DNA of 64,000 nt. Origin: Flavobacterium sp. N2820. GTDB taxonomy: Bacteria > Bacteroidota > Bacteroidia > Flavobacteriales > Flavobacteriaceae. The translations under genes and the position numbers were made by a program. Where the stretch lies: NCBI RefSeq assembly GCF_025947285.1, contig NZ_CP110008.1, forward strand, positions 2,061,001 to 2,125,000, read 5' to 3'. How positions within the stretch are numbered: the first letter of the stretch is position 1; each line of letters opens with the position of its first letter. Positions 1 to 64,000 of the stretch are shown here, one piece after another. The notes under the pieces are model-generated. The model was given only the letters and a program-made list of their open reading frames with translations. It searched no databases and was not told where the DNA came from.

Positions 1-1
1 A

Positions 2-397
2 ATTCCTGCTATCGGATTTTCGTTATTAGATTATAGTTGGGATGCCGATTTTGAACCGATAAAAAGCCATGTCAAGCAAATTGCTTTGGGCGTTTTAGAA
101 AAAGGATTGCCCGAAGGTGTTATTTTAAACGTAAATTTTCCGAAATTAAGTAAAGAAAACATCAAAGGAATAAAAATTTGTCGCCAAGCAAAAGCCATGT
201 GGCAAGAAGAATTTGACAAAAGAACGAATCCACAAGGAAAAGAATATTATTGGTTAACTGGTAAATTTGTCAATCAAGACAAAGGAACTGATACAGACGA
301 ATGGGCTTTAGAAAATGGTTATATTTCAATTGTTCCCGTTCAGTTTGATTTAACAGCACATCATGCCATTCAGCAATTGAATGCGTGGGATTTATAA
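2..397 (+). CDS. surE: 5'/3'-nucleotidase SurE, C-terminal part (5' end outside window)
   Basis: The reading frame is open from the first bases of the window and gives about 131 residues, roughly the second half of a SurE protein (usual length about 250). SurE is a metal-dependent phosphatase that dephosphorylates nucleoside monophosphates. Seen here are the IPAIGFS strand, the NVNFP segment, and a C-terminal part with DEWALENGYISIVPVQFD, which matches the family's closing strand and helix. The metal-binding NDDG motif lies upstream of the window and cannot be checked. It is followed 105 bases later by lpxB, a usual surE neighbour in flavobacteria. The call rests on family recall of these motifs. 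Confidence 0.9.
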   Translation: MPAIGFSLLDYSWDADFEPIKSHVKQIALGVLEKGLPEGVILNVNFPKLSKENIKGIKICRQAKAMWQEEFDKRTNPQGKEYYWLTGKFVNQDKGTDTDEWALENGYISIVPVQFDLTAHHAIQQLNAWDL

Positions 398-411
398 AGA
401 AAATATATGAA

Positions 412-506
412 ATCACCACTTAATAACTATTTTGCGTAAGCAAAAAACCATAATTGAAAGGTGATAACATATGTTACCAATAAAAAAATATGATTTAAAC
501 ATATGA
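412..506 (+). promoter_or_regulatory. surE-lpxB intergenic: nested inverted repeats and possible 11-codon leader ORF
   Basis: Three structures are visible. ATCACC (412-417) and GGTGAT (460-465) enclose a tight hairpin TTTTGC-GTAA-GCAAAA (430-445). Directly after lies a perfect 12-base palindrome TAACATATGTTA (465-476). An ATG inside this palindrome (471) opens a frame encoding MLPIKKYDLNI, whose stop overlaps the lpxB start as ATGA (503-506). Whether any of this is functional is unknown; the hairpin lacks a T-run, so it is not a standard terminator. Confidence 0.3.
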
Positions 507-1618
507 AATATTATATCATAGCAGGAGAAGCTTCGGGCGATTTACACGGCTCTAACTTAATGAAAGCGTTGTATGAAAAAGATTCAACAGCCGAAATTCG
601 TTTTTGGGGTGGCGATTTAATGCAAAATGTAGGCGGAACTTTAGTAAAACACTATCGCGAATTAGCATTTATGGGTTTTATCGAAGTCATCATGAACCTA
701 AAGACGATTTTGAACAACATCAAAATTTGTAAAAAAGACATTGAGGCGTTTCAACCAGATGCAATTATTTTCATTGATTACCCTGGTTTTAATATGCGCA
801 TTGCTACTTGGGCAAAAGAACGAAATATTCCAACACATTATTATATTTCACCTCAAATTTGGGCTTGGAAAGAAAATCGTATCAAAGCTATTAAACGCGA
901 TGTGGATTTTATGTATGTAATTCTTCCGTTTGAGAAGGATTTTTACGAGAAAAAACATCATTTTCCGGTTCATTTTGTTGGACATCCATTAATAGATGCC
1001 ATTGCGAATCGAACTGAAATATCAGATGCCCTTTTTAGAACCGAAAATAATTTATCTAACAAACCAATAATTGCACTTTTGCCTGGAAGTAGAAAGCAAG
1101 AAATTTCAAAAATGCTTTCCATCATGCTTTCTGTTGTGAAAGATTTTCCAGAATATCAGTTTGTGATTGCAGGCGCTCCAAGTCAGGAATATGAATTTTA
1201 TAAACCGTTTTTAACCAGCGATAATGTGAAATTTATTTCGAATAAAACCTATGATTTGTTGAGCCATTCGCAGGCCGCATTAGTAACTTCTGGAACTGCA
1301 ACTTTAGAAACTGCCTTATTTAATGTTCCCGAAGTGGTTTGTTATAAAGGAAGTTATATTTCGTATCAAATTGCGAAACGAATTATCACGCTGAAATACA
1401 TTTCATTGGTGAATTTAATCATGGATAAAGAAGTGGTTAAAGAGCTCATTCAAGAAGAATTGAATACGAAAAATTTAAAAATTGAATTGAAAAAAATTCT
1501 AAATCCAGAAAACAGAACCGTTTTACTTAAAAATTATGCCGAATTAAAACAAAATTTGGGTGGTGAAGGTGCGAGCCGAAAAACAGCAGAATTGATTGTG
1601 AATTCAATGAAAAAATAA
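503..1618 (+). CDS. lpxB: Lipid-A-disaccharide synthase
   Basis: LpxB is the inner-membrane-associated glycosyltransferase (GT19) that joins UDP-diacylglucosamine and lipid X to form the lipid A disaccharide. The 371-residue length is normal for the family. Visible motifs are the N-terminal GEASGDLHG, the central QIWAWKENR, VGHPLID before the donor-binding domain, LLPGSRKQEI and the SGTATLE segment near residue 255. The ATG at 503 gives the canonical start MKYYIIAGEASGD. It confirms a Gram-negative lipid A pathway and follows surE, as in related genomes. Confidence 0.95.
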   Translation: MKYYIIAGEASGDLHGSNLMKALYEKDSTAEIRFWGGDLMQNVGGTLVKHYRELAFMGFIEVIMNLKTILNNIKICKKDIEAFQPDAIIFIDYPGFNMRIATWAKERNIPTHYYISPQIWAWKENRIKAIKRDVDFMYVILPFEKDFYEKKHHFPVHFVGHPLIDAIANRTEISDALFRTENNLSNKPIIALLPGSRKQEISKMLSIMLSVVKDFPEYQFVIAGAPSQEYEFYKPFLTSDNVKFISNKTYDLLSHSQAALVTSGTATLETALFNVPEVVCYKGSYISYQIAKRIITLKYISLVNLIMDKEVVKELIQEELNTKNLKIELKKILNPENRTVLLKNYAELKQNLGGEGASRKTAELIVNSMKK

Positions 1619-1658
1619 AAATATTATTCATTTTAAACGAATTAACAAACCTTTTTTA

Positions 1659-1666
1659 TACTTTTG
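1659..1666 (+). promoter_or_regulatory. Candidate -7 box upstream of comEC
   Basis: TACTTTTG matches the Bacteroidota -7 consensus TAnnTTTG and lies 54 bases before the comEC start. No TTG is found 17-23 bases upstream, so the promoter call is weak. Confidence 0.3.
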
Positions 1667-1719
1667 ATTTGAGATAGTCCCCAACTACAAAACTTAAAAT
1701 ACTTTAAAAACAGTTTTGT

Positions 1720-3732
1720 TTGAAAGTATTAAAATTTCCCCTACTTACCCTCACAATTAGTTTCACGATAGGCATTATTGTGTCATATCTTATGCCATTT
1801 TCTTTCCTCAAAATTGCATTGATGTTACTTTTAAATTCTTGCTTTTTTGGCTATTTGTATTGGAAAAGCAAAAAAGTTTTATTTCAAAACGTATATTTTG
1901 GAATTAGCACTTACCTACTTGTTTTTAACCTAGGAATGCTAAGCCATTATGTACATTCTGATGTTAATTCGGCTCAGCACTATACTAAAAAAGCAATTGA
2001 AGAAACAAATAGTATTCGTGCTATCGTTACTACCACTCTAAAACCAAATTTGAAATATAATAAATACTTCATAAGCGTTTTAAGTTTCAATAATGCCATT
2101 TCTTCTGGGAAAATTTTACTTTATGTCCCAAAAAACAATAGCCTACCGTTACATTCTGGTGATGAAGTTTGGCTTCACACTACTGTTTATGCTATTCCAA
2201 AAGCGTTTAATCCCTATCAATTTGATTATTCAAACTATTTAGAAAAGCAGCACGTTTATCATCAAATATACAGCCGTGAGAATGAAGTTAAAATTATTCA
2301 AACACATAAAACTTTGGACTTTTATATTGAAAAAATAAGAAATCAGTTAAGTAAAAGTTACGAAATACATCATTTTGAACCCAGAACCAAAGCCATCATT
2401 GACGCTTTAATTTTAGGTCAGCGATTAGAATTAGACAAAGAAACAATTACTGATTATTCTAATGCAGGAGTCATTCATATTTTAGCGATTTCTGGATTAC
2501 ATATTTCTATTATTTATTTCTTTATCCTGTTCCTATTGAAGCCGCTAAAAAGAATTCGATTTGGAGGCGAAATCCAATTACTAATTATATTAGGAATTTT
2601 ATGGCTTTTTGCGTTGCTTACGGGTTTACCTGCTTCAGTTACAAGAGCAGTGACTTTATTTAGTTTTATTAGTATTGGAAAGTATTTTAACCAACCAAAA
2701 GCTATTTACAACGCATTAGCTATATCGGCTTTTCTAATTTTATTGGTAAAGCCAAATTCCATTTTCGATATTGGTTTTCAGTTGAGTTATGGTGCAGTTT
2801 TATCGATTGTTTTATTTCAACCTTTCTACAAAAAATTTTACTTTACAAAACACAAAATAGGGGTTTACTTTATAGATACCGTTTTGGTTTCTTTTGCAGC
2901 CCAAATTGGCGTTTTGCCTTTAAGTTTGTATTATTTTAATCAATTGCCTTTGCTTTTTTTATTGGCCAATTTGCTTATCATTCCGCTTTCAACAGTTGTT
3001 TTAATTGGTGGAATTAGCATACTATTTTTCAATTTTGTTATTCCGGATTTTGCCATTTTCTTAGGGAAAATATTAGCTTTAATAATAGAATTTATGAATA
3101 AATATATTCATTGGATTGCTCAATTTAAAAGCGGAATTATTACAAATATTTCATTTTCAGGATGGCTCACGTTTACATTATATTTGATTATAATTACATT
3201 TATATATTGGTTATATCACCGTACAATTAAAAATGTATCTTATATTTTAGTGACTATTTTGATTTTTCAATGGAGCTATATTAGTATAAAATGGAACGAA
3301 AATTACAGTAACGAATTAGTTATTTTCAACGAAAAATCAACTTTAATTGGAATCAAAAATCATAATAATGTGATTGCTTTTAGTGACGCCCCTGAACTGC
3401 ATGCTACAACTTTAAATCATTATGCACGAGGTACATTTTCTGATTCGCTACGAATTTTTCCAATGCAAAATGTGATTTCTTTTCAAGATAAAAGAATTTT
3501 AGTTATTGATAGTTTGGGAATTTACAAAACTTCAGTTCGCCCAGAAATCATTGTATTAATTCAAAATCCAAGAATCAATCTTAGTCGATTACTAGGTGAA
3601 CTCAAGCCTAAACTTATTATTGCGGATAAAAGCAATTACAAAAATAATTGTAAGCTTTGGGAAGCCACTTGCAGAAAAGAAAAAATCCCTTTTCATGCAA
3701 TTGCCGAAAAGGGATTCTATACTATAAAATAA
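1720..3732 (+). CDS. comEC: ComEC/Rec2-family membrane protein without a recognisable metallo-beta-lactamase domain
   Basis: Homologue of the ComEC DNA-uptake channel. The N-terminus has closely spaced membrane segments and a DUF4131-like soluble region (about residues 60-190). The Competence domain follows, with the signature HILAISGLHIS at residues 253-263 and many more membrane helices to about residue 500. The 160-residue tail lacks any HxHxDH metal motif, so the nuclease-like metallo-beta-lactamase domain of full-length ComEC is absent or degenerate. At 670 residues it is shorter than the 750-800 typical of Firmicutes ComEC. Translation appears to start at a TTG. It converges on the thioredoxin gene with a 2-base gap, and its 3' end contains that operon's terminator. 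Confidence 0.85.
   Translation: MKVLKFPLLTLTISFTIGIIVSYLMPFSFLKIALMLLLNSCFFGYLYWKSKKVLFQNVYFGISTYLLVFNLGMLSHYVHSDVNSAQHYTKKAIEETNSIRAIVTTTLKPNLKYNKYFISVLSFNNAISSGKILLYVPKNNSLPLHSGDEVWLHTTVYAIPKAFNPYQFDYSNYLEKQHVYHQIYSRENEVKIIQTHKTLDFYIEKIRNQLSKSYEIHHFEPRTKAIIDALILGQRLELDKETITDYSNAGVIHILAISGLHISIIYFFILFLLKPLKRIRFGGEIQLLIILGILWLFALLTGLPASVTRAVTLFSFISIGKYFNQPKAIYNALAISAFLILLVKPNSIFDIGFQLSYGAVLSIVLFQPFYKKFYFTKHKIGVYFIDTVLVSFAAQIGVLPLSLYYFNQLPLLFLLANLLIIPLSTVVLIGGISILFFNFVIPDFAIFLGKILALIIEFMNKYIHWIAQFKSGIITNISFSGWLTFTLYLIIITFIYWLYHRTIKNVSYILVTILIFQWSYISIKWNENYSNELVIFNEKSTLIGIKNHNNVIAFSDAPELHATTLNHYARGTFSDSLRIFPMQNVISFQDKRILVIDSLGIYKTSVRPEIIVLIQNPRINLSRLLGELKPKLIIADKSNYKNNCKLWEATCRKEKIPFHAIAEKGFYTIK
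3675..3716 (-). terminator. Terminator of the peptide-use operon, embedded in comEC coding sequence
   Basis: AATCCCTTTTC (3684-3694) and GAAAAGGGATT (3706-3716) form a perfect 11-bp stem around an 11-base loop. Read on the minus strand the stem is followed by an uninterrupted T-rich run (3685 down to 3675), giving a proper intrinsic terminator about 20 bases past the thioredoxin stop. On the plus strand there is no T-run. The whole structure lies in the last codons of comEC. Confidence 0.75.
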
Positions 3733-3734
3733 AA

Positions 3735-4202
3735 TTATTTTTTCTTAATAATTTGATTGGCTCCGTCTAGCCAAACTTGAGGGCCACCAGCAACATAGCC
3801 CGTACTTCCTAAAGCAGTTAAATTTACTTTTGAATCGGTAGTTTTTGCTGCACTTACAAACCAAACTGTAGGATAACCTCTCACTTGAAGTTGTTGCTGT
3901 AATTGTGCATTTTGCAATTTAACCGCTTCATCTTGTGGCGTTCTTCTTGGAAAATCTAACTCAACTAAAACAACACTTTCTTTTGCCCATTTAATAAATT
4001 CTGGTGTTTTAAAAACTTCCTTTTGCAAACGAATACACCAACCGCACCAGTCTGAACCAGTAAAAAACAAGAACAAAGGTTTATTTTCTTTAATCGAAAT
4101 ATCTGTTGCTTTTGACATATCTGTATGCCAAGTTAATTCTTCTTGCGCTTGTATTGATACACTTGTCAAGGTTAAAAACGCGATAACTAAAATCTTCTTC
4201 AT
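3735..4202 (-). CDS. Secreted thioredoxin-fold protein with WCGWC site
   Basis: A 155-residue protein starting MKKILVIAFLT with a signal peptide cut near residue 20 (SIQAQ/E). The thioredoxin-like domain carries C53 and C56 in SDWCGWC, resembling the DUF255/thioredoxin_7 group that acts as periplasmic thiol reductase or oxidase. The cis-Pro region is visible as VRGYPTVWFV. An upstream in-frame ATG seven codons earlier would spoil the signal peptide, so the start at 4202 is preferred. It is last in the DPP IV-POT-POT operon (52 bases after the second transporter), so it may help disulfide folding of the secreted peptidase; that link is inference. Confidence 0.85.
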   Translation of the reverse strand: MKKILVIAFLTLTSVSIQAQEELTWHTDMSKATDISIKENKPLFLFFTGSDWCGWCIRLQKEVFKTPEFIKWAKESVVLVELDFPRRTPQDEAVKLQNAQLQQQLQVRGYPTVWFVSAAKTTDSKVNLTALGSTGYVAGGPQVWLDGANQIIKKK

Positions 4203-4254
4203 ATTTATAATTTTATAAAACAAAATTAAGCAAAATGGATGCCAACTTTATTTT

Positions 4255-6003
4255 TTATCTTACACCGTGCATCAATTTTTTAATAATTGGTGTCATAACA
4301 AATGAAAGTGTTGCAACCACCAATGAAACAATTGCTAACATCCAGAAAAAATAACTCAATCCCTTTTCATCGGCTATTTTATCTATATTTTCTCCAAATT
4401 TAGCAGCACCTTTCATACCAATTGCAACAGCTAAATACCAAATACCAAACATCATTGCAATCATTCTAGCTGGCACCAATTTACTTACATAAGATAATCC
4501 AACAGGAGAAATACAAAGTTCTGCCATAGTTACAAAAAGATATACTAAAATTAAATAAATCATACTTACAGAAGCTGTTTTTGCACCTGGTTCGATTCCA
4601 TCAGCTCCAATGGCAACAGTAATCATTCCAATAGCTAAAAATACCATTCCTAAAGCATATTTCATATTTGCTGAAGGATTGTATTTACTTTCCCACCATT
4701 TAGAAAACAAAGGGGCTAATGCAATAATATATAGGGAATTTAAAGATGAAAACCAAGAGGCAGGAACTTCTAAAGAATCTTCTGAAAATTGATTTTTTAA
4801 CATCCAAATTGCTATTCCCCAAATAATAACAAAACTAGAAGCTAATACTAAATTAGCGACAGCATATTTTGAAAAGGTTTGTTTGAAAAGCAATAATAAA
4901 ACCCATGTAATAATTCCTAATGGAACGACTACTATTGCAGCATTAACAATTTTAAAAATCATACCAGCATTTCCATCTAAAATTCTGTTAGTATAATCGT
5001 TTGCAAAAATGGTTAAAGTCCCTGGTGATTGTTCAAAAATTGCCCAGAAGAAAATAGTTAAGAAAGCAAAAAATGAAACCGCAATCATTTTTTCTTTAGT
5101 GATTTGAGAATAATTCATTAATCTATATACTAAAAGAAAAAGGAATAATAAAATTGCAATTAAAATAGTAAAATTATTACCCGATAATCCCATCACATCA
5201 AAATTAAATACATCTAATGCCCCATTTGTAATGATTTTAGCAGGTTCAAAAATAATCCAAACTAATCCTAAAATAGTCATTAAACCGATTAAAGCCAATT
5301 GCCAAACAGGGAATGGATTTAATTTATCGTTGTTTTCATCTGTTAATGCAACTTCTTTTTTAACTGGTTTTAAACCAATGTCACCAAAAATATTTTGGGA
5401 TAACCAAAATTGAATTAATCCGAAAAGCATAAAAATACCTGCTAAACCGAATCCCCAATTCCAACCTACTTGCTCTCCTAAATAACCACAAAGAACAATT
5501 CCGAAGAACGCTCCAGAGTTTACTCCCATGTAAAAGATAGTATATGCTCCATCTTTCTTCTCTGGTCTGTCCTTATACATTTCAGATACAATTGAAGTCA
5601 TATTTGGTTTAAAAAATCCATTTCCAAAAACTAACAATATTAATCCTGTATATATGAAAAAAGGAGTTTCTAATGCCATAGAACCATGTCCAAGAGTCAT
5701 TAATAAAGCTCCAATTACAACAGCCCATCTATACCCAATTTTTTTATCGGCAAAATAACCACCCATCATAGTTGAAAGGTAAACAAGTCCCACATAAGAG
5801 CCAAAAAGAGCCATTGCTTGTTCACGAGTCCAATCCCATCCACCATTTAGTGCAGTTGAAGTGAAGAACATTACCAAAAGAGCTCGCATTCCGTAAAACG
5901 AGAATCGTTCCCACATTTCGGTAAAAAACAGAACGAATAAACCACTTGGGTGACCTAAAACGGTACTTTTAAAAAATTGATCAGTTGAGTTTTCTGTATT
6001 CAT
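4255..6003 (-). CDS. Proton-coupled oligopeptide transporter (POT/PTR2 family), second copy
   Basis: A 582-residue inner membrane protein of the major facilitator superfamily that imports di- and tripeptides with protons. The family signature EMWERFSFYGMRALL sits in helix 1 (residues 30-44), and the PTR2 segment FYMGVNSGAFFG is in the middle. It is longer than the neighbouring copy because of an extended central region with extra membrane segments (about residues 210-310). The C-terminal IIKKLMHGV is shared with the neighbour, showing the two arose by tandem duplication. It starts 6 bases after its paralogue ends, within an operon led by a dipeptidyl peptidase. Substrate differences between the copies cannot be read from sequence. 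Confidence 0.92.
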   Translation of the reverse strand: MNTENSTDQFFKSTVLGHPSGLFVLFFTEMWERFSFYGMRALLVMFFTSTALNGGWDWTREQAMALFGSYVGLVYLSTMMGGYFADKKIGYRWAVVIGALLMTLGHGSMALETPFFIYTGLILLVFGNGFFKPNMTSIVSEMYKDRPEKKDGAYTIFYMGVNSGAFFGIVLCGYLGEQVGWNWGFGLAGIFMLFGLIQFWLSQNIFGDIGLKPVKKEVALTDENNDKLNPFPVWQLALIGLMTILGLVWIIFEPAKIITNGALDVFNFDVMGLSGNNFTILIAILLFLFLLVYRLMNYSQITKEKMIAVSFFAFLTIFFWAIFEQSPGTLTIFANDYTNRILDGNAGMIFKIVNAAIVVVPLGIITWVLLLLFKQTFSKYAVANLVLASSFVIIWGIAIWMLKNQFSEDSLEVPASWFSSLNSLYIIALAPLFSKWWESKYNPSANMKYALGMVFLAIGMITVAIGADGIEPGAKTASVSMIYLILVYLFVTMAELCISPVGLSYVSKLVPARMIAMMFGIWYLAVAIGMKGAAKFGENIDKIADEKGLSYFFWMLAIVSLVVATLSFVMTPIIKKLMHGVR

Positions 6004-6009
6004 ATGTAA

Positions 6010-7554
6010 TTAGTTGTTTAGTTCTTTGTCGACACCATGCATTAATTTTTTAATGATAGGCGATAAAATTAATAATAATATTCCGAATCCTATTCCAGTG
6101 TAAAATAAGTATTCAAATAATTTCAAATAACTTTGTTTTGCTAAGTTTAAATCTGGTGCAGTTCCGGTTGAAGTGTCAATAGAAGCAATATTAGCTAAAA
6201 CAGAAGCAATAAATTCTGAACTTGCAGTTGCTAAAAACCAAACACCCATCATAAATCCAACAATTTTTACGGGTGAAAGTTTAGTTACAGCAGACAATCC
6301 TACTGGTGATAGACTCAATTCTCCACAAGTATGTAGTAAATACGTTAAAATCAACCAAAAAGCGGCTACTTTTCCTGTTTCAGAAATATTAATTCCTAAA
6401 ACTAAAGAACCAAAACCTAATCCAACTAAAATTAAAGCAAGAGAAAATTTTACGGCAGTATTAGGATTATATTTTCCTAATTTGACCCACATCCAAGCAA
6501 AAACTGGAGCTAATAAAATAATAAATAATGCATTAAAACTTAAAAACTGACCAGCTGTTAATTCAAAACCTAATACGTTTCTATCCAAAATTCTATCTGC
6601 AAATAAATTTAAAGAAGTATAAGCTTGTTCAAACAAAGCCCAAAAAACAATTGTAAACACAATCAAAATAGTCAAAGCTATTAATTGATCTCTTTCTTTT
6701 CCACTTAATTGAGTTACTGCATAATAAACTATATATAGAAATGATAAACCACCTGCAATTTTTAAAATCCATGAAACAGCATCATGACTTTGTACCATTT
6801 GCCAAAAAAACAACGCCGACAAAGCACTTGCAATATAAATTAACCATTCATTTTTAACACCAAATGAATTTTTAGATAAAAATTCAGGGACTTTTGATTC
6901 ACCTTTTCCTTCTAAAAATCTTTTACCAGAAATAAATGTTATTAATCCAAAGAACATTCCAATTCCTGCCGCTCCAAAACCATAACTCCAACCATAATTT
7001 TCACCTAACCATGCACAAACAATTGTCGCCAAAAAAGAACCTAAGTTAATTCCCATGTAAAAAATGGTAAAGCCTGAATCTCTTCGTTTGTCTCCAGCAA
7101 CATATAACTCACCAACTAAAGACGAAATATTTGCTTTTAAAAATCCAACACCAACAATTATAAGTGATAATGAAAAATAAAAAACCTGTAAAGCAGCATT
7201 ATCTCTGACTATTTCACCAGTCATCGATTGTGTTGCCGCGTTGCCTTCATAGGCCATTCCTAAATGTCCTAAAACCAACATTACACCTCCAAATATGATA
7301 GCTTTTCTGAACCCTAAATATTTATCAGCGATAAAGCCTCCAATAACAGGAACTGCATATACTAAAGCTGCGTAACTTCCGATTAACAAGTTTCCAGAAT
7401 CGTCTGAAAATAAATGATATTTTGTTAAATAAAAAATTAATAAAGCTTTCATTCCATAAAATGAAAACCGTTCCCACATTTCAGTGAAAAACAGAATAAA
7501 TAAACCTTTTGGATGTCCAAAAAAAGTTTCCCCTGAAGTTTTTAGTGTTGTCAT
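6010..7554 (-). CDS. Proton-coupled oligopeptide transporter (POT/PTR2 family), first copy
   Basis: A 514-residue transporter with EMWERFSFYGMKALL in helix 1, the DKYLGFRKAI loop after helix 2, and FYMGINLGSFL in helix 5: classical POT features. The ExxERF motif is required for proton coupling in characterised members. It lies 3 bases downstream of the DPP IV homologue on the same strand, so the two are surely cotranscribed. The context indicates that dipeptides released by the peptidase are imported here. The short C-terminus ends in KKLMHGVDKELNN. Confidence 0.93.
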   Translation of the reverse strand: MTTLKTSGETFFGHPKGLFILFFTEMWERFSFYGMKALLIFYLTKYHLFSDDSGNLLIGSYAALVYAVPVIGGFIADKYLGFRKAIIFGGVMLVLGHLGMAYEGNAATQSMTGEIVRDNAALQVFYFSLSLIIVGVGFLKANISSLVGELYVAGDKRRDSGFTIFYMGINLGSFLATIVCAWLGENYGWSYGFGAAGIGMFFGLITFISGKRFLEGKGESKVPEFLSKNSFGVKNEWLIYIASALSALFFWQMVQSHDAVSWILKIAGGLSFLYIVYYAVTQLSGKERDQLIALTILIVFTIVFWALFEQAYTSLNLFADRILDRNVLGFELTAGQFLSFNALFIILLAPVFAWMWVKLGKYNPNTAVKFSLALILVGLGFGSLVLGINISETGKVAAFWLILTYLLHTCGELSLSPVGLSAVTKLSPVKIVGFMMGVWFLATASSEFIASVLANIASIDTSTGTAPDLNLAKQSYLKLFEYLFYTGIGFGILLLILSPIIKKLMHGVDKELNN

Positions 7555-7557
7555 AGT

Positions 7558-9729
7558 TTATAATTTTTCTTTAATAAAATTAGTCATTTTAGTATACAAT
7601 TGTAAACGTGTTTTACCACCGTAAATTCCGTGATTTTTATCTGGATAAATTGCCCAATCGAATTGTTTGTTGGCTTGGACTAACGCTTCAACCATTTTCA
7701 TTGTATTTTGCACATGCACGTTATCGTCAGCTGTTCCGTGAACTAATAAAAAGTTCCCTTTTAATTTACTCACATGATTAATTGGCGAGTTGTTATCATA
7801 ACCACTTGCATTTTCTTGCGGAGTTTGCATGTAACGCTCAGTGTAAATACTATCATAATATCTCCAAGAAGTTACTGGAGCCACTGCAATTGCCATTTTG
7901 AATACGTCAGCTCCTTGGAACAAACAGTTTGACGACATGAATCCACCATAACTCCATCCAAAAATTCCAATTCTTGAAGCGTCTACATAGTTATATTTTC
8001 CAATTACCTTAGCAGCATCAATTTGATCTTCAACTTCATATTTTCCTAATTCTTTTTGCGTACATTTTTTGAAAGCAGCTCCTTTGAAACCTGTTCCTCT
8101 TCCATCAACACAAGCGACAATGTAACCTTGTTGGGCTAACATCATAAACCAATAATCATCTGTACTATTCCAAGCATTATCTACTTGTTGCGATCCTGGG
8201 CCAGAATATTGATACATGAAAACTGGATATTTCTTAGTAGTATCAAAGTTTTTCGGTTTAATCATCCAAGCGTTTAGTTTGTGTCCTTTTTCGGTAGTAA
8301 GTTCGAAAAACTCTTTCGGTGCCACATCATATTTTGCTAACTTAGCTTCAACAGCTTCATTAGAAACAATTGTTTTCACAACTGCTCCCGTTTTAGAATC
8401 GTTTAAAGTGTACATTGGTGCTGATGTTGCACTTGAATACGTATTGATGAAATATTGAAAATTTGGACTAAAAGTTGCCGAATTTGTTCCCGTTTTTGAT
8501 GACAATCTCACTTTAGATTTTCCATCAATTTTGATAGCGTAAACATCTCTGTTGATTGAACCATTTTCTACTGATTGATAGTAAATCATTCCTGATTTTT
8601 CATCAAAACCATAATAGTTTGTTACTTCCCATTTTCCAGAAGTAATTTGCTTTTTTAGCTTTCCTGTTTTATCGTAGTGGTAAATATGATTGAATCCGTC
8701 TTTTTCTGACGTCCAAATGAAGCTATTGTCTTTCAAGAAAGTTAAGTTATCAGTCACATCAACATAAGCGTTATCTTTTTCGTTTAAAACAATTTTAGTA
8801 ACACCCGTAGTTCCATCAACAAAATGTAAGTCTAAATTATTTTGGTGGCGATTCATAACTTGAACACTTAACGTATTTGCATCGCTAGTCCATTTGATTC
8901 TTGGAATGTAAAAATCTTTGTAATCTCCTAAGTTGATTTTTTTTGTAGTTCCCGTTTTTAAATCAAAAATATGTAAGGAAACAATTGCATTTTTTTCACC
9001 TGCTTTTGGATATTTAAAAACCGTTTGTGTTGGATACAAACCTTGATCATACATATCCATTGAGAATTCTGGAACTTCGGTTTCATCAAATTTGATGTAC
9101 GCAATTTTGTTTCCAGAAGCATTCCAATCGTAGGCTTTTACAAAAGCAAATTCTTCTTCATAAACCCAATCAGTAATACCATTAATGATATGATTTTTCT
9201 TTCCGTCTTGCGTAATCTGAATTGAAGCACCTGAAATTAAATCATAAACATATAGGTTATTTTCAAAAGCATATCCAATTTTAGTTCCATCAGCAGAAAA
9301 AGTAGGCTCTTGAACTTGATTGCTTGTGAATTTACTTACTTTTTTTGAAGCAATATCATACACAAAATAATCTGCGGTAAATGAATGGCGAAAAATAGGA
9401 TTTGAATTGGTTGCAATCAAGATTTTTTTCTCATTTTGGTCAAATGAATAACTATCAATTGAAGTTACTTCTGAGTGGTTTTTTGTATCAAATAAAGTAC
9501 TTACTTTTTCTAAAGTTGCAAAATCATACAAATCGATTTGGAAACTTTTAGTAGCTCTGTCAAAATTTAACACTGTATATTGATTGGTGTTTTTCATGGC
9601 ACTTAGAGCATCCATTCCTTTAGTTCTAAAGGCTCCACCCCAAATTTCTTCTAAAGTAATTTTTTGTTGCCCAACAACTGATAATGAGGTTGCTAGAACA
9701 AATAATAGTAATAAACTGATTTTTTTCAT
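7558..9729 (-). CDS. Dipeptidyl peptidase IV-type S9 serine peptidase
   Basis: A 723-residue secreted or periplasmic prolyl oligopeptidase-family enzyme that cleaves X-Pro or similar dipeptides from peptide N-termini. The signal peptide is residues 1-20. An N-terminal beta-propeller runs to about 460, with the EE pair in WVYEEEFAF that anchors the substrate amino terminus. The alpha/beta hydrolase domain has S593 in GWSYGG, D668 in HGTADDN and H700 in DKNHG. The S-D-H spacing (75 and 32) is close to that of human DPP4 (78 and 32). It heads an operon with two peptide transporters, a complete peptide-scavenging unit. Confidence 0.93.
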   Translation of the reverse strand: MKKISLLLLFVLATSLSVVGQQKITLEEIWGGAFRTKGMDALSAMKNTNQYTVLNFDRATKSFQIDLYDFATLEKVSTLFDTKNHSEVTSIDSYSFDQNEKKILIATNSNPIFRHSFTADYFVYDIASKKVSKFTSNQVQEPTFSADGTKIGYAFENNLYVYDLISGASIQITQDGKKNHIINGITDWVYEEEFAFVKAYDWNASGNKIAYIKFDETEVPEFSMDMYDQGLYPTQTVFKYPKAGEKNAIVSLHIFDLKTGTTKKINLGDYKDFYIPRIKWTSDANTLSVQVMNRHQNNLDLHFVDGTTGVTKIVLNEKDNAYVDVTDNLTFLKDNSFIWTSEKDGFNHIYHYDKTGKLKKQITSGKWEVTNYYGFDEKSGMIYYQSVENGSINRDVYAIKIDGKSKVRLSSKTGTNSATFSPNFQYFINTYSSATSAPMYTLNDSKTGAVVKTIVSNEAVEAKLAKYDVAPKEFFELTTEKGHKLNAWMIKPKNFDTTKKYPVFMYQYSGPGSQQVDNAWNSTDDYWFMMLAQQGYIVACVDGRGTGFKGAAFKKCTQKELGKYEVEDQIDAAKVIGKYNYVDASRIGIFGWSYGGFMSSNCLFQGADVFKMAIAVAPVTSWRYYDSIYTERYMQTPQENASGYDNNSPINHVSKLKGNFLLVHGTADDNVHVQNTMKMVEALVQANKQFDWAIYPDKNHGIYGGKTRLQLYTKMTNFIKEKL

Positions 9730-9862
9730 AACATATTCGCTTTTAAAGACCCCAATTTTAGTGAAAATTTATCAAATAACCATAATTTTAACTTCAATTA
9801 ATCAAGTTTTTGATTTATAAAAAATATTTCGCTACATTTATAATGGAAATTTAAAATTCTGT

Positions 9863-12800
9863 ATGAAGCTATTCTACCCCTTACAAAACTTCTTATTTTC
9901 TTTAAAACCAGATCTTCCGGATACAGTTTTGTTGCTAATAATCTTGGCTTCCATTTTTGCTTTCACCTTTTTATTATACCATCAACTCAAAGTCTCTAAC
10001 TACGAATTAAGCTTATTTAACAAAAAAATTTCTTTGCAAACCGCAGCAGAAAACAGAAAATATTTCTTGTATTTAGCCTTAATCTTTTTTATAACAGAAT
10101 TTATTTATACTTATTTCGATTTAAATGTAACGCTTAAATTTTATTCTGGAAATTTTGTGGCATTTTATTGCATATGCTTGTATGCCTTGACAAGTTTCAA
10201 AAAAAGTATCAAGTTTACCAATCCACTTTTAATTTTCAGTTTTGCAGTATTTTGGAGTTTAGTTGTCTATAATTTAATTGTGGTTCCTATTCATTTTGTT
10301 CTTTTTTCAAAATACATTTTAATCTTATTTTTTTCAACATTTTTTATAAAAAAATTCAAGTACTACATCGCTTTTATAGGACTAAATTTTATAGTTCTTT
10401 TTTTTCTACTTTCGTTCAAAGTAAATGACAAAAACACAATAATTACACTCATAAACTGTGTATTTATAACGCTTTTAATTCATTTATCACAATTCATACG
10501 ATACACTCAAAACCACAAGAATTTACTTTTTACTCAAGACATTATTAACAATACCAATTCTATAATTATTGCAACTGATGAAAACGGAAATGTAAAATAT
10601 TGCAATGATTCAATTACAAAAATATTAGGCTATTCGTCCGAAGATGTATTGGGTAAAGCTTTTTGGGAACTAACAGAAGATAAAGACTTTACGAACTCAG
10701 ATTACAATCATAAATTTATTCCAAATGCTGTTTATTTTAGAAAATTAAAATGTAAAAACGGAGAATTCAAATACATTCAGTGGACCGATTTTAAGCACAC
10801 TAACAACTTATTTGTCGCAACAGGTCAAGATGTAACGTCAAAAATAAATTTAGAACGGAAATATGCTAATCTAATTCAAAATGCCAAAGACATCATCTAT
10901 GAAAGCGACAGCTATGGAATGATAACGTATGTCAATAAATTTACACTTAAAATTTTAGGCTATAATTTAGAGGAAATTATTGGTAAAAATTTTAGCTGCT
11001 TTGTAAGAGAAGACTTCAAAGAATCTGTAATCAACTTTTACACACAGAACGAATTTGAAAATGACGAATATGATTTGTTTGAATTTCCAATTATTAAAAA
11101 GAATGGAGATGAGATTTGGGTTTCACAAAAAGTATCTATTAAAAGAGACCAAAACGATCAAATCATAGGTTATTCTTGCATTATGAGAGATATCACACTT
11201 TCAAAATCCATAGAAATTGAAGAACAAAAAAGAAGAATTGAAATCACTAGACTAAATGCTGTTTCGAATCGATTATCAACTTTAAACTTTTTACATTTTG
11301 ATAATTTAAAATCATTGTTTGAACATATTTGTAAAGAAACTGCAATTGGTTTAAACATCGATCGTGTGGCTATTTGGGAAAATTTAGAAGAAAAAATTAC
11401 GCTTGAAAACATCTATGTACTACATGAAGACAAACATTATGCAGACTTAACTCTTCACAAAAAAGATTTCAAAAACTACATCGATTCCATAGCAAATAGT
11501 CCGCTTATTATTGCTTCTGATGTCTATCAAAACAATGCTTTGATTGAGTTTACACATGAGTATTTTCCTGCCTACAATATTAAATCTCTTTTAGATATTC
11601 CAATTTATATTTCTGGAAAACTAAAAGCCATCCTTTGTTTAGAAGCCACGAATGAAATTAAATATTGGACTACTGAAGACATCAACTTTGCAAAAACTAT
11701 AGGTGACATTGTAGCATTAACCATTGAAACAACAAAAAGACGCAAAGCAGAAAGCCAAATTGTTTATAAAAATGAAATTTTAACCGCAATTGCAAACGTA
11801 ACCAGTAACTTATTAATCCATAAAGATAAAAACCAAATTTTTGATGCTTCAATTGAGCAAATTGGAAAAGTTTTAAAAGTAGACCGCTTGTATTATTTCG
11901 AAAACGACATTAAAACAAACTTGGTAAGTCAACGTTTCGAATGGACTTCAGCTACTGATTTAGCAGAAATTGACAATCCTGAACTTCAAAATATTCCTCA
12001 AGAAGAATTTGCCGATTTCATGAAACTTATTCTTAGTAAAAAACCTTACATTAGTTTAATTAAAAATGTAGCGGACTATAATCTGAAAAAAATTCTTAAA
12101 GCGCAAAATATTGTTTCTATTCTTGTAATTCCGCTATTTGATCAAGAAATTTTTTTAGGGTTCATAGGATTTGATGATTGTAAAAATGAACGGATTTGGT
12201 CTGAAGAAGAAATCAGTATTTTACAAACACTTGCCAATAATATTTCGGCAACAATAATCAGGATAAACAATGAGAAAGCTATTGCCGAAAGTGAAGAAAA
12301 ATTTAGACTTTTAGCAAACAATATTCCAGCATCCGTATTTTTAGTTAAATATAACGATGAACGAACTAAAGTTTACCTAAACCATGAAATAGAAAAATTA
12401 ACAGGTTACCACAGAGACGAATTTATGTTTAATAAAATTTCGTTACTCGATTTATATCATCCTGAAGACAAAGAACGAATTAGAGACCTTATTAATGAGG
12501 CTTTACAAAACAAAAAACCATATCAAATAACTTGTAGACTTATCAAAAAAGATGGCTCTTTTGTATGGATTGAAGAATATGGCGAAGGTGTAGTTATCAA
12601 TGGTAAAACAACCTATATAGAAGGTGTATTAATTGACATTACTGAAAGAAAAATTGCCGAAGCAGCCGTTATTGCTAAAGAATTTGCTGAATCTTCCAAC
12701 AGAGCAAAATCAGAATTTTTGGCCAATATGAGTCATGAAATCAGAACGCCTTTAAACGGAATCATAGGCTTTAGCAAATTACTGCAAAATTCAGAATTAA

Positions 12801-14206
12801 CAGAAATTCAAAAGCAATATTTGGCTACAGTAAATCAATCAGCAGAAACATTATTAGATGTTGTAAATGATATTTTAGATATTTCAAAAATTGAAGCAGG
12901 AAAACTAGTAATTGAAGAAGAAAAAATAAGTCTTCATACAATTGTTAATAATTCAGTCGATATGATGAAATTTATGGCGCATCAAAAAAATCTGGAATTA
13001 ATTGTAAACATTCATGAAGATGTAGAATGTGCTATTTGGACAGACGAAATTAGACTCAAACAAATTCTTCAAAATTTATTGAGCAATGCCATTAAATTTA
13101 CTCATGAAGGCCAAATCGAAATAGAAGTTACTTCTAAAGGATTACATTTTGAAAAATCAGTAATGAAATTTGCTGTTAAAGACACTGGAATTGGAATTAA
13201 AGAAGAAAACAAACAAAAAATACTGGAAGCATTTACCCAAGAAGACAATTCAACTACAAGAAACTTTGGTGGTACTGGACTTGGATTGACTATCACAAAC
13301 AGTTTATTAAAGTTAATGAATAGTAAATTAACTATTGAAAGTCAACCCAATAATGGTTCTATTTTTAGCTTTGAATTAATTTTAAAAACAGCACCTTGCG
13401 AAAATCATTTGGCGCTTAAATCAAATGCATTTAAAAAAGCATTTATTATTGAAGATAATGCGCTTGTAGGTTCAATTATTCAAAAAATGTTAGAATCATT
13501 CAAAATAGAATCGCAAATTATTCAACCCGAAGAAATTGATTTTGAAAAAGAAGCTCAAGAAAAAAAATTCGATTTACTGCTCTTAGATTTGGAATACCTT
13601 ACAAAACCGGTAGTTCTAAAAATAATTAAACAACTCAAAGAGTATAAGAAAATTTCGGTTTTAGTCATGCAAAGTTCTACTTCAGATTTTCCAGATATTA
13701 ATTATTATAAAAACGTTCAAAATATCATAAAACCGTTGAAACAAAATGTTCTTCAAAATTTTTTAAACAAAAAAATGGAGTCCAAAAAACAAACTCAAAA
13801 AACTAAACCTAAACAAGCCAAACAAAGAGATGAAGTAAAAATTTTAGTGGTAGATGACAATAAAATCAATATGCTACTAACTAAAACGTTGGTTCAAAAC
13901 CAATTACCAAACAGTCACGTTCTTGAAGCTACAAATGGACTTGAAGCTTTGGAAATTGCAAAAATTGAGCGACCTGATGTAATTTTTATGGACATCCAAA
14001 TGCCAATAATGAATGGTTATGAAGCAACTGTTGAAATAAAAAAAATATTACCAAAAACCATAATTATCGCACTTACTGCAGGAATCATAACCGGTGAAAA
14101 AGAAAAATGTATTGATATTGGAATGAATGATTTTATTGTAAAACCAATAGAAAAAAATATTTTTGAAGAAACTATAATAAAATGGGTAAACAGCGAACAT
14201 AATTAA
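9863..14206 (+). CDS. Hybrid sensor histidine kinase, multi-PAS/GAF with two receiver domains
   Basis: A 1447-residue two-component kinase. Residues 1-220 hold about six or seven membrane helices. Then come PAS domains (about 225-330 and 340-455), two GAF domains (about 475-625 and 640-800) and a third PAS (about 810-935). The HisKA domain has H958 in NMSHEIRTP, followed by HATPase_c with NAIKF, DTGIGI and GGTGLGL boxes. Two receiver domains end the protein: the first has acceptor D1241 in a variant DLEYL context, the second D1377 in MDIQMPIMNG. No DNA-binding domain or separate response regulator is adjacent, so the output is unknown. Promoter and start (ATG at 9863) diverge from the DPP IV operon. 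Confidence 0.93.
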   Translation: MKLFYPLQNFLFSLKPDLPDTVLLLIILASIFAFTFLLYHQLKVSNYELSLFNKKISLQTAAENRKYFLYLALIFFITEFIYTYFDLNVTLKFYSGNFVAFYCICLYALTSFKKSIKFTNPLLIFSFAVFWSLVVYNLIVVPIHFVLFSKYILILFFSTFFIKKFKYYIAFIGLNFIVLFFLLSFKVNDKNTIITLINCVFITLLIHLSQFIRYTQNHKNLLFTQDIINNTNSIIIATDENGNVKYCNDSITKILGYSSEDVLGKAFWELTEDKDFTNSDYNHKFIPNAVYFRKLKCKNGEFKYIQWTDFKHTNNLFVATGQDVTSKINLERKYANLIQNAKDIIYESDSYGMITYVNKFTLKILGYNLEEIIGKNFSCFVREDFKESVINFYTQNEFENDEYDLFEFPIIKKNGDEIWVSQKVSIKRDQNDQIIGYSCIMRDITLSKSIEIEEQKRRIEITRLNAVSNRLSTLNFLHFDNLKSLFEHICKETAIGLNIDRVAIWENLEEKITLENIYVLHEDKHYADLTLHKKDFKNYIDSIANSPLIIASDVYQNNALIEFTHEYFPAYNIKSLLDIPIYISGKLKAILCLEATNEIKYWTTEDINFAKTIGDIVALTIETTKRRKAESQIVYKNEILTAIANVTSNLLIHKDKNQIFDASIEQIGKVLKVDRLYYFENDIKTNLVSQRFEWTSATDLAEIDNPELQNIPQEEFADFMKLILSKKPYISLIKNVADYNLKKILKAQNIVSILVIPLFDQEIFLGFIGFDDCKNERIWSEEEISILQTLANNISATIIRINNEKAIAESEEKFRLLANNIPASVFLVKYNDERTKVYLNHEIEKLTGYHRDEFMFNKISLLDLYHPEDKERIRDLINEALQNKKPYQITCRLIKKDGSFVWIEEYGEGVVINGKTTYIEGVLIDITERKIAEAAVIAKEFAESSNRAKSEFLANMSHEIRTPLNGIIGFSKLLQNSELTEIQKQYLATVNQSAETLLDVVNDILDISKIEAGKLVIEEEKISLHTIVNNSVDMMKFMAHQKNLELIVNIHEDVECAIWTDEIRLKQILQNLLSNAIKFTHEGQIEIEVTSKGLHFEKSVMKFAVKDTGIGIKEENKQKILEAFTQEDNSTTRNFGGTGLGLTITNSLLKLMNSKLTIESQPNNGSIFSFELILKTAPCENHLALKSNAFKKAFIIEDNALVGSIIQKMLESFKIESQIIQPEEIDFEKEAQEKKFDLLLLDLEYLTKPVVLKIIKQLKEYKKISVLVMQSSTSDFPDINYYKNVQNIIKPLKQNVLQNFLNKKMESKKQTQKTKPKQAKQRDEVKILVVDDNKINMLLTKTLVQNQLPNSHVLEATNGLEALEIAKIERPDVIFMDIQMPIMNGYEATVEIKKILPKTIIIALTAGIITGEKEKCIDIGMNDFIVKPIEKNIFEETIIKWVNSEHN

Positions 14207-14215
14207 TCCAATTAG

Positions 14216-14223
14216 TATCTTTG
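14216..14223 (+). promoter_or_regulatory. -7 box (TATCTTTG) deciding the HMG-CoA reductase start
   Basis: TATCTTTG fits TAnnTTTG. Transcription would begin near 14228, leaving almost no leader before the TTG at 14232. The ATG at 14250 is therefore the better start for the downstream gene. A -33 TTG is not evident. Confidence 0.45.
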
Positions 14224-14249
14224 CTGCTCATTTGAACATTACTATTGCT

Positions 14250-15566
14250 ATGAATCAAAACGTAAAAGGTTTTTCAAAACTTTCTAAAGAAGAAAAAATC
14301 AATTGGATTACTAATAACTATTTCATTAATCCTCTTGAAGCAAAAGAAAGCCTAACAAAATATTGGAATTCTGATGAAAATTTGCAAAAATTACACGACG
14401 AATTCATTGAAAACACGCTTACTAATTTTTATTTACCTTATGGCGTAGCACCTAATTTCATCATCAATGGAAAAAGCTACACAATTCCAATGGCAATTGA
14501 GGAAAGTTCTGTAGTTGCCGCAGCTTCAAAAGCAGCAAAATTTTGGGGTGAACGCGGTGGATTTAAAACTACTATTATTAATACCGAAAAAATTGGACAA
14601 GTGCATTTTCTTTTTAAAGGTGATGCCGAAAAATTAACTTCTTTTTTCAACCAAATAAAATCACACTTTTTTTCAGATACTAATGAAATTACCAAAAACA
14701 TGCAAAAGCGTGGTGGCGGAATTTTAGATATTCAATTACGAGATAAAACTTCGGAAATCGCAAATTATTTTCAGCTACATGCCACTTTTAATACCAAAGA
14801 CAGCATGGGCGCAAATTTCATCAACACTTGTTTAGAACAATTTGCAAAAACATTAGAAGCACAAGCCAATGACTTTGACGGATTTTCTCCTGAAGAAAAA
14901 AACGTACAAATCATTATGAGTATTTTGAGCAATTATGTGCCAAACTGTGTGGTTAGAGCCGAAGTTTCTTGCCCAATTGAGCAACTTTCAGAATCAGCAA
15001 ATATTGATTCAAACGAATTTGCTCAAAAATTTGCAACGGCAGTAAAAATTGCAGAAATCGAACCCTACCGGGCTGTTACACACAACAAAGGAATTATGAA
15101 CGGTATAGATGCTGTAGTATTAGCTACTGGAAATGATTTCAGAGCTGTTGAAGCAGGAATTCATGCTTATGCTAGTAAATCTGGACAATATTCAAGTTTA
15201 TCACACGTTAAAATCGAAAACGGAATTTTCACTTTTTGGTTAGATGTTCCTCTGGCTCTTGGAACTGTTGGAGGCTTAACTTCGTTACATCCATTAGTGA
15301 AATTTTCTATGGAATTATTACAAAAACCATCAGCCGAAGAATTAATGCAAATAGTAGCTGCTGCAGGTTTAGCACAAAATTTCGCAGCTTTACGTTCGCT
15401 TACCACAACTGGAATTCAGCAAGGACACATGAAAATGCACTTGATGAATATTTTAAACCAACATCAGGCAACAAAAGAAGAAAAAGTTAAAGTTTTAGAC
15501 TATTTCAAAGACACTACGGTTTCACACAGTTTAGTAATTGACTATTTAGAAAAAATAAGAAGTTAA
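14250..15566 (+). CDS. Hydroxymethylglutaryl-CoA reductase, class II (degradative-type)
   Basis: About 438 residues. It interconverts HMG-CoA and mevalonate with NAD(P)H. Class II features are clear: GFSKLSKEEK at the N-terminus, the catalytic Glu in PMAIEESSVVAAAS, the catalytic Lys in THNKGIMNGIDAVV, the Asp in the same block, and the C-terminal His in QQGHMKMHLMNI. Although this class is called degradative, several bacteria use it biosynthetically. The TAA stop overlaps the start of the next gene (TAATG), a GHMP kinase, which argues for a mevalonate-pathway role here. A TTG six codons upstream is rejected as start because of the promoter box. Confidence 0.93.
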   Translation: MNQNVKGFSKLSKEEKINWITNNYFINPLEAKESLTKYWNSDENLQKLHDEFIENTLTNFYLPYGVAPNFIINGKSYTIPMAIEESSVVAAASKAAKFWGERGGFKTTIINTEKIGQVHFLFKGDAEKLTSFFNQIKSHFFSDTNEITKNMQKRGGGILDIQLRDKTSEIANYFQLHATFNTKDSMGANFINTCLEQFAKTLEAQANDFDGFSPEEKNVQIIMSILSNYVPNCVVRAEVSCPIEQLSESANIDSNEFAQKFATAVKIAEIEPYRAVTHNKGIMNGIDAVVLATGNDFRAVEAGIHAYASKSGQYSSLSHVKIENGIFTFWLDVPLALGTVGGLTSLHPLVKFSMELLQKPSAEELMQIVAAAGLAQNFAALRSLTTTGIQQGHMKMHLMNILNQHQATKEEKVKVLDYFKDTTVSHSLVIDYLEKIRS

Positions 15567-16480
15567 TGGAAACTCAAACGTTTTACAGCAACGGAAAACT
15601 ATTACTCACAGGAGAATATGTTGTGCTCGATGGAGCAAAAGCTTTGGCTGTTCCAACACGTTTTGGACAAAACCTCATTGTAAAAAAAGGAAACAATCAA
15701 CAAATCAAGTGGATTAGCTTTGATTTCGATGAAAGCATTTGGTTTCAAGACATTATTACGTTTTCAGATATAAAGAGCAAACACCTTGCAGAAAATAACC
15801 ATTCCGTAAAAAATACTTTAATCGAAATTTTACACCAAGCATTCATCCAAAATTCCGATTTTTTAAACAAAGAAGGTTACGAAATCGAAACGCATTTAAC
15901 GTTTCCTCGAATTTGGGGTTTAGGAACTTCCTCCACCCTGATTAACAACATTGGACAATGGTTACAAATTGATGCATTTGAATTATTAAATAAAAGTTTT
16001 GGTGGTAGTGGTTATGATGTGGCATGTGCGCAAACCAATTTACCCATTATCTATCAATTAGAAAATGAAATTCCGCATTTTAAAACAGTCCATTTTAATC
16101 CAAAATTTAAAGAAAACATTCACTTTGTTTATCTGAATCAGAAACAAAGTAGTAAGTCGGCAATTTCTAACTATTTAACACAACGACATAAAACCAACAA
16201 GGTAATTTCAAAAATTAATACAATTACGTGTGAAGCCATTGACTGCAAAGAAGGAAAAGAATTTGCCAAATTAATGGAACACCACGAAATTATCATGAGC
16301 GATGTTTTAGAAACAAAAACAGTTCAAGAAAATTTATTTTCTGATTTTAAAGGTGTTGTGAAAAGTTTAGGCGCCTGGGGAGGCGATTTTGTAATGGTGC
16401 TCTCAAAAGAAAATCCGAGAAACTATTTTATTGAAAAAGGATATTCTACTATTTTATCCTATGAAGAAATGGTTTTATAG
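15566..16480 (+). CDS. GHMP kinase of the GYDIA type, likely mevalonate-pathway kinase
   Basis: A 304-residue GHMP superfamily small-molecule kinase. Motif 1 appears as NGKLLLTGEYVVLDG (residues 9-23). Motif 2, the phosphate-binding loop, is WGLGTSSTL. The family's naming motif appears as GGSGYDVACAQ. Motif 3 is LGAWGGDFVMVL near the C-terminus. Translation is coupled to HMG-CoA reductase through a 1-base TAATG overlap, so a mevalonate or phosphomevalonate kinase role is the natural inference. The family has no substrate that I can name with certainty. A bidirectional terminator follows 24 bases downstream. Confidence 0.85.
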   Translation: METQTFYSNGKLLLTGEYVVLDGAKALAVPTRFGQNLIVKKGNNQQIKWISFDFDESIWFQDIITFSDIKSKHLAENNHSVKNTLIEILHQAFIQNSDFLNKEGYEIETHLTFPRIWGLGTSSTLINNIGQWLQIDAFELLNKSFGGSGYDVACAQTNLPIIYQLENEIPHFKTVHFNPKFKENIHFVYLNQKQSSKSAISNYLTQRHKTNKVISKINTITCEAIDCKEGKEFAKLMEHHEIIMSDVLETKTVQENLFSDFKGVVKSLGAWGGDFVMVLSKENPRNYFIEKGYSTILSYEEMVL

Positions 16481-16504
16481 TCTTTAAAAACTAATAAAAA
16501 CAAA

Positions 16505-16527
16505 AAATCCCGACAATGTCGGGATTT
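16505..16527. terminator. Bidirectional terminator between GHMP kinase and tRNA-Phe
   Basis: AAATCCCGAC and GTCGGGATTT form a perfect 10-bp stem around the loop AAT, with A/T runs on both sides. It can end both the plus-strand kinase transcript and the minus-strand tRNA transcript. Confidence 0.85.
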
Positions 16528-16530
16528 AAG

Positions 16531-16603
16531 TGGTACCTCCAGGGATCGAACCAGGGACACATGGATTTTCAGTCCATTGCTCTACCATCTGAGCTAAGGT
16601 ACC
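16531..16603 (-). tRNA. tRNA-Phe (anticodon GAA)
   Basis: The 73-base minus-strand sequence folds as a tRNA: acceptor GGTACCT/AGGTACC with discriminator A, D-arm TAGCTCAGATGGTAGAGCA, anticodon stem ATGGA/TCCAT enclosing CTGAAAA (anticodon GAA), and T-loop TTCGATC. The T-stem CCTGG/CCTGG has a single U-U mismatch at its middle pair. The CCA end is not encoded. Confidence 0.95.
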
Positions 16604-16642
16604 TTTACAATTTAGAGCATTACTGCTTGTTGATTGCGGGTG

Positions 16643-16672
16643 CAAATATAGAACGATTTTTATATTTTCCAA
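16643..16672 (-). promoter_or_regulatory. Promoter of tRNA-Phe (TTG-N19-TATATTTG)
   Basis: On the minus strand TTG (16672-16670) is followed after 19 bases by TATATTTG (16650-16643), an exact match to the Bacteroidota housekeeping promoter. The predicted start leaves a leader of about 30 bases before the tRNA. Confidence 0.75.
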
Positions 16673-16725
16673 AACAAATAATAAAAAAAATCAATTTGTA
16701 TATTTGTCCCATCTAAAATAAAAGC

Positions 16726-17460
16726 ATGCTTATTACTATCGATGTTGGGAATTCAAGAATTAAAGTCGCTGTATTTGAACAAAATACACAAATCGAGTTG
16801 TTTGCATTTGAACCAAAAGATGCGCAAAAAAAAATTGAAAATATTTTAAAAAAATATCCGAGTACAACCCATTCTGTGATTTCGAGCGTTGGAAAACTCA
16901 ATGCAACAGTTTTAAATTATCTTCAAACACACACAAGACTTCAAGTAATAAATCACGAAACAAAATTTCCTTTCAACAATTTATATGCTACGCCAAAAAC
17001 ATTAGGAATCGATCGAATGGTTGTTGCTGCAGGAGCCGTTTTAAAATATCCCAACCAAAACAGGTTAGTAATAGACGCCGGAACTTGTATTACTTATGAT
17101 TTTATTGACGAAAAAGACAATTATTTAGGTGGTGCTATTTCGCCAGGAATAAAAATACGCTATAAAAGTTTAAATGATTACACGGCAAATCTTCCGTTAC
17201 TAGAAAAAAAAGAAATTGAACATTATATTGGAAATTCAACCGAAAACTCAATTCACAGTGGAATAATCAATGGCATTTGCCATGAAATTGACGGCTTTAT
17301 TTCCCAATATTCTCTTAAAAATCAAGATTTAACAATAATTTTAACAGGAGGCGATGCAGATTTTTTGGCTAAAAGATTAAAAAGCACCATATTTGCCAAT
17401 TCAAATTTCTTACTTGAAAGTTTGAAAACTTTATCAATTTATTTAAATGAAAATGATTAA
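16726..17460 (+). CDS. coaX: Type III pantothenate kinase
   Basis: CoaX phosphorylates pantothenate in the first step of coenzyme A synthesis. The 244-residue protein has the ASKHA-fold phosphate motif IDVGNSRIK at residues 4-12, the GIDRMVVAAGAV segment, LVIDAGTCITYDF, and the adenosine-side ILTGGDADFL. The type III enzyme is not inhibited by CoA and uses a monovalent cation. A TATATTTG box lies 20 bases upstream (16699-16706). The end overlaps the next gene by up to 14 bases, and a run of envelope genes follows. Confidence 0.94.
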   Translation: MLITIDVGNSRIKVAVFEQNTQIELFAFEPKDAQKKIENILKKYPSTTHSVISSVGKLNATVLNYLQTHTRLQVINHETKFPFNNLYATPKTLGIDRMVVAAGAVLKYPNQNRLVIDAGTCITYDFIDEKDNYLGGAISPGIKIRYKSLNDYTANLPLLEKKEIEHYIGNSTENSIHSGIINGICHEIDGFISQYSLKNQDLTIILTGGDADFLAKRLKSTIFANSNFLLESLKTLSIYLNEND

Positions 17461-18706
17461 AAAAATTATAGTTGTAGTTGCAATTTTGATGACTACATTT
17501 TCTTGGGCTCAAGACAACTCTTCTTCACCATATTCATATTATGGCTTAGGAGAGATCAAATTTAAAGGCACGCAAGATTCTAGAGCTATGGGTGGTTTAA
17601 ATATTGTTGGAGACAGCTTGCATTTGAATCTTATGAATCCCGCTTCTTATTCTAGATTAAGGTTAACTACTTTTGGAATTGGTGGCACAAGTAATTTCAA
17701 CAGATTACAAACTGAATCAGAAAATGAAAAAGCACAAAGAACAACACTTGACTACATTGCAGTTGGATTGCCTTTAGGTAAATTTGGTTTTTCATTTGGC
17801 TTAACACCATTTTCTGCGGTGGGTTACAAAAATCAAGATGTTTCTGTAATTGACGGTATGGAGAGAACTCGCCTATTTTCTGGAGATGGAAACATCAATA
17901 GAGTCTTTGTAGGTGGTTCGTATAGTTTTACAAAATCTTTCAGTTTTGGAGTAGATTTTTCGTATAATTTTGGAAAAATAAATAGTCAGGCTGTTGAATT
18001 TATAACAGACCCATCGGTTCAATTAGGATCAAGAGAAAGAAACACATCAAACATAAAAGGAATAGCTGCAAACATAGGATTACTTTACAATACGCCATTG
18101 AATGCAAAAACAGAATTTTATTCAAGCTTAACCTACAGCCCTGAAGCTGAACTAAATTCTGACAACAATAGAAATATTGCTACCATTATATACAACATAA
18201 ACGGTTCAGAACTAGTAGCTGATGAACAAGATATTCCTGTAAACGACACAAAACTTATAATTCCAACTAAAGTAAGCTTTGGCGCTGGTATTGGAAATTC
18301 AAAAAAATGGTTAATTGGAGCAGAAGTTTCTTTTGCCGAAAACAGCAAACTAACTAATCGATTTGATGATATCTATGATGTAAGCTTTGAAAATGCTACA
18401 AAAATTTCTGTCGGTGGATTTTTTATTCCAAAGTATGATTCGTTCTCAAGCTACTTAAGCAGAGTCGTTTACCGAGCTGGTTTTAGATATGAAAACACTG
18501 GTTTAGTAATAAACAACGAAAGCATTAATGACTATGGCATGAATTTTGGATTAGGTTTACCAGTTGGAAATTCTAGCATCAACTTAGGTTTTGAATTTGG
18601 TAAAAAAGGCACAACCTCTAATGGTTTAATAGAAGAAAATTATTTCAACTTAAGCGTGGGATTATCATTAAGTGATATCTGGTTTAAAAAGAGAAAAATT
18701 GATTAA
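17447..18706 (+). CDS. Putative outer membrane beta-barrel protein
   Basis: A 419-residue protein with an N-terminal signal peptide (MIKKIIVVVAILMTTFSWA). Two start codons six bases apart (17447 and 17453) overlap the end of coaX. The mature part is rich in alternating aromatic/hydrophobic beta strands ending in an aromatic-rich strand (NLSVGLSLSDIWF). The opening SSPYSYYGLGEIKFKGTQDS with RAMGGL is typical of flavobacterial transport-like outer membrane proteins distantly related to FadL. No substrate can be inferred. It sits between coaX and a TPR protein in a conserved-looking operon that also holds lptC. Confidence 0.75.
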   Translation: MKMIKKIIVVVAILMTTFSWAQDNSSSPYSYYGLGEIKFKGTQDSRAMGGLNIVGDSLHLNLMNPASYSRLRLTTFGIGGTSNFNRLQTESENEKAQRTTLDYIAVGLPLGKFGFSFGLTPFSAVGYKNQDVSVIDGMERTRLFSGDGNINRVFVGGSYSFTKSFSFGVDFSYNFGKINSQAVEFITDPSVQLGSRERNTSNIKGIAANIGLLYNTPLNAKTEFYSSLTYSPEAELNSDNNRNIATIIYNINGSELVADEQDIPVNDTKLIIPTKVSFGAGIGNSKKWLIGAEVSFAENSKLTNRFDDIYDVSFENATKISVGGFFIPKYDSFSSYLSRVVYRAGFRYENTGLVINNESINDYGMNFGLGLPVGNSSINLGFEFGKKGTTSNGLIEENYFNLSVGLSLSDIWFKKRKID

Positions 18707-18725
18707 TAATTATAGTAAAAGAAAA

Positions 18726-20090
18726 ATGAAAACGAAATTATCTTTATTATTTGTAGCTGTAGCTGGTTTATTTGTTCAAGCCCAAGACACTGAGGCATGT
18801 ACTGAAAATTTGAGTCTTATGGCAACATCAGTGAAATCTAAAAATATTGATGCTTATGACTATTTAACTTTATTGAGAAAAGATTGTCCTTCTTTTCACA
18901 AAAGTATTTATTCATATGGCGAAGCTGCTATCAAGTTAAGAATTGAAAAAGCAACAACTCCAGCAGACAAAGAAAAGTATGCACGTGATTTGATGAAATT
19001 TTATGATGAACACGACCAAAATTTTCCAAACAATGGTGCAGGAAATAAAATGAAAAAAGGATTGGTTCTGTTTGACAACAATTTAGGAACTGATAAAGAA
19101 ATATACGACTTATTAGACAATGCTTTTAAAACTGATTATGCAAACTTTAAATATGCAAAAGCAATGTATGTTTATTTTGAGATACTAGTTAAAGATTTTA
19201 AAGCAGGGAACAAAGGTGTTGAACTACAACAAATTTTTGACAAATATGATGACTTATCTCAAAAATTAGTTGAAGAAGAAGACGAGCTTACAAATGAAAA
19301 AGACGGTTATTTAAGCAAAGAAGAAGCAGGAGAAACTCTTTTAGACAAAGAGATTAAGAGAAAAGAAAAAATAGAAAGTAATTTAGAAATTTTTGCAGGT
19401 GTTAAAAATGATATGGATAACATCATCTTAGAACTTTCTACTTGCGACAAGTTAATTCCGTTCTATCAAAAAGGATTTGAAACTAATAAAGGAAACGAAG
19501 AGTGGTTAAAAAGAGCCGCAAATCGTTTAGAAGCTAAAGGTTGTGATTCTGATCCATTATTCTCTAAAATTTCTGAAGCACTTTACAAATTAAATCCAAG
19601 TGCAGAAGCAGCTGAAAAATTAGGAGTAGTAGAATACCAAAGAAAAAACATCAGCAAAGCAATGGATTATTTTAACCAAGCAGCTGATTTATATAAAGAC
19701 AACTCTAAAAAGGCGAATGTATATTACAAAATGGCAAGTATTTACAGCAAAAGCAACAAAGTACAAGCTCGTAACTATGCAAGAAAAGCTTTAGCCGTTA
19801 AACCATCTTATGGAAAAGCATATTTATTAATTGCTCAACTGTATGGAAGTAGCATTAACGATTGTGGAAATGATCAATTTGAAAAAAGAGCCATGTATTG
19901 GTTAGCCGCTCAATATTGTGATAAAGCTGGCGCAGCTGATTCATCAATAAAAGGATTAGCAAGCAAAACTGCTGCAAGTTACAGAGCTGCTGCTCCTTCT
20001 AAAACTGAAATTTTCCAATCAGGAAAAGCTGGACAAAGAATTGCTTTTAACTGTTGGGTAGGAGAAAGTATAGCTGTACCAAATTTATAA
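18726..20090 (+). CDS. Secreted TPR-repeat protein
   Basis: A 454-residue protein starting MKTKLSLLFVAVAGLFVQAQ, a clear signal peptide. A longer frame with a start 18 codons upstream overlaps the previous gene and would bury the signal, so 18726 is chosen. The C-terminal half contains tetratricopeptide-like helices (AEKLGVVEYQRKNISKAMDY and KAYLLIAQLY), and the middle contains a charged helical region. Cysteines at CTENLS and CDKLIP may form disulfides. Its neighbours (outer membrane protein before, lptC 1 base after) suggest an envelope assembly role, but the partner is unknown. Confidence 0.8.
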   Translation: MKTKLSLLFVAVAGLFVQAQDTEACTENLSLMATSVKSKNIDAYDYLTLLRKDCPSFHKSIYSYGEAAIKLRIEKATTPADKEKYARDLMKFYDEHDQNFPNNGAGNKMKKGLVLFDNNLGTDKEIYDLLDNAFKTDYANFKYAKAMYVYFEILVKDFKAGNKGVELQQIFDKYDDLSQKLVEEEDELTNEKDGYLSKEEAGETLLDKEIKRKEKIESNLEIFAGVKNDMDNIILELSTCDKLIPFYQKGFETNKGNEEWLKRAANRLEAKGCDSDPLFSKISEALYKLNPSAEAAEKLGVVEYQRKNISKAMDYFNQAADLYKDNSKKANVYYKMASIYSKSNKVQARNYARKALAVKPSYGKAYLLIAQLYGSSINDCGNDQFEKRAMYWLAAQYCDKAGAADSSIKGLASKTAASYRAAAPSKTEIFQSGKAGQRIAFNCWVGESIAVPNL

Positions 20091-20091
20091 A

Positions 20092-20652
20092 ATGAAGAAA
20101 TTCATAAAAAATAATATAATTAACATGGTCACGATTTGTATCGTGACTATGTTTTTTTCATGCGAAAGCGACATTCAAAAAGTTAAAAAATTAAATGAAA
20201 CTTCTTTTATTCCAACAGGAGAAGCTGATTCATTGAATTTAAAATACACAGACTCAGGAAAAATCAAATCCATACTTCTAAGTCAAAAAATGCTTGATTA
20301 TAGCAACATTCAAAATCCTTTCACAGAATTTCCAAAAGGAGTCAATGTTACCTTATTTGACAACAATGGAAAAACAACAACTATTGTTTCAGACTATGCC
20401 ATTTCATATAAAAAAACCGACATAATCGATTTACAAGGAAATGTAACCATCACCTCACACGATGGAAAAAAATTAGAAACATCTCAACTTTACTTTGACC
20501 AAAAAAACGAATGGTTTTTTACAGAAAAACATTTTAAATTCACTGATGCAAATGGAGGTTATCTTCAAGGCCCAGGAGTAGATTTTAGTAAAGATTTCAA
20601 GATTTTTAATATGCAAAAAAGTAGTGGCCAAATAAATTCAATTGAAAAATAA
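20092..20652 (+). CDS. lptC: LPS export protein LptC
   Basis: A 186-residue lipoprotein-like or membrane-anchored periplasmic protein. The N-terminus (to about residue 24) ends in FFSCES, a lipobox-like site. The rest follows the OstA/LptC-type beta-jellyroll pattern, with repeated strands ending DNNGKTTTIVSDYA, IDLQGNVTI and LETSQLYFD. LptC links the inner-membrane LptBFG extractor to LptA in LPS transport. It begins 1 base after the TPR gene. Flavobacterial LptC is often annotated from this kind of gene cluster. Together with lpxB it shows a full LPS envelope. Confidence 0.85.
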   Translation: MKKFIKNNIINMVTICIVTMFFSCESDIQKVKKLNETSFIPTGEADSLNLKYTDSGKIKSILLSQKMLDYSNIQNPFTEFPKGVNVTLFDNNGKTTTIVSDYAISYKKTDIIDLQGNVTITSHDGKKLETSQLYFDQKNEWFFTEKHFKFTDANGGYLQGPGVDFSKDFKIFNMQKSSGQINSIEK

Positions 20653-20703
20653 TTGCATCATTTACTTTTAAAATTATTACTTTTGATAAAAACTTAATTA
20701 ATT

Positions 20704-20886
20704 ATGTCTTATTTAAAATTCATACAATACATTTATTTAATATTTGCTGCATTCTTCTTTTATGATGCGGCAACAAAATTTAAAAATAACGAATCTTACG
20801 GTTTGAGCTTAATTATTGCTCTAGTTGCAGTGGGAATGTTCTACTTTAGAAGACATTTTTACAATAAATACCAAAATAAAAAATAG
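20704..20886 (+). CDS. Small conserved membrane protein (60 aa)
   Basis: A 60-residue protein with two predicted membrane helices (about residues 8-22 and 33-48) separated by a short polar loop, and a basic C-terminus FRRHFYNKYQNKK. By the positive-inside rule the tail is cytoplasmic. It lies 51 bases after lptC on the same strand. I do not recognise a characterised family; small proteins of this kind are found beside lptC in related genomes. No further function can be assigned. Confidence 0.7.
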   Translation: MSYLKFIQYIYLIFAAFFFYDAATKFKNNESYGLSLIIALVAVGMFYFRRHFYNKYQNKK

Positions 20887-21104
20887 TCTTCTTTAAGTTC
20901 TAGTAGATTTATTTTACTACAAAATTAGAAATTAATCAACCTTTTTATAGCTTAATAAAAAGACAGATTACCCATAATTTATAGCAATTAACACAAAAAC
21001 CAAAATTTCTTTAAAAATTAGGCTAAAAATATAGCGTTACTATTTTATTATTAAATAGATAATTGTATTTTCGCCCTCTGAATAAAAAATTAAACACAAA
21101 TAAA

Positions 21105-23162
21105 ATGGCAGTTTTATCTAAAATTAGACAACGCACTGGATTACTTATAATTGTTATCGGGTTTTGTTTATTAGCATTCTTAGTTGGTGATGCTTTTCAA
21201 AGTGGATCATTTGGTTCTGATGCAAATGAAATTGGCTCTGTAAACGGAACTGATATTCAAACGCAAGACTTCTTACAAAAAGTTGCATTAGCAGAGAAAC
21301 AAGGACAAGGCATAAGCAATACTCAAGCGCTAAATAGTACTTGGGAACAAGAAGTTAGAAACATTATCCTAACAGAAGAATTTGAAAAATTAGGCTTAAA
21401 AATTGGTGACGAACAATTGATAAATATCATCAAACAAAACCCTAGTTTGGCTCAAGACCCACAGTTTCTAAATGCTGCTGGTTTATTTGACGAAAACAAA
21501 CTTAAAGAATTCATCAAATCTTTAAAAAATTCTGGCGACCAACAAAGATGGTCTCAATGGAAAGCATTTGAAAAAAACATTGAAAAGTACACCATTGAAC
21601 AAATGTATAACACAATGATTAAATCTGGTGTTTATACAACTAAATCTGAAGGTAAATTAGCCTATAAATTAGAAGCAGACAAAGTTGATTTTGATTATGT
21701 AATGGTTCCTTTTACATCTATTAACGATGATCAAGTAAAGGTAACTGATGCAGAAATCATCGACTTTATGAAAAAAAGTCCAAAAAAATATAAATCAGAC
21801 AATACTACATCTGTTGATTTTGTTTTATTTGAAAACAAACCTTCAAAAGAAGATGAATTAGCAATGTCTACAAAAATCAATGAATTAAAAACAAAATTTG
21901 ATTCAGTAGCTAATGTAGGTAAATTTGTGAATGAAAATTCAGACATCAAATTTGATTCTACTTATTTAGCAAAAAAAGACCTTCCATTAGATTATCAAGA
22001 ACAATTATTTAACCTTCCTACAGGTAGTGTTTTTGGTCCATATGTTCATAACGGACACCAATGTTTGTCAAGAATGATCGGTAAAAAAGGTAATGCAAGC
22101 GCGAAAGCTAGTCATATTTTATTAGCTTATAAAGGTGCTCCTCAATCAGCAGCTACAAGAACTAAAGAAGAAGCTCAAGCTTTAGCAAATACATTATTAG
22201 CCCAAGCAAAAGCAAACCCTGAAGGTTTTGCAATGTTAGCAATGACTAATTCTGATGACCCAGGATCAAAAAATAATGGTGGAGAATATGACAACATTAC
22301 ACCAGGTCAAATGGTTCCAACGTTCAATGATTTCGTATTTAACAACCCTGTTGGTTCAATTGGTTTAGTTGAAACAGACTTTGGGTTCCATGTAATCAAA
22401 GTTTCTGCAAAATATGATGCGGTGTTAATGGGAACTGTAGCGCAAAAAATTCAACCATCTGACGCTACAATTGATGCCATCTACAGCAAAGCAAGTCAGT
22501 TTGAATCGGATGCATTAGAAAATAAAGATTTTGCAGCTTTAGCAAAAAAATCAGGAATTGAAGTAATAAATGCAAACAACATCAAAGCATTTGACGAATA
22601 TATTCAAGGTTTAGGTTCTCAAAGAGATATCGTAAGATGGTCATTTAGTGATGATACTGATATCAATAGTATTAAACGTTTTGAAACAACTCAAGGGTTT
22701 GTAATTGCAAAATTAAAAGCTAAAAACGAAACGGGCTTATTACCTATAGAATTAGCAAAACAATCTGTTGAGCCATTATTAAAAAACCAAAAGAAAGCAG
22801 AATTAATCAAAAAGAAAATGAGTGGAAACACTTTAGAAGCGGTTGCAAAATCGTCTGGAGCATCTGTTCTTCCTGCAATAGGAGTTTCTTTAAAAACGCC
22901 TGTAATTCCAAATATTGGCAACGAACCAAAAGTAGTTGGAAAAGCATTTAATTTAGCTTCTGGAAAAACTTCTGAAATAATTGAAGGAAACTCGGGTATG
23001 TATATGATTAAAGCAAAATCTGTAGTAAAAGCAACTGATTTACCAGCTTACACAACATATATTAATCAAGATAGAACTCAAAATCAGTCGTATTCAGTTT
23101 CAAAAGCATATACTGCTTTAAAAGATAAAGCTGAAATTAAAGACAATAGAGGAAATTTCTAA
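21105..23162 (+). CDS. ppiD: PpiD-like peptidyl-prolyl isomerase/foldase
   Basis: A 685-residue periplasmic chaperone anchored by one N-terminal helix (GLLIIVIGFCLLAFLVGDAF). It has a SurA_N_3-type chaperone region (residues about 30-330), a parvulin domain beginning ASAKASHILLAYK and ending FGFHVIKV, and a long C-terminal chaperone part. It assists folding of outer membrane and secreted proteins. The ATG at 21105 gives MAVLSKIRQRTG, the family's usual start; an upstream TTG frame 14 codons longer is rejected. A strong terminator follows 20 bases after the stop. Confidence 0.9.
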   Translation: MAVLSKIRQRTGLLIIVIGFCLLAFLVGDAFQSGSFGSDANEIGSVNGTDIQTQDFLQKVALAEKQGQGISNTQALNSTWEQEVRNIILTEEFEKLGLKIGDEQLINIIKQNPSLAQDPQFLNAAGLFDENKLKEFIKSLKNSGDQQRWSQWKAFEKNIEKYTIEQMYNTMIKSGVYTTKSEGKLAYKLEADKVDFDYVMVPFTSINDDQVKVTDAEIIDFMKKSPKKYKSDNTTSVDFVLFENKPSKEDELAMSTKINELKTKFDSVANVGKFVNENSDIKFDSTYLAKKDLPLDYQEQLFNLPTGSVFGPYVHNGHQCLSRMIGKKGNASAKASHILLAYKGAPQSAATRTKEEAQALANTLLAQAKANPEGFAMLAMTNSDDPGSKNNGGEYDNITPGQMVPTFNDFVFNNPVGSIGLVETDFGFHVIKVSAKYDAVLMGTVAQKIQPSDATIDAIYSKASQFESDALENKDFAALAKKSGIEVINANNIKAFDEYIQGLGSQRDIVRWSFSDDTDINSIKRFETTQGFVIAKLKAKNETGLLPIELAKQSVEPLLKNQKKAELIKKKMSGNTLEAVAKSSGASVLPAIGVSLKTPVIPNIGNEPKVVGKAFNLASGKTSEIIEGNSGMYMIKAKSVVKATDLPAYTTYINQDRTQNQSYSVSKAYTALKDKAEIKDNRGNF

Positions 23163-23182
23163 AACAAAAAAATCATATAACG

Positions 23183-23219
23183 AAAAGGGATTAACACAAA
23201 GTGTTAATCCCTTTTTTAA
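23183..23219 (+). terminator. ppiD terminator
   Basis: AAAAGGGATTAACAC (23183-23197) and GTGTTAATCCCTTTT (23201-23215) form a perfect 15-bp stem with an AAA loop and a T-run. Confidence 0.9.
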
Positions 23220-23453
23220 TTCTCCTTATTAAAACTAAATTTACACCTATAAAAGAATAAATTAATAAACACAAATCATTTGATTTCTTGCCCTAATTTT
23301 TAACTACCAACTCAACACTTTCAATAATAAATAAAGTTGCTTAAAACATCACATAACTAGCTCTTTTATCTGCAACAAAAGAATCAAATGCTCCTAAATA
23401 AATATATTTTTACTTATTTAAAACAATCAGGTAAAACACACAAGTAGTAAAAC

Positions 23454-23486
23454 AAAAAAAGCCTTTCAAATTGAAAGGCTTTTTTT
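23454..23486 (-). terminator. rpmA terminator
   Basis: A near-perfect palindrome built on AAAGCCTTTCAA/TTGAAAGGCTTT with seven A and T on either flank. It lies 22 bases downstream of the rpmA stop and can work in both directions. Confidence 0.88.
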
Positions 23487-23507
23487 ATATGTTGCAAAAT
23501 AAAATTA

Positions 23508-23768
23508 TTAAGCTTCAAACGGAACTACAGATACATACGATTTGTTTTCCGCTTTTTTCTGGAATTTTACAACTCCATCAACTTTAGCATGTAAAGTATG
23601 ATCTTTTCCCATGTAAACATTTTCACCTGGGTTGTGCTTAGAACCTCTTTGTCTAACAATGATGTTTCCAGCAATAGCAGCTTGACCACCGTAAATCTTA
23701 ACGCCTAAACGTTTCGATTCTGATTCTCTACCATTCTTCGAACTACCGACACCTTTTTTGTGAGCCAT
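23508..23768 (-). CDS. rpmA: 50S ribosomal protein L27
   Basis: 86 residues, starting [20 protein letters not shown] as in most bacterial L27. L27 reaches the peptidyl transferase centre with its N-terminal tail. No cleavable N-terminal extension of the Firmicutes type is seen. It is 31 bases downstream of rplU, the usual operon order. Confidence 0.97.
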
Positions 23769-23799
23769 GATGTTTTGGTTTTATAAGTTAATACTAAAA

Positions 23800-24474
23800 T
23801 TAAACAGCTTTACCACCGTTTAACTCATCTTGTAATTTTTTTAATTCGTCCATTTTACCATCAGCAGCTAATTGCGCTTGTTGAGCCCAAGTAGTTGGAT
23901 CTAAATGTTGTACTTTAGAAGCAGATGCATCTAAAATTGCTTTTACTTCTTCAGCAGATGCAGCAGCTAATTTTGCAAATGTATCAATTCCTGCAGCAAC
24001 TAATGCTTCAGCAGCTTTTGGTCCAATACCTTCTACAATAGCTAAATCATCACCTTTTTTTGAAGCTTTTGCTTTTGGAGCTTTTTCTTCAACAGCTTCA
24101 ACTAATTTTTCAGCTTTTGGTGCTGCTTCTTTTTTAGGAGCTGCGGCTTTTTTAGTTGAACCACTTGCCAAAATTCCCTCAATTAAAATTTGAGTAAATG
24201 ATTGTCTGTGACCGTTTTTCTTTTTGTAACCTTTTCTTCTTTTCTTTTTGAAGACAATTACTTTATCACCTTTTAAGTGTTGTAACACTTTGGCTTCTAC
24301 TGAAGCTCCTTCTACAGCTGGGGCGCCTAAAGTCACGTTTCCGTTGTCATCTAACAAAAGAACTTTATCGAAAGAAACTTTCGAACCTTCTTCTGAAGCT
24401 AAACGGTGAACATAAACCTTTTGGTCTTTGCTTACTTTGAATTGTTGCCCTGCTATCTCTACGATTGCGTACAT
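23800..24474 (-). CDS. rplU: 50S ribosomal protein L21 with C-terminal helix-hairpin-helix extension
   Basis: Residues 1-105 are an ordinary L21 ([14 protein letters not shown] start, basic [19 protein letters not shown] segment that binds 23S rRNA). A lysine/alanine/glutamate-rich linker (about 106-142) leads to an 80-residue domain with the helix-hairpin-helix core [17 protein letters not shown] and a C-terminal helical tail. L21 is normally about 103 residues, so the protein is over twice the usual size at 224. The extension could bind nucleic acid. Similar tails are known to me from flavobacterial L21 annotations, so this is a lineage feature rather than a local accident. Confidence 0.95.
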
Positions 24475-24506
24475 AACAATGAGTTTAGTTAAAAATTTTA
24501 AGGTTG

Positions 24507-24536
24507 CAAATATACAATAATTTATAAATCAAACAA
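24507..24536 (-). promoter_or_regulatory. Promoter of rplU-rpmA (TTG-N19-TATATTTG)
   Basis: On the minus strand TTG (24536-24534) and TATATTTG (24514-24507) are spaced by 19 bases, matching the Bacteroidota consensus, about 30 bases before the rplU start. Confidence 0.75.
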
Positions 24537-24662
24537 CTAATGATTGCAATAAAACAGTAAAAAAAATATTTCAGAACATTTTTTCATAAAAAAATACCGA
24601 TTTTTGTAACATAATAATATAATTACGACTTATAAAAATTATATCAAACAAATTAATAACGT

Positions 24663-25988
24663 ATGAAAAAATCTTTAATGGCTTTAGGAACTGCACTAAT
24701 GCTTGGCGGAACTGCTTCAGCTCAAAAAGTAACATTCGAAGAGTTTGATTTAGACAACGGTCTTCACGTTGTACTTCATCAAGACAATTCGGCTCCAGTT
24801 GTAATCACATCGGTTATGTATCACGTAGGAGCAAAAGACGAACAACCAAACCGTACTGGTTTTGCACACTTTTTTGAACATCTTTTATTCGAAGGAACAA
24901 AAAACATTGGCAAAGGCGACTGGTTTAAATTAGTTACGGCAAACGGAGGAAACAACAATGCTAATACTACGGATGACAGAACTTATTACTATGAAGTTTT
25001 TCCATCAAATAATTTAGAATTAGCTATTTGGATGGAATCGGAAAGATTAATGCATCCGGTAATTGACCAAAAAGGTGTAGATACACAAAACGAAGTAGTT
25101 AAAGAAGAAAAAAGACTTCGCGTTGACAATCAACCTTATGGTAATTTGATTAAAGCGGTTAAACAAAATATGTTCAAAGTACATCCATACAAATGGACTA
25201 CTATTGGTGAAATGGAACATTTAGACGCTGCAACATTAGAAGAATTTTTAGCATTTAATAAAAAATTCTATGTGCCAAATAACGCAGTTTTAGTAATTGC
25301 TGGTCAGTTTGACAAAGCACAAGCCAAGGAATGGATTGCTAAATACTTTAGTCCAATACCAAAAGGAGCTCCTGTAACACGTCAAAAAATAGAAGAAGCG
25401 CCAATTACACAAGAATTTAGAGCATCTTGGGAAGATCCAAATATTCAAATCCCAATGCTTGTAGCTTCATACAGAACACCTTCTATGAAATCTCGTGATG
25501 CTCGAATTTTGGATATGATTTCTACCTATTTATCAGATGGAAAAAGTTCAAAACTTTACAAGAAAATTGTAGACGACAAAAAAATGGCTTTACAAATTGG
25601 AGCTTTCAACTACAGTCAAGAAGATTATGGCATGTATTTGATTTATGGTTTACCAATGGGTGATAATACTACAGCATCAATCTTAAAAGAAATTGACGAA
25701 GAAATTGCAAAAATGCAAACCGAATTAATTTCTGAAAACGATTTCCAAAAACTTCAAAACAAATTTGAGAGTAATTATGTAAGTAACAATGCTTCTGTAG
25801 AAGGAATTGCAGATAATTTAGCAACTTACTATATGTTGTATGGCGATATCAACTTGATTAATACTGAAATTGATATTTATCGTTCTATTACAAGAGAAGA
25901 AATCAGAGAAACAGCAAAAAAATACCTAAATTCAAACCAAAGAATGATTTTAGACTATGTTCCTGCTAAAGACAAAGCTCAAAACTAA
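24663..25988 (+). CDS. M16 family zinc peptidase (catalytic partner)
   Basis: A 441-residue secreted processing peptidase-like protein with a signal peptide (to about residue 21, TASAQ). The inverted zinc motif HxxEH is intact as H69-F-F-E72-H73 in FAHFFEHLLFEGT. The third ligand Glu lies in the downstream NEVVKEEKRL helix. The C-terminal M16 half follows with the SYRTPS strand. Its partner gene starts 12 bases later and lacks the zinc site, the standard arrangement of an M16 heterodimer in the periplasm. Substrates are probably unfolded peptides; this is inferred from the family. Confidence 0.92.
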   Translation: MKKSLMALGTALMLGGTASAQKVTFEEFDLDNGLHVVLHQDNSAPVVITSVMYHVGAKDEQPNRTGFAHFFEHLLFEGTKNIGKGDWFKLVTANGGNNNANTTDDRTYYYEVFPSNNLELAIWMESERLMHPVIDQKGVDTQNEVVKEEKRLRVDNQPYGNLIKAVKQNMFKVHPYKWTTIGEMEHLDAATLEEFLAFNKKFYVPNNAVLVIAGQFDKAQAKEWIAKYFSPIPKGAPVTRQKIEEAPITQEFRASWEDPNIQIPMLVASYRTPSMKSRDARILDMISTYLSDGKSSKLYKKIVDDKKMALQIGAFNYSQEDYGMYLIYGLPMGDNTTASILKEIDEEIAKMQTELISENDFQKLQNKFESNYVSNNASVEGIADNLATYYMLYGDINLINTEIDIYRSITREEIRETAKKYLNSNQRMILDYVPAKDKAQN

Positions 25989-26000
25989 GATCGAAAACAT

Positions 26001-28052
26001 ATGAAAAAATTTATATACATCGCAGCCAGTTTATTTTTAACAATAACTATGCAAGCACAAGACAGACCTCAACCAAAAGCTGGACCAGCACCAACAATAA
26101 ACATTAATAAGCCACAAAGTTTTGTGCTTAAAAATGGTTTGAAAGTTTTGGTTGTAGAAAACCACAAATTACCTCGTGTTTCTTTCAATCTTACGCTAGA
26201 CAATCCGCCTTATGCAGAAGGAACTAAAAAAGGAGTTTCTGACATCTTAAGTTCGATGATTGGTAATGGAACTGAAACAATGACTAAAGACGCTTTTAAT
26301 GAAGAAATTGATTTTTTAGGAGCAAACATAAATTTTTATGCTTCTGGAGCTTCAGCAAATGGATTATCAAGATATTCTAAAAGAATATTAGAATTAATGG
26401 CAGATGGAACATTAAATCCTTTATTTGTTCAAGAAGAGTTTGAAAAAGAAAAAGCAAAACTAATAGAAGGTTTAAAATCTGACGAAAAAAGCGTTTCTGC
26501 AATTGCAAGAAGAGTTGAAAACGTTTTAACCTATGGCAAAGAGCATTATAAAGGTGAATTTACTAGTGAAGAAACATTAAACAATGTTACTTTAAATGAC
26601 GTTATACTAAACTACAACACCTACTTTGTACCCGGAAATGCTTATCTAGTAATTGTTGGAGATGTTAAATTTAAAGAAGTTAAAAAAGAAGTTGAAAAAC
26701 TTTTTGGAAACTGGAAAAAAGCAACTGCTCCTCAATTAACTTACTCTGACCCAAAAGATGTTCAATATAGTCAAATCAACTTTATTGATGCACCAAATGC
26801 GGTTCAATCTGAAATCGCGTTAGTAAATTTGTCAAATCTTAAAATGACAGATAAAGAATACTTCGCTGTTTTATTAGCCAATCAAGTACTTGGTGGTGGT
26901 GGTGAAGGAAGATTATTTCTAAACTTACGTGAAAAACATGGTTGGACTTATGGAGCTTATTCGTCAATAGGATCTGGAAAATATATCAACAAATTTCGTT
27001 CAAGTTCTTCTGTAAGAAATGCAGTAACAGATAGTGCTGTTGTAGAGGTATTTAACGAATTGAAAAGAATTAGAACAGAATTAGTTTCTGAAGAAGATTT
27101 AAGAAATGCAAAAGCTAAATACATTGGAAACTTTGTAATGCAAATTGAAAAACCTTCTACAATTGCTGGTTATGCTTTAAATAAAGAAACACAAGGGTTA
27201 CCAGAAGATTTTTACGAAAATTACATCAAAAATATTAATGCAGTTACCGCTGAAGATATTAAAAACGCAGCTAATAAATATTTCTTAGCTGACAAAACTA
27301 GAGTTGTAATTGTTGGAAAAGCTGGCGATGTTTTACCAGGACTAGAAAAAATGAGTAAAACAGAAAAATTACCGATTTTTTATTTTGATAAATATGGTAA
27401 TCCTACTGAAAAACCTGAAGTTAAGAAACCTATTCCAGCAGGTGTAACAACTCAAACGGTTTTAACCAACTATCTAAATGCTATTGGTGGCGAAAAAGCA
27501 GCTAAAAGTGTAAAAACATTAGCTACATTTTCATCAGGAACTGTTCAAGGAATGCCTTTAGAATTAGTTGTAAAAACAGCGCCTAATAAATTAGGTGTTG
27601 AGATGAAAGCCATGGGTTCTACTATGATGAAGCAAGTAGTAAACGAAAAAGAAGCTTACATGGTACAACAAGGTCAAAGAAAAGATATTACTGGAGATGA
27701 CTTAAAAGACATGCAAGCTGAAGCTACAACTTTTAAAGAATTAGCTTTACTAAACAATAAAGAGGTAATATTAACAGGAATTGAAAACATTAATGGCGCA
27801 GATGCTTATGCTATCAAAAACGGAAAATCAACATTATATTATGATGTAAAAACAGGATTTAAAGTTGCTGAAGCTAAAGATGTTGAACAAGGTGGCCAAA
27901 AAATGACACAAACAACTTACTACCAAGATTATAAAGATGTAAAAGGATTAAAATTCCCATACAAAACTATTATGAATGTTGGTATTGAAATCGAACTAAC
28001 AACATCTGAAGTTAAAATTAACGAAGGTGTTACTGATGCAGATTTTAAATAA
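26001..28052 (+). CDS. M16 family protein without zinc site, with C-terminal extension
   Basis: 683 residues with a signal peptide (MQAQ near residue 19). The M16 fold spans about residues 35-450, but the HxxEH position reads GVSDILSSMIGNGTE, so it cannot bind zinc. The R/Y motif region GGGGEGRLFLNLREKHGWTYG in the second half is well kept, as expected for the substrate-binding subunit. A 200-residue C-terminal domain (from about 480) resembles a lipoprotein-sorting (LolA/LolB-like) beta fold seen on Bacteroidota M16 subunits. It is cotranscribed with the active partner. Confidence 0.88.
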   Translation: MKKFIYIAASLFLTITMQAQDRPQPKAGPAPTININKPQSFVLKNGLKVLVVENHKLPRVSFNLTLDNPPYAEGTKKGVSDILSSMIGNGTETMTKDAFNEEIDFLGANINFYASGASANGLSRYSKRILELMADGTLNPLFVQEEFEKEKAKLIEGLKSDEKSVSAIARRVENVLTYGKEHYKGEFTSEETLNNVTLNDVILNYNTYFVPGNAYLVIVGDVKFKEVKKEVEKLFGNWKKATAPQLTYSDPKDVQYSQINFIDAPNAVQSEIALVNLSNLKMTDKEYFAVLLANQVLGGGGEGRLFLNLREKHGWTYGAYSSIGSGKYINKFRSSSSVRNAVTDSAVVEVFNELKRIRTELVSEEDLRNAKAKYIGNFVMQIEKPSTIAGYALNKETQGLPEDFYENYIKNINAVTAEDIKNAANKYFLADKTRVVIVGKAGDVLPGLEKMSKTEKLPIFYFDKYGNPTEKPEVKKPIPAGVTTQTVLTNYLNAIGGEKAAKSVKTLATFSSGTVQGMPLELVVKTAPNKLGVEMKAMGSTMMKQVVNEKEAYMVQQGQRKDITGDDLKDMQAEATTFKELALLNNKEVILTGIENINGADAYAIKNGKSTLYYDVKTGFKVAEAKDVEQGGQKMTQTTYYQDYKDVKGLKFPYKTIMNVGIEIELTTSEVKINEGVTDADFK

Positions 28053-28070
28053 TATCAGATACTAATTTTT

Positions 28071-28100
28071 AAAAAGCACTCAAGAAATTGGGTGCTTTTT
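28071..28100. terminator. Bidirectional terminator between M16 pair and EamA gene
   Basis: AAAAAGCACTCAA and TTGGGTGCTTTTT form a 13-bp stem with one G-T pair and a GAAA loop, directly abutting the EamA stop. Confidence 0.85.
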
Positions 28101-28970
28101 TTATTTTCTACTCGAAAAATAAACCCCCACTAAAACTACCAAAGCACCAATTACCTGAACAATTGATAAAGTCTCATTCATAAATAAATAACCCAACATA
28201 ATTGCAACCACAGGAATTATGTAAGTAACAGAAGAAGCAAAAACAGGCGATGAAAGTTGGATTAATTTAAAAAATAAAATATTAGAAAATCCAGTACCAA
28301 CAATTCCTAAAACAACAATAAAGCCAAGTGATGTTTGTACTTTTTCTTGATGTACAATATCAAAAAAATCTGAAAAATAAAGCACTAACAAAGCAGGAAC
28401 AAACATCACTACAAAATTCCCAGTACTGATAGCTAAAGGTTTTAAATCAGATAAATATTTTTTAATTAGATTAACGTTAATTCCATAAAAGATTGACGCA
28501 ATAACAATCAAAATTGCATAATAATAATTTTCAGTAGTATTTTCTCCGTCACCAAATAAAACCAACAACACACAACCAATAAAACCAATGATTACTCCAA
28601 AAATTTGTCTTCGTTGAACGTCTAATCCAAAAAAGAATAAACCCACAAGCAACGTATTCAATGGCGTGAGCGAATTCAGTATAGCACTCACAGAACCATC
28701 AATTTTGGATAAAGCAATAGCAAACAAATAAGCTGGCACAAAAGTTCCAAAAACAGAAGTCAAAGCAATATATTTCCATTTATATAACGGAATTTTTGCA
28801 ATTTGCTTGAAACCTACAATCATTAAAAACAAAGCAGCAAATAATATACGTAAACTTCCTAATTGAATTGAATTTACACCTTGCAAACCCAATTGCATCA
28901 ATATGAAAGAACTCCCCCAAACACAGCCTAAAAAGCCCAATAAATACCACTTTGTTGAATTATTTTCCAT
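28101..28970 (-). CDS. EamA/DMT-superfamily transporter
   Basis: A 289-residue inner membrane protein with about ten helices arranged as two EamA repeats (residues about 8-140 and 152-287). The N-terminal WGSSFILMQLGL and the inter-repeat motif are typical of the drug/metabolite transporter superfamily. Members export amino acids, nucleosides or other metabolites; nothing here identifies the substrate. It stands alone between two terminators or promoters. Confidence 0.9.
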   Translation of the reverse strand: MENNSTKWYLLGFLGCVWGSSFILMQLGLQGVNSIQLGSLRILFAALFLMIVGFKQIAKIPLYKWKYIALTSVFGTFVPAYLFAIALSKIDGSVSAILNSLTPLNTLLVGLFFFGLDVQRRQIFGVIIGFIGCVLLVLFGDGENTTENYYYAILIVIASIFYGINVNLIKKYLSDLKPLAISTGNFVVMFVPALLVLYFSDFFDIVHQEKVQTSLGFIVVLGIVGTGFSNILFFKLIQLSSPVFASSVTYIIPVVAIMLGYLFMNETLSIVQVIGALVVLVGVYFSSRK

Positions 28971-29078
28971 AGCATAATTTTCTGCTTCAAAATTCAGGCT
29001 TTATTTTTAAAATAGCACTATGAATTTTTGTAAATTTGTAACAACTTAAAAACGAGTTATTTTATAAATTTTATTTCC

Positions 29079-29453
29079 ATGAAAAATATCAAAAACATAG
29101 CTTTTGCAATAGCAATTACACTTTTTGCAGTAAGTTGTAAAAAAGAAACAACTTCAGAAACTAAAGAAGTTGCAACAGCAAAAACAGAAATTGCTGCAGA
29201 AAATTTAGAAACAGCAAGTTTTACAATTGAAGGTATGACCTGCGAAGTTGGTTGTGCAAAAACAATCGAAAGTAAACTAACTGGAACTGATGGCGTAAGT
29301 GAAGCTACGGTAGATTTTGAAACAAAAATTGCCACAGTAAAATTCGACAAAACAAAACAAAGCGTCGAAACACTAACTAAAACCGTTGAAAAAGTGGGTG
29401 GTGGAGATTTGTATAAAGTTACAAAAGCTGAAAAAAGCACAGACAAAGTTTAA
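29079..29453 (+). CDS. HMA-domain lipoprotein with CxxxC metal site
   Basis: A 124-residue lipoprotein: lipobox FAVSC with C20, a Thr/Glu/Ala-rich spacer to about residue 45, then a heavy-metal-associated domain. The usual GMTCxxC loop is GMTCEVGCAKTIE, so C55 and C59 are separated by three residues, not two. The rest (VSEATVDFETKIATVKFDKT) keeps the HMA ferredoxin-like beta-alpha-beta pattern. It may bind copper or another thiophilic metal in the periplasm. A TAAATTTG box lies at 29031-29038. No metal transporter is adjacent, so the partner is unknown. Confidence 0.85.
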   Translation: MKNIKNIAFAIAITLFAVSCKKETTSETKEVATAKTEIAAENLETASFTIEGMTCEVGCAKTIESKLTGTDGVSEATVDFETKIATVKFDKTKQSVETLTKTVEKVGGGDLYKVTKAEKSTDKV

Positions 29454-29472
29454 TTGTCAACAATATTCAGTA

Positions 29473-29501
29473 AAAAACCCGCAAAAATTTTGCGGGTTTT
29501 T
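29473..29501. terminator. Bidirectional terminator between HMA lipoprotein and gldD
   Basis: AAAAACCCGC and GCGGGTTTTT pair around an A/T-rich core; the structure directly abuts the gldD stop codon and ends 48 bases after the HMA gene. Confidence 0.9.
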
Positions 29502-30059
29502 CTATTTCCATTCTAGTGTTTCCATAATTCGTCGCATATCATCCTGAAGATATTTTGCTGCAGGTAATATCGAATCAAAATTTGGTTTTGCATAAAAATA
29601 TACACTTCCAGTGACAAAATTCTTGGTACTATCTGTTACATAAAACTGTGCATTCGTTGCTGCATTTCCACCAACTTGATAAAACATTCCATAAACCTTT
29701 TTGTTGGTATTAATAAAAGGCTGTTCTAAAATATCATCTGCTTTGATAACGTGTTCATAAGTGAGCTTTTGCGCATCTCTAAGCAAATCATTAATATTAT
29801 TATCAACCGATTTATGTGTTAAATAAATGGTTGCTTTCATCTTTGGATAATTGATTTCAAACGAACAATTTTTATCTTTAATTTGCCCAGATTTGTTAAC
29901 ATCAAACTGATAAGCACAATTTGTTTTAAAAGTTTCATACGTTGCATTTGGATATTCTAATCTCAAATGTCCTTTTGGCTTTGGGACAGATTCATCTCCA
30001 CAAGAAAACAATGCAAACACAAGAATCAGCGCAACATACTTTGTTAATTTTTCTTTCAT
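29502..30059 (-). CDS. gldD: Gliding motility lipoprotein GldD
   Basis: A 185-residue lipoprotein with lipobox FALFSC (C20) followed by GDESVPKPKGHLRLEYP, the GldD hallmark. GldD is needed for gliding and type IX secretion in Flavobacterium johnsoniae. An upstream frame extension of 26 codons is rejected because the signal peptide begins at the ATG at 30059. It follows ssb after 52 bases. In related genomes gldE usually lies between them; here there is no room for it. The presence of gldD fits the T9SS-sorted proteins elsewhere in the window. Confidence 0.9.
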   Translation of the reverse strand: MKEKLTKYVALILVFALFSCGDESVPKPKGHLRLEYPNATYETFKTNCAYQFDVNKSGQIKDKNCSFEINYPKMKATIYLTHKSVDNNINDLLRDAQKLTYEHVIKADDILEQPFINTNKKVYGMFYQVGGNAATNAQFYVTDSTKNFVTGSVYFYAKPNFDSILPAAKYLQDDMRRIMETLEWK

Positions 30060-30111
30060 AATAATCAAACGAGTCTTACAAGAATTTATTTTATTAAAGT
30101 CAAATAAATCT

Positions 30112-30513
30112 TTAATATGAAGAATCATCTGGTGCACTACCAGTAGGAAGGGATGATTTACTCAAGTCAGTTTCTTTTTTGGTAGTTAAAAAAGTAAATT
30201 CAGTAACTTGAATTTCTGTTGTATACTTTGTAGCACCATCTTCTGCTTGCCATTGACGCGATTTAATTCGTCCTTCAATATAAATCTTATCTCCTTTTGA
30301 AAGATATTTTTCACAGATTTCGGCTGCTTTATTACGAACTACAATATTATGCCATTCCGTAGAGGTGATTTTTTCACCTGTTGTTTTATTAATATACACT
30401 TCGTTAGTAGCTAGAGGAAATCTTCCAATGCAGTTACCTCCTTCGAAATAATGCATTTTAATTTCATCTCCAAGATGTCCTATCAAAATGACTTTGTTTA
30501 ATGTACCGTTCAT
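30112..30513 (-). CDS. ssb: Single-stranded DNA-binding protein
   Basis: 133 residues with an OB fold starting MNGTLNKVILIGHLGDEIKM, containing WHNIV and the GDKIYIEGRIKSRQW strand typical of bacterial SSB. The acidic tail is short (PTGSAPDDSSY) and does not end in the DDDIPF-type tip that recruits partner proteins. It sits between mutY and gldD, a DNA maintenance/gliding cluster seen in flavobacteria. Confidence 0.92.
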   Translation of the reverse strand: MNGTLNKVILIGHLGDEIKMHYFEGGNCIGRFPLATNEVYINKTTGEKITSTEWHNIVVRNKAAEICEKYLSKGDKIYIEGRIKSRQWQAEDGATKYTTEIQVTEFTFLTTKKETDLSKSSLPTGSAPDDSSY

Positions 30514-30549
30514 GGCTTAGAATTTAAAGGGTTAATCAAAAGTAATAAT

Positions 30550-31599
30550 TTATAACGAATTAAAATAATTTGAAGCCATAAAATTGTGAATTACAATTGG
30601 GAAAGGCAGCTTTTGTATTTCTGTAAGTGATTTTGAATCAGGCAATTTTACATCAAAATTTAGTTGAAAAAACCGTATATATAAATTTTGGTGTGATAAT
30701 TTATGCTGAATTATTTGCGGATGTAACACAAAAATTTCATTCGGCTTTTGATCAAAAAAATCCATTTCAGCCAACTGATTCATAAAATCAAGTTCCGAAA
30801 CTAATTCCTCCGTTTCAATCAACGGAAATTCATATAAATTTTCCCAAATCCCTTTTCCTTCACGCTTTTTAACCACAAAATTCCCTGTAACATCTTTTAA
30901 AACTAAATAATTAAAAAACTTATTACTGACTTTTGTTTTTTTAGACTTTACAGGTAACTTCGCTACCCTTTTTTGCTGTAAAGCTCCACATGAAGATGAA
31001 AAAATACAATCCTCACAATTTGGATTCTTTGGAACACATTGTAAAGCACCAAACTCCATAATTGCCTGGTTAAAAAGTGCTGGATTATCTAACGGTAAAA
31101 CTTCTTGTGCTAAATTTTGAAATTCCTTTTTCGTTTTCCCATCCGAAATATCACTATCAATATTAAAATATCGGCTCAATACTCTAAAAACATTTCCATC
31201 AACAACTGCAACAGGTTCATTATAAGAAAATGAAGCAATTGCGGCGGCAGTGTACTCGCCTACACCTTTTAACTGTAATAAATTTTTATAATTCTCTGGA
31301 AAATTTCCATTCAATTCCACAGCAATATATTTTGCCGTGGCATGTAAATTTCTAGCTCTGGAATAATAACCTAGTCCTTGCCATAATTTCAAAACTTGTT
31401 CTTCATCAGCTTTTGCTAAATCAAAAACAGTAGGAAAAGCTTCTGTAAAAGCTAAAAAATAAGGCAAACCTTGTGCTACTCGAGTTTGTTGTAGCATAAT
31501 TTCAGATAGCCAAATTAGGTACGGATTTGTAGTGTTACGCCAAGGCAAATCGCGCTTGTTTTGTAAATACCAATGAATTAAAGAGTTAGAAAATTCCAT
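30550..31599 (-). CDS. mutY: A/G-specific adenine glycosylase
   Basis: A 349-residue base-excision repair enzyme that removes adenine opposite 8-oxoguanine. It has the helix-hairpin-helix LKGVGEYTAAAIASF, the catalytic Asp in PVAVVDGNVFRV, the EIMLQQTRV helix with the catalytic Glu, and the four-cysteine cluster C-x6-C-x2-C-x5-C (CVPKNPNCEDCIFSSSC). The C-terminal 120 residues form the NUDIX-like 8-oxoG recognition domain. It heads the ssb/gldD run. A TATTTTTG box is found upstream at 31617-31624 on the minus strand. Confidence 0.95.
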   Translation of the reverse strand: MEFSNSLIHWYLQNKRDLPWRNTTNPYLIWLSEIMLQQTRVAQGLPYFLAFTEAFPTVFDLAKADEEQVLKLWQGLGYYSRARNLHATAKYIAVELNGNFPENYKNLLQLKGVGEYTAAAIASFSYNEPVAVVDGNVFRVLSRYFNIDSDISDGKTKKEFQNLAQEVLPLDNPALFNQAIMEFGALQCVPKNPNCEDCIFSSSCGALQQKRVAKLPVKSKKTKVSNKFFNYLVLKDVTGNFVVKKREGKGIWENLYEFPLIETEELVSELDFMNQLAEMDFFDQKPNEIFVLHPQIIQHKLSHQNLYIRFFQLNFDVKLPDSKSLTEIQKLPFPIVIHNFMASNYFNSL

Positions 31600-31657
31600 A
31601 TTTTTTTATTGGACAACAAAAATAAATCTTTAGTAATTAAAATTTAATCAATTATGA

Positions 31658-31689
31658 TTGATTTATTGTTTTTTTAATTCTTATATTTG
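31658..31689 (+). promoter_or_regulatory. Promoter of the HU gene (TTG-N21-TATATTTG)
   Basis: TTG at 31658-31660 and TATATTTG at 31682-31689 are spaced by 21 bases; the downstream ATG is about 40 bases away. Confidence 0.75.
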
Positions 31690-31730
31690 CAAACTCAAAA
31701 AAATACACAATATATTAAATACGAAAGAAA

Positions 31731-32024
31731 ATGACGAAAGCAGATATCGTAGCGAAAATTTCAGAAAAATTAGGTCTTGAAAAAGGAGATGTTCAAGCAA
31801 CTGTTGAGACTTTTATGGAAGAAGTAAAAAACTCATTAGAAACTGGTGATAATGTTTATTTAAGAGGTTTTGGTAGTTTTATTATCAAAACAAGAGCTGA
31901 AAAAACAGGAAGAAACATTTCTAAAAACACTACAATTAAAATTCCTGCACACAACATTCCAGCATTTAAACCTGCAAAAGTGTTTGTAGAAAGCGTTAAA
32001 GAAAAAACAGAAGTTACAGTATAA
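31731..32024 (+). CDS. HU-family DNA-binding protein
   Basis: 97 residues with the standard HU/IHF fold: MTKADIVAKISEKLG start, the GFGSF turn, and the beta-ribbon arm reading GRNISKNTTIKIPAHNIPAFKPAK. HU compacts DNA and bends it without sequence preference. The C-terminal VESVKEKTEVTV tail is slightly longer than E. coli HU. A tiny basic gene follows 32 bases later on the same strand. Confidence 0.95.
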   Translation: MTKADIVAKISEKLGLEKGDVQATVETFMEEVKNSLETGDNVYLRGFGSFIIKTRAEKTGRNISKNTTIKIPAHNIPAFKPAKVFVESVKEKTEVTV

Positions 32025-32056
32025 AAATAAATTATTAATCTAAACACCAACATGTT

Positions 32057-32149
32057 ATGCCAAGTGGTAAAAAAAGAAAAAGACATAAGGTAGCAACGCA
32101 CAAACGTAAGAAAAGAGCGAGAGCAAACCGTCATAAAAAGAAAAAGTAG
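32057..32149 (+). CDS. 30-residue highly basic protein, possible small ribosomal protein
   Basis: The frame ATG-CCA-AGT-GGT gives a 30-residue protein beginning MPSGKKRKRHKVATHKRKKR and continuing with Ala, Arg, Asn, His and Lys only. Over half the residues are Lys or Arg, and there are no acidic residues. The stop is followed at once by an intrinsic terminator that overlaps it. The composition and the pattern K-R-x-R...H-K-R-K-K-R resemble tiny ribosomal proteins such as mycobacterial bS22 and the C-terminus of mitochondrial mS38 (COX24 domain). I recall nearly identical short proteins in other flavobacteria. An alternative ATG at 32052 is in another frame and gives only 13 codons. The family assignment is inference. 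Confidence 0.75.
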   Translation: MPSGKKRKRHKVATHKRKKRARANRHKKKK

Positions 32150-32172
32150 TTTAAAACTACTTTTTCTTTTTT
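32140..32172 (+). terminator. Terminator overlapping the end of the 30-residue gene
   Basis: GAAAAAGTAGTTT (32140-32152) and AAACTACTTTTTC (32154-32166) form a 13-bp stem that includes the stop codon; a T-rich run follows. Confidence 0.85.
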
Positions 32173-32193
32173 AGAAAAAAAGTTCATTGAAAT

Positions 32194-32214
32194 TAATCAA
32201 TTCAACATTGATTA
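32194..32214. promoter_or_regulatory. Operator-like inverted repeat upstream of the RNase G gene
   Basis: TAATCAAT and ATTGATTA are perfect inverted repeats around TCAAC. It could be a dimeric repressor site or an RNA hairpin; no regulator is known. Confidence 0.25.
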
Positions 32215-32258
32215 TCGGGAAAAATCCTGTAAAATTATTATTTAATCCATCTGTGAAA

Positions 32259-32284
32259 ATGTTAGATGAGCGATGTTAGATGAG
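32259..32284 (+). repeat. Two direct copies of ATGTTAGATGAG upstream of the RNase G gene
   Basis: The 12-base unit occurs at 32259-32270 and 32273-32284 with a 14-base period. It resembles the short imperfect tandem repeats common in flavobacterial spacers. Confidence 0.6.
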
Positions 32285-32350
32285 GGATGAAACAAATCAG
32301 CCAGCATCAAAACATCAAACACCCAGCACAAACAGATAAAAATGTACCGC

Positions 32351-33271
32351 ATGAACAAAGAATTAATTATTCGATCAGGTTCAGACGCTGTAGATTTTGC
32401 CTTATTAAAAGATGGAAAACTAATTGAATTACACAAAGAAGAAGAGAAACAAAGCGATTTTGCGGTTGGTGATATTTTTATTGCCAAAATACGAAAACCC
32501 GTTGCCGGCTTAAATGCCGCTTTTGTAAACTTAGGTTATGAAAAAGATGCTTTTTTGCATTATCATGACTTAGGTCCAAATCTTCCTTCTTTGATGAAAT
32601 TTATTAAACTTGTAAGCGCAGGTAAATTAAAAGATTATTCACTCAAAAATTTTCCTTTTGAAGCTGAAATCAACAAAGACGGATCAATTATGGATATTTT
32701 AAGTCCAAATCAGTCGATTTTAGTTCAAGTGGTTAAAGAGCCTATTTCTACAAAAGGTCCCAGAATTAGTTCTGAGATTTCTTTAGCAGGAAGATACGTG
32801 GTTTTAGTTCCTTTTTCAGACCGAGTTTCTGTTTCTCAAAAAATAGAATCTAAAGAAGAAAAAGACAGATTAAAAAGACTGGTTCAATCCATTAAACCAA
32901 AAGGATTCGGTGTTATTGTGCGAACAGTAGCCGAAGGCAAAAAAGTAGCCGAACTTGATAAAGATCTACAAACACTTCTAGAACGATGGATGTCGATGAG
33001 CAGACGATTACAAACTGCAAATCACCCATCAAAAGTTTTGGGAGAGTTAAACAAAGCTTCTTCTATATTGAGAGATGTATTTAACGATACATTTTCTTGT
33101 ATACATGTAGACGACGAAGATTTGTATTTAGAAACGAAGGAGTATTTGCAAGAAATAGCTCCGGATAAAGTGTCTATCGTAAAACACTATCAGTCAAAAG
33201 ACACGCCTCTTTTTGAGAAATATCATATTGAACGACAAATAAAAACGTCTTTGGAAAAACAGTTTCCATGA
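32351..33271 (+). pseudogene. rng: RNase E/G family ribonuclease, N-terminal half (frameshifted)
   Basis: The N-terminal 306 residues of a roughly 515-residue RNase G. Present are the S1 RNA-binding domain (VGDIFIAKIRKPVAGLNAAFVNLGY, about residues 36-60) and the RNase H-like and 5'-sensor region (PRISSEISLAGRYVVLVPF). The frame ends at TGA right after KTSLEKQFP. Adding one T to the TTT at about 33250-33252 changes this to KTSFGKTVSMSKGAYL and joins the two halves perfectly, so a 1-base deletion in a short T-run is the simple explanation. MNKELIIRSG at 32351 is the likely start; an ATG three codons earlier is also possible. Confidence 0.85.
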
Positions 33272-33900
33272 GCAAAGGTGCGTATTTAATTATTGAACAC
33301 ACAGAAGCGTTACACGTTATTGATGTAAACAGCGGAAACCGTTCAAGCAAAGCACTAAGCCAAGAAGATACTGCACTTGAAGTTAACATGATTGCCGCAG
33401 CTGAAATTGCTCGACAATTGAGACTTAGAGACATGGGCGGAATTATTGTGGTGGATTTCATTGACATGCAAAATCCAGAAAACCGCAAAGTTTTATATGA
33501 TTTCTTAAGAGAAGAAATGAGTGACGATAAGGCCAAGCACAAAATCTTGCCTCCTAGCAAATTTGGATTAATTCAAATTACTAGACAAAGAGTCAGACCA
33601 GAAGTAAACATTAAAACAAGAGAAGAAGACCCAAACAATGAACATGGGGAAATTGAAGCTCCAATTTTAATCGTTGACAAAATTGCAACTGACCTTGAAC
33701 GCATTATAAAAGACCATAAAAAAGTTGTACTTAACGTACATCCGTTTGTGGCAGCATACCTTACAAAAGGTTTTCCATCATTACGTTCAAAATGGTTTTT
33801 TGAACATAAAAAATGGGTGAAAATTATACCTCGTGACGCTTACACGTATCTAGAGTTTCATTTCTTCGACAAAGAAGGCAATGAAATTATAGTAAAATAA
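33268..33900 (+). pseudogene. rng: RNase E/G family ribonuclease, C-terminal catalytic half (frameshifted)
   Basis: 210 residues in the -1 frame relative to the preceding half, with which it overlaps by ATGA. It holds both catalytic metal-binding aspartates of the DNase I-like subdomain (HVIDVNSGN and IIVVDFIDM) and the small C-terminal domain (FFDKEGNEIIVK end). The Zn-link cysteines (CPxC) of E. coli RNase E/G are not present: the region reads KTREEDPNNEHGEIEAP. If the frameshift is real, the internal Met could serve as a restart and yield two separate polypeptides; otherwise the gene is dead or the base is a sequence error. Confidence 0.85.
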
Positions 33901-33923
33901 TATGGGATGTATCCTGTAAAAAC

Positions 33924-33957
33924 AAAAACCGCTACTCGAAAGATTAGCGGTTTTTTT
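33924..33957. terminator. Terminator after the RNase G gene
   Basis: AAAAACCGCTA and TAGCGGTTTTT form an 11-bp stem around CTCGAAAGAT; A- and T-runs on both sides allow it to serve the convergent lipoprotein gene too. Confidence 0.88.
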
Positions 33958-33962
33958 GTTTT

Positions 33963-34793
33963 TTATTGTTCAAAAAAATTCTCCCATAAATCATACAATT
34001 TTTTGTTTTTCTCTTTGTAAGTTTTTTTGAATTTTAAGACTAAAGTATCTTTATCTTGAGTTGGATTTTCGTAATATTGAATCCATTCTTTTCCATTATT
34101 CAATTCTGAAGTGTTTTTGTATTGTTTCACAACACTTTTTTCAGATATTAACTTGTTGTTTTTCCATTTATAAATGGTCTGAATATTTTCCATATACCAA
34201 CTACCAAAGTACTTATAATAAACCAAATTTTTATTATTATCATAGGATAATTCAGTCGCAAATAAACTACAAGATTTTATAAATTTGTTTGTCTTTGTAT
34301 CAAATTTGTAAATTGTATTTTGCTGGTTACCATTCATGTTATAATGTCCTTTAATTAAAATCTCATTATCCTCATCAAAGTTGAAATTTTGAAAATTAAA
34401 ACTCAAAACATCCCAGTTGTAATCGTCTGATTCTATTCTTTTCCATTTATCATCATATTTATAAAAATAAATATTTTGTGTTTGCCAATTTCCATAAATA
34501 TCAAAAGCGAATACATCACTTTTATTTATAAATTTCCCAATAACTATAACTCTTGAAGAATCAGAATCTATTATTGAATCTAATGGATAGATAAATTCAT
34601 TTTCTTTTAATTGTAAAATTTCATCATTGTGTGAATTTAACAGACTGTCAACGTTTAGCTTTTCATGAAATAAATTTGGTTCAAGAATAATTTCTTCAAT
34701 AGATTCACTTGGATTATCTCCTTTACTATCTTTTTTTCTAGCTGAGCAATTATAAAAAAGCACAATTCCAATTAGAAGAATTATGCTTTTCAT
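33963..34793 (-). CDS. Lipoprotein of unknown function
   Basis: A 276-residue protein with a lipoprotein signal peptide: MKSIILLIGIVLFYNC, C16, followed by a polar stretch SARKKDSKGD. The upstream in-frame extension (48 codons) overlaps the neighbouring SIMPL gene in another frame and is rejected. The mature part is rich in aromatic residues and Asn/Lys, with repeated beta-strand pairs (NIYFYKYDDKWKRIESDDYN; TIYKFDTKTNKF; QTIYKWKNNKLI) that look like XAC2610-type propeller blades. I do not recognise the family. It starts 22 bases after the SIMPL gene, so they may be cotranscribed. Confidence 0.75.
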   Translation of the reverse strand: MKSIILLIGIVLFYNCSARKKDSKGDNPSESIEEIILEPNLFHEKLNVDSLLNSHNDEILQLKENEFIYPLDSIIDSDSSRVIVIGKFINKSDVFAFDIYGNWQTQNIYFYKYDDKWKRIESDDYNWDVLSFNFQNFNFDEDNEILIKGHYNMNGNQQNTIYKFDTKTNKFIKSCSLFATELSYDNNKNLVYYKYFGSWYMENIQTIYKWKNNKLISEKSVVKQYKNTSELNNGKEWIQYYENPTQDKDTLVLKFKKTYKEKNKKLYDLWENFFEQ

Positions 34794-34815
34794 AAATTTA
34801 TTCTTTATTGATTTC

Positions 34816-35577
34816 TTAATCCAACTCATATTCCAATCGAACAGTAATTCTTGCAGTTTTATTTTTGCTATATGTATCGTTGTTTCCGCCGTAGCTATCT
34901 TCTTCGGTAGAACCTTGGCCTGTAATTTGGAAAACACCCATACTTGCCGATTTTAATTTTCCTAAACTTCCATCGGCCGCTTTTACAATTTTTTGAGCAC
35001 GCTCACTAGCATCTTTTGACGCGTTTTGAATCAAACTATGCTTTAAACTTGGTAAATCAGAATAGGTGTATTGAATAGAATTAGAAGACAATTCAATTCC
35101 CGAATTAATTAATTCAGATGTTTTGCTGGATACTTCTTCAATTCGTTTCATTAAACTTGGATTCTTTTTAGCTGAAAAAGAAATCGTTTGTGTGGCTTCA
35201 TAACCATCAAAAACTTGCTCGTATTTGGTTTGATAAGCTACTTCCGTGTTTTCGGTTCTGACTTCTCTAAAACGTTTGTTGAATTGTACCGCTCCAAAAG
35301 TAAATTCTTCTTTCTTAAAACCTTTGTTCAAAAAGAAATCAGAAACAATTTTTTGATCAGAAATCATCTTGTTATACGCTTCTTTAATATCAAAACTCTT
35401 GGTTGTAAAACTGCCCGACCATAAAATTTCATCTGAAACGAAATCTTTTGTTCCTAATCCAATTACGGAAATAGTGTCTAAGTTTTCATTACGATTTTTA
35501 AATGCCGAACCTAAAATAAATGCTGTAATAATTATTGAAATTCCAATAATTAAGGTCGATTTTAATCTACTTTCCAT
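34816..35577 (-). CDS. SIMPL (DUF541) domain protein
   Basis: A 253-residue envelope protein with an N-terminal membrane helix (TLIIGISIIITAFILGSAF) and a SIMPL/DUF541 domain. Typical parts are VIGLGTKDFVSDEILWSGSF, YEATQTISFSAKK and the closing KNKTARITVRLEYELD. The family's role is uncertain; the E. coli member BP26/YggE is linked to oxidative stress. It is followed by an unrelated lipoprotein gene on the same strand. Confidence 0.88.
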   Translation of the reverse strand: MESRLKSTLIIGISIIITAFILGSAFKNRNENLDTISVIGLGTKDFVSDEILWSGSFTTKSFDIKEAYNKMISDQKIVSDFFLNKGFKKEEFTFGAVQFNKRFREVRTENTEVAYQTKYEQVFDGYEATQTISFSAKKNPSLMKRIEEVSSKTSELINSGIELSSNSIQYTYSDLPSLKHSLIQNASKDASERAQKIVKAADGSLGKLKSASMGVFQITGQGSTEEDSYGGNNDTYSKNKTARITVRLEYELD

Positions 35578-35657
35578 ACTTTTTAAAAGATTAGTTTGTT
35601 TTCTAATGCAACATCAAAAGGTATACCAAGTTACGAAATTTTAAGTCACTTTAAAAA

Positions 35658-36098
35658 CTATCTTCTGCTTTTAAAAAAAGCAATCATCAAATCAGCACAT
35701 TCTTTTTCCAAAACTCCCGAAACTACTTGGGTTTTTGGATGCAGTTGCGTTCTCATTTTTTGAAAACCTCTGTTTTCATCGGAAGCACCAAAAACAATTT
35801 TAGAAATTTGTGACCAATACAAAGCACCTGCACACATTTGACAAGGTTCTAATGTAACATATAAAGTACAATCTTTCAAATATTTTCCGCCTATGAAATT
35901 CGCAGCGCTAGTTATAGCTTGCATTTCTGCATGAGCAGTAACATCATGTAATAACTCGGTTAAGTTATGGGTTCGAGCAATTACTTTATTATCAATCACA
36001 ATAACAGCTCCAACTGGTATTTCGCCTTTTTCAAAAGCTACTTCGGCTTCTTGCAAGGCTTTCTTCATAAAATATTCATCGGTAAAAATATTCTCCAT
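35658..36098 (-). CDS. tadA: tRNA-specific adenosine deaminase
   Basis: 146 residues. TadA converts A34 to inosine in tRNA-Arg(ACG). The zinc-binding cytidine deaminase fold is intact: H56-A-E58 in TAHAEMQ, then P85-C86-Q-M-C89. The length and the motif EPCQMCAGAL fit TadA better than guanine or cytosine deaminases, though these are close relatives. It is divergent from dxs with only 42 bases between the two start codons. Confidence 0.9.
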   Translation of the reverse strand: MENIFTDEYFMKKALQEAEVAFEKGEIPVGAVIVIDNKVIARTHNLTELLHDVTAHAEMQAITSAANFIGGKYLKDCTLYVTLEPCQMCAGALYWSQISKIVFGASDENRGFQKMRTQLHPKTQVVSGVLEKECADLMIAFFKSRR

Positions 36099-36140
36099 AA
36101 GTACAAAAATACGATAACCAATTCTTACTTTTGTGCTGTC

Positions 36141-37916
36141 ATGAAAAATTTACTTTCAAAAATTAACAACCCTATCGATTTAAGGAAACTTCCTGAAAAT
36201 CAACTCCCTCAATTAGCCAAAGAATTGAGAGACTTTATCATTGATATTGTTTCGAAGAAAGAAGGGCATTTGGGTGCAAGCTTAGGTGTTGTAGAATTAA
36301 CGATTGCACTGCATTATGTTTTCAACACACCGGAAGATTTGTTGGTTTGGGACGTCGGTCATCAAGCTTACGGACATAAAATTTTAACAGATAGGCGCGC
36401 TATTTTTCATACAAATAGAGAATCAAACGGAATTTCAGGGTTCCCGAAGCGAAGCGAAAGTATTTATGACACATTTGGAGTGGGACATTCTTCAACTTCT
36501 ATTTCGGCCGCTTTAGGAATGGCGGTGGCTTCGAATTTAAAAGGCGAATTTAACAAACAACACATTGCGGTTATCGGTGACGCTTCAATTGCAAGCGGAA
36601 TGGCATTTGAAGGCTTAAATCATGCAGGAGTTACTGATGCCAATTTATTAGTAATTTTAAATGATAATGCCATTGGTATTGACCCAAGTATTGGCGCTTT
36701 GAAAAATTATTTGACCGCTGTAAAAGAAGGTAAGAATCCAAAACAAAATAACATCATCAAATCATTGAATTTTGATTATTCGGGCCCGATTGATGGACAT
36801 GATTTACCAAAATTGATTTTAGAATTAGAACGATTGAAATCGGTTAAAGGTCCAAAATTCTTACACGTCATTACCACCAAAGGCAAAGGATTACAATTAG
36901 CAGAAGAAGACCAAGTGAAATATCACGCGCCAGGAAAATTTGATGCCGAAACAGGTAAAATTCATCCGAAAGATGAATCGCATTTACCCCCAAAATTTCA
37001 AGATGTTTTCGGGCACACATTAGTAGAATTAGCGAAACAAAACGAAAAAATTATTGGAATAACGCCAGCAATGCCATCAGGAAGTTCTATGAAATATATG
37101 ATGGAAGCTTTCCCAAAACGCGCAATTGATGTAGGAATTGCAGAGCAACATGCCGTTACTTTAGCTGCAGGGATGGCTACGCAAGGCATGGTGGTTTTTT
37201 GTAATATTTACTCTACTTTTTTACAACGTGCTTACGATCAAGTAATTCATGATGTAGCTTTGCAAAATTTACCTGTTATTTTTTGTTTAGACAGAGCTGG
37301 ATTAGTGGGTGAAGATGGCGCAACACATCATGGCGTTTTTGATATTGCTTATTTAAATTGTATCCCAAACCTAATTATTGCTGCTCCAAAAGACGAAATA
37401 GAGTTACGAAATATCATGTTTACTGCTTCAGAAGGGTTAAATCATCCTATAGCAATTCGTTATCCAAGAGGAAGAGGTGAAATCGTAAATTGGCAACAAC
37501 CTTTTGAAAAAATAGAAATTGGAAATGCAGCAACACTGAGAAAAGGAAGTAAAGTTGCTGTTTTATCTACAGGAACTATTGGCAATAATGTTACAAAAGC
37601 ACTTAATACAATTGAACGTTCAGAACAATTTTCGCATTATCATTTTCCGTTTATAAAACCATTGGATATTGATTTTGTTCAAAAAATTGTAACTACTCAC
37701 GACCAAATAATTACAATAGAAGATGGTGTAATTACGGGAGGTTTTGGCGTACAAATTAATACAATTATTGCTTCAAACAACTTAAACAAACCTATTATTA
37801 ATTTGGGAATTCCAGATATTTTTATTGAACATGGAACGGTTTTTGAGCAACAACAATTTTGCAAAATAGACATTAAAAGCTTAATTCAATTATTTAACAC
37901 TATTACACATGATTAA
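36141..37916 (+). CDS. dxs: 1-deoxy-D-xylulose-5-phosphate synthase (flavobacterial type)
   Basis: A 591-residue thiamine-diphosphate enzyme that makes DXP from pyruvate and glyceraldehyde 3-phosphate. The start at 36141 (MKNLLSKINNPIDLRKL) is chosen over a 58-codon extension that would run into tadA. The H43 and H74 regions are intact. The ThDP motif reads G146-D-A...N174-D-N, with Ala where GDG is usual. The loop after it is NDNAIGIDPSIGALK rather than the common NDNxMSIS. The catalytic EQHAVTLAAGMA and DRAGLVGEDGATHHG motifs are intact. A TACTTTTG box ends just 7 bases before the ATG. The last 8 bases overlap the next gene. Confidence 0.92.
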   Translation: MKNLLSKINNPIDLRKLPENQLPQLAKELRDFIIDIVSKKEGHLGASLGVVELTIALHYVFNTPEDLLVWDVGHQAYGHKILTDRRAIFHTNRESNGISGFPKRSESIYDTFGVGHSSTSISAALGMAVASNLKGEFNKQHIAVIGDASIASGMAFEGLNHAGVTDANLLVILNDNAIGIDPSIGALKNYLTAVKEGKNPKQNNIIKSLNFDYSGPIDGHDLPKLILELERLKSVKGPKFLHVITTKGKGLQLAEEDQVKYHAPGKFDAETGKIHPKDESHLPPKFQDVFGHTLVELAKQNEKIIGITPAMPSGSSMKYMMEAFPKRAIDVGIAEQHAVTLAAGMATQGMVVFCNIYSTFLQRAYDQVIHDVALQNLPVIFCLDRAGLVGEDGATHHGVFDIAYLNCIPNLIIAAPKDEIELRNIMFTASEGLNHPIAIRYPRGRGEIVNWQQPFEKIEIGNAATLRKGSKVAVLSTGTIGNNVTKALNTIERSEQFSHYHFPFIKPLDIDFVQKIVTTHDQIITIEDGVITGGFGVQINTIIASNNLNKPIINLGIPDIFIEHGTVFEQQQFCKIDIKSLIQLFNTITHD

Positions 37917-38853
37917 AAAAGCCTGCCTAATAGGGTTTTTACTCCTTACCACACAAAACAACTTTTCTCAAATTATTAGAACCGAGATACCAGACTCCAC
38001 TTCAAATTGGACAAAAGAAAATAAAGTTGGGTTAGACATTTCGCAAATTACATTCGTAAACTGGAACGCAGGAGGAAACAATTCTGTCTCTGGTCTTTTA
38101 AAGGGACAATTTATCAGAACCTACACTAATGGAAATTTGAATTGGAAAAACGAATTAATTGCACGTTATGGAATTAATAAACAAGAATCACAAGATGTAA
38201 GAAAAACGGATGACCAGCTGCAACTGAATTCTACTTTTGGGTACCGAAAAGACACTATTTCAAATTGGTATTATGCAGGAAAATTTAATTTCAATACACA
38301 GTTTGCCAATGGTTATGCATATCCAAATACAGATTTAGCAATTTCAAAACCTTTTGCTCCAGCATACATATTCTTGGGTATTGGGTCTGAATATTCAAGA
38401 AAAGATTTGAATTTAAACCTTTATTTATCTCCGTTAACCAATAAAACAACGCTTGTTTTTGACCAACGTTTGGCTAATCAAGGGGCATTTGGTGTGGAAA
38501 AAGCTATTTACGACATAAATGGTGTATTGATTAAAGAAGGTAAAAACACCAGAACAGAAGTTGGTATATTAATTACGAATCAGTGGAAAAAAGAAGTTTA
38601 TAAAAATATTAATTTAGAACATAGAGTTAGCCTTTATACCGATTATATAAACAATTTTGGTAATATTGATGTTGACTGGCAATTGCAATTAGCGATGGTA
38701 GTAAATCAATATGTAAAAGCTAATATTGGCACTCACTTGCTTTATGATGATGACATTAAGTTTAAAGAAGAAGAAGCGGGTATTCAAGTAACTAAAGGAC
38801 CTAGAGTTCAGCTCAAACAATTACTCGGTGTAGGAATTGAATATAATTTTTAA
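37909..38853 (+). CDS. DUF3078 domain protein (putative outer membrane)
   Basis: A 314-residue protein overlapping the end of dxs by 8 bases, so translation is coupled. The signal peptide is residues 1-20 (LLLTTQNNFSQ). The mature part begins NWTKENKVGLDISQITFVNW and has repeating beta strands (WKNELIARYGINKQ; DDQLQLNSTFGYRKD) ending with an aromatic C-terminus IEYNF, as expected for an outer membrane barrel. DUF3078 is a Bacteroidota family without known function. The coupling to dxs is curious but the roles need not be linked. Confidence 0.82.
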   Translation: MIKKACLIGFLLLTTQNNFSQIIRTEIPDSTSNWTKENKVGLDISQITFVNWNAGGNNSVSGLLKGQFIRTYTNGNLNWKNELIARYGINKQESQDVRKTDDQLQLNSTFGYRKDTISNWYYAGKFNFNTQFANGYAYPNTDLAISKPFAPAYIFLGIGSEYSRKDLNLNLYLSPLTNKTTLVFDQRLANQGAFGVEKAIYDINGVLIKEGKNTRTEVGILITNQWKKEVYKNINLEHRVSLYTDYINNFGNIDVDWQLQLAMVVNQYVKANIGTHLLYDDDIKFKEEEAGIQVTKGPRVQLKQLLGVGIEYNF

Positions 38854-38889
38854 AAAAAGAGGCTCTGAAATTTCAGAGCCTCTTTTTTT
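38852..38889. terminator. Bidirectional terminator, perfect 38-base palindrome
   Basis: AAAAAAAGAGGCTCTGAAA is followed without gap by its exact complement. It ends both the DUF3078 transcript and the convergent M36 peptidase transcript. Confidence 0.92.
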
Positions 38890-38900
38890 ACTTTATTTTT

Positions 38901-41654
38901 TTATTGTAGCACTATTTTTTCTGTGTGAGATAACCCTTCAGCTTCCATTTTAACTATATAAAATCCAGACTGAAGTCCTTGAAGATTAATCATTTTATCT
39001 CCTGAAAAATCTTCAGAATTAGTATACACATTTCGACCATTAATATCATAAATATTAATATTCAAATTACCTGAGTAATTATTTATTGAAACGTTAAGTA
39101 TTCCATTATTTGGATTTGGGTAAATTTTAATCCAATTAGAAGTTTCAAAATTATTTGCTGATAAAGTACAATTTGAACCGGTTGCAGGAGTACTTCCTGG
39201 TATTGGAGTTGTAAAATCTTCTACCTGATCTTGAACACCAGCCACACCAAAAGTAGTTCCTGAAGTAGCATTAACTCCCAAACCTCTTCTTGCAAAAGTT
39301 TCCCAAATCATACAGTAATCTTCACCATTAGTTGTATTTATGTCAGCTTGGATTATGGCATTTCTACATTGAACTAAAGAAGGATTAGCAGGTGTTAATT
39401 TCATTGCATCTAAAACTAATCGCATCACTTTATTATTCCCACCAGTTCCATTATAAATATTTGGATCATAACCATATTTATCAATATAATTCCAAGTCAA
39501 ATCCCATAACATCACACACCAAATAGAACCTAATCCATGCACATCTACTCTATCTGTACTAGTAGCTGCATCAGTGTACCATTGTGTATTCGTGTCTCCA
39601 AAAGTATGAGGGTTTACCGACATATCCGTTGAATATCTATATTCACGAATACCATTTCCAGTAACTGGCTGGTTTACAGCAAATGTTGCAATACCTCTAG
39701 CGTCAAATCTTGTATCTCCAGGTTTAATTTGCATAATTAACCATGCCCAATCAGACCATCCTTCACCTGGTTGTTCTGCAGAACCTCCCATTCCAGCACC
39801 ACCACCAACTAATCTTGTAGAAATACCGTGTGTATATTCGTGTGCAATAATTCCATTATCAAAATCCCCATCAGAATTTACAAATCCTGTTGGATCATTT
39901 TTAATTTTACCATTCACTGTTCCTAATAACATTTCAGCAATAATTGCTTCTCCAACATTGTAAGAAACAAAGATTGCTGGAATAGTAATTGTTGCATCAG
40001 CTCCAGACATATTTACAAGTTGATCTGGATTAGCAGTATCGTTATTAACTATTATTACTGCAATAGCACCTGCATTTTGTGCAAATTTTACTTTCTCAGC
40101 AAACGTACAAACCCCTCTTCTAATTACAGCTATCTTACCATTTAATGCTGCAGCATTTATCGCAGGAGTACAGGCATCAGCATTTTCAGGAGTACCATCA
40201 TCATACAATACCAAATCTTGTGTAACACCAGGAGAAGGCACTAACGCCACGTTTCCAGGTGAAAAAACATTATTCGCTGCATTATATTCTCCAGCTATAG
40301 AAGCAGGTGAATTAATCGTTAAAAATTTAGGCGTTGGACCAACATCCCATAAATACATTTGCATTCTTGGTCTACTTCCATCTGATGGTGTAGCAAAATT
40401 TGCATTATTAAAACTCGGAGTAGTAGCTTGAGATCCATCTTGAGATTCTGCTAAAACATAATCTCCTTGAGAGCCACCTCTTCCATAATTTGAAGATTGA
40501 AAGTTTCTATTCGTCTCTGTAAATCCATACTGGTACCATAAATCGTGCATTACATTATTCATGTAGAATAAATTTGTAGTCGCCGCATTAATATAAGAAG
40601 AAGCTGTTACTCCTGTTCCGCCATAAGCATGATCAAAAATTAAATTAGGATAAGTTCCTGAAGAAGCCGGTGCATAAGTTGTTATTCCAGCAATAGCCGC
40701 CGCAGAAGATGGATTTGCATTGTTAAAATCTGCATAAGCAAATACATTGTTTCCTCTCGTGAAATTATACGTTGGAGTTGATCCTCCAATTGCAGCGTTT
40801 GCATTGTGCCATCCGTTTGGAGATGCAGCATTTGTTGAAGGTGCTAAAGCTGTTGCAGCTTCAGGGTTAACAATAAGTACTCTTGGTGAGTGATTTGGAC
40901 TTTCATAATTGAAAGGGATTACTCGGTAATTAGTTGTTCCTGGCGTTAACATCTCTAAAGAACTTGATTTAAACATTTCTTTTGAAAAGTTTACCACATT
41001 TTCATTTGAAGAACAATTGTGCTTCATCCCTTTTGGACCAAAAGTACAATTATGTACTAAATCATATTTTTCAAGGATTTCACCCGAAGTAGCATCAATT
41101 TTAATTTTCCACAAATGTTGCGCATTTTGTGAATAAAATTCGTAACTCCATGACAATCTTAAATCACCATTTTGGTTAGGAAAATAAACCAATTCAGCTC
41201 TAATTGGATCCTGATCTAATTCTCCGTTTGATAATTTAAATTTGTTATTTGAAGAAGAAAGAACTGTTGTTGAAAACGTGTTTTCACCCAGTTTATTTAA
41301 AACTTTATTAAAAGATTCAACAACTCCAAAAGCAGGATTAACTGTATTAACTTTTGAAGAAACATTGTTTATAAATCCTTCTGGTTCATTGATAATTTCA
41401 CCTTTTTTAATCCAAAAATAGATGTAAGAATTATCAATTTTAATATTGTTATAGGATTGCATAACTAAATAGTTAACAATTCCGGTGGTTTCTGAACTGG
41501 TTTCACTTTGAATAATCCATTGATTGGTTTCAGAAGTAGATAGTCCTAATTTTTCCTTATTTTGATTAATGTAATTTTGAATTTTCAAGCTATCAGACTG
41601 GGAAAATCCTAAAGCAGTGATTAACAGAAATAATTGTAGTAATTGTTTTTTCAT
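38901..41654 (-). CDS. Secreted M36 (fungalysin) metallopeptidase with T9SS sorting domain
   Basis: 917 residues: signal peptide (to about 19), an FTP-type propeptide (about 30-200), and the M36 catalytic domain with the zinc site H605-E606-Y-T-H609 (AHEYTHG) and third ligand candidate E631 (GEGWSDW). A PA domain is inserted between (about residues 450-590, ending in TIPAIFVSYNVGEAI). The C-terminal 85 residues form a type A T9SS sorting domain: IYPNPNNGILNVS near the start, and GFYIVKME with KIVL at the end. It is exported through the outer membrane and degrades extracellular protein. A good promoter lies upstream. Confidence 0.93.
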   Translation of the reverse strand: MKKQLLQLFLLITALGFSQSDSLKIQNYINQNKEKLGLSTSETNQWIIQSETSSETTGIVNYLVMQSYNNIKIDNSYIYFWIKKGEIINEPEGFINNVSSKVNTVNPAFGVVESFNKVLNKLGENTFSTTVLSSSNNKFKLSNGELDQDPIRAELVYFPNQNGDLRLSWSYEFYSQNAQHLWKIKIDATSGEILEKYDLVHNCTFGPKGMKHNCSSNENVVNFSKEMFKSSSLEMLTPGTTNYRVIPFNYESPNHSPRVLIVNPEAATALAPSTNAASPNGWHNANAAIGGSTPTYNFTRGNNVFAYADFNNANPSSAAAIAGITTYAPASSGTYPNLIFDHAYGGTGVTASSYINAATTNLFYMNNVMHDLWYQYGFTETNRNFQSSNYGRGGSQGDYVLAESQDGSQATTPSFNNANFATPSDGSRPRMQMYLWDVGPTPKFLTINSPASIAGEYNAANNVFSPGNVALVPSPGVTQDLVLYDDGTPENADACTPAINAAALNGKIAVIRRGVCTFAEKVKFAQNAGAIAVIIVNNDTANPDQLVNMSGADATITIPAIFVSYNVGEAIIAEMLLGTVNGKIKNDPTGFVNSDGDFDNGIIAHEYTHGISTRLVGGGAGMGGSAEQPGEGWSDWAWLIMQIKPGDTRFDARGIATFAVNQPVTGNGIREYRYSTDMSVNPHTFGDTNTQWYTDAATSTDRVDVHGLGSIWCVMLWDLTWNYIDKYGYDPNIYNGTGGNNKVMRLVLDAMKLTPANPSLVQCRNAIIQADINTTNGEDYCMIWETFARRGLGVNATSGTTFGVAGVQDQVEDFTTPIPGSTPATGSNCTLSANNFETSNWIKIYPNPNNGILNVSINNYSGNLNINIYDINGRNVYTNSEDFSGDKMINLQGLQSGFYIVKMEAEGLSHTEKIVLQ

Positions 41655-41688
41655 ATTTTATGATAGGTTAGTTTATGCTTAATATCAA

Positions 41689-41717
41689 CAAAATTAGCAC
41701 TTTATACTAATTTTCAA
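41689..41717 (-). promoter_or_regulatory. Promoter of the M36 peptidase (TTG-N18-TAATTTTG)
   Basis: On the minus strand TTG (41717-41715) precedes TAATTTTG (41696-41689) by 18 bases. It is placed 34 bases before the start codon. Confidence 0.7.
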
Positions 41718-41743
41718 AATTTTTTAATCTTTATTTTGTGTTT

Positions 41744-43090
41744 TTAACTTTTGTTTGCCTGAATTGTTTTGAATAACTCAACAGCCTTTCCATCAGTAAG
41801 CAACGATACGAAATGACAAATATGTAACAATCTGTCATACAAATTCTCTCTTTGAAATTGAAAACGTTCAGGCAATAATTTCAGTAAAAGAGCATCATAA
41901 TTTGAGGCTGTTCCGTTTTCTTTTTTGTTTGTTGCCGTACAAAAACCATCTAACAGGCTATTAATTACTTTGTAACCCATTACCTCTTTGTGAATTACTT
42001 CCTTACTTTGATATACGTTTTTTATACTGATTTGGATGATGTCGTTCATTTGGGCTTTATACTGACTTTTATCCATTAATGCAAACGGGAATTCTCCTGC
42101 TAAAATAGCTTTTTCATTTTCCATAAAAACAGCCACGGCATCATTGATTAAGCTTCCAATAGCTAATGCGCGCAAATAACTGATTCTATCTTCTTTCGTA
42201 AGTAATTCGTTATATTTTTTGGTATCAATTCCGTTTTTGACTAATTTAATTAAGTATTCCAATGCGTATTCTTCCGAAATTAAACCTAAGTTAATTCCGT
42301 CTTCAAAATCGATAATCGTGTAACAAATATCATCAGCCGCTTCAACCAAATACGCTAACGGATGGCGTTCAAAACCAATATCATTCCCTGATTTATTAGA
42401 AATCAAACCTAATTCATTGGCAACCTCAACAAAAAAGGCTTTATCGGATTGAAAAAAACCATATTTTTTATCACAAATTTTCTGTGTAGGTTTTTTTGGT
42501 AAACTTTCTTTCGGATATTTCATAAAAGCCCCCAAAGTAGCATATGAAATACGCAAACCTCCTTCTATTCCTTCACGAGAAGCTGCTAAAACTGAAAATC
42601 CATTGGCATTCCCTTCAAAATCAATTAAATCTTGCCATTGCTTTTCAGTTAATTGGTCTTTGTATTGCAATCCGTTTCCTGTTTTGAAATATTCGCCAAT
42701 CGCTTTTTCGCCCGAATGACCGAAAGGTGGATTTCCAATATCATGAGACAATGCCGCAGCAGCTACAATTGCACCAAAATCATTAGCCTGATAACCATAA
42801 ACTTCTAGTAAATGGGGATAATTGGAAATAATTTGCTTCCCAACTAAACGACCAAGTGAACGTCCCACAACCGAAACCTCTAAACTATGCGTTAGTCGAT
42901 TGTGCACGAAATCAGTTTTTGAAAGTGGAATGACTTGCGTTTTATCTTGCAAACTTCTAAAAGCAGCAGAAAAAATTATTCGGTCATAATCTACTTCAAA
43001 GCCTAATCGTGTGTCATCTTGCTCTTTTCGTAAGCGTTTACTGGTGTCGCCTTGTCTTTTTAAAGACAATAATTGTTCCCATTGCATCAT
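41744..43090 (-). CDS. dgt: Deoxyguanosinetriphosphate triphosphohydrolase (dGTPase)
   Basis: A 448-residue HD-domain enzyme that cleaves dGTP or other dNTPs to nucleoside and triphosphate. Signatures: the start with KRLRKEQDDTRLGFEVDYDR, FRSLQDKTQV, H...HD in AAALSHDIGNPPFGHSGEKAI, and the later AADDICYTIIDFEDG. It belongs to the dGTPase type 2 or 3 group by length. It lies downstream of the ribonucleotide reductase genes on the same strand, so dNTP synthesis and breakdown are neighbours. Confidence 0.92.
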   Translation of the reverse strand: MMQWEQLLSLKRQGDTSKRLRKEQDDTRLGFEVDYDRIIFSAAFRSLQDKTQVIPLSKTDFVHNRLTHSLEVSVVGRSLGRLVGKQIISNYPHLLEVYGYQANDFGAIVAAAALSHDIGNPPFGHSGEKAIGEYFKTGNGLQYKDQLTEKQWQDLIDFEGNANGFSVLAASREGIEGGLRISYATLGAFMKYPKESLPKKPTQKICDKKYGFFQSDKAFFVEVANELGLISNKSGNDIGFERHPLAYLVEAADDICYTIIDFEDGINLGLISEEYALEYLIKLVKNGIDTKKYNELLTKEDRISYLRALAIGSLINDAVAVFMENEKAILAGEFPFALMDKSQYKAQMNDIIQISIKNVYQSKEVIHKEVMGYKVINSLLDGFCTATNKKENGTASNYDALLLKLLPERFQFQRENLYDRLLHICHFVSLLTDGKAVELFKTIQANKS

Positions 43091-43131
43091 AAGATTCTAG
43101 ATTGAAGATTGCAGATTTTTGATTTCAGAGT

Positions 43132-43356
43132 TTACTCTTTTTCGTTTGCCAAGAAGAAATTTCTGGATTTTTTTGGATACTGATTGTAACTTTTATCACT
43201 CGGATTTACAATAACCGATTTGATGTTGATTTCGTCTCCTAACTTGAAGTTTTTTTCTGTGTATTGGTAATCCAATAAATATTCGCCACAGAAATAGTTT
43301 CCGTCTGCATCTTTTTCTATGATTCCTGTGTGAACGCCTTTTTTATCTTTTGACAT
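43132..43356 (-). CDS. Hypothetical protein (74 aa) between nrdA and dgt
   Basis: A 74-residue hydrophilic protein starting MSKDKKGVHTGIIEKDADGN. The region is predicted to be all-beta with FCGEYLLDYQYTEKNFKLGD and a basic tail YPKKSRNFFLANEKE. I do not recognise the family. A 22-codon upstream extension is rejected because it runs into the nrdA terminator. It lies 41 bases upstream of dgt, same strand. Confidence 0.6.
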   Translation of the reverse strand: MSKDKKGVHTGIIEKDADGNYFCGEYLLDYQYTEKNFKLGDEINIKSVIVNPSDKSYNQYPKKSRNFFLANEKE

Positions 43357-43401
43357 AATCTGTTTATTTTTTTCAAATGTACGAATTGAAATGCAATTTT
43401 T

Positions 43402-43436
43402 TAAAACAAAAACAGCCATCAAATGACGACTGTTTT
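43402..43436 (-). terminator. nrdA terminator
   Basis: On the minus strand AAAACAGTCGTCA and TGATGGCTGTTTT pair (13 bp, two wobble pairs) around a TT loop, followed by TGTTTT. It separates nrdA from the 74-residue gene. Confidence 0.65.
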
Positions 43437-43468
43437 CTATATTCTATGTTCCGTATTCTATATTCTAA
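43434..43468. repeat. Short tandem TATTCTAT-type repeat after nrdA
   Basis: The sequence has repeated variants of TATTCTAT with a small G/C island. It is a typical decayed simple repeat in flavobacterial spacers. A similar simple stretch (AGATTGAAGATTGCAGATTT) lies at 43098-43117 before dgt. Confidence 0.5.
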
Positions 43469-45901
43469 TTAAGAACCACACATTTCACAATCTTCTGGAC
43501 CTGCATTTTTTGCTAGTTCAATCATTGCTCTGTATTCTTCAGCTGTCATTTCTGCTGGTTCTTCTAAAACCGCAATAGCTTCTAATTTTTGAGCAATTGG
43601 TTGTTCTTGTACTTCGATTGGTTCTGCTTTTTTATCGTTATTTAAAGTAAACTTAATCGCATCAACTGCAGATTTAGTTCTTAAATAATACATTCCGGTT
43701 TTTAAACCTGATTTCCAAGCGTAAAAATGCATCGAAGTTAATTTAGCATAATTTGCATCTTGCATAAACAAGTTCAACGATTGCGATTGGTCAATAAAAT
43801 ACCCTCTTTGACGACTCATATCGATAATATCTTTCATTGACATTTCCCAAACCGTTTTGTACAATTCTTTTAAATCGGATGGAATTCTTTCGATGTTTTG
43901 AACCGAACCATTGTGACGCATGATTTCTTGCTTCAAGGTTTCGTTCCACAATCCTCTTTCTACTAAATCGTTCAACAAATGTTTATTTACTACGATGAAT
44001 TCTCCCGAAAGTACTCTTCTGGTATAAATATTAGAAGTGTATGGTTCAAAAGCTTCGTTGTTTCCTAAAATTTGAGACGTTGAAGCAGTTGGCATTGGCG
44101 CTACTAATAATGAATTTCTTACTCCGTTTGCCATTACTTCTTTACGTAAACTTGCCCAATCCCAACGACCAGAAAGTTCTTCGTCTTTTAATCCCCAAAG
44201 GTTGTGTTGGAATTCTCCGTTAGCAATTGGTGAACCCTCGAAAGTTGAATATGGACCTTCTTCTTTAGCCATTTCCATAGAAGCTGTTACGGCTGCGAAA
44301 TATAAGGTTTCGAAAATTTCTTGGTTTAATTTTTTAGCTTCATCACTTGTAAAAGGCATTCTCAACAAAATGAAAGCATCAGCTAAACCTTGCACACCTA
44401 ATCCAACCGGACGGTGACGCATGTTTGAGTTTTCTGCCTCAATAACAGGATAATAATTTCTATCGATTACCTTGTTTAAGTTGCGTGTTACACGTTTTGT
44501 TACGTTGTACAATAATTCATGATTGAATGCGCCGTTTTCAACAAACATTGGCAACGAAATAGAAGCCAAGTTACATACTGCAATTTCGTCTGCAGAAGTG
44601 TATTCCATGATTTCTGTACATAAATTAGACGAACGAATGGTTCCCAAATTCTTTTGGTTTGATTTTCTGTTCGCTGCATCTTTGTACAACATATATGGTG
44701 TTCCTGTTTCAATTTGAGATTCTAATATTTTTTCCCAAAGTTCACGTGCTTTAATGGTTTTTCTTCCTTTTCCTTGTGCTTCGTATGAAAGATATAAAGC
44801 TTCAAATTCATCTCCATATACTTCATCCAAACCTGGACATTCGTTTGGACACATTAACGTCCAAGTGGTGTCTTCTTCCACACGTTTCATGAATAAGTCA
44901 GAAGTCCACATGGCAAAGAATAAATCTCTTGCACGCATTTCTTCTTTACCCGTGTTCTTTTTCAAATCTAAAAATTCGAAAATATCAGCATGCCAAGTTT
45001 CTAAGTAAATAGCGAAACTTCCTTTACGTTTTCCTCCACCTTGATCTACGTAACGAGCAGTATCGTTGAAAACACGCAACATTGGAACAATTCCATTTGA
45101 AGTTCCGTTTGTACCACGAATATATGAACCCGTTGCACGAACATTGTGAATTGCTAAGCCAATTCCTCCCGCTGATTGCGAAATTTTAGCCGTTTGTTTT
45201 AAGGTGTCATAAATTCCATCAATACTATCATCTTTCATGGTTAATAAGAAACAAGATGACATTTGAGGTTTTGGTGTTCCTGCGTTGAATAATGTTGGTG
45301 TAGCGTGTGTAAAGAACTTTTTCGACATTAATTCGTACGTTTCAATTACCGATTCCATATCGTTTAAATGGATTCCAACCGAAACACGCATTAACATATG
45401 TTGTGGGCGTTCCACAATTTTTCCATTGATTCTTAACAAATACGAACGCTCTAAAGTTTTGAAACCAAAGTAATCGTAATTAAAATCGCGGTTATATATG
45501 ATGTGAGAATTTAAAAATTCTGCATTGGCTTGAATTACTTCATGCACCTCATCTGAAATCAAAGGCGCCTCTTGATTGGTTCTTGGATTTACATAGTGGT
45601 ACATTTCACTCATCGTTTCCGAGAATGATTTATTGGTATTTTTGTGTAGATTAGAAATTGCAATACGAGCCGCTAGTTGCGCATAATCTGGGTGTGTAAC
45701 CGTCATGGAAGCTGCGGTTTCTGCTGCTAAATTATCTAATTCAGAAGTGGTAACACCATCATATAATCCTTCAATTACACGCATTGCCACTTTAACAGCA
45801 TCTACCATGTCATTTAATCCATAACATAGTTTTTTAATTCTATCGGTGATTTTGTCAAACATTACTGGCTCCTTATGGCCATCTCTTTTTACTACATACA
45901 T
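43469..45901 (-). CDS. nrdA: Ribonucleoside-diphosphate reductase, large (alpha) subunit, class Ia
   Basis: 810 residues. NrdA reduces ribonucleoside diphosphates to deoxy forms. An N-terminal ATP-cone (about 1-90; start [19 protein letters not shown]) gives allosteric control. The catalytic core has the active-site Cys in [19 protein letters not shown] with the radical Cys and Glu, and its partner in [10 protein letters not shown]. The barrel ends [19 protein letters not shown], and the C-terminal redox pair is CEMCGS. It is encoded after nrdB with a 111-base spacer that may fold. Confidence 0.96.
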
Positions 45902-45963
45902 ACGTTTTTAGTTTTTTGAAAACAGACAATCCCTTCTCTGCTTTCGGTTAATATTTAATGAAC

Positions 45964-45999
45964 TAAAGCGCGAGTCTCCCGACGTTTTATAGCGCTCTA
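45964..45999 (-). ncRNA. Possible structured RNA element between nrdB and nrdA
   Basis: On the minus strand TAGAGCGC pairs with GCGCTTTA (8 bp, one G-U) across 20 bases that hold a small GTC-GGGA-GAC stem with a GNRA tetraloop. It is unusually GC-rich for this region. No known riboswitch class is recognised; the function is unknown. Confidence 0.25.
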
Positions 46000-46012
46000 T
46001 ATTTTATTATTT

Positions 46013-46990
46013 TTAGAAATCAGCGTCGAAGCTAATTTTACTTGATTCAGAATCCGAATTCATTACGCCTGCTTTTTGGTATTCACCTACCCGTTTTTCA
46101 AAGAAATTTGTTTTCCCTTGTAATGAAATCATGTCCATGAAATCAAACGGGTTAGAAGAATTATAAACTCTTTCGCAACCTAATTCTACTAACAATCTAT
46201 CGGTTACAAATTCTAAATATTGCGTCATTAAAGTAGCGTTCATACCAATTAGACTAACAGGAAGTGATTCTGTAATGAATTTTCTTTCAATATCTAAAGC
46301 GTTAGTCAAAATTTCTGTAATTCTAGCTTTTGGCACTTTGTTGACAATGTGATGTGTGTGTAAATGCACAGCAAAATCACAATGCATTCCTTCGTCACGC
46401 GAAATCAATTCGTTTGAGAAAGTTAACCCAGGCATTAATCCTCGTTTTTTTAACCAATAAATTGAGCAAAATGAACCTGAAAAGAAAATTCCTTCAACTG
46501 CAGCAAAAGCAATTAAACGCTCAGCAAAACTTGGCGATTCAATCCATTTCAATGCCCATTCAGCTTTTTCTTTAATCGCTGGAAACGTTTCAATAGCATG
46601 AAACAATTGGTGTTTTTCCGCTTCATCTTTCACATAAGTATCAATCAACAACGAATAAGTTTCACTGTGGATATTTTCCATCATTAATTGAAATCCGTAG
46701 AAAAATTTAGCTTCTGGATATTGTACTTCACTAACAAAATTTTCAGCCAAGTTTTCATTTACGATTCCGTCAGAAGCAGCGAAAAAAGCTAAAATATGCT
46801 TAATAAAATATTTTTCGTCTTCACTTAATTTATTGTTCCAATCATTCAAATCTGTATGCAAATCAATTTCTTCTGCTGTCCAAATACAAGCTTCTTGTTT
46901 TTTGTACCATTCCCAAATATCTTGGTGTTTGATAGGAAAAATTACAAATCGATCTTTATTTTCTTGTAAAATTGGTTCCACTACTGACAT
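46013..46990 (-). CDS. nrdB: Ribonucleoside-diphosphate reductase, small (beta) subunit, eukaryote-like
   Basis: A 325-residue radical-generating subunit. Iron ligands are D74, E105, H108, E166, E200 and H203; the radical tyrosine is Y112 in ENIHSETYS. The sequence is strikingly similar to animal R2: [46 protein letters not shown] and the closing FDADF tail that binds the large subunit. This class is known in Bacteroidota. It is first in the nrdB-nrdA unit. The start is at a clear ATG. Confidence 0.96.
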
Positions 46991-47256
46991 AGTTATTTAA
47001 TTTTTATATGGTTAACGATTGGTTAAATTGACTTATTTGGGGTTTACAAAGTTTGTCATTTGAAATGAAAAATGAAAGGCAAACTTATTCACAATTGGAG
47101 TAAGTTTTTAACAAAGATGATTTTTGTCAGTAAATTAATATAGGTTTTTAATTTACTGATTATCAATTACTTAAAAACAAGTAAAACAAAAGTTAAAATC
47201 ATGTAAGCAACTGATAAACCAGCTCTTCACATCGATTTATGGCTTAAAAAAAACAG
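46991..47256. other. Upstream region of nrdB
   Basis: 266 bases without a gene. The box TAAGTTTG (minus strand, 47087-47080) with a TTG 24 bases away is a possible nrdB promoter with slightly long spacing. I see no NrdR-box, hairpin terminator or small ORF. Confidence 0.4.
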
Positions 47257-47823
47257 TTATTTTTTCAACTCTTTTGCTACTTTTTCTAATTCCTCGTACC
47301 ATTGTTGTCCAAATTTTCTAATTAGTGCTTCTTTGACAAATTGATACACCGGAACTCCTAATTCTTCACCTAAAGCACATGCGTCAGAACAAATGTGCCA
47401 TTTGTGATAATTAACGGCAGAGAAGTCAGAATACTCTTTTACGCGAATGGGATATAAATGACACGAAACTGGTTTTTTCCAATCCACAATTCCTTCATTA
47501 TAAGCTTGTTCAATTCCGCAAAGTGCCGTTTTTCCGTCGAAAATTACGTAAGCGCAATCTTTTCCATCTATTAAAGGTGTTTCTAATTCTCCAAAATCTG
47601 AAGTTACGTGAGTCCCTTGTTCTTCTATGGCTTTTATTCCTTCAGGGCGAAGAAATGCTTTAACTTTTGGGTAAATTTCAGCTAAAATTTTTGTTTCTGC
47701 TTCATCTAAAGGCGCACCAGCATCTCCATCTACACAACAAGCTCCTTGACAAGCTGATAGATTACAAACGAATTCTTTTTCTAAGATTTCTTCGGAAACG
47801 ATGGTTTTATTGAGCTGAAACAT
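47257..47823 (-). CDS. DUF3109 family cysteine-rich protein
   Basis: A 188-residue cytoplasmic protein with nine cysteines, most in compact motifs: CNLSACQGACC near residue 20-30, DCAYV, LCGIE, SCHLYP and CSDAC. The pattern suggests binding of zinc or an iron-sulfur cluster. DUF3109 (YkgJ-like relatives) has no settled function. A TATCTTTG box lies upstream at 47851-47844 (minus strand). It is separated from nrdB by 266 bases. Confidence 0.88.
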   Translation of the reverse strand: MFQLNKTIVSEEILEKEFVCNLSACQGACCVDGDAGAPLDEAETKILAEIYPKVKAFLRPEGIKAIEEQGTHVTSDFGELETPLIDGKDCAYVIFDGKTALCGIEQAYNEGIVDWKKPVSCHLYPIRVKEYSDFSAVNYHKWHICSDACALGEELGVPVYQFVKEALIRKFGQQWYEELEKVAKELKK

Positions 47824-48137
47824 TTTGGATTTATTTTAATGTACAAAGATACGATTTTGAATTCAGAAGTTAGAAAAAAGTTGGAATTTGAAAATTGGAA
47901 CGCGGATGAACCGGATTATACTGATGGTGACAGATTTTAATTGTATCGAATAGAGCTACAGAGAGGTTTTACTTTATTCTTTGCGCTCTTTGCGAAAAAC
48001 TTTTGCGACTTAGCGTTTAAATCTTCTAACTACTTGAACTTGTCCTTGATTTTTACTCTTGCAATTGATAATGTATCGTTAAATTAAAAAAGTTGTTGGT
48101 TCAATATGCTTATATTTGCATAAATATTCAGCGTTTT
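47824..48137. repeat. 314-base spacer with dispersed-repeat-like sequence
   Basis: It contains two segments that look like the short intergenic repeats of flavobacteria: ACGCGGATGAACCGGATTAT (about 47900-47919) and repeated TTTGCG words in CTTTGCGCTCTTTGCGAAAA plus TTTTGCGACTTAGCG (about 47979-48015). A promoter-like TATATTTG (48111-48118) precedes the MarC gene. No ORF or hairpin terminator is found. Confidence 0.5.
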
Positions 48138-48719
48138 ATGGATTTAGGAATCAATTGGAAAGACATTTTTACGATAAGTATGATACTTTTTGCAGTAATT
48201 GATATTGTAGGAAGTATTCCAATTATTGTTGACTTACGCAGTAAAATGGGACATATTCAATCGGAAAAAGCTACTATTGTTGCTGCTGTTATTATGATAG
48301 CTTTTCTGTTTGTGGGCGAAGAAATATTAAAATTAATTGGAATTGATGCCAATTCGTTTGCTGTGGCGGGTTCGTTTGTATTGTTCTTTTTGGCTTTAGA
48401 AATGATTTTAGGAATTCAATTGTATAAAGAAGACAATCCAAGTACGGCTTCGATTGTTCCGATTGCATTTCCACTAATTGCAGGTGCAGGAACCATGACT
48501 ACAATACTATCATTACGAGCCGTTTATGACAAAATAAATATTATTATCGCTATTTTAATTAATGTAATATTGGTATATGGTGTTTTGAAGTCATCAGGAA
48601 AAATTGAACGTTTATTAGGAAATAACGGATTAGGCGTAATTCGTAAAATATTTGGTGTAATTTTACTTGCGATTGCTGTAAAACTTTTTGCCGCGAATGT
48701 TAAAGGATTATTTATTTAG
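48138..48719 (+). CDS. MarC family integral membrane protein
   Basis: A 193-residue protein with about six membrane helices and family motifs VIDIVGSIPIIVDL and PIAFPLIAGAGTMTT. MarC proteins were named for multiple antibiotic resistance but that role is not supported; the function is unknown. The longer frame beginning at 48093 starts inside the promoter region and is rejected. It leads a short plus-strand group. Confidence 0.88.
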   Translation: MDLGINWKDIFTISMILFAVIDIVGSIPIIVDLRSKMGHIQSEKATIVAAVIMIAFLFVGEEILKLIGIDANSFAVAGSFVLFFLALEMILGIQLYKEDNPSTASIVPIAFPLIAGAGTMTTILSLRAVYDKINIIIAILINVILVYGVLKSSGKIERLLGNNGLGVIRKIFGVILLAIAVKLFAANVKGLFI

Positions 48720-48730
48720 AATATATATAC

Positions 48731-48928
48731 ATGAAAATTTTTACTTACATAGCTATTGCTATTGCTTTAGGATTAATTGTTTTTAACATCTTACAAATTG
48801 ATTTTTCAAATCCGTTTGAAGGGGAAAGCACCGTTGCATTTATTGGTATAATTGCTGGAATTTGCGCTATTTTATTACTTTTATTATTGCGTTTTTCAAA
48901 AATGATTGTTGATAAAACTAACGAATAA
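48731..48928 (+). CDS. Small membrane protein (65 aa)
   Basis: 65 residues with two membrane helices (about 4-21 and 36-55). It starts 11 bases after marC and ends 2 bases before the FAD protein, so it is part of that operon. I do not recognise a family. Confidence 0.7.
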   Translation: MKIFTYIAIAIALGLIVFNILQIDFSNPFEGESTVAFIGIIAGICAILLLLLLRFSKMIVDKTNE

Positions 48929-48930
48929 TT

Positions 48931-49539
48931 ATGCTTGATGTTTTAATCATTGGCGCTGGAGTTTCCGGAGTTTCTTGTGCAATGGTATTAGGTTCTGCAC
49001 AAAACAAACCTTTTGCAAACGATAAGAAAATAGCAATTGTAGCACATCAAAAAGCATCTTCTTTGCAAAACGCTATTTTCAACAATGCTTATGGAATTCC
49101 TGCAGGGAAATTAGGAAGCGAACTATTAGAAGAAAGTCTGGCTCATTTATCAAAAAACTATCCGCATGTAAAGCAAATTAATGGCGAAAAAGTACTTTCA
49201 ATTTCTGGCGAAGCTGGGCATTTTATTATTACTACCAATAAACATTCGCATCAAGCTAAAATAGTAGTTATTGCGATAGGTGCGGGAAATCCTTTTACGA
49301 TTGAAGGATTAGAAAATTTTGTAGAGCCACACATGAAAATGCCTGCTGTTAAAAACAGAATTCAACTCAAAAATGACGATCATTTAGTTACAGAAGGAAT
49401 TTATGTAGCTGGTGTTTTAGCTGGACATCGAAGTCAATTATCTATAGCTGCAGGAAGTGGTGCTGCGGTTGCAACCGATATTTTAACCTTATGGAATAAT
49501 GGAAATCATTCAATGGTTCATGATGCTCTAGGGAAATAA
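48931..49539 (+). CDS. Short FAD-dependent oxidoreductase-like protein
   Basis: A 202-residue protein with an FAD-binding GxGxxG (GAGVSGVS, residues 8-15), a second dinucleotide-associated strand ending VVIAIGAGNPF, and the C-terminal GIYVAGVLAGHRSQL segment of the thioredoxin-reductase superfamily. The central NAD(P)-binding domain and the redox CxxC are missing; the family is normally over 300 residues. It may be a natural minimal form or a relic. Its stop is immediately adjacent to the stop of the convergent S41 gene, with no spacer. Confidence 0.8.
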   Translation: MLDVLIIGAGVSGVSCAMVLGSAQNKPFANDKKIAIVAHQKASSLQNAIFNNAYGIPAGKLGSELLEESLAHLSKNYPHVKQINGEKVLSISGEAGHFIITTNKHSHQAKIVVIAIGAGNPFTIEGLENFVEPHMKMPAVKNRIQLKNDDHLVTEGIYVAGVLAGHRSQLSIAAGSGAAVATDILTLWNNGNHSMVHDALGK

Positions 49540-51111
49540 TTATTTATTTAGTGCCTTTTTTAACATTCCATCATTCTTCAATAAAACATCATAATATTGC
49601 TTTTCGCTGAATAATTGATGTACGAACTCGGCATGTAAATAATGTATAGTCTTTTCTTTTTGTGCATCTAAATTAAAAAACAATCCTGTTTGCGAAAGGT
49701 GTTTTTTAAATTCAGAAAAATAATATGGATTGGTTTTGATTTCCTTTTCTAATTCAGCTGGAGTGATTTTTTCAAACTTTTTACGGTTTTTATCCAATTG
49801 TTCAAACACGAAATAATTCACTAATCCAGATTGCATAAACAAAGTAGACGCTTCTTCACCATGTATACTTTCAAATGGCACAAAAACATCTGGAATAATA
49901 CCGCCACCGCCATAAACTATTCTTCCTTTCTTAGTTTTAAATTTTAAACTGTCTGCGATTTTGGTTTTATCTTGTTCGTATAATTCGCCACTTTCAAAAC
50001 GTTTTTCAAATTCATTAAAATAGTTTTCGCCTTTGTCATCGTAAGGTTTTTGAATGGAACGCCCAGAAGGTGTGTAATATCTTGCAACCGTTAATCGCAC
50101 TGCAGATCCGTCTCCCAAAGGCATTTCACGTTGCACCAAACCCTTTCCAAAAGAGCGTCTTCCAACAATGGTTCCTCTATCATTATCTTGAATGGCTCCC
50201 GCTAAAATTTCACTTGCTGAGGCACTATTTTCGTTGATTAAAATAGTTACTTTTCCGTTTTCAAAAATTCCTTTTTCAGTAGCAAATGTGGTGTCGATTT
50301 TCCCTTTTTTATTTTTAGTTTTAACGATAAGTTCTTTGTTTTTTAAGAATTCATCTGCAATAGCAACAGCTGATTCTAAGTAACCACCACCATTGTCTCG
50401 TAAATCGATAATAATTTCATTGGCTCCTTGCTTTTTCAATTGGGTTAAACCTTTAAAAAACTCATCATAAGTAGTTTCTGCAAAGCGATTAATCTTAATA
50501 TAACCCGCTGTTTTTGAAACCATTGTGGCTACATCAACACTTTTGATTGGAATTACATCGCGTATAATATTTACTGCAAATTTTTTATTTTCTGATTTTC
50601 TAAAAACGGTTAATTTGATGGATGAACCTTGCTCTCCTTTTAAAATTGAAAACAAGCTATCGGTTTCCATTTTTTTATTGTACAACTGCAATTTATCCGC
50701 AAAAAGGATGCGATCTCCGGCTTTAATTCCGGCTTTTTCTGATGGTCCTAGAGCAATTGGCTTAATAACAGCTAATGAATCATTATACATATAAAAATTA
50801 ACGCCAATTCCTACAAAATCACCACGCATACTTTGTTCAACTTGAGCCAAATCGCTTTTAGGAATATAAACCGAATGTGGATCGAGTTTTTCTAAAATTC
50901 CGTTAACGGTTAAATCCACAATCGAATCGGTATTTAAACTGTCTACGTATTCTTTTTCGATAAAATCAATCAGCTTATTTAGTTTGTTTTTATTGGTATT
51001 TCTACTAAAAAAAGTGTTTTCGGTAGAAGGATTTAGTTTACTTCCCATGAGAATCCCTATCGCAATGGCTACTGCAATAACAATTGGAAAATATACTTTA
51101 TTCATTCGCAT
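49540..51111 (-). CDS. S41 family C-terminal processing peptidase
   Basis: 523 residues. An N-terminal membrane anchor (YFPIVIAVAIAIGILMG) is followed by a PDZ domain (about 85-170) and the S41 protease domain with the SASASE signature in NENSASASEILAG and the catalytic Lys in SFGKGLVQ. It cleaves C-terminal ends of periplasmic proteins, a Tsp/CtpA-like role. It begins 1 base after the dCMP deaminase and ends back-to-back with the FAD gene. Confidence 0.93.
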   Translation of the reverse strand: MRMNKVYFPIVIAVAIAIGILMGSKLNPSTENTFFSRNTNKNKLNKLIDFIEKEYVDSLNTDSIVDLTVNGILEKLDPHSVYIPKSDLAQVEQSMRGDFVGIGVNFYMYNDSLAVIKPIALGPSEKAGIKAGDRILFADKLQLYNKKMETDSLFSILKGEQGSSIKLTVFRKSENKKFAVNIIRDVIPIKSVDVATMVSKTAGYIKINRFAETTYDEFFKGLTQLKKQGANEIIIDLRDNGGGYLESAVAIADEFLKNKELIVKTKNKKGKIDTTFATEKGIFENGKVTILINENSASASEILAGAIQDNDRGTIVGRRSFGKGLVQREMPLGDGSAVRLTVARYYTPSGRSIQKPYDDKGENYFNEFEKRFESGELYEQDKTKIADSLKFKTKKGRIVYGGGGIIPDVFVPFESIHGEEASTLFMQSGLVNYFVFEQLDKNRKKFEKITPAELEKEIKTNPYYFSEFKKHLSQTGLFFNLDAQKEKTIHYLHAEFVHQLFSEKQYYDVLLKNDGMLKKALNK

Positions 51112-51112
51112 T

Positions 51113-51541
51113 TTAACCCAAATCTTCTATTAATTCTACTTCAACACCAGCTTTTCTTAAAAAATCCACACCAGAAGTGTCTTTATATTCGTTATGATAT
51201 ACTACCCTTTTGATTCCTGATTGGTGTATTAATTTACTACAATCTTTACAAGGAGATAGCGTAATATACAAAGTAGCATCTTCACAAGATTGTGTTGAAC
51301 GTGCTACTTTTAAAATTGCATTCGCTTCTGCATGCAGCACATACCATTTTGTTACGTTATCATCATCCTCGCAACAATTTTCAAATCCAGATGGTGTTCC
51401 ATTGTATCCATCGGAAATAATCATTTTATTTTTAACAATAATTGCGCCAACTTTTTTTCGCTGACAATAAGACAAATTGCCCCATTCTTTAGCTATCCGC
51501 AAATAAGCTTTATCGTATTTTTCTTTTTTTTCTTTCTTCAT
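51113..51541 (-). CDS. dCMP deaminase
   Basis: A 142-residue zinc deaminase that makes dUMP for thymidylate synthesis. The motif HAEANAI and SPCKDC are intact; the N-terminus has YCQRKKVGAIIV and the substrate loop GYNGTPSGFENC. The ATG at 51541 overlaps the HupE stop as TAATG, so it is translationally coupled, and this start is better than the ATG 4 codons earlier. With nrdA/nrdB and dgt it adds to the local nucleotide metabolism. Confidence 0.93.
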   Translation of the reverse strand: MKKEKKEKYDKAYLRIAKEWGNLSYCQRKKVGAIIVKNKMIISDGYNGTPSGFENCCEDDDNVTKWYVLHAEANAILKVARSTQSCEDATLYITLSPCKDCSKLIHQSGIKRVVYHNEYKDTSGVDFLRKAGVEVELIEDLG

Positions 51542-52134
51542 TATCTGTTCCAAATTTCGCTTTCAATTAGCATTGGCAAAACTACACCAATTATAAATGC
51601 TGACATCACTAAAGCCCAATCTCTTTTTGAAAAACGGAAAAAAGTTTGAACAATGTATGAAATAATTAAAACCACGAGCACAACAATTAACTGCGCAGCT
51701 TCAATTCCTAATGCAAATTCTAAAAGCGGTAATAATTTATCAGAAGCATTTCCGGGTAAAATTGTTTTGAAATAATTTGAAAAACCAAGACCATGAATAA
51801 TTCCAAAAAATAATGTTACAATAGCAACAAAAGTGATGCTTTCATTTTTTGAAGATTTTCCGGCGGTGAATAGATGAAAAATTGCCGTGATTAAAATAGT
51901 TATTGGAATTAAAAATTCCACTAAACTGGCTTGAATTTGCACAACACCATAAACAGAAAGCAACAATGCAAGTGTGTGTCCGATGGTGAATAGCGAAACC
52001 AAAACCAATACATTTTTCCAATCTTTAAAAGCATACGGAATAACTAATGCGATTAAAAAAAGCACATGATCATAAGCATTGATATCTAAAACATGCTTGA
52101 GACCAATATTGAAATACAATAAAAACTCTGACAT
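51541..52134 (-). CDS. HupE/UreJ-family membrane protein
   Basis: A 197-residue protein with about six membrane helices and the family's VLFLIALVIPYAF and FTIGHTLALLLS segments with His residues that could bind nickel. Family members are linked to nickel or cobalt import, but no hydrogenase or urease is in the window. It starts a coupled unit with dCMP deaminase and the S41 protease. A TAAGTTTG box lies at 52167-52160 on the minus strand. Confidence 0.85.
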   Translation of the reverse strand: MSEFLLYFNIGLKHVLDINAYDHVLFLIALVIPYAFKDWKNVLVLVSLFTIGHTLALLLSVYGVVQIQASLVEFLIPITILITAIFHLFTAGKSSKNESITFVAIVTLFFGIIHGLGFSNYFKTILPGNASDKLLPLLEFALGIEAAQLIVVLVVLIISYIVQTFFRFSKRDWALVMSAFIIGVVLPMLIESEIWNR

Positions 52135-52215
52135 AATGATACATTTTATTTGGGGAATTCAAACTTACAATTTATTTTTAGAAGTTGATAAATTCTTTCA
52201 GAAAAGCTTGTGAAA

Positions 52216-52250
52216 TTGTTTCAAAAAAATAGATTTTTTGTGTAATTTTG
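52216..52250 (+). promoter_or_regulatory. Promoter candidate of TerB-like gene (TTG-N24-TAATTTTG)
   Basis: TAATTTTG at 52243-52250 is a perfect -7 box, 21 bases before the ATG; the TTG at 52216 is one base farther away than the usual 17-23 spacing. Confidence 0.5.
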
Positions 52251-52271
52251 CATAAAATTAAAACAATCAAC

Positions 52272-52703
52272 ATGTCAATTTCAGATTTATTCGATAGCGG
52301 TTTTAGAAATAGAAACAAAGGTCATTTTTCAGCAATTGTAAGAGTTGCTTTATCAGACGGTACAATTTCTCCAGAAGAAAGACAATTCTTAGATAAATTA
52401 GCTATCAAATTAGAAATTTCTCAAGCGGAATATGAAGAAATTTTAGAAAATCCTTTAAAATATCCTGTGAATCCACCATTAATGCACACGCATCGTTTAG
52501 AGCGTTTGTATGATTTATCAAGAATGGTGTATGCTGATGCTATTTTAGGAGAAAAACAACAAGATTTATTAATGCGTTTTGCTTTAGCTTTAGGTTTTAC
52601 AGCAGGAAACGTAGGTTATATTGTAGATAAAGCATTGAAATTAGTTGATATGAATGTGGATTTAGACACGTTCACATACGAAATGCAACACATGAACAGA
52701 TAA
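52272..52703 (+). CDS. TerB-like/DUF533-type helical protein
   Basis: 143 residues starting MSISDLFDSGFRNRNKGHFS. The all-helical TerB-like fold is suggested by VRVALSDGTISPEERQFLDKLA, with an acidic cluster as in TerB. It is alone between a promoter and terminator. The function is unknown in this family outside tellurite resistance; no other ter genes are present. Confidence 0.8.
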   Translation: MSISDLFDSGFRNRNKGHFSAIVRVALSDGTISPEERQFLDKLAIKLEISQAEYEEILENPLKYPVNPPLMHTHRLERLYDLSRMVYADAILGEKQQDLLMRFALALGFTAGNVGYIVDKALKLVDMNVDLDTFTYEMQHMNR

Positions 52704-52723
52704 TTAATTCTGTTTTAAAATAC

Positions 52724-52757
52724 AAAAGCACAAATTCTGACGAGTTTGTGCTTTTTT
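52724..52757. terminator. Bidirectional terminator between TerB-like gene and M20 dipeptidase
   Basis: AAAAGCACAAA and TTTGTGCTTTT pair around a 10-base loop, with A/T runs on both sides, just before the dipeptidase stop. Confidence 0.88.
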
Positions 52758-52761
52758 GTTT

Positions 52762-54150
52762 TTATTTATTCATTTCTACAAAATATTTGTAGAATAACGG
52801 AATGGTTTCAATACCTTTTAAATAATTAAATATCCCGAAATGTTCATTTGGCGAGTGAATAGCATCACTATCTAAACCAAATCCCATTAATATTGTTTTT
52901 GATTTTAATTCTTTTTCAAACAACGCTACAATTGGAATACTTCCACCTGATCGCACAGGAATTGCTGGCACTCCAAATGTTTCAGTATACGCTTTATTAG
53001 CCGCTCTATACCCCACACTATCAATTGGCGTAACATAACCTTGTCCACCATGATGTGGTTTTACTAGAACTTTCACCGATTTAGGCGCAATACTTTCAAA
53101 ATGTTTTTTGAACAATTCTGTGATTTCTTCCCAATCTTGATTTGGCACTAAACGCATAGAAATTTTTGCGAAAGCTTTACTTGCAATTACTGTTTTAGCT
53201 CCTTCACCTGTGTAGCCACCCCAAATTCCGTTCACATCTAAAGTTGGACGGATAGAATTACGCTCGTTGGTTACATAACCTGTTTCTCCATAAATATCTT
53301 CAATATCTAATGCTTTTTTATAGTTTTCTAATGAAAAAGGTGCTTTTGCCATTTCAGCTCTTTCTTCTGTTGAAAGTTCTTCTACTTTATCATAAAAACC
53401 AGGTATCGTAATGTGATTATTTTCATCGTGAAGCGAAGCAATCATTTTAGTCAACACATTAATTGGATTAGCAACAGCACCTCCATATAATCCTGAATGT
53501 AAATCTCTATTTGGGCCAGTTACCTCAACTTCTACATAGCTTAACCCACGAAGACCTGTAGTGATTGAAGGCTGTTGATTTGAAATCATTCCTGTATCGG
53601 AAATCAAAATTACGTCGTTTGCAAGTTTTTCTTGATTGCGTTCTACAAACCAACCTAAACTTTTTGAACCCACTTCTTCTTCTCCTTCAATCATGAATTT
53701 AACATTACATGGCAAGCAATTGTTCTGAATCATGTATTCAAAAGCTTTTACATGCATATACATCTGCCCTTTATCATCGCATGCTCCACGCGCAAAAATT
53801 GCTCCTTCAGGATGAATTTCTGTTGTTTTGATCACAGGTTCAAAAGGTGGAGACGTCCATAATTCCATTGGATCTGGCGGTTGCACATCATAATGACCAT
53901 ACACTAGTACAGTTGGTAAATGTTTATCAATTATTTTTTCACCATAAACAATTGGATAGCCTGGTGTTTCGCACAATTCTACGAAATCGCAACCTGCTTT
54001 CTCCAAACTTGCTTTTACAGCTTCAGCCGTTGAAACTACGTCATGCGCATAAGCACTATCTGCACTAACTGATGGTATTTTTAATAAATCGATTAATTCA
54101 TTAATAAAACGTTCTTTATTCGCTTGAACGTATTGTTTTATATTTTCCAT
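52762..54150 (-). CDS. M20 family dipeptidase
   Basis: A 462-residue cytoplasmic zinc peptidase. Metal ligands are seen in YGHYDVQPP, ARGACDDKGQ, and EGEEEVGS, and the dimerisation lid carries LHSGLYGGAVANP. The closest known types are carnosinase-like dipeptidases. It fits the peptide import genes at the left of the window as the intracellular step. It has its own promoter and terminator. Confidence 0.93.
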   Translation of the reverse strand: MENIKQYVQANKERFINELIDLLKIPSVSADSAYAHDVVSTAEAVKASLEKAGCDFVELCETPGYPIVYGEKIIDKHLPTVLVYGHYDVQPPDPMELWTSPPFEPVIKTTEIHPEGAIFARGACDDKGQMYMHVKAFEYMIQNNCLPCNVKFMIEGEEEVGSKSLGWFVERNQEKLANDVILISDTGMISNQQPSITTGLRGLSYVEVEVTGPNRDLHSGLYGGAVANPINVLTKMIASLHDENNHITIPGFYDKVEELSTEERAEMAKAPFSLENYKKALDIEDIYGETGYVTNERNSIRPTLDVNGIWGGYTGEGAKTVIASKAFAKISMRLVPNQDWEEITELFKKHFESIAPKSVKVLVKPHHGGQGYVTPIDSVGYRAANKAYTETFGVPAIPVRSGGSIPIVALFEKELKSKTILMGFGLDSDAIHSPNEHFGIFNYLKGIETIPLFYKYFVEMNK

Positions 54151-54169
54151 TGTGTTTGTTGAATAATTT

Positions 54170-54202
54170 CAAAAATACAAAAAATGTTTAGATTTCACTC
54201 AA
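54170..54202 (-). promoter_or_regulatory. Promoter of the M20 dipeptidase (TTG-N22-TATTTTTG)
   Basis: On the minus strand TTG (54202-54200) and TATTTTTG (54177-54170) are 22 bases apart. It overlaps the tail of the upstream subtilase terminator. Confidence 0.6.
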
Positions 54203-54203
54203 T

Positions 54204-54236
54204 AAAAAAACCCAATCATTATTTGACTGGGCTTTT
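54204..54236 (-). terminator. Terminator of the subtilase gene
   Basis: On the minus strand AGCCCAGTCA and TGATTGGGTT form a 10-bp stem (two G-U) with AATAA loop and a T-run; about 30 bases after the stop. Confidence 0.8.
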
Positions 54237-54265
54237 ACTTGGATAAAATACGCTTTAGAGCACTA

Positions 54266-57200
54266 TTAGAGCACTATTTTTTTGGTTTCCGTTTGACCGG
54301 TTGTTAATATAGTTTTCACAAGTAATGCTTGATTTGTTTGAGGTATTTTAGAAACTTCATATTCTTTTTCATTGATGTTACTGTTGTGGTATAAAACTCT
54401 ACCTAACACATCAAAAACAGTTACTTCTTTAATTTTTTCTGAAGCTGAAATTGAAATTCCGTTGGAATTTGAATATACTATGATTCCGTTTTGATTTTCA
54501 AAATCTTCATTTGATAAAGTATTCTTGTAAACAACTTCAAATCGGTCCATAAATGTTCCTTCTAGTGTTGAAAACGAATATGGCGTTTGCTTTACATCGT
54601 GCACACTGTTATTGTATTTATCTTTAATGAATACATCTTGCGATGTAAATAATCCGTCAACATTTTCAACAGAAATAGTGTAAGTGCCTGCATTTAATAC
54701 TTTTAATCCTAAAGGAACCACATCTGTATCTGTAAACGGCAAACTTCTTCCCTGAATCACGAATTTATCTGTATTTATAATATTGAATAGTATAGATTTT
54801 GTATCATCTAATACTTTTCCATCGATCTTATTATCAAAACCATTTGTTGCGCCTTGCATGTACCCTAACAACATTTGACTATACGATGTATTTGCATCGT
54901 TTAAATTGAACCAAATTCTGTGTTTTTCATTAGAAATGGTTGAATTTACTTGATTTGTAGTTCTAAAAAACTGAGTGCTTACCGATGCATTTACACGTTG
55001 TGCATTATTAAAATCAATTGCATCTGCCACACTGGCCTGCACATAAAAACCTTGTCCCGTTTGAATAGTTCCATTTGGAATTATACCACTTCCAAAAGCA
55101 GCAGTTCCTCCTAAAGTTGTATAAGCAGCAAAGTTGTTTTGAGGATATGTACCCGCATTTGCAGCAGTTGTATTTGTCCAAAAATATAGTGTCCCAATAC
55201 TTGCATTATCAGACAAGAAAGCATCTGCATCAATTGGGGAAGCATATGGATTTCCTAATAAATTATATCCTACTCCTACACTTTGATTCACAATTCCGTT
55301 AATTGGAATTCCTATAAATTGACCATTATATGCTGAGGCTATGGTTGATGACCATGTATTATCAACACGGATCATATAACCTTTTCCAATCAAGAAATTA
55401 GTTGTTGGACTAACCGATTGATAAGCTGTTGGCGTGGTGTTTCCTGTATAAAGATATTCATAAAATCTAGTAGCCACAGTATTTGGAGAAAAGGCTAATA
55501 ATTGTTGACCTGCAACAGGCGATGACCAAGCGGTATAGTCTTGACGAATCATTGGATGTGAATTTCTTTGTACAATGATATTTCCACTATTCACAGCGGT
55601 ATTGTCGATTTGGCGAAAAGCCGCATTATTATTAATTGTTAAAGTTCCACCAGTGTTCACGGTAACGCTACCATTTACGATTAACGTATGCCCAGCATTG
55701 AAAACGACATTAGCACCATTGTTAATGGTAACTGAACAAGCTTCTAAATTAGCTGCTGAAGAAAAATTTCCGTTTAGTATAACCTCTGAAACTTTTGAAG
55801 GAATTCCATTACTCCATGAGAAACCATCCCATGTTGTTGAAATATCGCCACATTCAACTATGTTTATAGAAATTATTTCATTTGGCAACCAACCATTATC
55901 CGAATTTTTAATATCGACTTTGAATGAAGTAGTTGATGCTGAGCTTTCTGAATTTATATAATTTAGTAATCCCGTGTTTATATCATTTTGTGTAAAGGTA
56001 CTTCCGACAGTTAAATTAGTTGTATTTAACCTTAAATTTCCAACACTAGGAGGAGAAACCAATGTATATACCTGATCCATTGCAGGTTGGCTTATTGTAG
56101 TTGCTTCAAGGTCAACATTTGAAACAGAATATGTTGTATTAATTAACGTAGTTATTGTGCTTTTAGTAAGTGAAGGAACATTTGTAATAGGCGCTAAAGC
56201 ACAAAAATTTAAAGTCCAGCTATCTATTGTTCCATTATCACCGTTATAAGCATCATTAACATATAATGTCCAAGTACCATTTGAATTTAAATTTTGATAA
56301 GTGGTAAACGGTTGTTGTGGCAAGACATCTCCTGTGAGTGCGGGAACAGCTGCGGTACAATTAGGAGCAATTCCAGAGTCAATAAATGTTGCGTTTATAT
56401 TATCATTATTTCCACAAACTTCTTGTGCTAAAACTGTGAAGGTAAAATCGGGTGCCTCAAGATAGATTGTCATGTCTTGAATGTAAGTATGTTGTAACAA
56501 TAACTCTAAGTTTACATCTCCAATAGTAAAATTATCAGGTACATTTAAAGTAGAAACACTCCATCCAGCACCTAATGCTAATGCTCCCGAATTATCAACT
56601 GTATTATTAATAGCAACATTTGTTCCTTGTGTATAGGAATATGAGCAGTCTAGAATTCCTGTTTGAAAAGATTTAACTTCCGAGGCATTTCCAGCCCCAC
56701 ATCTATTTAAAGGAATTACCCTCCAATAGTACACAGTTTCCGATAATAACCCTCCAATAGTTCTACTTGTAAGGGTTTCTATGGTGTTGCTCATAATTGT
56801 CATAAAACCGGGATCTGTAGCTATTTGTAAATTATATGTTTCTGCATTTTGATTTGCATCCCATGAAAAAGTAGGTGAAGTTGAAACACCTGTTGCACCA
56901 TCTAAAGGAGTATTTGAGATTTGTGGATATGCAGAAAAATTTGGATGATATACTGTTAACGTTATTTTTTTGATTTCGGTTTCAGTACCATTGTTTCCAA
57001 CGATTTCTATTTCGTAAGTGCCTGCAGCAACAGCGGTTAGATTATTTACGTTAACTGTAAAATTCCCTGAAGCACTCATGCTGTTCGGTGTAATTATAAC
57101 ATTTGCACCAGTAGGAACGTTTTGTGCTGTAAAATTTACATTGGGCCCACCCGTTTTTGTCAAAGCAAAATTAAATGCTTCGCTTCCTAAATTAGAACAA

Positions 57201-58915
57201 ATTGTTTTTGTGTCTTCTGTTGATTTGAATGAAAAATTTGAAGTAATTCCAGTTACTACTAAAGAAAATCTTTGAGGTCCATCTGCTAAAGTTCCTTTAT
57301 GAGTTACTGTAATTGTATATATTGCACCAGCGGTTGGAGTATCAATATTAATTCTTTCTACATTATCAATTTCATTATCTCCGGTTCTTGTTGCATTAGC
57401 TGTTGCATTACTTTGCAATCTCCACGGATAAAAAGTACTAGCGCCTTGCGTTATTCTAATATCCAAATCGTTTGTTAAATCTGGTAATGATTCATTAAGA
57501 GTTCCTGAATTTACTTTCGCTACATCTGGGACATCTGTCCATGTTATCGAACCTAATAAAGGAATTGCGCCTCCGTTTGCCACCACTTGTATTGTAAAGG
57601 TTTGTCCTTGAGATAAAGTCTCTTCAGAAATCCAAGAAGTTAAACCGTTATTTGTAATTGTCTCTGCACAGCTTTTCGCATCTAAATAGCCCCAGCCATA
57701 TTGTGCATCAGGACCTGGTCTTCCTCTGTCAGTTGCCGTGTGCGTTGCCAACCCTTTAAGCGTTGCCGCCCTCATAAACTTCCCGTTTTCGTTATTATAA
57801 TGTTGTTGTATTAACGTTAAAGTTCCTGTTACATTTGGAGCAGCCATAGAAGTTCCTGAAAGAGAGGAATAATCTGTATTTCCTCCTCCTGTTCCTGTTC
57901 CGTTACCTGTAGAGGTTAAACCTGTACCATTACCTGTTAAATCTGGTTTTATTCTTCTATCATCTGATGGTCCTTGACTAGATGACGTATTTATTGCTGC
58001 ACCACCAGTTATTGCTCCAGTTGTTGCATTTACAGTTGCATCTTGAGCATTTGCAATGGTAAGAATATTTTTAGCATTCTTGTTTCCGTTTAATTTATCA
58101 TAACCAGCGGTTGTTGGACTTGGATTGGTTGCAGCTCCATCATTTCCTGCAGACATTATTGGTAAATAGTATGGAAAAGAATATGAAATAACATCCCAAT
58201 TGTAGGCTTCTTGTGAATAAGCTCCAATATACCATGGTGTTGCTGAAACACTAGCCACTGGAACACCATAAGAATGATTAGACAACAACATTCCATTCAT
58301 TGCCTCAGCTATAGCTTCAGATTCATCATTATCCCAATCAAAGGTTCTTGCGGTAGCCGTATTAGCCATTCCTCTGGCATTCGTTTGAACACCCGATGCT
58401 ATAACTGTTCCAGTTACATGTATAGCATGGAAACTGTTGGTATTTGTTACTGTTTGTCCGTCCCCAAAAGTTACTCTTCCAACGTACTCTTGATGATTTG
58501 CATTAATTGGTCCTCCATCCCAAATTCTAGGAACCATACTTGTTCCCGTTAAATTCAAACCTAAACCACCGCCAGTGCGTAAAAAATCAACGCGAGATGA
58601 TGTTGCAGCTGCGGCATTTTCAATCGAATAATAAATTGGAACTCCAGATTCAATTCTCATCAACTGATCAAAACCACCGTTAGAATTTTTTTTAAAAAGA
58701 GGTAAATTGTTTTGTTTTGAGAAAATTTCAGCTTCTTTTTTTTGAATTTCTTCTCTTTTTTTAACCTTGAGATACAATTCTTCTCCTTTTTTTAAGTCGT
58801 ATTCTGCCGTAATTTGTTGAATTTGCTCTTTTGTTTGACTAAAAGAAATTGAAGAAAGTACAGAAATTACTATTAATAATGGAATTTTTAAGGATTTAAT
58901 GTAATAATTTTTCAT
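54266..58915 (-). CDS. Large secreted subtilase (S8) with T9SS sorting domain
   Basis: 1549 residues with signal peptide (to about 26). The S8 domain (about 110-430) has D133, H163 (FHAIHVTG) and S356 (GTSMAAP). Following are an unusual Ig-like region, a fibronectin type III-like domain (about 660-750, WRVIPLNRCG), a P/homoB domain (about 760-905, YVNDAYNGDNGTIDSWTL), and a repeat-rich region to 1460. The last 75 residues are a T9SS sorting domain (VTVFDVLGRVLYH; ending TKKIVL). It is thus a surface or extracellular protease. An 11-base tandem repeat covers the stop codon. Confidence 0.93.
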   Translation of the reverse strand: MKNYYIKSLKIPLLIVISVLSSISFSQTKEQIQQITAEYDLKKGEELYLKVKKREEIQKKEAEIFSKQNNLPLFKKNSNGGFDQLMRIESGVPIYYSIENAAAATSSRVDFLRTGGGLGLNLTGTSMVPRIWDGGPINANHQEYVGRVTFGDGQTVTNTNSFHAIHVTGTVIASGVQTNARGMANTATARTFDWDNDESEAIAEAMNGMLLSNHSYGVPVASVSATPWYIGAYSQEAYNWDVISYSFPYYLPIMSAGNDGAATNPSPTTAGYDKLNGNKNAKNILTIANAQDATVNATTGAITGGAAINTSSSQGPSDDRRIKPDLTGNGTGLTSTGNGTGTGGGNTDYSSLSGTSMAAPNVTGTLTLIQQHYNNENGKFMRAATLKGLATHTATDRGRPGPDAQYGWGYLDAKSCAETITNNGLTSWISEETLSQGQTFTIQVVANGGAIPLLGSITWTDVPDVAKVNSGTLNESLPDLTNDLDIRITQGASTFYPWRLQSNATANATRTGDNEIDNVERINIDTPTAGAIYTITVTHKGTLADGPQRFSLVVTGITSNFSFKSTEDTKTICSNLGSEAFNFALTKTGGPNVNFTAQNVPTGANVIITPNSMSASGNFTVNVNNLTAVAAGTYEIEIVGNNGTETEIKKITLTVYHPNFSAYPQISNTPLDGATGVSTSPTFSWDANQNAETYNLQIATDPGFMTIMSNTIETLTSRTIGGLLSETVYYWRVIPLNRCGAGNASEVKSFQTGILDCSYSYTQGTNVAINNTVDNSGALALGAGWSVSTLNVPDNFTIGDVNLELLLQHTYIQDMTIYLEAPDFTFTVLAQEVCGNNDNINATFIDSGIAPNCTAAVPALTGDVLPQQPFTTYQNLNSNGTWTLYVNDAYNGDNGTIDSWTLNFCALAPITNVPSLTKSTITTLINTTYSVSNVDLEATTISQPAMDQVYTLVSPPSVGNLRLNTTNLTVGSTFTQNDINTGLLNYINSESSASTTSFKVDIKNSDNGWLPNEIISINIVECGDISTTWDGFSWSNGIPSKVSEVILNGNFSSAANLEACSVTINNGANVVFNAGHTLIVNGSVTVNTGGTLTINNNAAFRQIDNTAVNSGNIIVQRNSHPMIRQDYTAWSSPVAGQQLLAFSPNTVATRFYEYLYTGNTTPTAYQSVSPTTNFLIGKGYMIRVDNTWSSTIASAYNGQFIGIPINGIVNQSVGVGYNLLGNPYASPIDADAFLSDNASIGTLYFWTNTTAANAGTYPQNNFAAYTTLGGTAAFGSGIIPNGTIQTGQGFYVQASVADAIDFNNAQRVNASVSTQFFRTTNQVNSTISNEKHRIWFNLNDANTSYSQMLLGYMQGATNGFDNKIDGKVLDDTKSILFNIINTDKFVIQGRSLPFTDTDVVPLGLKVLNAGTYTISVENVDGLFTSQDVFIKDKYNNSVHDVKQTPYSFSTLEGTFMDRFEVVYKNTLSNEDFENQNGIIVYSNSNGISISASEKIKEVTVFDVLGRVLYHNSNINEKEYEVSKIPQTNQALLVKTILTTGQTETKKIVL

Positions 58916-58980
58916 AAATGTAGGGGCTTTATAGATGCTAATGTAATAATTTTTAGTAAAACAAAAAATTTATTAATTAT

Positions 58981-59011
58981 TTGATTGTTAAAGTATGATT
59001 GTATATATTTG
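58981..59011 (+). promoter_or_regulatory. Promoter of tRNA-Leu (TTG-N20-TATATTTG)
   Basis: TTG at 58981-58983 and TATATTTG at 59004-59011 are spaced by 20 bases; the tRNA begins 14 bases after the box. Confidence 0.75.
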
Positions 59012-59024
59012 CAATCCAATATTC

Positions 59025-59106
59025 GCGGGTATGGTGAAATTGGTAGACACGCCAGACTTAGGATCTGGTGCCGCAAGGTGTGAAGGTTCGAGTCCTTTTA
59101 CCCGCA
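59025..59106 (+). tRNA. tRNA-Leu (anticodon UAG)
   Basis: The 82-base sequence has acceptor GCGGGTA/TACCCGC with discriminator A, anticodon stem CCAGA/TCTGG with loop CTTAGGA (anticodon UAG), a long class II variable arm and T-loop TTCGAGT. It is a class II tRNA as expected for Leu. The CCA end is not encoded. Confidence 0.96.
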
Positions 59107-59109
59107 CAT

Positions 59110-59140
59110 AAAACTCCAGCAATTTGTTGGAGTTTTTTTT
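59110..59140 (+). terminator. Terminator of tRNA-Leu
   Basis: AACTCCAGCAA and TTGTTGGAGTT pair (one G-U) and a run of T follows. Confidence 0.85.
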
Positions 59141-59153
59141 ATTTTTAAAACGC

Positions 59154-59188
59154 AAAAAATCCGATTGAAAAACTCAATCGGATTTTTT
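59154..59188. terminator. Bidirectional terminator behind the amylase gene
   Basis: AAAAAATCCGATTGA and TCAATCGGATTTTTT form a perfect 15-bp stem around AAAAC. Confidence 0.92.
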
Positions 59189-59205
59189 TTTAACTAACGA
59201 TAAAT

Positions 59206-62106
59206 TTATTCTTTTATTAATTTCTTTGTTTGGCTTAGACCGTTATAATCAACTATTTTTATAATATAAATTCCTGTTTGTAAATTGTCAATATTTACCT
59301 GTTGATCAATTTGAATTTTTTCAACAGCGTTTACCAATTGCCCTGTAAGCGTGTAAATTTCAATTAGATTAGCCTCTTTAGAAATTGAAAAACTAGTTTT
59401 TGCAGGATTTGGGTAAATCAAAATTTCCTTTGAACTTGTGTCAAAATCAGCATTGCTTAATGTAGATGATGGCTGGTTACCAAACACTCTAAATCTTCCT
59501 GAATTTACAGTTATTAAAGCTGTTGGGCTTGTTATTACCACTGGAGTGTTATTATCCATTAAATCATACCAAGTCATTGGATAAGTATAAACATCCGTTG
59601 GAAAATTTGGATTTATGGTTAAGTTTGCCACTGAAAAATTTGCAAGTACAACAACATTTCTCAATTGAGTTGTTGGAAAAGAATTATTATAAATATAAAT
59701 TCTTTGCTTTACATTATTTGCATCTGGGCTAATGGAGTGATCTCCCATAAACACAGGCTCTGTTGTTTTAAGTTTAATCATTTTTGACCAATCACTTAAA
59801 ATAGAAGTTCTTCTAGGATCAGATAACCAATTTTGTGTCCATTGAACTTGTTCTTTAGTAGATAATTTACAATCCCCTGGTGTAGTTGCGCTTTCATCAT
59901 TTACAGTTCCATTATCACAAGTGTAGATTGATTGGTTATTTCCTAATTCCGCAAAATGCCAAATCATTTTTGGGCCAGGAACTAAAATACTTGTTGCTCC
60001 AATTGCTCCCATTCTGTTTAACGCATTTGTCAAATTTCCATTAACAGGAAATGTTCCTGCTCCATTACCATAAGTAATTGCCTCATACATCATTCTATCT
60101 TTATCATGGCTTTCTGGATAACCAATAAGTCTTTTTCCAGTAAAACCTCGACTTGTGTGCGACATTCTTGAAATATTTTGTGAAGCAAATCCCATTGCAA
60201 GTTCTTTGTATTGTGCAAACATTTCTCCCCACATCATAATTCCTTTTCCTTCACCAATTCTATAATTTGCCCATTGTTGTTCTTCTGCATCAGAGCCTAA
60301 ATGTTCAAAAATCACATAATGATCATTGTCTAAAGTCCAAGAATAATCTGCATATTCTTTTAACACATCAATACGGTCTTGTTGGTATGCATTTGTACAA
60401 CCATCATCTCCTGCAGAACAATTTTGAGTAAATCCTTTGGTCAAATCCCATCTAAAACCATCAATTTTATATTCTGTTATCCAATGTTTAATGGTTTGTT
60501 TGACATAATTTCTAGTTAAAGTAGAAGAATGATTAAAATCATCCCCAACACTATAACTGTGTCTTGCTGTTGTATTAAAATATGGATTTTCTACACTAGG
60601 GCTTCCCCAGCCGTCACCTTCAGGATCGTTCATCCACATTCTTATCAATGGATTTCTTCCGAAAGCGTGATTAAAAGCGATATCTAATATTACTGCAATT
60701 CCATTTTGATGACAGACATCTACCAACTCTTTAAATTTTTCTGGAGTTCCATAGAATTTGTCTAAGGCCATATGAAAAGCGGTATTATATCCCCAACTTT
60801 CATTCCCTTCAAACTCCATAATTGGCATTAATTGAATAGCGTTAATTCCTAAATCTTTAAAATACTGAATGCGATTTATGACATCTTGGTAATTTCGGTT
60901 TGCATCAAAGTCACGAATCAATAATTCATAAATTACTAACTTATCTTTATTTGGTTTTGTAAAACTTGTTGAAACCCAATTGTATGGTGCTTGTCCCGTT
61001 TTTAATAATGTAACTTCTCTTTCTTGCGCTGAGGTAGTTGGAAAAGCTGGTAAATTAGGATAAGTAGTACTAGGTATCCATTGGTCATCATAAAAAGACA
61101 ACACAGTGGTAGAACAAGGATCTGCTGTTTTGACTAAAGCAGGTGAATTTGCAATTGGTGTTTGATCTACAACCCAATATTGATATGAATAATTTACTCC
61201 AGCGGTTAAACCTGTGAGTTCTAACCAAAATTTTCCGTTTGAAGGATCTTTTTTCATAGAATAATTGCTGTCTGGGTTCCAGTTATTGAAACTTCCAGCA
61301 ACATAAACAAAGTCTTTTCCTGGTGCTTCTAAAACTAAAGTCGCCTTTGTATTATCTGAAGAATTATAATTAATTCCATTTTCCAGACCTACTGGAATTG
61401 CCTGACTAACTACTGCAGGATTAACGATTACAGAGAATCTCCTTGTGATTGTTGAACCTCCTAATGTTACTTCTAACTCATAACTTGTGTTAGCTGTTAT
61501 GTTTGTATGATTAAAAGAATAATTTGAGGTAGTATTCGTATTGATACTAATGCCATTAGCCTTCAAATTGTAAACTGCACTTCCTCCTGTATTTGTTGCA
61601 GAAATAGTTAAATTACCTCCAGCATTCATGATAGTTGCACTATTATTAGCTGGACTAGTTAGATTAACTTGAAAAGTACCAACATTAAAAATAAAATCTC
61701 CACAAGATGGTGGTAACTTTAAAGTTTGACTTCCGTTAGCATTTCTAAAAACCATTCCAAGTTTGGTGGCATTTGCCTGTTGAGTTGCATTTAATCCAAA
61801 GTAAACACTTGGTGTTAAAGTTATACTCCAAGTACCATTCCCATTATTGGTCATTAAACCCACACTGTCATCTTGACCCCAATTTCCAACAACTCCAAAA
61901 CCGAATGCATTAGAGTCATCTCCAATTCCTGCGTGCATATACACTTTTGTTGGAGATGTTCCTATTAAATTACAAGATTGGGCTGCTGTTGAAACGGTAA
62001 TAGTGATTGGATCGCCAACATTAAAACTACTTGGTGTAATGGTTACTTGTGCTTGAGTTACACAACTTGAAATAAAAATTAAAATATATAGTAGGGTTTT
62101 TTTCAT
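59206..62106 (-). CDS. Secreted GH13 alpha-amylase with T9SS sorting domain
   Basis: 966 residues. After a signal peptide (about 19) there are two beta-sandwich modules (to about 230) and a CBM48/E-set-like domain (about 240-345, VAGSFNNWNPDSNYSM). The GH13 barrel (about 380-800) has nucleophile D554 (DGFRWDLTKG), acid/base E601 (VIFEHLG) and D668 (ESHDKDR), the full catalytic triad. The C-terminal domain IYPNPAKTSFSIS to TKKLIKE is a T9SS sorting domain. It is likely an extracellular alpha-amylase or pullulanase-like enzyme. It is last in the susD-susE-amylase operon, 55 bases after susE. Confidence 0.93.
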   Translation of the reverse strand: MKKTLLYILIFISSCVTQAQVTITPSSFNVGDPITITVSTAAQSCNLIGTSPTKVYMHAGIGDDSNAFGFGVVGNWGQDDSVGLMTNNGNGTWSITLTPSVYFGLNATQQANATKLGMVFRNANGSQTLKLPPSCGDFIFNVGTFQVNLTSPANNSATIMNAGGNLTISATNTGGSAVYNLKANGISINTNTTSNYSFNHTNITANTSYELEVTLGGSTITRRFSVIVNPAVVSQAIPVGLENGINYNSSDNTKATLVLEAPGKDFVYVAGSFNNWNPDSNYSMKKDPSNGKFWLELTGLTAGVNYSYQYWVVDQTPIANSPALVKTADPCSTTVLSFYDDQWIPSTTYPNLPAFPTTSAQEREVTLLKTGQAPYNWVSTSFTKPNKDKLVIYELLIRDFDANRNYQDVINRIQYFKDLGINAIQLMPIMEFEGNESWGYNTAFHMALDKFYGTPEKFKELVDVCHQNGIAVILDIAFNHAFGRNPLIRMWMNDPEGDGWGSPSVENPYFNTTARHSYSVGDDFNHSSTLTRNYVKQTIKHWITEYKIDGFRWDLTKGFTQNCSAGDDGCTNAYQQDRIDVLKEYADYSWTLDNDHYVIFEHLGSDAEEQQWANYRIGEGKGIMMWGEMFAQYKELAMGFASQNISRMSHTSRGFTGKRLIGYPESHDKDRMMYEAITYGNGAGTFPVNGNLTNALNRMGAIGATSILVPGPKMIWHFAELGNNQSIYTCDNGTVNDESATTPGDCKLSTKEQVQWTQNWLSDPRRTSILSDWSKMIKLKTTEPVFMGDHSISPDANNVKQRIYIYNNSFPTTQLRNVVVLANFSVANLTINPNFPTDVYTYPMTWYDLMDNNTPVVITSPTALITVNSGRFRVFGNQPSSTLSNADFDTSSKEILIYPNPAKTSFSISKEANLIEIYTLTGQLVNAVEKIQIDQQVNIDNLQTGIYIIKIVDYNGLSQTKKLIKE

Positions 62107-62121
62107 AGCATTTGATATTAA

Positions 62122-62154
62122 TAAAGGGTTGTCTATTACATAGACAACCCTTTA
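62122..62154 (-). promoter_or_regulatory. Intercistronic hairpin between susE and the amylase gene
   Basis: TAAAGGGTTGTCTA and TAGACAACCCTTTA form a perfect 14-bp stem with a TTACA loop. The T-run after it on the minus strand is weak (TTAATATC), so partial termination or mRNA stabilisation is likely, setting amylase below the binding proteins. Confidence 0.65.
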
Positions 62155-62161
62155 AGATTAA

Positions 62162-63226
62162 TTATTGAGGTGTTAACGTGTACGTGTATGCTCTTGGATT
62201 AGATAAATCTAATTCTAAAAGATAACTACCTGTAGAAGGAACAGCAATATTTGTTCCACCTTCTTCAAGAGAACCATCTGCTCCATTATCACCATAATTT
62301 AGTCCCCAATCGTTATTAGCTCTAAATTTAATTTCTTGACCACCAACTAAATTAATAATTACAGACCATTTTTTTGTACCTGCATCATAAGTTAAGTCAG
62401 CATCATTTGCCCAACCATCACCACCTGTAACCGGAGCAGTAGCTGAACCTAATACACCCCATGTAGTCAAAGTAGTTGTATAAGTTAACGTAGTTGTATT
62501 TGCATTGATTTTATAATACCCAGCAACAGCTGTACAATTTGACTCTCCAGTAAGCGCTAACATTCCAGAAAAAGTTCCGTCATCACCCCAATCGTCATTA
62601 CCCCAGTCATATACCCCAGAACTGTTAGGTCCTACAAATTTAAACTCACCATCTAATGCAACATAACCTTCATAGTCTGTTTGTCCAAATCCAGATGCAG
62701 CCAATAAAGGTGCTGTTGATGGGCTCCAACCTTGATGATTTCCAGGTACTGCAATTTTAGGTAAATCAGTTGTGTATGGTGTTATTGTAATAGTTACTGT
62801 ATTTGAATATCCAATCATTTCACTATTAGTCCCTAATGAAGATTTAATTCTAACATCTAAATCTCCTGCAGTATAAGGAGTCAATCCTGCTTCCAATGCA
62901 ACAGCATTTAATGCTTCATGCGTCCAAACAATAAATCTATTTGTAGATGAACCTGCAGCTACTATTGTTGAAAATTCAGTACCAGCTAATGCTACTTCAA
63001 CATCATAATTAACCTCCGTTTGAACACTATAATCTGCATGATTCCAAACAAGTGTAGTAACTTCATTTGAACCGATAGCAGGATTTAAAACGTATGAACT
63101 ACCATTAATTGGAGTTAACAATTCTGGCCCTCCTGTTGGAGAAGCAATTCTTTGATCATCATTTTCACATGATACACTTGCAATTAATAAAAATGCTAAT
63201 GTTGATAATTTTAATATTTTTTTCAT
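62162..63226 (-). CDS. SusE/SusF-type outer membrane starch-binding lipoprotein
   Basis: 354 residues with lipobox ASVSC (C20; signal MKKILKLSTLAFLLIAS). The order SusE N-terminal domain (LLTPINGSSYVLNP, residues 38-51) and carbohydrate-binding modules with NHQGWSPSTAPLL and KFRANNDWGLNYGDNG is typical of SusE proteins that bind maltooligosaccharide. It lies 20 bases after susD, and the amylase follows. In the Bacteroides Sus system such proteins assist substrate capture. Confidence 0.9.
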   Translation of the reverse strand: MKKILKLSTLAFLLIASVSCENDDQRIASPTGGPELLTPINGSSYVLNPAIGSNEVTTLVWNHADYSVQTEVNYDVEVALAGTEFSTIVAAGSSTNRFIVWTHEALNAVALEAGLTPYTAGDLDVRIKSSLGTNSEMIGYSNTVTITITPYTTDLPKIAVPGNHQGWSPSTAPLLAASGFGQTDYEGYVALDGEFKFVGPNSSGVYDWGNDDWGDDGTFSGMLALTGESNCTAVAGYYKINANTTTLTYTTTLTTWGVLGSATAPVTGGDGWANDADLTYDAGTKKWSVIINLVGGQEIKFRANNDWGLNYGDNGADGSLEEGGTNIAVPSTGSYLLELDLSNPRAYTYTLTPQ

Positions 63227-63246
63227 TTTATTACAATTTTTAATTA

Positions 63247-64000
63247 TTAATAACCTGGATTTTGAGTTAGATTTGGATTAGCTTGTAATGCTTGAACAGG
63301 AATAGGAAATAACTTATAAGTACTTGGAATGGAAGTTCCATTTAATGTATTTCCTTTCCAAGGCCATAAATAAGAACCGCCTGTGAACATACCAAAACGA
63401 ATTAAGTCACTTCTTCTATGTCCTTCAAGATTTAATTCTCTCCCTCTTTCATCTATAATAAAGTCAAGATCTAAATCTCCTGCTGTAATAACTGCAGCAT
63501 TTGATCTTTCTCTAACATCATTTACATAATCAACAGCTTGATTAATTGTTCCCCCAGCAGCTCCTCTAACAACACATTCAGCATACATTAAATAAGCATC
63601 TGCTAAACGGAATAATGGAAAATCTGTTCCAGAAAATCCTGTTGGAGTTGTAGCGCCTATAAAATTTGAGTTTCTAAATTTTATAGAAGGGTATCCATTA
63701 GTCCATTCCTTGTAATCTGTCATTTCGTATGTATGACCAGCTGTCCAAAACAATTGCGCTCTATCATCAGTTGAAGTTCCTAGATTTCCAAACAAACCAT
63801 ACCATGCTTTTGTTGCTCTATGTCCACCCCAACCTTCGGTAGCACCATAGCTGCTTAAAGTCATTGTAGCCGAATTTAAACTTCCATTAACGATGTAAGT
63901 AGTATTCCCAAAACTTTGACTAACTAAAGGATCTGCAATTAATGGATAAATAACCTCACTTGAAGAATTATTATCACCTGAAAACATACTAACAAAATTC
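63247..64000 (-). CDS. susD: SusD/RagB family starch-binding lipoprotein, C-terminal part (5' end outside window)
   Basis: The frame is open beyond the right edge (at least 250 residues, of about 530). SusD hallmark: FRLADAYLMYAECVVRG (TPR helix), GHRRSDLIRFG and the C-terminal YKLFPIPVQALQANPNL with NPGY end. SusD caps the SusC porin and delivers oligosaccharides. The usual susC gene should lie beyond the right edge. Confidence 0.94.
   Translation of the reverse strand, partial: NFVSMFSGDNNSSSEVIYPLIADPLVSQSFGNTTYIVNGSLNSATMTLSSYGATEGWGGHRATKAWYGLFGNLGTSTDDRAQLFWTAGHTYEMTDYKEWTNGYPSIKFRNSNFIGATTPTGFSGTDFPLFRLADAYLMYAECVVRGAAGGTINQAVDYVNDVRERSNAAVITAGDLDLDFIIDERGRELNLEGHRRSDLIRFGMFTGGSYLWPWKGNTLNGTSIPSTYKLFPIPVQALQANPNLTQNPGY

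Follow-up and report, generated by a model that had tools for sequence, protein, structure and literature searches.

A single-base frame break in the RNase E/G gene of Flavobacterium sp. N2820 and its possible origins

RNase E/G proteins and prokaryotic frame transitions

In E. coli RNase E, the RNase H subdomain (residues 1–35 and 215–279) is followed by the DNase I subdomain (residues 280–400), as laid out in an excerpt of PMC2631609, and excerpts of the same paper and of PMC6538622 describe the roles of the catalytic residues D303, N305 and D346 and of the 5′-sensor residues R169 and T170. In the literature searched, by titles and the opening lines of abstracts, we found no account of a split RNase E/G. 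Nor did that literature yield a statement on the essentiality of RNase G in Bacteroidetes, and the words ribonuclease, RNase and nuclease are absent from the main text of the P. gingivalis essential-gene paper. Frame transitions in prokaryotes have been surveyed with GeneTack (PMC3711429); one passage of that survey anticipates that frameshifts which are unclustered and BLASTp-validated will prove to be sequencing errors and not genuine indels, and another passage treats singletons as possible recent indels or errors. With regard to −1 slippage, a section of PMC4066793 reports that in E. coli tetramers without a stimulator act barely above background, and that A_AAA is the weakest of the six tetramers clearly active with a pseudoknot.

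The locus described here lies in a window of 64,000 nucleotides, positions 2061001–2125000 of the single 3,055,624-bp contig (NZ_CP110008.1) of a genome rated 99.99% complete, the nearest named relatives of which are Flavobacterium. Its RNase E/G gene is split into two overlapping frames, ORF A and ORF B. It resembles the Flavobacterium RNase G type in that both halves jointly span the family profile (PF10150, TIGR00757), in its conserved catalytic and 5′-sensor residues and in its joint length (relatives 513–516 aa from MNKELIIR), but differs in occupying two frames, not one, in this assembly.

A one-base frame break within the gene

ORF A (window 32342–33271, + strand, 309 aa) carries the RNase H-like, S1 and 5′-sensor part, and ORF B (33268–33900, + strand, 210 aa) the DNase I-like catalytic subdomain and the small domain, as judged from Pfam matches and from alignment with intact relatives. 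The first-pass annotation had placed the start at a second in-frame ATG of ORF A, at 32351 (MNKELIIR). Both halves match Pfam RNase_E_G (PF10150) far above its cut-off of 25.5 bits, ORF A with 151.1 bits (E 5.5e-44) over profile positions 1–160 and ORF B with 165.9 bits (E 1.6e-48) over positions 164–270, which bears out the family assignment made earlier. Against the NCBIfam Rne/Rng model (TIGR00757; 415 positions) they score 235.2 bits over 3–272 and 149.9 bits over 276–391 respectively, each alone under the cut-off of 325.95. Since homology continues unbroken through both frames, the split is not a chance juxtaposition. A second RNase E/G copy serving as a backup was considered and rejected, as only this one gene was found in the 3,055,624-bp genome.

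Reading the alignment by eye in E. coli numbering, we found the equivalents of R169 and T170 in ORF A (VIVRTV) and those of D303, N305 and D346 all in ORF B (VIDVNSG and VVDFIDM), so that the break does fall at the sensor/catalytic junction, as had been noted from the DNA. After the DNase I subdomain the CPxCxGxG motif is absent (ORF B, window 33588–33660); the protein thus differs from E. coli RNase E in having no CPxC zinc-link, like nearly all relatives examined. As CPxC was missing in 105 of the 106 relative loci passing our filter (of 110), the lack is typical of the lineage and does not reflect damage, and the zinc-joined assembly known from E. coli would presumably be unable to form in the same way here. 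Two metagenomic proteins, P0003 and P0005, join a Flavobacterium-like first half to an unlike second half that carries CPxC, and look like assembly chimaeras. The predicted structure of an intact relative, P0001, was a poor model with a mean pLDDT of 43.7.

In the frame of ORF A the codons at the break read TCT TTG GAA AAA CAG TTT CCA TGA. The TTT run at 33250–33252 (+ strand) is one base short when printed alongside the DNA of intact near relatives, in which the T run is one base longer and a single frame then continues onward; the last six codons of ORF A, past the break, lie outside the family frame. An A5 run (33255–33259, + strand; frame 0 GAA AAA CAG) follows, and at the ATGA of 33268–33271 (+ strand) the ORF B start codon (33268–33270) overlaps the ORF A stop codon TGA (33269–33271). 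Aligned with locus L028 of genome G012, the 1,559-base gene shows 113 mismatches and one single-base gap, and because there is only this one gap, the break amounts to one missing base and not to general decay. These data confirm a one-base frame break in the RNase E/G gene of this assembly, and with it what had been read from the DNA, namely that one base is lost from the TTT run and that the frames overlap at ATGA.

Just upstream of the RNase G gene lies a very basic 30-aa ORF (MPSGKKRKRHKV..., window 32057–32149, + strand), which is similar to chain 7jil_5, a ribosomal protein named S22 or L38 (E 3.6e-12), and which had no match to a Pfam or NCBIfam model. All 106 relative loci examined contain, at some position, an ORF starting MPSGKKR.

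Relatives, selection and assembly accuracy

The comparison with close relatives that the first-pass annotation had suggested showed this split, among the genomes examined, in the source genome only. We used a sample of 398 genomes of the genus, including the source, drawn evenly from a larger group; the 12 best non-self DNA matches were all intact by frame reading, with the single continuous frame that the source genome does not have. The closest relative, G530, with 96% DNA identity, has an intact gene, the protein of which agrees with ORF A at 297 of 300 compared residues and with ORF B at 207 of 210. A DNA match to the gene was obtained in 386 of the 398 congeners, the 12 without one being 60–88% complete, and the gene was found in all 333 sampled congeners (source included) with completeness of 90% or more and contamination of 5% or less. 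Among 395 Flavobacteriaceae, including the source, in which the wholeness of the gene was judged from E-values, 392 other genomes had a match, 391 of them a single match with E ≤ 5.1e-87 and one (G287) two matches, the best at 1.6e-98; two had none. A search of 60 genomes, again including the source, gave a match in 57, the three without one being 60–88% complete; 53 of the 59 relatives had a whole single match, and the six exceptions were 60–92% complete assemblies in 110–590 contigs. The G003 gene is a fragment at a contig end, that of G028 is divided over two contigs, and in G031 (L219, G031:C336:1-4500; 590 contigs, 90% complete) the gene has its breaks elsewhere: roughly 200 residues from the start the frame is lost, and at a later point the protein ends early, which may reflect poor assembly or a decayed gene. 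Of the 120 proteins listed as closest to ORF A, 114 had the plain junction motif and five a substituted but unbroken form, and one ended before it. The idea of a split conserved in relatives was therefore rejected, the same pattern being present in none of those examined in the 60-genome, Flavobacteriaceae and congener samples; we found no further isolate of this species. The gene is retained even by G051, a 0.3-Mb genome of the same order, from which it would follow that its loss should be costly.

Strong purifying selection has acted on both halves of the gene right up to the tip. Compared with G012, dN/dS was 0.053 for ORF A and 0.042 for ORF B. In a tip test, in which private silent and replacement changes were counted against the sister G530 and the outgroup G579, the source branch carried 21 silent and 3 replacement changes in ORF A and 6 and 1 in ORF B (27/4 in total), and the branch of the intact sister 12/1 and 14/2 (26/3 in total); with G012 as the outgroup instead, the totals were 25/5 for the source and 24/3 for G530. 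Under neutrality since the G530 split, approximately 100 replacement changes would be expected, as computed by hand from the 27 silent changes and the site counts; as only four were seen, selection can have been absent over a minor fraction of the branch at most. With the more distant sister G012 and L021 as outgroup, the counts were 56/14 for the source and 26/5 for the sister (Fisher P = 0.79, ORFs A and B together), and for ORF A alone 20/8 versus 20/2 (P = 0.15). It follows that the gene was functional until very recently, or still is. In addition, silent divergence between L028 and L021 (from G012 and G023 respectively) is 0.57 in the first 300 codons and 0.10 after codon 306, a step which suggests recombination within the RNase G gene.

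The accuracy of the assembly was surveyed over 664 kb of the source genome (22%) using G012 ORFs of at least 80 aa with matches of at least 60% identity, a procedure that detects only breaks leaving two significant pieces and misses indels near gene ends. Among 220 matched G012 ORFs two were flagged as broken, one being RNase G and the other a spurious ORF within 23S rRNA, and among 151 matched G530 ORFs RNase G alone was flagged; in the opposite direction one of 221 ORFs was flagged with G012 (again the one in 23S rRNA) and none of 154 with G530. As no other matched protein ORF was broken in the surveyed 22%, the assembly looks a good one, and a generally poor assembly, which we considered as a candidate, is unsupported. 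Zero other breaks among 218 sets a 95% upper limit of approximately 1.4% of genes, which, with the approximately 2,700 genes that we assume from genome size, still allows tens of broken genes, so that one chance error at this site would not be surprising.

Weighing the explanations

The explanations that had been listed from the DNA as competing (sequence error, true pseudogene, two coupled polypeptides) are in our judgement the right ones, and we place a consensus error first, with a probability of roughly 0.6. The organism would then have an ordinary intact gene of the RNase G type, encoding one protein of approximately 519 aa that would cut single-stranded RNA and, as its family suggests, act in rRNA and mRNA processing; the assembly would be missing one base in a short T run, from which two overlapping frames appear. 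The site is indeed a short homopolymer, the split is absent in 12 of the 12 best-matching relatives, and selection is undiminished on both halves. The accuracy of the assembly where surveyed speaks against an error, and a very recent true indel would leave identical traces; our ranking sets the good assembly against the fact that a true break would remove a gene retained by nearly every relative. One leftover indel in 3 Mb would be unremarkable, and the break would then be isolated and ordinary. It resembles the singletons of the GeneTack survey (PMC3711429) in that it affects a well-conserved gene, has the backing of homology and Pfam and is not common to the relatives examined; the ORF B start adjoins the ORF A stop, which in the scheme of that survey is a coupling feature, but the split is not conserved. 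A very recent true frameshift in the sequenced strain, leaving RNase G lost or crippled and RNase Y carrying RNA turnover, is the likeliest of the rivals, though unlikely. The otherwise clean assembly would suit it, a loss so recent would not show in excess replacement changes, the genome has an unbroken RNase Y as another decay endonuclease, and G031 offers one other relative with a broken gene. It has to be set against the retention of the gene by all 333 congeners of good quality, the finding that 53 of 59 relatives match over the whole gene in one piece, exceptions being confined to incomplete, fragmented assemblies, the four replacements seen where about 100 would be expected under neutrality since the G530 split, and the smaller backup that follows from our finding no RNase J in the source genome. 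An old pseudogene would account for the broken frame, but the dN/dS values, the 27 silent and 4 replacement changes at the tip and the lack of a second lesion contradict the suggestion of a true pseudogene in this older form and leave it virtually no likelihood.

A true break with function kept by two chains, in which ORF A stops at TGA, translation restarts at the overlapping ATG and the two products pair, appears distinctly improbable. The position of the break gives a fair reason to keep this reading, because it corresponds to residues 278/279 of E. coli RNase E (numbering of chain 2vrt_A), at the boundary between the RNase H and DNase I subdomains; the partition of the 5′-sensor and catalytic equivalents between the ORFs and the stop/start overlap agree with it, and there is a solved structure (6x2d) of an RNase E chain of 115 residues that spans roughly the DNase I part. 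However, no relative examined keeps the split, which gives no sign of selection for it, and the ATGA is inherited, being at the same place in 57 of the 60 intact relatives passing our filter (of 110 loci), so that any similar upstream loss of frame would give this picture. Read by eye, positions −12 and −13 of the ORF B start are A, but −3 is T and −6 is G; initiation in F. johnsoniae favours A-3 and A-6 as well, according to part of PMC8710568. Stand-alone proteins beginning at the ORF B methionine made up 26 of 120 listed database matches (including P0122, P0179 and P0205), but 24 of the 26, in which the longest contig was under 4,100 bases, are better read as truncated predictions, and we did not accept a recurring split; P0205 (12,978 bases) and P0179 (278,585 bases) may be other assembly errors or real splits. 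That this strain has only lately acquired an RNase G of two subunits, divided at the RNase H/DNase I boundary, coupled through ATGA and assembling in trans, we regard as highly improbable. Ribosomal −1 slippage at GAA AAA CAG, proposed in the first-pass annotation for the A5 run, would yield the full-length protein, and we give it very little chance. The frame arithmetic fits and A_AAA is a tetramer motif; the locus also shares with the programmed −1 genes of the IS1/IS3 type the direction of the shift and an A-rich site before the frame 0 stop. It differs from them in that no X_XXZ_ZZN heptamer is present (frame 0 TTG GAA AAA CAG, with the tetramer A_AAA alone), no stimulator was found and conservation is lacking, the frame break being absent in the relatives examined. 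Folding of the 75 bases starting at 33256 is no more stable than that of shuffled sequences (z = +0.72; 157 of 200 shuffles fold at least as well, in a test of simple folds only), and given the tetramer activities cited above the site was judged too weak.

If the break is an error, which is the likelier case, only the annotation is affected, and a conserved gene is wrongly recorded as lost. A real break in a living strain would be a natural test of the flavobacterial need for RNase E/G, and also of whether RNase E/G works as two chains.
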